Shown piece by piece: positions 1 to 20,803 of a stretch of DNA of 20,803 nucleotides. The stretch comes from Chrysophaeum taylorii (taxonomy: Eukaryota > Sar > Pelagophyceae > Pelagomonadales > Pelagomonadaceae). Every line of letters starts with the position of its first letter. The stretch's first letter is position 1. The translations under genes were made by a program, and so were the position numbers. The notes beneath the pieces were generated by a model. That model ran no database searches. It was not told where the DNA came from and worked only from the letters and a program-made list of their open reading frames with translations. The stretch is taken from positions 1 to 20,803 of the forward strand of contig JAQMWT010000207.1 in assembly GCA_029834535.1 (NCBI GenBank), written 5' to 3'.

Positions 1-1059
1 ACAGATTATTGTTCCGTTAAATAAATCCTTCTAACTTTAACCCATCATTTACATCACCGGGGAAGACACACAGGCGGAGACATAACAGTTTTTAAGTCTC
101 CTCTTCTAAATACAGGCACATATAAAGCAATTTTTGTGAGACATAATACCTTCCACTAAAACATGATAACCGGAATCGACAAGACTGGCTAAATCTTTCT
201 CCGAACCTGTTTACCGGTTTTTCTTTGGCTTTGCCAAGCATACCATCATAATAATGAAAATCAAGACACGCGCCTAGTACAAGCATGGTTTCCTATACTC
301 CTCCTGTATTTCACGATTCTTTTTGTCTTCTACCCTCAGGAAAATCGTCTCGAATTATCGATTAAAATTTTTGCTTTAAGTGACATGCATCGTCCCAAAG
401 CAGATACCTGGGCTTTATTACATCGAGCGATAGGAAGATGGGTGCCAAAGTTCATCTATATACACTCCCACTCTCCTACCATTCGTGGATTTGCTAATAT
501 GCTCGTGTACGATCTCGACTCGATCGCATTTTCGACTACTCAACTCGTGAATTGGCACGCGCCAAAATTCTCAGCTACCAAATCAAAATTTCTTTTGTCT
601 TTGTCCCCGGACCTATGCTGTGACATAAATCGCTAATGCTATTCCGGCTGGAACATATCTGTAATTTATAAACAGTTGTGTCAGCTTGTCTATGACTTGC
701 GCAAATTAACGCTACCATCACCATCGTTTGACCCGATCATGGCTCTCTAACCAAAAACTATAGGTCAGCCTTTTTTCACAAATATATTCCCATGCAAATC
801 ACCTACTTCATTAAACCATCGGATTCACATCCTTAATATTATACCAGAGTTCCATTACAATGTTGTTACATCCTAATAAAAAAACTTTTTCATTGTGATA
901 ATCAGAGCTTCTAACACGAAAACTTAAATCATTTAATCCCTTCTACTTCTTTATTTTTCATATCGCTCTATTCAGTAGCTCATGTCTTTTTTCCTCTCTA
1001 ACACCTCCATCCGCAGATATATCATCCCCTACCAAAGAAAGACAAATACCCTCTCATAA
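1..1059. other. AT-rich region without a recognisable gene
   Basis: This stretch is AT-rich and stop-dense on both strands. The longest frames are 64 codons (92-286, minus) and 83 codons (385-636, plus), and neither resembles a protein family I know. Because copia pol begins just downstream, eroded gag and protease sequence could lie here, but I found no zinc knuckle and no protease D-S/T-G motif. I also found no sequence shared with 6558-7200 that would mark a pair of LTRs. Confidence 0.5.
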
Positions 1060-1640
1060 CGCCAAGACAGCTCCATGAGGAGCATGCGCCCTTCGATAAA
1101 AAGCTCATGCCAGGGGCACCCTCGCATTTCGAGATGCGCAACAACGAGCTACCAATTTTCACAACATCCACCATTCTAGTGATTCTCAAGCTATAAAAGC
1201 TGTTCAGGTTATTGCCAGTCCTGGACACCACCCATCTGACGTACCCTACCGTAAGTTCTGTGTGGATTGTACGATTCATAAAAAACGCTTTCCTCATCCA
1301 CACCACCTTATCAAGCAACCATCATTCGAAAAATTTTTCAACCTGGTGAAGCCTGGGCATGTGACGGTGGTTACGTATCTGTGCTCTTGGAATGGGGATC
1401 CTTTCGACATATCATTGTTTTCAAGTGCCCCACTTCTAAATTTCTGTTAGTGTACTTTTGTCGTAGCACTAACTCCAGCGAATTTTGTAACGCCCTTGAG
1501 TTTGTCCGCAATTTTTGCTCTTCTTATGTTCATGTACAACTAAAACAAATTTATTGTGATTCATTTAAACCTATTTATCTCAGCATGTTATTACACGCAT
1601 TTTACAACCCTTTCGTGTTGAACACGGTATTAATATGTCC
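1060..1640 (+). pseudogene. copia pre-integrase domain and front of integrase core, frameshifted
   Basis: One frame runs through about 1117-1450 and contains CVDCTIHKKRFPHP, matching the C-x2-C half of the H-H-C-C zinc finger at the N-terminus of copia integrase. A second frame (1381-1640) resembles the integrase core up to the second catalytic aspartate in QIYCDSF near 1555. The frame changes again near 1575, where the following ISQ/ITRILQPF-type sequence continues in the frame of the next segment. At least two frameshifts are therefore needed to read this part, and it is not a functional gene as sequenced. Assignment rests on motif spacing and order, not a database search. Confidence 0.65.
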
Positions 1641-2726
1641 GCGATCCCCCCTTACTTACGTGTCTTTAATCATGAAGTCGAAGCCGCTGTTTGTCACATA
1701 GCCACTGCCGCGTCTACACGACTCCGGCATATGCTTAATGTATCCTATAGAGGTCCCCCCCTCACAGATCCGGCCCCACACTACCCGTGGGCTGTTATAC
1801 ATGCTATCCAATCGTATAATCTCCTCCCTAACGTTTCTCTCGAACGTATTTATAATAAAGTCCTAAGCCCCCAACAAGTTTTGTTGGATCAATGTAATGT
1901 TCCCCAACAGGACTACCTCAAACCTTTAGGCTCTGTTTGTTACTTGCATTTGGAGCCCAATGAATTTCATAAATATGAACCTCGATGTCGTCCTTACATC
2001 TACTTATGTGGTGCTAATGTCATAAACCCATTAATAACACCCCACGTTAATCATTTAGCCGATGTTGTCCTTAATCCTGACAACGGCCAAGTCCGTGTTT
2101 CTTCTAAACTTGCCTTTCCTCATCTTATTTCTAAACCTCCTCCTGATTATGAACAACATCCACCTCCCGCACCTTCACCCGACATTCCCTTCTCTGTTCA
2201 CAGCACCCCCAATGATGCGGCGCAGAGGGGGAATGCTATGCCTACCGACACTGACCACGAGAGGGGGACACCCTCTCCTCCTGCCCATGCTCCTTCTCCC
2301 GTTCCCGCATGTGCTCCAGATGCTTCCGCACCCGCTGTTCCTGTCACCACACCTCCTACATCTGAAGTGTCCTCCAACACTTCGCCATTATTACTATCTT
2401 ATCGGTCTCTCTATTCCCAGGATGTCCTCTGTCTCACCCGTGGTCCTCATCACCCTCAACCTCGTCGCAAAACCAATCTCAAGGACGTTCTTACTCGTAT
2501 TGCTTCGCCAACTGTTGCCGCTTATAAACAAGCTGGTGGTACGCTTGCCGACTTCAAGTATGACCTCTCCAAGCAGTACATCACTTTCTGCGACCCCACC
2601 CTCCACTCCCTTCATATTGCTCACGGCATCCACTGGACGGCTATACCTCCAGAGGGGATTTACACCATCCCTTCATCACCATGTTCGCCAAGCGCCTTCA
2701 CAGTCCTCTTCAGTTATGTGTCATAG
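1635..2726 (+). pseudogene. copia integrase rear core and C-terminal region
   Basis: This 363-codon frame begins inside the integrase core. FNHEVEAAV holds the likely third catalytic acid, corresponding to the NGxxEAA pattern of copia integrases, about 35 residues after the aspartate in the previous segment. The region around PQQVLLDQ to VSSKLAF resembles the conserved copia integrase C-terminal stretch. A proline-rich low-complexity linker follows (about residues 175-255), then a segment ending at a stop inside the start of the reverse transcriptase frame, with a 46-base overlap. The frame change lies between integrase and reverse transcriptase, not at the gag-pol border, so decay is more likely than programmed frameshifting. 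The ATG at 1635 is internal to the domain and is not a real start. Confidence 0.7.
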
Positions 2727-4954
2727 GAGCCATAGCCATCCATCGCCTGATGCCACTCACGTTCATTTCTGCGACGACGTCAACCTTGCAGACCTTTCAC
2801 CTTCCTCAGCTCCGTTCATCCATTTCCGAACATGCTCACGCTTTTCAAGTTCCTCCCGCTCAATATGCTTATGCTTTGTTCACACCCCACTCCATTTTGG
2901 ATCATAATGACGCTTCTTATGGTGCCTCCGAGCCTCACCTCTCCGCCATCGAAGACTATATCACCGTGCAATCGCATTACATTGAGGCCCACCTTGGTGA
3001 TGCTCCTCTACTAGTTGTTCAACTTGTCGAAGATCCCGATCACGCTCACATTAACGATAATGTCGCCTCTTGCGCAATCACCCATCTTACGACGGCTCAC
3101 GACCCCAGCACTGTTGGTCCGGACGAATACAAGATTCCTGCCAAAGATATCAAAATTGATGAATATGAGTTGAACTGCCTCAAAGGTCTCTCAGACGCTG
3201 ATCGCAAAGCCCACATCTCCGCTATCTCCAAAGAGATTTTCGATATTGTTAAGTTTGGCTGCTTTAAACTCGCGTTGCCAATGGTCAACTCAAAGCCTAT
3301 TGACACCCGCCTCGTCCTACGTATAAAAACCAATGCTGCTGGTCAATATATTGAACATAAAGCACGCCTGGTCCTACGAGGATTCTTAGCCTCTCTGGGC
3401 ACCGATTTTTTCAACACATTCAGCCCTATGGCACAGCTTACTGGCATCCGTTGCGTTCTGGCGCTAGCAGCCCATCTGCGACTTCCCGTCTACCACGTCG
3501 ACGTACCTAACGCTTTTGTTCAAGCTCCCATCGACTCTCATGTTTATGTTAAACTGCCACAAGCCATTTGCCTTCTCGATCCCGAAGATACCAAATATCA
3601 AGGCCGTCGTCTCCCAAAACTACATAAATCTCTTTGTGGATTACGACAAAGTCCTGCCCTTTGGAATCAAACCACAAATAACTTCTTTGATTCTTTAGGC
3701 TATACACGCTTCCGAACAGATACGTGCATTTACGCTAAAGTCCAAGCTGACGCTACATTTTTAATTTGCACGCTCTCAGTAGATGACGCTGTCATCACTT
3801 GCACTTCGGAAACTCTACGTCGTGAATTCCAACAAGCCCTGAAAAAGGAATACTCAGTCGACACCTTTGAAGAAGTCCATACTCTCTTAGGCATGCGCAT
3901 CACGCGTACTACTGACGGGTCTATCTCACTGGACTGTCAAGCTAAACTTGATGCATTGTTCGAAGAGTACCCCATTTTAATGCAGTTACGTCCCACTTCT
4001 ACACCGATGTCACCATCAACCACGTATAAAACTGGAGAGCCATCTTCTGATATGGACAAGTTTATTCTTCATACCTTCTCCACCTTACTCGGCAAGCTTA
4101 CTTTAGTACAATTGGCCTGTCGCCCTGATCTATCCCAAAGCCTTAGTCGTTGCTCCCGAGGAATGCATAATCCAGCATTTCTACATGCTCAAGTACTAAC
4201 AGGAACGCTCCGCTACTTGCGCAAGCCCGAAAATCGCAATCTTCGACTCTGGTACTACTCTGGCTCTTCCGCTCTAACGGACCATCTTCGACTTCTTATC
4301 GGTAATCGCACTGACATGGCCACCATGTTGGATTACACTAAAGAACAAGTTAATTCAGGTAACTTTGATCCATTGGTCGCGTTCGTTGATGCCGATAACG
4401 CACCCTCTTATGAACAAGACCGCAAGTCTACAACTGGTTACGCCATCTTTTTGTTCGGTTCACTTATCACTTGGAAGTCTAAATTACAGCCTATCACGGC
4501 TACTTCTACGCATGAGAGTGAACTTATCGCCCTTAATATGTGTGCCGATGATGTGGTCTGGTTACGCAAATTGTTAACGGAAATGGCATTCGCTATAAAT
4601 CCTCACTACTATCTTCGCCAACCTGCAGGGAAAGATTTGTTACTAGATTATGATGCTCACGACAACCCCCTCCCATCGGACATGTCGTTCATACGTAACA
4701 GTCCTATACTTGGAGACTCTGCTTCTGCTATCCATCTATCAAATAATCCCGACAGTGCGACTAAGGCCAGCGCTATCAGCACACGCTGGTTCCGTATTCG
4801 CGACTACGTACAGTTAAAACGTATACGTCTACATCATGTTTCCGGTACTCAAAACATTGCTGATGGATTTACTAAACCCTTCGGAGCTCCGCTCTTCAGC
4901 AGATTAAGCACGTTACTTGGCTTACAACAACCCATAGTCCAACAATATGGTTGA
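2681..4954 (+). CDS. copia reverse transcriptase and RNase H
   Basis: A 757-codon uninterrupted frame. Reverse transcriptase occupies about residues 155-400: ARLVLRGF and TFSPMAQ match the copia RLVAKGF...TFSPVA signature, VYHVDVPNAFVQAPI near residue 273 carries the first catalytic aspartate, LCGLRQSPALWN matches SLYGLKQAPRAW, and TLSVDDAVI near 366 is the catalytic DD box with serine where tyrosine is usual. RNase H covers about 565-735: FVDADNA, the DRKSTTGY block, STHESELIAL (Glu), ILGDSASAIHL (Asp) and the terminal FTKPF. The usual KHID block reads SAIST, so the last acidic residue seems absent. Together these domains would copy the element's RNA into DNA in a cytoplasmic particle. The intact frame next to a broken integrase suggests fairly recent decay. 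The first roughly 150 residues are not recognisable. Confidence 0.88.
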   Translation: MFAKRLHSPLQLCVIGAIAIHRLMPLTFISATTSTLQTFHLPQLRSSISEHAHAFQVPPAQYAYALFTPHSILDHNDASYGASEPHLSAIEDYITVQSHYIEAHLGDAPLLVVQLVEDPDHAHINDNVASCAITHLTTAHDPSTVGPDEYKIPAKDIKIDEYELNCLKGLSDADRKAHISAISKEIFDIVKFGCFKLALPMVNSKPIDTRLVLRIKTNAAGQYIEHKARLVLRGFLASLGTDFFNTFSPMAQLTGIRCVLALAAHLRLPVYHVDVPNAFVQAPIDSHVYVKLPQAICLLDPEDTKYQGRRLPKLHKSLCGLRQSPALWNQTTNNFFDSLGYTRFRTDTCIYAKVQADATFLICTLSVDDAVITCTSETLRREFQQALKKEYSVDTFEEVHTLLGMRITRTTDGSISLDCQAKLDALFEEYPILMQLRPTSTPMSPSTTYKTGEPSSDMDKFILHTFSTLLGKLTLVQLACRPDLSQSLSRCSRGMHNPAFLHAQVLTGTLRYLRKPENRNLRLWYYSGSSALTDHLRLLIGNRTDMATMLDYTKEQVNSGNFDPLVAFVDADNAPSYEQDRKSTTGYAIFLFGSLITWKSKLQPITATSTHESELIALNMCADDVVWLRKLLTEMAFAINPHYYLRQPAGKDLLLDYDAHDNPLPSDMSFIRNSPILGDSASAIHLSNNPDSATKASAISTRWFRIRDYVQLKRIRLHHVSGTQNIADGFTKPFGAPLFSRLSTLLGLQQPIVQQYG

Positions 4955-5055
4955 CCGTTAACCTCTGACGTTAATCTAACCCTCATATACAACGGAACAG
5001 TGGCTCGCTAAGATGTGAAATGCAATGAAATACGCAATGCGGGGATCTTTCTAAG

Positions 5056-5457
5056 ATGAACCCTACAAAGAACAAGGATGCTGCGAGCCGGCGTTATTCT
5101 GTACTGAACCGTGGCCGCGGTGGCGTGTCATCCTTATCTCCCCCTTTCAATGCCTTAAATCCAGGCGTTGCTCCGACTAGTTCTCCTAATCGGAAGCATC
5201 AAACGTATCTGTCGGCTGCTCGGGGAAATCAGTCCACGCCCGTGACACCTAAGTCATCAACTAAACCACAAGCAGCAAGGCCCGAGTACTTCCTGCTCAA
5301 ACACTGTAAGTTCGATGTGATGGCGATGATGTCAGGGACTGTGATGTCGCTTGGTGCCCAGCCACCAAACTTTCTGCTGCACACATGAGAGCTATCATCC
5401 TCCGCCTTGGAAAGTCCATTGCTATTAACAAGCTGCTCAAAGAGGCGCTCATGTAGC
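5056..5457 (+). pseudogene. Front part of the 3' ORF downstream of pol, frameshifted
   Basis: The frame from ATG 5056 encodes a basic, Ser/Pro-rich N-terminus and reaches a stop at 5388. A second frame entering near 5320 contains DCDVAWCPATKLSAAHM and a helical stretch, and it runs into TAG at 5455-5457, immediately before and in frame with the ATG of the next ORF (5460). One missing base near 5320 and one stop therefore separate three pieces that look like one protein of about 500 residues. CACTGTAAGTTC near 5305 resembles a splice donor, but the spacing to the next AG (30 bases) is too short for me to prefer an intron. The function is not recognised. Confidence 0.4.
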
Positions 5458-5459
5458 GT

Positions 5460-6557
5460 ATGGCAAGCTTTAACGTCGATGCTTATAAAATCAGTATCAA
5501 CCCTGACGCTGATGCCCCTCTCTTGCTTCAGCTGCCTTATATTTCGAGTGTAAATCTTGAGATCCTTGTAGCAGCTTGGTCTTTGTTACAGTCCATTGAA
5601 GATAAAACCTGTGTAGTCACCAATCCTGATGAGCTACTTAATGTGCTCATCGAACGCTTCGTTAATGACGTTTCTCACCAACTTAACGCGACTTCTTCCG
5701 AGACGGTACCGCCAATGCTTAACTACTTTCGCCAACTTTCACCTGATCATCAATCAGCCTTTAAAAACGTGCTAGTCCAGGTTGGCTACCCCTCTGCTAT
5801 AATTGATGCCTTTTCAGATAATATCTCATCTGAAGATGTAACACCAGCACCAATCGATAATCCATCCGCTGAACCCACGCCAGATAAAGCTAACGACAAT
5901 ATGGCTGAATCTTTACGCCAATTAAAAGAAGAGGTTCAGTCTTTATCCTCACGTCTCACTAACAGTGAACAGCAATTGATGGCACGAGATCAACAGCTAT
6001 CGGTTGCGCTAAATACTCTAACCCAGATGCAAGAAGCTTACGACACACTAAATACTCAAGTGACCGAGAACATTAAGCATGTGGCCCTGTTGGATAACAT
6101 ACTTTCAAGTCTTCAGATGCATCAGGACAATATAATCCCAACCTTCGCTGTCTTTGTCCACATAATTTCACGCTCGCTCATTTCTTCTGTTGGACAGTTC
6201 CCTCCAGATACGTATGATGAGGCACAGCAAGCTCTAATCGACGACGCAGCTCACAATTTACATGCAGCGATGTCTGATGCAAAGGATCATGTTATTCCTG
6301 CTTTGGATCTACACGCTTTAACACCAGACGCTGCTATGTCCTTCCTCTCGTCTGTTATGGCACCCTTGGTCACCTTGAGTGATGCTATGACTACACACAA
6401 TACCGCTAACGACCTATCCTCCGATGATCACAACTCGTCTTCTCCAGAGTTAAAGGAACTGGACGATAATAGCGAGGATGAATTGGACCACACATCTGAT
6501 GTTGTGGATACCGATACCACTTCTTTACGTAATATCACAACACGCTCGACATCATAA
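5460..6557 (+). CDS. Acidic coiled-coil protein encoded downstream of copia pol
   Basis: A 365-codon intact frame of unknown function. Residues about 1-130 are mixed helical sequence, 130-155 are Pro/Ala/Asp-rich, and 160-225 form a clear coiled coil (ESLRQLKEEVQSLSSRL onward). Another helical part follows at 230-320, and the C-terminus (325-365) is very rich in Asp, Ser and Thr. There is no CCHC zinc knuckle, signal peptide or transmembrane segment, so it is neither a standard Gag nucleocapsid nor an Env-like glycoprotein. It shares strand and base composition with pol and lies about 500 bases beyond it, which suggests it belongs to the element, either as a displaced Gag-like structural protein or as an accessory ORF. 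It could also be an unrelated host gene next to a truncated element. Confidence 0.6.
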   Translation: MASFNVDAYKISINPDADAPLLLQLPYISSVNLEILVAAWSLLQSIEDKTCVVTNPDELLNVLIERFVNDVSHQLNATSSETVPPMLNYFRQLSPDHQSAFKNVLVQVGYPSAIIDAFSDNISSEDVTPAPIDNPSAEPTPDKANDNMAESLRQLKEEVQSLSSRLTNSEQQLMARDQQLSVALNTLTQMQEAYDTLNTQVTENIKHVALLDNILSSLQMHQDNIIPTFAVFVHIISRSLISSVGQFPPDTYDEAQQALIDDAAHNLHAAMSDAKDHVIPALDLHALTPDAAMSFLSSVMAPLVTLSDAMTTHNTANDLSSDDHNSSSPELKELDDNSEDELDHTSDVVDTDTTSLRNITTRSTS

Positions 6558-7200
6558 TTAATTTGTCATGTTTTGTTGTTGTTGTTTGTTCCATTGTTCG
6601 CTGTTCTCACGTATATTGCACAAGTTCCGCCTCAAGAACGTCTGAAATGCATAAACCATCCTTTCACACGTTGAGGGGGTCCAGAGAGCTACACTATTAT
6701 GTGTACGACACTGGAACATTTCACGCCTTTCACACCTATCTCTGCAAGAGGGTTTTCTCTCCGTAATACGGCTTTCCCTCTTTCCTTCCTTACCCCCTTC
6801 CGCCCTTTTATCTCAGATTATGAAGAATTAGATCTGCAGTTCACTTCCAACAAGGAGTAGACCTCCAGGTGCGTACCGTCAGGTATGGGGTTGTCTGTTT
6901 AAGTAATGGAGGCTTCGTTCCTCGTTGTCAGTGTAAACGCTTCTATGGGACCTAATGTCCTTAAGGAGTTAGGGCTTAAATCCCTACCTTGTGTAGTAGC
7001 ATGTGACAAGCGGAATGGTCTGTACACGCCTAAGACTGCACGCAGTCTCTACCATGTAACCCGGAGAGGGTCAAATCCCTCCATTACATTAAAACGTGAC
7101 ACTTGTAACATTTTATGTACATTAATTGACACTTATAACAATTAAATGTACTAAAATTTCACATATAACAAATATTATAGTTCATATGGCACATACAGCC
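6558..7200. other. AT-rich tail of the copia region, no gene seen
   Basis: Only short frames occur here (6563-6766 and 6906-7145, plus), without recognisable features. The position downstream of the last element ORF is where a 3' LTR would be expected, but the sequence has no match to 1-1059, so an LTR cannot be claimed. A small hairpin (ATGTAA...TTACAT, about 7053-7089) and a degenerate 30-bp tandem repeat (7097-7180) are the only structures noted. Confidence 0.45.
7097..7180 (+). repeat. Degenerate 30-bp AT-rich tandem repeat
   Basis: GACACTTGTAACA (7098-7110) recurs as GACACTTATAACA (7128-7140) and again, weakened, as TTCACATATAACA (about 7157-7169), giving roughly 2.7 units of 30-31 bp. 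The arms GTACATTAATT (7117-7127) and AATTAAATGTAC (7140-7151) also form an imperfect inverted repeat. The array sits just before the switch to GC-rich sequence. Confidence 0.55.
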
Positions 7201-7219
7201 ACCGCGCTGAAAAAAAAAG

Positions 7220-7543
7220 TTAGAAAGGGGGTGGGGGGGGCGAGGAGCGCTGCTGGTGACTACGACCAGCTCGTTTAGCTTCCCTGCGACTCTTGCGGCA
7301 TACAGCGTGGCGCAGGCGACCACTCTCGCGTTCGTCCTCGAGCGCGCGCATCGCGTCCTCGGCGCCGGCGTGCGCTTCTTCTAAACGTTGGTCGCGCCTT
7401 GCGACGTGGCGCAGACGATCAGCCTCGCGTTCGTCTTCGAGAGCGCGCATCGCGTCCTCGTCGCCGGCGTGCGCTTCTTCTAGACGATCATCACGCCGCT
7501 CTGCAATGGCAATACGCTTGGCCTCGCGTTGACGCTCGGGCAT
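7220..7543 (-). CDS. Short charged-repeat ORF, function unknown
   Basis: A 107-codon frame starting at ATG 7543. It contains two near-identical units of about 35 residues built around RLEEAHAGDEDAMRALEDER, with alternating Arg and Glu/Asp runs typical of a single long alpha-helix or coiled coil. The last part is basic and ends in a proline run encoded by a C/G homopolymer near 7226-7240. At the DNA level this is a tandem duplication of about 108 bp (roughly 7320-7510). Strong coding-like bias in all frames of such a repeat makes the reading frame uncertain; the duplication itself is clear. It could be a gene fragment rather than a complete gene. Confidence 0.35.
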   Translation of the reverse strand: MPERQREAKRIAIAERRDDRLEEAHAGDEDAMRALEDEREADRLRHVARRDQRLEEAHAGAEDAMRALEDERESGRLRHAVCRKSRREAKRAGRSHQQRSSPPPPPF

Positions 7544-7705
7544 CGCCGAGCGGTATGCACGAAATCCGGCGTTTCGTGCTCCATAACATTCCGTGTACGT
7601 TTCGGCTTATCTTTTCGTAATGTTTTTCTTGTTCCCTGCATTAGTGCTTTTTCCCTACATTACGGCTGGTTCATCTTAATCTTCTTTCGTTCGAACTAAA
7701 AAGAT

Positions 7706-7815
7706 TATACGGAAGACTGACAGGACACACAGACAGACAGACATACAGACGTGGCGCACATTGAACTTCCCGTTTCTTGCGATCCGTTTAGTATGCAATG
7801 TACTGATATACTGAT
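7706..7815 (-). repeat. Short copy of a dispersed repeat family (ends conserved, middle missing)
   Basis: Read on the minus strand this begins ATCAGTATATCAGTACATTG, continues through CATACTAAACGGATCGCAAG and an AAGTTCAATGTGCG block, then a CTGT microsatellite, and ends CCTGTCAGTCTTCCGTAT. The 20331-20570 copy has the same two ends on the plus strand but an extra central block of about 110 bp. An isolated copy of the GGAAGACTGACAGGAC end also lies at about 7831-7855. A non-autonomous element with internal deletion is the simplest reading. Confidence 0.65.
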
Positions 7816-7863
7816 CTGGCGAAAAAGAAAATACGGAAGACTGACAGGACGGACAGACAGACA

Positions 7864-7930
7864 AACCAAAAGGTGAGGTAGGAATGCCGGTGCTGGTGTG
7901 TGCGAGTGCCCGGGGCTATATATACCCCTG
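7864..7930 (+). repeat. 67-bp direct repeat, left copy, with TATATATA core
   Basis: This 67-bp unit (starting AACCAAAAGGTGAGGTAGGA and ending GGGGCTATATATACCCCTG) is repeated in the same orientation at 8210-8276 with about three differences. The palindromic CCCGGGGCTATATATACCCC part could act as a TATA-containing promoter element, but that is only an inference. The two copies bracket about 280 bp of other sequence, as terminal direct repeats of a very small element would. Confidence 0.65.
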
Positions 7931-8209
7931 TGCTTCCCCATCATAGTGAAACGTGAACATCTGGGGCGAGTCAAGCATGTATGCGAGACGGTGGGGACCC
8001 AGCAGACAACGACGCCATCTGCTTAAGATGAACATCTGGTCCTGGTAAGTGAGAGCGCCCAGATGAGGGGGGTCTAGTGTGTGTGCTAGACGATGGGGCT
8101 CCAGCAGTTGGCGGCGGCAACTGCTTCGAAGAAGCTCACACACTCCTTGCGGCGCAGCGCTGGGGCGGATTCGAAGGCGCGAACCACCTCGAGCGCTTTA
8201 AGGGCCCAT
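7931..8209 (-). other. Sequence between the 67-bp direct repeats, possible captured gene scraps
   Basis: On the minus strand, about 8207-8087 reads as an open stretch with protein-like composition (KALEVVRAFESAPALRRKEC...) ending at TAG. It is followed by two diverged copies of a unit of about 100 bp, each containing a CTGCTGG(A/G)(G/T)CCCCA(T/C)CGTCT block and a CCAGATGTTCA block. No known domain is recognised. It may be captured coding sequence that then duplicated. Confidence 0.3.
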
Positions 8210-8276
8210 AACCAAAAGGTGAGGTAGGAATGCCGGTCTTGGTGTGCGCGAGTGCCCGGGGCTATATATACCCCTG
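8210..8276 (+). repeat. 67-bp direct repeat, right copy
   Basis: Same orientation and nearly the same sequence as 7864-7930, including the GGGGCTATATATACCCCTG end. It is followed closely by another dispersed repeat (8305 onward), so the copies are embedded in a repeat cluster. Confidence 0.65.
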
Positions 8277-8304
8277 TTCGAAAATCTGTCGATTAGTAGT
8301 AAAG

Positions 8305-8353
8305 ATTGCATACTAAACGGATCGCAAAAAACGGGAAGTTCAATGTGCGTCAC

Positions 8354-8385
<32 letters not shown>

Positions 8386-8611
8386 TTAAAGGTCGACTGC
8401 TAAGAGGGGGGTGTGTGTGGGGGGGCATGAAGTATGTGGGTGGTTTTGTGGGGTAGGAGGGATGTGCCTGGCGGGCGGAGATAAGTATGCGGGACCTAGT
8501 AGGGGTCATCGCCGAGTCTGTCTGTTTGTCTTTAAAAGTCGACTGCTAAGAGGGGTGTGTGTGTGGGGGGCATGAAGGATGTGGGTGGGTTTGTGGGGTA
8601 GGAGTTGTCCC
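8305..8611 (+). repeat. Dispersed repeat copies with GTCT microsatellite
   Basis: From 8305 the sequence matches the 20331-20570 element (GCATACTAAACGGATCGCAA, the AAGTTCAATGTGCG block), followed by a (GTCT)n tract near 8355-8382. Then comes the block GGTCGACTGCTAAGAGGGG...TATGCGGGACCTAGT...GGTCATCGCCGAG (about 8385-8513). A second, partial copy of that block follows at about 8514-8611. The short frames seen here are repeat-derived and are not genes. Confidence 0.65.
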
Positions 8612-8652
8612 CCGATTCAGGGTAAGGATCAGGTAGGCCCGCGAGCCAGACA

Positions 8653-9244
8653 GTGATCCTCCAAGCCGTCTACGGCGACCTCGCAGACTATTTCCACGAC
8701 CCGCGGCGGCTCTTTCAGCGCGCCATTTTCACGCCCCGTCGAAACGATGTTGTCGATGCTGACAACGCGCGCATGACCGCGGCCATTTTTTCCCGGAGAC
8801 GAGGCGTCGGAGTTCTTTTCGGCCGATTAGGTTGGGTCGGAAGACGACGCCTCGCTCTTTACAGTAGAGTTTTCAACTCCCTGACAACCAACGGCATGCT
8901 GACTTTGAGCGCGAACTTAAGGTCTTCGCAACCTCGACCCGTCGCACGGCCACTGCAACGGTACCAGATACATGATTGATCGTGTCGTTGTCACCGAGGC
9001 TCCCCCAACCTGTATCCCTCAAGGCCCGCCTACGCCAAACGATCAACAAGAGCCAGGGCCAGACGCCTCGCGAGGTCGGCGTCCTCTTGCCCAAGCCCGT
9101 CTTCTGCCACGTCCAGCTCTACGTGGCTCTCTGTCGATCGGCAACCCCAAGGATATCCTCTTCTGGGTCGACGACTCCACCCTACCCCACACGTGCTGCG
9201 CAATACCGATAAGCCCCCTCCCGGCGTCTACACGCGCACTGTAG
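8653..9244 (+). pseudogene. Helitron-type Pif1-like helicase remnant
   Basis: Three pieces in different frames follow the order of the C-terminal half of the helicase in Helitron Rep/helicase proteins. First, ILQAVYGDLADYF then RAIFTPRRNDVVDADN (8653-8790) matches the YGDL...RAILxPxNxxVxxIN block. Second, CNGTR followed by MIDRVVVTEAPP (about 8950-9010) matches the LCNGTR block. Third, TINKSQGQT and VGVLLPKPVFCHVQLYVAL (about 9033-9130) match the final helicase motifs, normally AMTINKSQGQT...YVALSR. Frameshifts and a deletion separate them, so it is dead. Rep/HUH sequence and Helitron ends (5' TC, 3' hairpin-CTRR) were not found in the window. Confidence 0.82.
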
Positions 9245-9625
9245 GTGAACTTGCTGGGACCAGGTGAACTTACTGGGACCAGGTGAACTTACGGAGGTTA
9301 GAGATTGGGACTAGGTGAACTTAGTGACCAGGCGAACTTACTGGGACCAAGTGAACTTACTGGGGTTTTAAGAGTAAACTCAAAGGTTAGCGGCGTGTGC
9401 GGATCAAAGCAGCTTAGATTGGCGGGGGTGAGAGCGACGAGTTCAAAGGAGAGTGGGGTGAGTGGATGCGAGCACGAGTGGGTTTACGCCGAATTTACTG
9501 GGGTTTAGAGACTGGGACTGGGTGAACTTACTGGCCAGCTGGCCAGGTGAGATTACTGTGGGTCCAGGTGAACTTACTGAGGTTAGAGATTGGGACTAGG
9601 TGAACATACTGGGCTGCACTTGTCT
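9240..9625 (+). repeat. GTGAACTTACTGGGACCAG minisatellite
   Basis: The unit of about 19 bp, GTGAACTTACTGGGACCAG, recurs about ten times with variation. Good copies lie at 9245-9360 and 9522-9620, with diverged intervening sequence including a longer GGTTAGAGATTGGGACTAGG unit seen at both ends. It begins directly after the Helitron helicase remnant. The ORF at 9305-9508 is a product of the repeat. Confidence 0.7.
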
Positions 9626-9896
9626 CTTACTACCATTAACATTGCGAAATGTCTAACGCTGTGTTCATCACCGACCCCCTCTAGGTCAATCACTCTCTGG
9701 AGTGACTGAGTTTTGTTACTTCAAAAAACAGCGCAGCCGCAAGACAAAACGAGCAGGCGCGACATCCACGGCTTCAATCACGCCACAGCGTTCTGGGCCT
9801 CGAAACCAGAAAAAGAACCCATCAACAGGGCCCAGCGTGAGACCTCTTCTTCGAACTGATCACAAAGTGAATAGAAGAGCTATAGGGTTTGCTGTC
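9626..9896. other. No gene or repeat recognised
   Basis: The only notable frame (9702-9977, plus) has no start context or recognisable domain and runs into a repeat copy. It is basic (QKKNPSTGP), which could be a scrap of a coding region, but nothing supports this. Confidence 0.4.
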
Positions 9897-10013
9897 ACGT
9901 CTTTAAAGGTCGGCTGTTGCAAGAGGGGGGTGCGTGAAGGTTTTGGTGTGTCGTGTGGGGTGTGCCTGAAGGCGTAGATAGGTATGCGGGGCCTAGTCGG
10001 GGTCATCGCCGAG
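9897..10013 (+). repeat. Diverged copy of the GTCGACTGC...TATGCGGGACCTAGT repeat block
   Basis: CTTTAAAGGTCGGCTGTTGCAAGAGGGGGGTGCGTGAAG through AGGTATGCGGGGCCTAGTCGGGGTCATCGCCGAG aligns with the blocks at 8385-8513, 8514-8611 and 20411-20510. It is the most diverged of the four. Confidence 0.6.
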
Positions 10014-10373
10014 AGAGACCGCGGGGCAGGCGAAGAGAGGACCAAAGGGCCCGCCTTGGTAGGTCGTAAGCGTGCTGCCGCCGGCGACGAAGAGTTTAGG
10101 TCCGTTGACAGTCCGTTTCATGCAACCACGGCGACCAAACTCCCCCTATTTTCCCTTGCTTGACCTCGGGGTTGTAAACATCCGCCGCCTTCCAGGTACC
10201 ACCCGTTGACCCACCCAGCTACCCACACCTTCCCAAACCACCGCACTCCCGTCGTCAAAAAACTTCCGGGCAATTCCTGCGCCGTTGCACTAGCACCGAA
10301 ACGCAACGCGGGACCCGAGCGCCCCACAAGCGCGCAAGAGACGCTCGCGGAAGGACAAAATGGATGGGTCGCT
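10014..10373. other. Region downstream of the large minus-strand pseudogene
   Basis: About 360 bases beyond the last ankyrin stop. No gene was recognised on either strand; frames of 89 codons (10118-10387, minus) and the plus-strand frame opening at 10206 are compositional shadows. I could not pick out a clear polyadenylation signal. Confidence 0.4.
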
Positions 10374-10982
10374 TCAGCGACGCGCACACCAACAATTGGT
10401 GGGAGACCTCACGTCGGCCTCCAGCAGAATCTGTCGGATTTCCGCTGTTTTCGCAACCTGACGAGGCGTATCATACTTTTTCGCCTTCGCCTTGACGTCG
10501 GCGCCATTTGCGACCAAAAGCAGCACGCATTCCACGTGGCCGTTTTGAGACGCCGCGTGAGGTGGGGTGGTGCCGTCGTTGGGCCGCGCTTTGTCGACAT
10601 CGGCGCCCTTCTCGATCAAGAGCCGGACGCACTCGACCTGGCCGTTCTCAGAAGCCACGAGAAGCGGGGTCGCGCCGTCGTTGGTCCGCGCTTTGTCGAC
10701 ATCGGCGCCCTTCTCCATCAAGAGCCGCTCGCACTCGACGTGGCCGTTCTGAGACGTCATGTGAAGCGGGGTGGTGCCATCATTGGTCCATAATTTGTCG
10801 ACATTGGCACCCTTCTCGATCAAGAGCCGCAGGGACTCGACAAACCCAAACTGTGCAGCAGGATGCAATATGAGAATCTTCTCGTCGAACTGCACGTTTC
10901 GAAGCATCACGGAGAGAGCATCGGTGCGATTCAATCTCGAAGCAAGTGCCAACGCTGATTCGCCCAATGCCGACATGCAATC
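10374..10982 (-). pseudogene. Segment 9: C-terminal ankyrin repeat block
   Basis: About 200 codons of nearly uninterrupted ankyrin repeats ending at TGA by 10374. At least three canonical 34-residue units (TPLHMTSQNGHVECERLLME, ATPLLVASENGQVECVRLLI, TTPPHAASQNGHVECVLLLV) are flanked by weaker ones, and a short basic tail follows. Unit spacing in DNA is exactly 102 bp. The block would be the ligand- or partner-sensing end of the protein. Confidence 0.85.
10542..10847 (-). repeat. Three 102-bp tandem units within the ankyrin block
   Basis: TTTGTCGACAT and its surroundings recur at 102-bp spacing (about 10590, 10692 and 10794), with the units highly similar in nucleotide sequence, including third codon positions. 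That similarity shows recent unit duplication or gene conversion rather than old ankyrin repeats held alike by protein selection alone. Confidence 0.75.
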
Positions 10983-10983
10983 G

Positions 10984-11973
10984 TGCTCCTCGTTCGAGCA
11001 GCATACTCACAGCATGAATGCACGAATTAACGACTGCAAAATGGAGCGGTACACTTTCCGGAAAACGACCATTCGCGTCGATGGAAGCCGCTAGTGTCGC
11101 GGCGGCTCGCACTTGCCTTCGATGACACGCTTGTGCGAATGCGTACAAACGCACTTCGTCGTCCCAGTCTCCCTCCCCAGCAATCGTTTCTGATGCCTCA
11201 AAGGTGTTGACCGACTCAAGCACTTCAGGAACGATAGGATGAGCGGCGAGGTCCTCATCGCATCGTGGTGGCCAAAAGACACGAGCCATCTCAACTCTTT
11301 GGTCGGGTTGTACCAAGTGAGAGTAACCGAGATCGACTGGACTAGAATGAAACATATTCAGAGCGGAAAACCACGCGCCGGCGCGAAGCAAGAGTCGAGC
11401 ACACTCCGGCCTTCCAGACCGCGCAGCCGCATGCAGCACGCTATCTTTCGTCGCGGGATCGACAGGCGTGATGAGGTCGGCACCACGATCCAGACGTCCT
11501 GCCACGAGCGCAGTTACGCCTTCTGCGGCTGCGCGCCGTGCAAACGCGGCAACTCCTTCAACATTTCGCCGCACGCGTTCCACGGAGACGACTTGTGTTT
11601 CAGACCACGATCGTCGCTTGACACCGATTTTGCTACTCGTACCGAACTCGTCCAAGGAGACGACAGTACGTGGGACGTACGCCCAGATACCCTCCAAAAA
11701 TACTTCGACCGTCTCGCCAGGACGCACCGCGGGAATCTTCCGAGCGAGGGTGGCGAGCGCACGCTCGCGTTCACCCGGCTCCGCGAGCTGAAACGCAAAG
11801 AGCGCGGGTGATTGCCAGCACGGGTCGCCGAGGTCGAACGAGTCGCCAACAAGCAGGTTGTCAGGCCCAATGAAGAGCGCGACATAATATTCCTGGAACG
11901 TCAGGTGGAAAAAAGCAATCGAGTTGCTCCCGCGCGGTGCGAATGGAGGCAACAGCCCAGACCGCGCTAAGCT
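10984..11973 (-). pseudogene. Segment 8: NACHT winged-helix end, linker and ankyrin repeats
   Basis: The frame opens with ARSGLLPPF and FFHLTFQEYYVALFIG, the SGLL...F.H.TFQEY signature that closes NACHT domains. A region of about 100 residues without recognisable motifs follows, then an ankyrin repeat (DSVLHAAARSGRPECARLLL), a divergent stretch, and another repeat (VPLHFAVVNSCIHAVSMLLE). At about 10983 one extra base within the repeat loop ends the correct frame; the frame that continues (ORF end 10780) loses the ankyrin pattern. This order, switch then sensor repeats, is that of NLR proteins, which use leucine-rich repeats in animals and often ankyrin, TPR or WD repeats elsewhere. Confidence 0.78.
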
Positions 11974-11976
11974 CTA

Positions 11977-12850
11977 GACCGCCGCAGCCAAGCGGGGGGA
12001 CCCTAAGCCCTCGATGTCGCCACGTTGAAACAAGGTTCGTCGATCCTGGTGCGCCACGAGCGCAAGCCGCTCGAAGACCTCGCGCACTTCCGAACTCCCG
12101 CACTCCTGTAGAACATCACGCGCAAGTGTGAGCGTTCCGTCCTGTCGCATCGGTGCCACAGCGCGAGCCATGAACCTATCGTCCGCGATGCGAAACAAGT
12201 CGGAACGATCGCGAAGAACTGATGGCGTCTGCAATCCTCCAGTAGGAGACAACGCGAGCAACGCGAGCCGGAGGGCTAGAGGAGTCTCGACGAGGCTCGC
12301 AATGTCGGGAGTAATACCCGTAAGGGTCTCGACGCGTCCGCGATCGACTTGGGCAATGCTAAGGAAAGTAAAGCCGTGCGGCGCGAGATCGTCGATGTTT
12401 CTAGCCGCCGGACGCGAGGTGATGACAGTCAGAGCACAACCTTGGGCGTACTCGACAATCTTCTCTACGAGCGACGGTCGAGTTGTCGGCGCGACTTCGT
12501 CGAGGCCGTCGAGACAGAGTGGAAGGCGTCCGTCGATCCGCGCTGGTCGCAGGGCGTCGCTACCATCTCGAACATCGTTGATCACGCGGCCGACCCAGTC
12601 GCTCTCGGGATCGTCGATGCTTGAAAGAGAGATGGTCATGGGGAGCATGAGTTCCGACTCGCTTGATTCACCCGAAGCGCTGTGGAGTTGCTTATTGCAC
12701 GGCGCAACCACGACAGCACGCAGAATCCATCCCTTCCCCGAGCCCGCGTCACCCTCGATCACAACGTGACCCGTGCGCATCGCCGCCTCGACGGCTTCGC
12801 CGGTGTGCACGACGTCGGCGAGGGCTCCTCGGACGCTCGAATAATAATCC
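11977..12850 (-). pseudogene. Segment 7: NACHT NTPase domain
   Basis: In the frame of codon 12810-12808, VVIEGDAGSGKGWILR is the Walker A (P-loop), LPLCLDGLDEVAP is the NACHT-type Walker B (hhhhDGLDE), and ALTVITSRPAA is sensor 1. Together these identify a NACHT domain, the nucleotide-dependent switch of NLR and other STAND proteins. Helices before the stop, including TPLALRLALLALSP, fit the helical lid. Walker A ends GKG rather than GK[S/T], so the Mg-coordinating hydroxyl is missing. TAG at 11976-11974 interrupts the domain, and the expected next element (SGLL..., LTFQEYYVA) follows in the same frame. Confidence 0.85.
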
Positions 12851-13585
12851 GCCGTGGTGGAGCGGACGGCGGCACCTCCCGAAACTCGGTCTTAACGTCG
12901 CGTCGATGCTCTATTTTTGGCGGGAGTTCTCGCACACACTCAGATACCGATACGCGGTCGTTGGTGACGGGATCGTATGCCGAGTCCGCGTCGTCTTTGG
13001 CGGCCTCGAGGCAGGCGACGGCGCCCTTTTCCGCGCGCGGTGCGGGGAAGAGCTTAGCATCATACAGCCGTGCCTGGTGTACGACGTCGACAAACAACGA
13101 GTCCGAGGAATTGTGGCGATACGTTGCCTCAGCCTTGGCGAAAAGCACACCGCCGTGCTCAGCGTCGTGGCTTAAAGCCCGGTCGCACGCCAACGGTGCT
13201 TCTTCACAGCTGCCGGCGCGCAAGTGCGCGCACGCGATGAGCGAGCAACATTCTGCCACGTCGCCGCCATTTGCTGCCGCAGGGCACTCGAGGCTGCCCT
13301 GCGCGCAAGATCGATTTCGTTTAGGTCGACCACCGCTCGGCCAATGTTGAGCAGCGTCTCTGCAACATCCTCCTCCACAGGATGATGATGAGTCGTCGAC
13401 GCGGCGGGAACTTGCATAGCTTCGAGCAGAGCGGCACCGCATGTTGGTCTTTGGGTGATGTCGGCGGCGAGACACTGCCGAAGAAGAATGCTCGAGGCGG
13501 GAGGCGGGGCCAAGAGCATTCGACGCAATCGTGTTCGATCTCGTTTCCTAGGAAGCCACGGTAAAGCATCGTAAAGGCTGTTCGG
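12851..13585 (-). pseudogene. Segment 6: kinase C-lobe end and TPR-like helices
   Basis: Directly after the TGA, in the same frame, LLRQCLAADITQRPTCGAAL (about 13485-13426) is the kinase subdomain XI signature with its invariant arginine in QRP. Paired helices follow: VAETLLNIGRAVVDLNEIDL in this frame, then, after a frame change near 13270, AECCSLIACAHLRAGSCEEA and a further helix around GGVLFAKAEATYRH. Their spacing and Ala/Gly/Leu pattern resemble TPR repeats, which mediate protein contacts. A linker follows to about 12850, where the frame changes again just before the NACHT domain. The exact shift positions are approximate. Confidence 0.65.
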
Positions 13586-13588
13586 TCA

Positions 13589-14584
13589 CAATTTGAATAA
13601 CCCTGCACCGTCGAGCGTATTATCCTGAATGGAGAGCGAGTGCGTTTGTAACCAATCATCGACTTCGAGCCGCCCCCAGCTCGTGGTAGGTGGCTGCAAC
13701 GTGACGATACTCTCAAGCGCCGTCCGCAATCCCGGAAACGGTTCCTCGTCAGCATGGTACAAGAGCAGCGTGACGACGCCAAACGCCCAGATGTCAGTCT
13801 CGGCAGGAGAAACACTCCGCGCGACCCCGCGAGCTCGACCCGACGATATGTCGAGTGCCGCGACTACTTCGGGGGACGCGTATGTCGGTGTGCAACCCTC
13901 AAGCGGCGCCCGGAGCAGCGTGCCGACTCCATCGCCGTGGCGCGCGAGACCAAAATCACCCAGATAGGCGCGACCCTCGGTGTCGACTAATATGTTTTCG
14001 AGCTTGACGTCTTGATGCAGCACGCCTCGCGAGTGACAAAACGCAAGCGCTGACGCCAGCTGCGGAAGTATTGAGACGATAGACGCGCGCACGACACGCG
14101 CGTCTCCGTCGTCGTGAAGATCGCCGCTCGAGACGAGTCGCTCCAAGTCGCGGGCCCCGTCGACGAGCGTCATGAAGAGCAAGAATTCCGCATTACTGCT
14201 TGACACAGCGCAGTAGTGCAGCGAAACGATGTGAGGGTGCGTGCCGGGCTCGGCCATGAGCAAAGCCTCGCGACAGAGTCGAATCTCTTCCTCGATATTA
14301 TGATTCCTCGCGGCGCCCGAGGCCCCACGGAGCTTGTCTGAGCTGACGCATTTCATCGCAAACGGCGCCGCCACTCGAGTCGTCGATCGAACGACGTAGA
14401 CTTCGCCATAACCCCCACGCGCGATGAAGTCATCGACTTTAAATACCGGCCGCCCCGTGGTAGGCAAGCGAACGAGGTGCCCCACGCTGAGGTTGCCGAC
14501 GCCGAGAGAACGCTGCGGTTTCAAGTGATTCATGGGAAGAGGATCAACGATGTCGTTGTGTTCGGCCGAATACAGCTCGTGCAT
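13589..14584 (-). pseudogene. Segment 5: protein kinase domain, non-RD type
   Basis: 332 codons from ATG 14584. The glycine loop ARGGYGEVY (55-63), the beta-3 lysine in FAMKCV (K78), a helix-C glutamate near E106, the catalytic loop LHQDVKLEN (H190, Q191, D192, K194, N197), GDFGLAR (D210) and the YASPE activation-segment end (237-239) with DIWAFG (D264) are all present. It should therefore be catalytically capable, phosphorylating Ser/Thr by type. HQD replaces HRD, a non-RD arrangement known from many innate-immune kinases such as plant pattern-recognition receptors. The C-lobe is cut by TGA at 13588-13586; the same frame then continues with the end of the kinase fold. In this reading the ATG is internal to a longer protein. 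Confidence 0.88.
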
Positions 14585-14597
14585 GCCCAAGAGGTAA

Positions 14598-14959
14598 CTT
14601 AACTAAACTAACTTCAGACCTCTCCCGAGCATGGGAGCCAGGCCGGACCGACAGGAGCCAGTCCGGAATCACGGGCCTGTAGACGAGGAGCGCCGAAAGG
14701 TCGGTCGGCGGAGAGTGACCATCAAGCTTGTCGCCATGCGACGAGGAGACCGCGATGTGACTGACAACCAACTCGTCGACAACCTTCCGTCTTCGCCCCC
14801 CGGCCTTACCCCGTCCCACTGCGAACGTTCCGGGTGCCAACCGGCCCGCCCGGGAGGCGAATAGGTGCCAACCTACGCCGGGAGGGCGGATGCCCTCGCA
14901 AGGCTCAGGATTCATGAGGCACCGTCCTCCATCGCAACCGCAGTCGGCGATCAGGGTAA
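14598..14959 (-). mobile_element. SINE-like copy A inside the large gene
   Basis: The minus strand carries the same sequence of about 360 bp as copies C and D (from TTACCCTGATCGCC through the CCTGAGCCTTGCGAGGGCAT block to CATGCTCGGGAGAGGTCTGA). It ends in a decayed tail, AGTTAGTTTAGTTAAGTTA. TTACC flanks the copy on both sides (14955-14959 and 14593-14597), but TTACC is also the element's own 5' end, so a true target duplication is not established. Removing the copy at TTACC joins the ankyrin-linker frame directly to the kinase frame. It lies in the same orientation as the gene. The short frames it contains (for example 14544-14915) are not genes. Confidence 0.85.
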
Positions 14960-15410
14960 GGGTTTGTCAGCAGCAACGGCGTCTTTTTCTTCTGTAACAG
15001 CTTGATCTGTGGGAAATCCGCTATACTTGACATCACGACGTCGCCCGAACTTTTCTGATCGCGTTGTTCTTCGGTGATTGGGGGTTCCAGACGCACGCTT
15101 GCGGTCCGACCCAGGCCAACGCACACGGAGACTCGCCGAAGAGTAATCATCGGGACGCCGCTAGTATTCATCGACATTTGTTTGGATAGTCGTCGTGCCC
15201 CACGCTCCTCCAAGAACTTCACGACGTCGGTGTGGACTCCACAAAGAGCAAAGTCGATGGCAGTTTCGTCGCCGTGGTCGTCATCGTACTCGGCGTTCAC
15301 ATCTGCTTTACCGACGTCAACGAGACAAACGACGACGTCGAGGAACCCTTCGTAGCTGGCGGCGCGCATCAAGGGTGTCCGGTCGCTGCGGTCCATGGCG
15401 TTGACATGAC
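14960..15410 (-). pseudogene. Segment 4: ankyrin repeats and linker up to the SINE insertion
   Basis: DRSDRTPLMRAASYEGFLDV is an ankyrin repeat whose first strand overlaps the frame break, followed by an atypical repeat (DETAIDFALCGVHTDVVKFL) with an acidic loop. A low-complexity linker of about 75 residues, rich in Ser, Val, Arg and Lys, runs to about 14960, where the SINE-like sequence begins in the sequence encoding NPY. The frame formally continues into the SINE for about 18 codons before stopping at 14905; those codons are not part of the gene. Confidence 0.75.
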
Positions 15411-15875
15411 ACCGCAGCGCACTAGCAGGTGCCAGACCACGTTGACGTGGCCGTGAGCAGCGGCGCGATGCAACGGCGACCGCTGGCGCGCGTCGGCGAT
15501 GGTGAAGTCACCGTTCATGTTTTTCAGCCTCCTGATGGCATTTAAGTTGCCGCGCATCGCTGAGACGTGAAGCGCCGAGAGCGCCCAACAGGCGCCGCCG
15601 ACGTCGGACAACTTCTCGTGGATTATATGCGGCGTCTTCTCTAGGAGTGCTTCGATCGTCTTGGTATCGTCAGCGAAGCTTTCCACTAGCAGCGGCAAGA
15701 CGAGGCCTTTTTCGTACACATCGAGCGAGAATGTTTTGGCAATCACCTCGAACACCTTCTCGCGGGCATTATGAACAGCAGCGTCATCGAAGCGTTCAAT
15801 GGCGCGCTTCAACAGGGCGTTTTGTTCTTTGAGCATAAAATAGTTCTCCTTCTCGAGCACGACGAGCTCGTCCAT
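15411..15875 (-). pseudogene. Segment 3: coiled coil and first ankyrin repeats
   Basis: Residues 1-40 (MDELVVLEKENYFMLKEQNA and on) continue the heptad pattern of segment 2. Residues about 45-95 are helical, and from about 95 two ankyrin repeats are visible: ALSALHVSAMRGNLNAIRRL and RSPLHRAAAHGHVNVVWHLL, matching the xTPLHxAAxxGHxxVVxxLL consensus. The frame breaks near 15410 in the loop after the second repeat, where one base seems missing and the next repeat begins in another frame. Ankyrin repeats bind protein partners and commonly serve as the sensing surface. Confidence 0.75.
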
Positions 15876-16242
15876 TTATTTTCTGGTGCAGCCCCACGAG
15901 CGCCGTCGTGGTCTCCTCTGGGTCAACGCCGCCTTCCTTGGCGACGTCCTCGAGCGCCCTTTCGTCTTTGTCGAGGCGCTCGTCCACGTACTTCTCGAGC
16001 GCCTCCTCGAGCCTGTACGTAATAGCTCGTAGCAAGCCCTCAACTTGGGCGTCTCTCGCAAGGCCGTACGCATTCGTCAGGAAGTCAAGCTTATCGCGGA
16101 TCTCACCGTCGAGGCGCGAGAGCGTCCCCGCGTACTTGCGCAGCTTCCAGAATCGTTTGAAGAAGCCGGGCTCGCCGAACTTTTCAACGGCCGTCTTGAA
16201 TTCCTCGAGCAACTGCGCGATGTCTGCCATCGCCGCGCGCAC
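15876..16242 (-). pseudogene. Segment 2: end of the helical bundle, brace and coiled coil
   Basis: This is the same frame as segment 1, with an ATG at 16230. MADIAQLLEEFKTAVEKF is an amphipathic helix, followed by a short turn and FFKRFWKLRKYAGTLSRLD, closely resembling the helix-4 and brace region of MLKL N-terminal domains, where a KRF..RKY-type stretch precedes a LNxRL helix. Further helices with alternating Glu/Lys/Leu (YRLEEALEKYVDERLDKDER) look like a coiled coil. The coding frame is lost at AAATAAATGG (15880-15872), where one extra base moves the protein into the frame of segment 3. A separate small gene starting at 16230 is the alternative, but that would split one helical domain across two proteins. 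Confidence 0.6.
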
Positions 16243-16251
16243 CTATCTCGT

Positions 16252-16563
16252 TCATTCAGGGGATAAGTCGCCGACGCGACGCGCGAGGAGTCGGAGGAAC
16301 TCGAGGACATCCAGGACGCGGCGACCGGCCTGTACCACGTCATCAGCCTTGTCCTTGTATTTTCGGACGTCCAGAAAGATCAACCTCGCCATGCCGCATG
16401 CCCCACTGATGAGTGGAATTGCCGTTCCAATTGTCGAAATGGTCGTAATGATGTCGAGCCCGCTGTCGACGAGAGCGTCCACTCGCTCAACCTCCTCTCT
16501 CTTGGGGTCCGTCTGCTCGATCGCCGCCTTCATCTTCTCCTTCGTCCGCTCGATCGCCGTCAT
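16252..16563 (-). pseudogene. Segment 1: helical N-terminus, MLKL/HeLo-like bundle (first part)
   Basis: 103 codons from ATG 16563. After a charged leader, residues about 30-60 form a hydrophobic Gly/Ala/Ile-rich helix (IITTISTIGTAIPLISGA). A basic-acidic helix DVRKYKDKADDVVQAGRRVL and a leucine-rich helix follow. This pattern of a hydrophobic helix 1 then amphipathic helices resembles the four-helix bundle shared by MLKL, fungal HeLo and plant RPW8-type domains, which permeabilise membranes when released. Resemblance is by pattern only. The frame ends at TGA 16254, but the same frame continues after TGA, two codons and TAG into segment 2 with no length gap in the predicted helix. Confidence 0.55.
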
Positions 16564-16854
16564 CTCCTTCCTCTCACTAACCTCCCCTATTGATTATTGC
16601 AGAATTTCGATATTTCCTTTAGTTAATAATTTCGAAATGTGCAACTAGAGCTTATGGGAGGTTGCATGAAGCACTTACTACTTGTAATCAAAAGAAGAAA
16701 GCGCACTTTCTTGTTTACTTATCAATAGAAATCAATCTGAACTATATTGTATCGTAAGAATATAATATCTTTTTTTTTCTGGTTTTGTATTGGTATTGTA
16801 TCGACGCCGCTTTTTGAAAAAAAAACGCCACAAGCGCCGAAGCTGTAGACAAGC
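16564..16854. other. AT-rich interval between the large gene and the hAT remnant
   Basis: This interval is much more AT-rich than its neighbours, with poly-A/T tracts at 16769-16780 and 16817-16826. It is the likely upstream (promoter) region of the minus-strand large gene, but no specific promoter motif can be defended. No gene was seen. Confidence 0.4.
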
Positions 16855-17254
16855 TTAAATCTCGGAAATGCTCTCGAGGTCGAGCACTGCGGCGACGAAG
16901 GGGGCGTCATCGGCGACTGCGGGTGGGTCTTCGTAGTCGGCGTGACCAGCCTTGAGAGGGTGCTCGTCCCCGTTTGCATGAGGAAGTCGCCGAGCTCGTC
17001 AGTGCACTCGTAACAGAGGAGGCGGCGGAGGTAAAGAGAAGGCGATGGACGGTGAGGGTGTAGAGGCGGTTGCGCGTCTTGGTGTGGATGAGGTTGTGGG
17101 TCTTGCAGACTCGCTCGTCGTCGGCAGACTGGACAGCCATCTCGTCGACGAGGATGGCGATGTTTTGGAACTGCTTGACGCCGGTGAGTCGCCAGTCGTC
17201 GGCAACGGACAACATTCGCGACTGCTTGAAGATCTCGTGCTCGGTGGAGGTCTT
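16855..17254 (-). pseudogene. hAT transposase C-terminal (dimerisation) remnant
   Basis: Three minus-strand frames in order carry VADDWRLTGVKQFQNIAILV and SADDERVCKTHNLIHTKTRN (to about 17060), then LRRLLCYECTDELGDFL, then an acidic tail ending LDLESISEI at TAA 16857-16855. ERVCKTHNLIHTKTRNRL corresponds to the ER.WSTH..IH.K.RNRL pattern of the hATC dimerisation domain, with the L..LVYIYxNxRLL block after it. Two frameshifts (near 17040 and 16945) and absence of the DDE core show a dead 3' fragment. Upstream of 17254 the pattern stops abruptly. Confidence 0.68.
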
Positions 17255-17261
17255 GAGTCAC

Positions 17262-17729
17262 ATGTCGGCGGGCGGGCGGTTTGATGAGGGACGGTTTGTG
17301 TTCGATGAGCAGTCCATGTCTGCGTCTCCTTCGAATATTGGCAGCCCTGCGCCGCACACGAAAACGTCGTTTGCTTCTCGGGATTCGTTGGTCTTTATAC
17401 GCTGTAGTCCGAGCGAGGATGCTCATTCTTTTAGCGACCAGCCTTCGGTGCCATCGTTGACGCGCACGCAACCGCTGAAGCGCCGAGATTCCTCTAGCTT
17501 TGTAGAAAATCCGAGTCAGCTTGACGTCATAAGGCTTGGAGCGAGAGAGATTCGGACGTTGCAGAGCATATTTCGAAATCAGGATCAGCACCCTCTGGTC
17601 CTATTCCCTGCTTCTCCGGAGGACTGCTGCGCCGAGCGCGGTCGTGCGAGGTGGGAACACGTCGCCGACCCTCTCGCCTTGGGCTCCGACGCGCGCCGGG
17701 GCACATCGAGACCAGCGGCACTCGTTTGA
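17262..17729 (+). CDS. Hypothetical Ser/Arg-rich protein
   Basis: 155 codons from ATG 17262. Composition is rich in Ser, Pro, Arg and Asp with protein-like character (ASRDSLVFIRCSPSEDAHSF, AREIRTLQSIFRNQ), predicted mostly disordered with one possible helix. No domain is recognised. It starts just beyond the end of the hAT remnant and points toward the next plus-strand ORF. It might be a 5' exon of that gene or a fragment; an antisense frame of 289 codons overlaps it but is Arg/His-rich and looks like a shadow. Confidence 0.4.
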   Translation: MSAGGRFDEGRFVFDEQSMSASPSNIGSPAPHTKTSFASRDSLVFIRCSPSEDAHSFSDQPSVPSLTRTQPLKRRDSSSFVENPSQLDVIRLGAREIRTLQSIFRNQDQHPLVLFPASPEDCCAERGRARWEHVADPLALGSDARRGTSRPAALV

Positions 17730-17919
17730 AACCAGCCGTCGTCGGAAAATCCGTCCAAACCCTAGCTCGGCACTTGTTTGAGACCCCCCCGTCCGAGCGC
17801 CGAGGGCCTTTAAGGAATACTCAAAGCCACGTCGTCGGGAGCTTCTCCCGGGCCTGTCGGCGGCGGTGTTCCGTATAGGCTGCCCATCGTGACCCGCTAC
17901 ACCTGCTCAAGCACGTATC

Positions 17920-18780
17920 ATGCCGCGTTCGTTCGCTCTCGACAGAAAGGGCCCGCTGGTGAAGGCAGTACTGGCCACCGGCACGCGCCGGCAAGTCTGG
18001 TCGGATTGGCGCCTAATGAAGGCCCTTCTCGCACGCGACCGGTCGAAGAACCTCCGACGCACGAGGATCGACTCCCTGAATTCGGCGCTTGCACCGCGCC
18101 TGAAATCTGGCGAATACATCGACAACCCGAATGGCGTCTACCGGCGCCACTACTTTCTGAGCAAGGAGCGGCGCTGTGCCTATGTCATCTTGCTGGAGGG
18201 AGAGACGCTGCCTTGGCCGACCGACCGAATTTCGTTTCCGAAGGCTAAGGACGAGACGTTTTGGACCACGGACGGGCGAAAACAAGCCCGCAGCCTTTCG
18301 CGTGAGCCAGCGCTTGCGATTCTGCCGGCTCCGACGCCCGCCCCGGCTGCCCTAGTCGTGCAGGGCACCGACACCGGCCGAGTTCGAAGCCCGTCGCCGA
18401 CGCCGTCGTCTGGGAGCAAGCGACGCGTCCAACACGGGCTAAGCTACGCCACGCCGCCTCGCCAGAAGAGTCGTATGAGTGGTCAGAAAGACGGCGAATA
18501 CCGCGACAGCGACGAGATGGACGCGGAGTTGAGTTTGGAGGAGCTGCAAAAGCGGCTCCGTGATTATGAAGCTCTGGCGAAGTCGCTACGCATGACAGTC
18601 AACGGCCAGTATTGCGCGCTGGACGAGAAAGATGACAAGATCACCGCCCAGCAAGAAGAATTCCGTCGCGTAGAGGCCCAACTTGATGCTGTTCGACTTT
18701 CGTACCAAAGCACCGGTGCCGGAGAAGAAGATGATGATGCGGCGGACCTGACTCCCCAACGTCGATTAGAGCTTCTCTGA
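17920..18780 (+). CDS. Hypothetical protein with C-terminal coiled coil
   Basis: 286 codons from ATG 17920, uninterrupted. Residues 1-125 are a basic, mixed helix/strand region (SFALDRKGPLVKAVLATGTR, GVYRRHYFLSKERRCAYVIL) that could be a small folded, perhaps nucleic-acid-binding, domain; no family is recognised. Residues 125-195 are Pro/Ser/Thr-rich and likely disordered. Residues 205-265 form a coiled coil (SLEELQKRLRDYEALAKSLR), and an acidic tail ends at TGA 18778-18780. The same frame stays open beyond the TGA into the small split ORF described next, so the present stop may be a shortened end. Confidence 0.6.
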   Translation: MPRSFALDRKGPLVKAVLATGTRRQVWSDWRLMKALLARDRSKNLRRTRIDSLNSALAPRLKSGEYIDNPNGVYRRHYFLSKERRCAYVILLEGETLPWPTDRISFPKAKDETFWTTDGRKQARSLSREPALAILPAPTPAPAALVVQGTDTGRVRSPSPTPSSGSKRRVQHGLSYATPPRQKSRMSGQKDGEYRDSDEMDAELSLEELQKRLRDYEALAKSLRMTVNGQYCALDEKDDKITAQQEEFRRVEAQLDAVRLSYQSTGAGEEDDDAADLTPQRRLELL

Positions 18781-18902
18781 CCACTTATGGCTGCGCGTGA
18801 AGAGCTTCCGCGAGGACGACATCGGCGACGCGACCTCCTCGCCGATTTCGCATCGAGACTCCCGGCGCACGAGCCTTCGGCTTTGATGACGATGTTGCCG
18901 GA

Positions 18903-19294
18903 CCCTGCGATCGCTAACCGTTGGTTGCGATGGAGGACGGCGCCTAACACGCTTGCTCCCTGCGGCGGCCCCGGCCGTCCCGGAGTGAGACGGTGCGTGC
19001 TCGCCTCCCGGGCTGGCCGGTTAGCACCCGGAAAGTCCGCGCTGGGATGGGGTTCGCTCGGTTTGGCAGAACGCGACGGACAGGTCCATTGTTCGTGGAC
19101 CAACACGTCCGCGGCCTGCGACGCTTTTGCACGACCTCGCACAAGACCGCGCGCATTGGCGGTCCACCATCAACAAGTCCGTCCTCGTCCGTCGCCCTGC
19201 CCCAACTGCGTGATTTTCCTCTGTGATTCCGCACCGGCTCCTGCCGGTCCGGCCTGGCTCCCATGCTCGGGAGAGGTCTGAAGTTAGTTAGTTA
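18903..19294 (+). mobile_element. SINE-like copy B (divergent subfamily)
   Basis: 392 bp flanked by a 9-bp target duplication GTTGCCGGA (18894-18902 and 19295-19303). It shares the start region (GGTTGCGATGGAGGACGG), the CCTCCCGGGCTGGCCGGTTAGCACCCGGA block and the 3' end (GGTCCGGCCTGGCTCCCATGCTCGGGAGAGGTCTGA plus the (GTTA)n tail) with copies A, C and D. Its central part of about 170 bp (19048-19220) is unrelated to theirs. The overlapping frames of about 100-190 codons are element sequence. Confidence 0.85.
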
Positions 19295-19358
19295 GTTGCC
19301 GGATGAAGCGGCCAAAGAGCAGTTTGTACATGTTTACGAAATGCTGGGCGGTTTCGTT

Positions 19359-19727
19359 TCCCTTACCCTGATCGCCGACCGCGTGGTTGCGATGGAGGAC
19401 GGTGCCTCATGAACCCTGAGCCTTGCGAGGGCATCCGCCCTCCCGGCGTAGGTTGGCACCTATTCGCCTCTCGGGCGGGCCGGTTGGCAGCCGGAACGTT
19501 CGCAGTGGGACGGGGTATGGCCGGGGCGCGCAGACGGAAGGTTATCGACTAGTTGGTTGTCAGTCACATCGCGGTCTCCTCGTCGCATGGCGACAAGCTT
19601 GATGATCACTCTCCGCCGACCCACCTTTCGGCGCCCCTCGTCTACAGGCCCGTGATTCCGGACTGGCTCCTGTCGGTCCGGCCTGGCTCCCATGCTCGGG
19701 AGAGGTCTGAAGTTAGTTAGTTAGTTA
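19359..19727 (+). mobile_element. SINE-like copy C
   Basis: 369 bp, from TCCCTTACCCTGATCGCC to the tail GTTAGTTAGTTA, flanked by the 8-bp duplication GTTTCGTT (19351-19358 and 19728-19735). It is very similar to copy D and to copy A in reverse orientation, differing by scattered substitutions. A run of non-protein-like frames common to all copies argues against a coding role. Confidence 0.87.
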
Positions 19728-19741
19728 GTTTCGTTGTATAC

Positions 19742-20107
19742 TTACCCTGATCGCCACCGACTACGGTTGCGATGGAGGACGGTGCCTCATGAATCCTGAG
19801 CCTTGCGAGGGCATCCGCCCTCCCGGCGTAGGTTGGCACCTAGTCGCCTCCCGGGCGGGCCGGTTGGCAGCCGGAACGTTCGCGGTGGGACGGGGTATGG
19901 CCGGGGGGCGAAGACGGAAGGTTATCGACGAGTTGGTTGTCAGTCACATCACGGTCTCCTCGTCGCATGGCGACAAGCTTGATGGTCACTCTCCGCCGAC
20001 CGACCTTTCGGCGCTCCTCGTTTACAGGCCCGTGATTCCGGACTGGCTCCTGTCGGTCCGGCCTGGCTCCCATGCTCGGGAGAGGTCTGAAGTTAGTTAG
20101 TTAGTTA
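19742..20107 (+). mobile_element. SINE-like copy D
   Basis: 366 bp flanked by the 9-bp duplication GTTGTATAC (19733-19741 and 20108-20116). Its left duplication overlaps the right duplication of copy C by three bases, so D landed directly beside C after C was already in place. TTGCGATGGAGG (near 19763) and GGTTGGCACC (near 19831) weakly resemble polymerase III A and B boxes; this is suggestive only. The tail is (GTTA)n. Confidence 0.87.
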
Positions 20108-20128
20108 GTTGTATACAGAAGCCTCTGA

Positions 20129-20330
20129 AGGGCAGGATATTTCGTCTGATGTGGCACCTTGGGGAGAGATATATAGGGTCTAGTTTTAGGGTGACTGTTT
20201 TCTACAAAGCTATAGGTACTAGAGGGTTTTCAAAGCGAAAATCCATTGGTTGAAAAACTAGCCCTCTCGAAGAGAGGGTGTTTGCTAAAGCTCTTCGGGT
20301 GATTAATGCGTGCGCGAAACCGTCGTCGCC
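20129..20330. other. Short non-coding interval between repeats
   Basis: No gene recognised. CTAGAGGGTTTTC (20219-20231) and AAAACTAGCCCTCTCGAAGAGAGGG (20254-20278) contain small inverted repeats able to form hairpins, without a known role. Confidence 0.35.
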
Positions 20331-20570
20331 ATATCAGTATATCAGTACATTGCATACTAAACGGATCGCAAAAAACGGGAAGTTCAATGTGCGTCACGTC
20401 CGTCTGTCTTTAAAGGTCGACTGCTAAGAGGGGGGTGCATGAAGGGTGTGAGTGGTTTTGTGGGGTAGGAGGGATGTGCCTGATGGGCGTATATAGATAT
20501 GCGGGACCTAGTCCGTCTGTGAGTGTGTGTGTGTCTGTGTGTCCGTGTGTCCTGTCAGTCTTCCGTATTT
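20331..20570 (+). repeat. Long copy of the dispersed repeat family
   Basis: It starts ATATCAGTATATCAGTACAT, then GCATACTAAACGGATCGCAA, the GTCGACTGCTAAGAGG block, a TATATAGATATGCGGGACCTAGTC block and a (TG)n tract, and ends CCTGTCAGTCTTCCGTATTT. Ends match 7706-7815 (reverse orientation), and the first half matches 8305-8512. The GC- and GT-rich frames over it are not genes. Confidence 0.68.
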
Positions 20571-20622
20571 TCTAGAGGTAGAAAATTTCATTTTCGCCAT
20601 GACCCCCCCCACACCCCCCCCC

Positions 20623-20803
20623 CTCTCTACATCGCTATCACACTACGCTCAAGAAGCCCGTCACCTGACACTGTCAAGTGCTGTCCCTGCGTCGAAGGAG
20701 ACAGGACGCACAGAGTACAAGCACTTCTACCACTGCGACATGGACTCCGCCCAGGTGAAATCAAATTTTCTGTCTCTAGGTTTGGGCCCTTCTCACAATA
20801 GCG
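20623..20803 (+). CDS. Possible partial exon running off the window
   Basis: The frame beginning at 20623 is open to the window edge (60 codons) and has protein-like composition (LTLSSAVPASKETGRTEYKH, then FYHCDMDSAQVKSNFLSL), following a C-rich tract. It has no start codon upstream before the repeat, so it would have to be an internal exon. No domain is recognised, and chance openness over 180 bases is quite possible. Confidence 0.2.

Follow-up and report, generated by a model that had tools for sequence, protein, structure and literature searches.

This locus raises the question of whether one algal gene can hold the sensor, switch, kinase and executor of a necroptosis-like receptor in a single chain, as was originally predicted. 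The window analysed here, 20,803 nucleotides, is one whole contig of Chrysophaeum taylorii (Pelagophyceae).

Layout and state of the window copy

We find six parts colinear on the minus strand, in the order bundle, ankyrins, kinase, TPR-type helices, NACHT and ankyrins (Table 1), and this portion of the original prediction is borne out by profile matches and by paralogues. An 'HLTFQEYYVA' end closes the NACHT region, and a 102-bp tandem array (3.4 copies, 82% match; TRF) lies at the close of the second ankyrin block. The deposited annotation of the contig runs from kinase to NACHT only (P0011, 642 aa).

Table 1. Parts and lesions of the receptor locus, in window coordinates.
Feature	Position	Strand	Remarks
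HeLo/MLKL_N-like helical bundle with extra N-terminal helix	15877..16563	-	two in-frame stops in the window copy
First ankyrin block	15025..15875 (approx.)	-	Ank_2 E 1.9e-9 and 1.9e-6, two pieces
Frameshifts, first ankyrin block	near 15882-15840, 15407, 15084-15021	-	alignment to paralogues
Inserted high-copy genomic repeat, outside the receptor	14606..14963	-	missing in three aligned paralogues
Ser/Thr kinase domain	13589..14593	-	Pkinase E 4.4e-27; in-frame stop directly after
TPR-type helices	13116..13354 (approx.)	-	frameshift near 13294 runs through
NACHT NTPase with C-terminal winged-helix-type end	11875..12861	-	in-frame stop near 11976
Second ankyrin block	10374..11460 (approx.)	-	Ank_2 E 1.7e-7 and 9.4e-62, two pieces, the latter 11006-10374
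Frameshift, second ankyrin block	near 10974-10965	-	

The window itself is not the single chain that had been proposed. Alignment to three paralogue proteins reveals four in-frame stops (about 16254, 16245, 13588 and 11976), five to six frameshifts per alignment over six sites (those in Table 1 and one near 12878-12863), and 358 or more inserted bases, the insert perhaps running a few bases past 14606, where the query ended. The insert is a genome-wide repeat, present at 98-99% identity in at least 41 other genomic places with 40 of 1740 first-look candidates scored. The coding region is split into about ten pieces; the window copy is a pseudogene, and therefore no working receptor. An extra shift at 12090 appears against C534 only, which is itself broken there.

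Paralogues carry the predicted order in one frame

The C. taylorii genome holds 14 loci of this kind, the window counted, and one fragment: five are uninterrupted with all six parts, three are uninterrupted without the bundle (C324, C437 and C489) and six are broken. C309 (3406 aa), C27 (2699 aa) and C73 (2339 aa) each run bundle-ankyrin-kinase-TPR-NACHT-ankyrin in one open frame, while C538 (3144 aa) and C74 (1838 aa) are uninterrupted six-part frames with a shortened bundle, the kinase of C74 being reduced to a remnant that Pfam does not match. In P0008 (CTAYLR_005375), a deposited model, one protein spans bundle to NACHT, with NACHT at 25.0 bits, below its cut-off. Six members were scanned over all or nearly all of their length (C324, C538, C309, C27, C74 and C73), and each has ankyrin repeats C-terminal of NACHT. 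Among these paralogues, apparently a family of giant, intronless NLR-like receptors, the parts do stand joined, in the predicted order, within one open frame. Judged by substitution ratios (dN/dS 0.15-0.59 in the pairs yielding a value), purifying selection is shown to act on the bundle, kinase and NACHT segments.

Indels are the usual error type of long reads, and four in-frame stops with a genome-wide repeat insertion are unlike such errors. It is highly improbable that the single protein is an artefact of separate neighbouring genes or of a frame that sequencing errors have disrupted: the window does lie in many pieces, a single in-frame stop in C529 parts bundle-ankyrin from kinase, and Nanopore reads were used for the assembly (PMC10366177, in excerpt), but the five six-part frames contradict this explanation for the family.

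Intact homologues with the predicted order are thus found as five paralogues in the same genome, and none in another species, within the limits of word-based, length-limited searches. The protein searches (7, 1 and 24 matches), which score length-limited candidates sharing short exact words and, in two of them, the best 8000 only, return Pfam NACHT with kinase in C. taylorii alone (P0001, P0008). Other matches include bacterial-type proteins in which a kinase occurs with WD40 and either AAA_16 or nSTAND1 (P0005-P0007), a protein from Anopheles that joins ankyrins to an NTPase of NPHP3_N type (P0002), and ankyrin proteins, SHANK3 and P0013 (495 bits) among them. A viral scan matched four loci; a prokaryote scan matched 17, most of which align with just the end of the NACHT region.

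Identity of the parts

MLKL_N (PF22215) scores E 0.086 (20.7 bits) in the window piece alone, under the cut-off, and 28.9 bits against a cut-off of 27 in C309, the one member of nine to exceed it; five of the nine match at E<=1. RPW8, which we take to be a bundle family of plant immunity, matches two of the nine (best E 0.002). A predicted bundle model of modest quality aligns with the MLKL and NRG1/NRC2 bundles, unrelated bundles aligning at least as well, and Foldseek gives it no match at E<=0.001. None of the PADLOC models is matched by the window bundle. A nine-bundle profile finds no MLKL in the PDB, with RSM22 at E 0.1 the sole match, and an MLKL identity by PDB sequence match was dropped on this result; a diadenylate-cyclase reading of the C309 N-terminus was also set aside, with PF02457 at E 0.16. 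The profiles provide modest evidence for an MLKL/HeLo-like bundle, with which the model agrees without deciding; the predicted MLKL/HeLo-type N-terminus holds by profile in C309.

NACHT reaches E 6e-4 (20.1 bits) in the window piece alone, below the cut-off, and 30.8 bits (PF05729; cut-off 26.7) in C324 taken alone, which is 82% identical to the window's NACHT region over about 490 aa; it scores 30.0 bits when full-length C27 is scanned and E<=0.1 in eight of nine members. The MLKL_N and NACHT calls are convincing because paralogues pass the cut-offs, though the window pieces fall below them. Walker B reads LDGLDE in the window and six of nine aligned members (C27, C437 and C74 differ), consistent with hhhhDGLDE, which we take to be the NLR/STAND pattern. 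Walker A reads GKG in the window and six of nine, GKT in C437 and C74 and GKS in C489; a complete NLR/STAND Walker A presumably has Ser/Thr after Lys. Against the PDB the NACHT profile yields no convincing match (best thymidylate kinase, E 0.015; NLRC4, E 0.82), and the structure model is too poor for use (pLDDT 34). For the TPR part, TPR_16 reaches E 3.5e-4 in C309, under its cut-off, TPR_2 reaches 27.7 bits (cut-off 27) in C74, and a PDB search with the paralogue profile hits an engineered TPR protein (E 5.7e-14; best stretch, profile positions 76-162).

The window kinase keeps its Lys, HxD Asp and DFG Asp and is 52-81% identical to the eleven closest loci. Across the family, all three residues are kept in five of 13 aligned kinases, and at least one is missing in the other eight, among them all five six-part frames; C324 is the only one of the eight uninterrupted members to keep all three. 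The best 60 of 275 PDB matches to the kinase profile are CDKs and RSK, with no RIPK or MLKL likeness among them, and leave a RIPK3-MLKL identity unsupported. In PADLOC the kinase hits a large number of defence-kinase models, PD-T4-6 and mad6 among them, and the ankyrins hit other models; we take these hits as generic. The kinase itself appears generic, with a mixed, mostly incomplete catalytic state across copies. With no RIPK or MLKL likeness in those 60 matches and a catalytic residue or more missing from every six-part frame, to speak of 'RIPK3 plus MLKL in one chain' is to overstate the case, and it is safer to read the domain as a pseudokinase gate.

The modest bundle evidence, the uninterrupted bundle-free members and the five complete kinases would suit an NLR-like receptor whose helical region serves for docking or oligomerisation and does not act on membranes, with output via partner proteins or via the kinase in catalytically complete copies. 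We regard this as unlikely, though worth weighing, given the MLKL_N score above cut-off and the RPW8 matches, and kinase output is unfit for the five six-part members. Less probable still is that the kinase is an integrated decoy, a bait for kinase-targeting pathogen proteins, in an otherwise ordinary HeLo-NACHT-ankyrin receptor. Degenerate catalytic sites suit a bait, and integrated kinases of plant and fungal NLRs are read as decoys in excerpts of PMC12258605, but here the kinase is central, between bundle and NACHT, is kept at least as a remnant in all 13 loci that were aligned out of the 14 (kinase matches occur in the remaining one, C358, too) and shows dN/dS of 0.21-0.43 in pairs of nine loci.

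In the terminal ankyrins, target-facing positions are more variable in all seven arrays studied (p 0.005-0.041, uncorrected), three of them from loci broken elsewhere (C534, C366 and C529), and this entropy difference holds in all seven under both other repeat filters. With a filter anchored on the repeat Gly (6-34 repeats counted), chosen after the outcome of a looser one was known, pN/pS is 0.50-1.49 at target-facing positions and 0.41-0.72 elsewhere, and higher in each array. The loose filter gave no excess at exposed positions (0.65-0.97 vs 0.61-1.14 elsewhere; four arrays had the lower value at exposed positions, two the higher, and one showed no difference) and is judged to admit out-of-register windows because its repeat counts are inflated (11-49 vs 6-34). 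Repeat DNA match is 89-90% in C309 and C534, and mean amino acid identity is 0.55-0.82 over the seven arrays (the four that are most uniform reach 76-82%, the remaining three 55-68%). In their variation at target-facing positions the terminal ankyrins resemble a recognition surface.

Known systems and a candidate mechanism

Animal and plant MLKL shares with the family a bundle then a kinase domain, often catalytically incomplete, in the same chain. In MLKL, brace and pseudokinase come straight after the bundle, whereas an ankyrin block lies between bundle and kinase in the window, C309, C27, C73, C538, C534 and C74; the family also adds a NACHT and ankyrin sensor, and its kinase matches CDK and RSK in the comparison above. 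P0005-P0007 likewise place a kinase and a STAND-type NTPase in one protein but have WD40 rather than ankyrins, with MLKL_N and NACHT absent from the precomputed Pfam lists shown, a comparison of domain lists and not of order.

Close in plan, in the excerpts on which we draw, are fungal NLRs with an N-terminal HeLo or HeLo-like domain described as 'all-in-one' (PMC12881547, PMC9815663, PMC4986451), which have an N-side bundle, central NACHT, terminal ankyrins and near-identical repeats with a varying binding face, the latter signature being reported in PMC4986451. The C. taylorii family differs in its ankyrins, (pseudo)kinase and TPRs between bundle and NACHT, in its stramenopile host, and in repeat identities below the 85% used in PMC4986451. 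Some HELL domains also occur with (pseudo)kinases, in a single sentence of PMC12881547 that mentions no NACHT. Kinases do lie within NLR chains of fungi and plants, and an N-terminal domain list for fungal NLRs includes both PKinase and HeLo (PMC12258605, PMC4986451, in excerpt), but they are rare, with 12 Sordariales NLRs, nine with a C-terminal kinase (PMC12258605), while the C. taylorii kinase is central and family-wide. The claim that known families use these parts separately thus needs amending, since several combine some of them. The C. taylorii chains nonetheless appear to join sensor, switch, kinase-like domain and helical bundle, of which we found no description; the original picture of these in one chain keeps its order in the paralogues and loses the window copy and any RIPK/MLKL likeness among those 60 best kinase matches.

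On balance we lean towards a lineage-specific family of all-in-one NLR-like receptors in which ankyrins sense, NACHT switches, a (pseudo)kinase gates and a HeLo/MLKL-like bundle executes, the window carrying a dead copy. An intact member would bind a non-self or danger ligand through its C-terminal ankyrin array, whereupon NACHT would oligomerise, using TPRs and inner ankyrins for contacts; the (pseudo)kinases would thereby be drawn close to one another and the N-terminal bundle set free, and this bundle would attack membranes, perhaps by pore formation, and kill the cell. More tentatively, this may be a one-chain necroptosis-like immune or self/non-self receptor with a fast-evolving ankyrin sensor, expanded only in this algal lineage, whose copies die, lose the executor or add N-terminal modules.

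If intact members work as drawn, a necroptosis logic of sensor, oligomeriser, kinase gate and executor, divided among several proteins in animals and many fungi, would be pre-assembled in one gene, offering a compact system in which to test (pseudo)kinase gating of an MLKL-type bundle. Aureococcus, a relative among the pelagophytes, is reported to be infected by a giant virus, and NLR-type receptors would, if this reading is true, be documented in these bloom-forming algae.

Order of parts and lesions in the window copy

The original prediction placed bundle, ankyrins, kinase, TPR, NACHT and terminal ankyrins in a single chain; the listed parts and their order on the minus strand hold, but the single chain does not, with coding falling into about ten pieces. 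Frame-tolerant alignment against three paralogue proteins reveals four in-frame stops and, at six places, frameshifts; each paralogue spans a different part, so some lesions do not show against all three. An insertion separates the kinase from the first ankyrin block. The window copy is dead. Relative to the copies on contigs C324 and C534 of the same genome, dS is 0.21-0.33 over kinase and NACHT and dN/dS is still 0.34-0.43, values expected if the copy died fairly recently. The public annotation has a 642-aa protein (P0011) that starts inside the kinase and extends to NACHT.

The window makes up all of contig C207. The genome, that of the pelagophyte alga Chrysophaeum taylorii, totals 70.8 Mb, and its genome paper gives 71 Mb for an assembly that combined Illumina, Nanopore and PacBio data (PMC10366177). 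For the repeat in the insertion upstream of the kinase, 1740 first-look candidates yielded 41 additional places that are 98-99% identical. It is young and high-copy. Introners come up in listed papers that also name Aureococcus, but by eye the repeat, read along the gene strand, has no GT at its 5' end. Upstream of the RVT_2 frame lies a sub-threshold retroviral SH3-like match.

Coordinates of features in the window and on two family contigs
Feature	Contig	Position	Strand	Detail
Receptor copy	C207 (window)	16563-10374	minus	
In-frame stops	C207	near 16254, 16245, 13588, 11976		
Repeat	C207	14963-14606		
Copia-type retrotransposon remnants	C207	1635-4954	plus	RVT_2, E 8e-39, in 757-aa frame
Separate bundle	C324	98784-99458		64% identical to C529 bundle; in 1239-aa frame
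Long frame directly downstream of receptor	C27 (stretch L032)	from 8972		by eye adenylation/NRPS-type

Family members, kinase and NACHT

Genome searches that used three regions as queries (kinase, bundle, NACHT) identify 14 loci, five uninterrupted with six parts, three uninterrupted without the bundle and six broken, and C90 carries an additional family fragment. At least four members have public gene models (P0001 on C324, P0008 on C534, P0011 on the window contig, and P0012), and in P0008 a single protein runs from the bundle through ankyrin, kinase and TPR to NACHT. Among family pairs with a value, dN/dS is 0.15-0.59 (two pairs gave no dS value; five loci for the bundle and nine each for kinase and NACHT, window included).

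Receptor-family loci and their terminal 102-bp arrays
Locus	Length	State	Array (copies, match)
C309	3406 aa	uninterrupted frame, all six parts	18.7, 89% (counted up to end of stretch)
C27	2699 aa	uninterrupted frame, all six parts	
C73	2339 aa	uninterrupted frame, all six parts	
C538	3144 aa	uninterrupted, six parts, bundle shortened	36.8, 69%
C74	1838 aa, 1621 read	uninterrupted, six parts, bundle shortened; kinase a remnant without Pfam match	
C324	3017 aa	uninterrupted, no bundle	
C437	2444 aa	uninterrupted, no bundle	
C489	1685 aa	uninterrupted, no bundle; kinase degenerate too	
C534		broken; frameshift inside NACHT region	15.4, 90%
C529		broken; single in-frame stop, ankyrin/kinase junction	
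C366		broken	
C551		broken	
C358		broken	
C207 (window)		broken	3.4, 82%

The kinase Lys, HxD Asp and DFG Asp have catalytic roles. Across 13 aligned copies (C358 left out), all three are kept in five (window, C324, C534, C529 and C366) and at least one is missing in eight: the DFG Asp in C538 and C309, the Lys in C551, both in C27, C73 and C437, with C74 and C489 degenerate. Every one of the five uninterrupted frames with six parts lacks at least one of these residues, and C324 is the only one of all eight uninterrupted members to retain the full set. Catalytic state differs between the sisters C309 and C529 (support 100/99, NACHT tree of 11 loci). The best 60 of 275 PDB matches to the kinase profile are CDKs and RSK, and the TPR is supported by a match to an engineered TPR protein (E 5.7e-14).

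The NACHT exceeds its cut-off when scored in isolation. ATP hydrolysis may be impaired because Walker A reads GKG in six of nine aligned members and in the window; this reading may be a derived alteration of the switch. GKG is seen in stretches L029 (C324), L031 (C309), L032 (C27), L030, L033 and L024; the divergent C74, C437 and C489 still have T or S.

Terminal ankyrins and N-terminal variety

Tandem repeats of 102 bp make up the terminal ankyrin array. Ankyrin positions 2, 3, 5, 13, 14 and 33 are those randomised in designed ankyrin binders, and we find that they vary more than the others in all seven arrays, which are related to one another; permutation p values, without correction, are 0.005-0.041. 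pN/pS there is 0.50-1.49 vs 0.41-0.72 elsewhere, again higher in 7/7, an excess not seen with an earlier, looser repeat script, which was replaced by a Gly-anchored filter after its result was seen. Values near 1 indicate relaxed or diversifying change, short of proven positive selection. Podospora NLR ankyrins are reported to show high internal repeat conservation with selection mostly on the concave face (PMC4986451).

The bundle is absent from C324 but present in C534, its sister in the NACHT tree (support 99/97); C324 and C309 have in common a 400-aa module (28% identity) and the linker behind it. C324 also carries an LRR match above cut-off and a PNP_UDP-like region at 25.0 bits (cut-off 25.1). 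Its first 108 aa match MBF2 (30.1 bits, cut-off 25), unexpected in an alga, and the first 246 aa of C309 bear a faint DAC/DisA nucleotide cyclase likeness (E 0.16, far below cut-off). The separate C324 bundle, outside the 14 loci, lies 15 kb from the bundle-less receptor gene, with no kinase match there.

MLKL_N matches of 63-67 bits occur in non-family proteins (C565, C25, C521, C309:112598 and C8), pointing to a wider HeLo/MLKL-like repertoire in C. taylorii. A protein on C359 (stretch L037) combines an NPHP3_N-type NTPase (E 1.9e-17), preceded by a sub-threshold MLKL_N region (25.7 bits), with WD40 repeats, an arrangement reminiscent of fungal HeLo-NLRs.

Comparison with described architectures

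In the sections consulted, HeLo-NLRs and HELL-kinase proteins are described separately (PMC12881547), while in Sordariales few NLRs bear a kinase and most of those have it at the C-terminus (PMC12258605). Among the open-licence papers listed on such architecture or on algal NLRs, no title or displayed abstract mentions the joined order, and the word 'ankyrin' is absent from the main text of the C. taylorii genome paper (PMC10366177). Among the matches of three protein searches, NACHT with kinase comes from no species besides C. taylorii; bacterial-type proteins pair a kinase with other STAND-type NTPases. From these literature and protein-search comparisons, we therefore read the C. taylorii receptor family as an all-in-one NLR with an inserted (pseudo)kinase.
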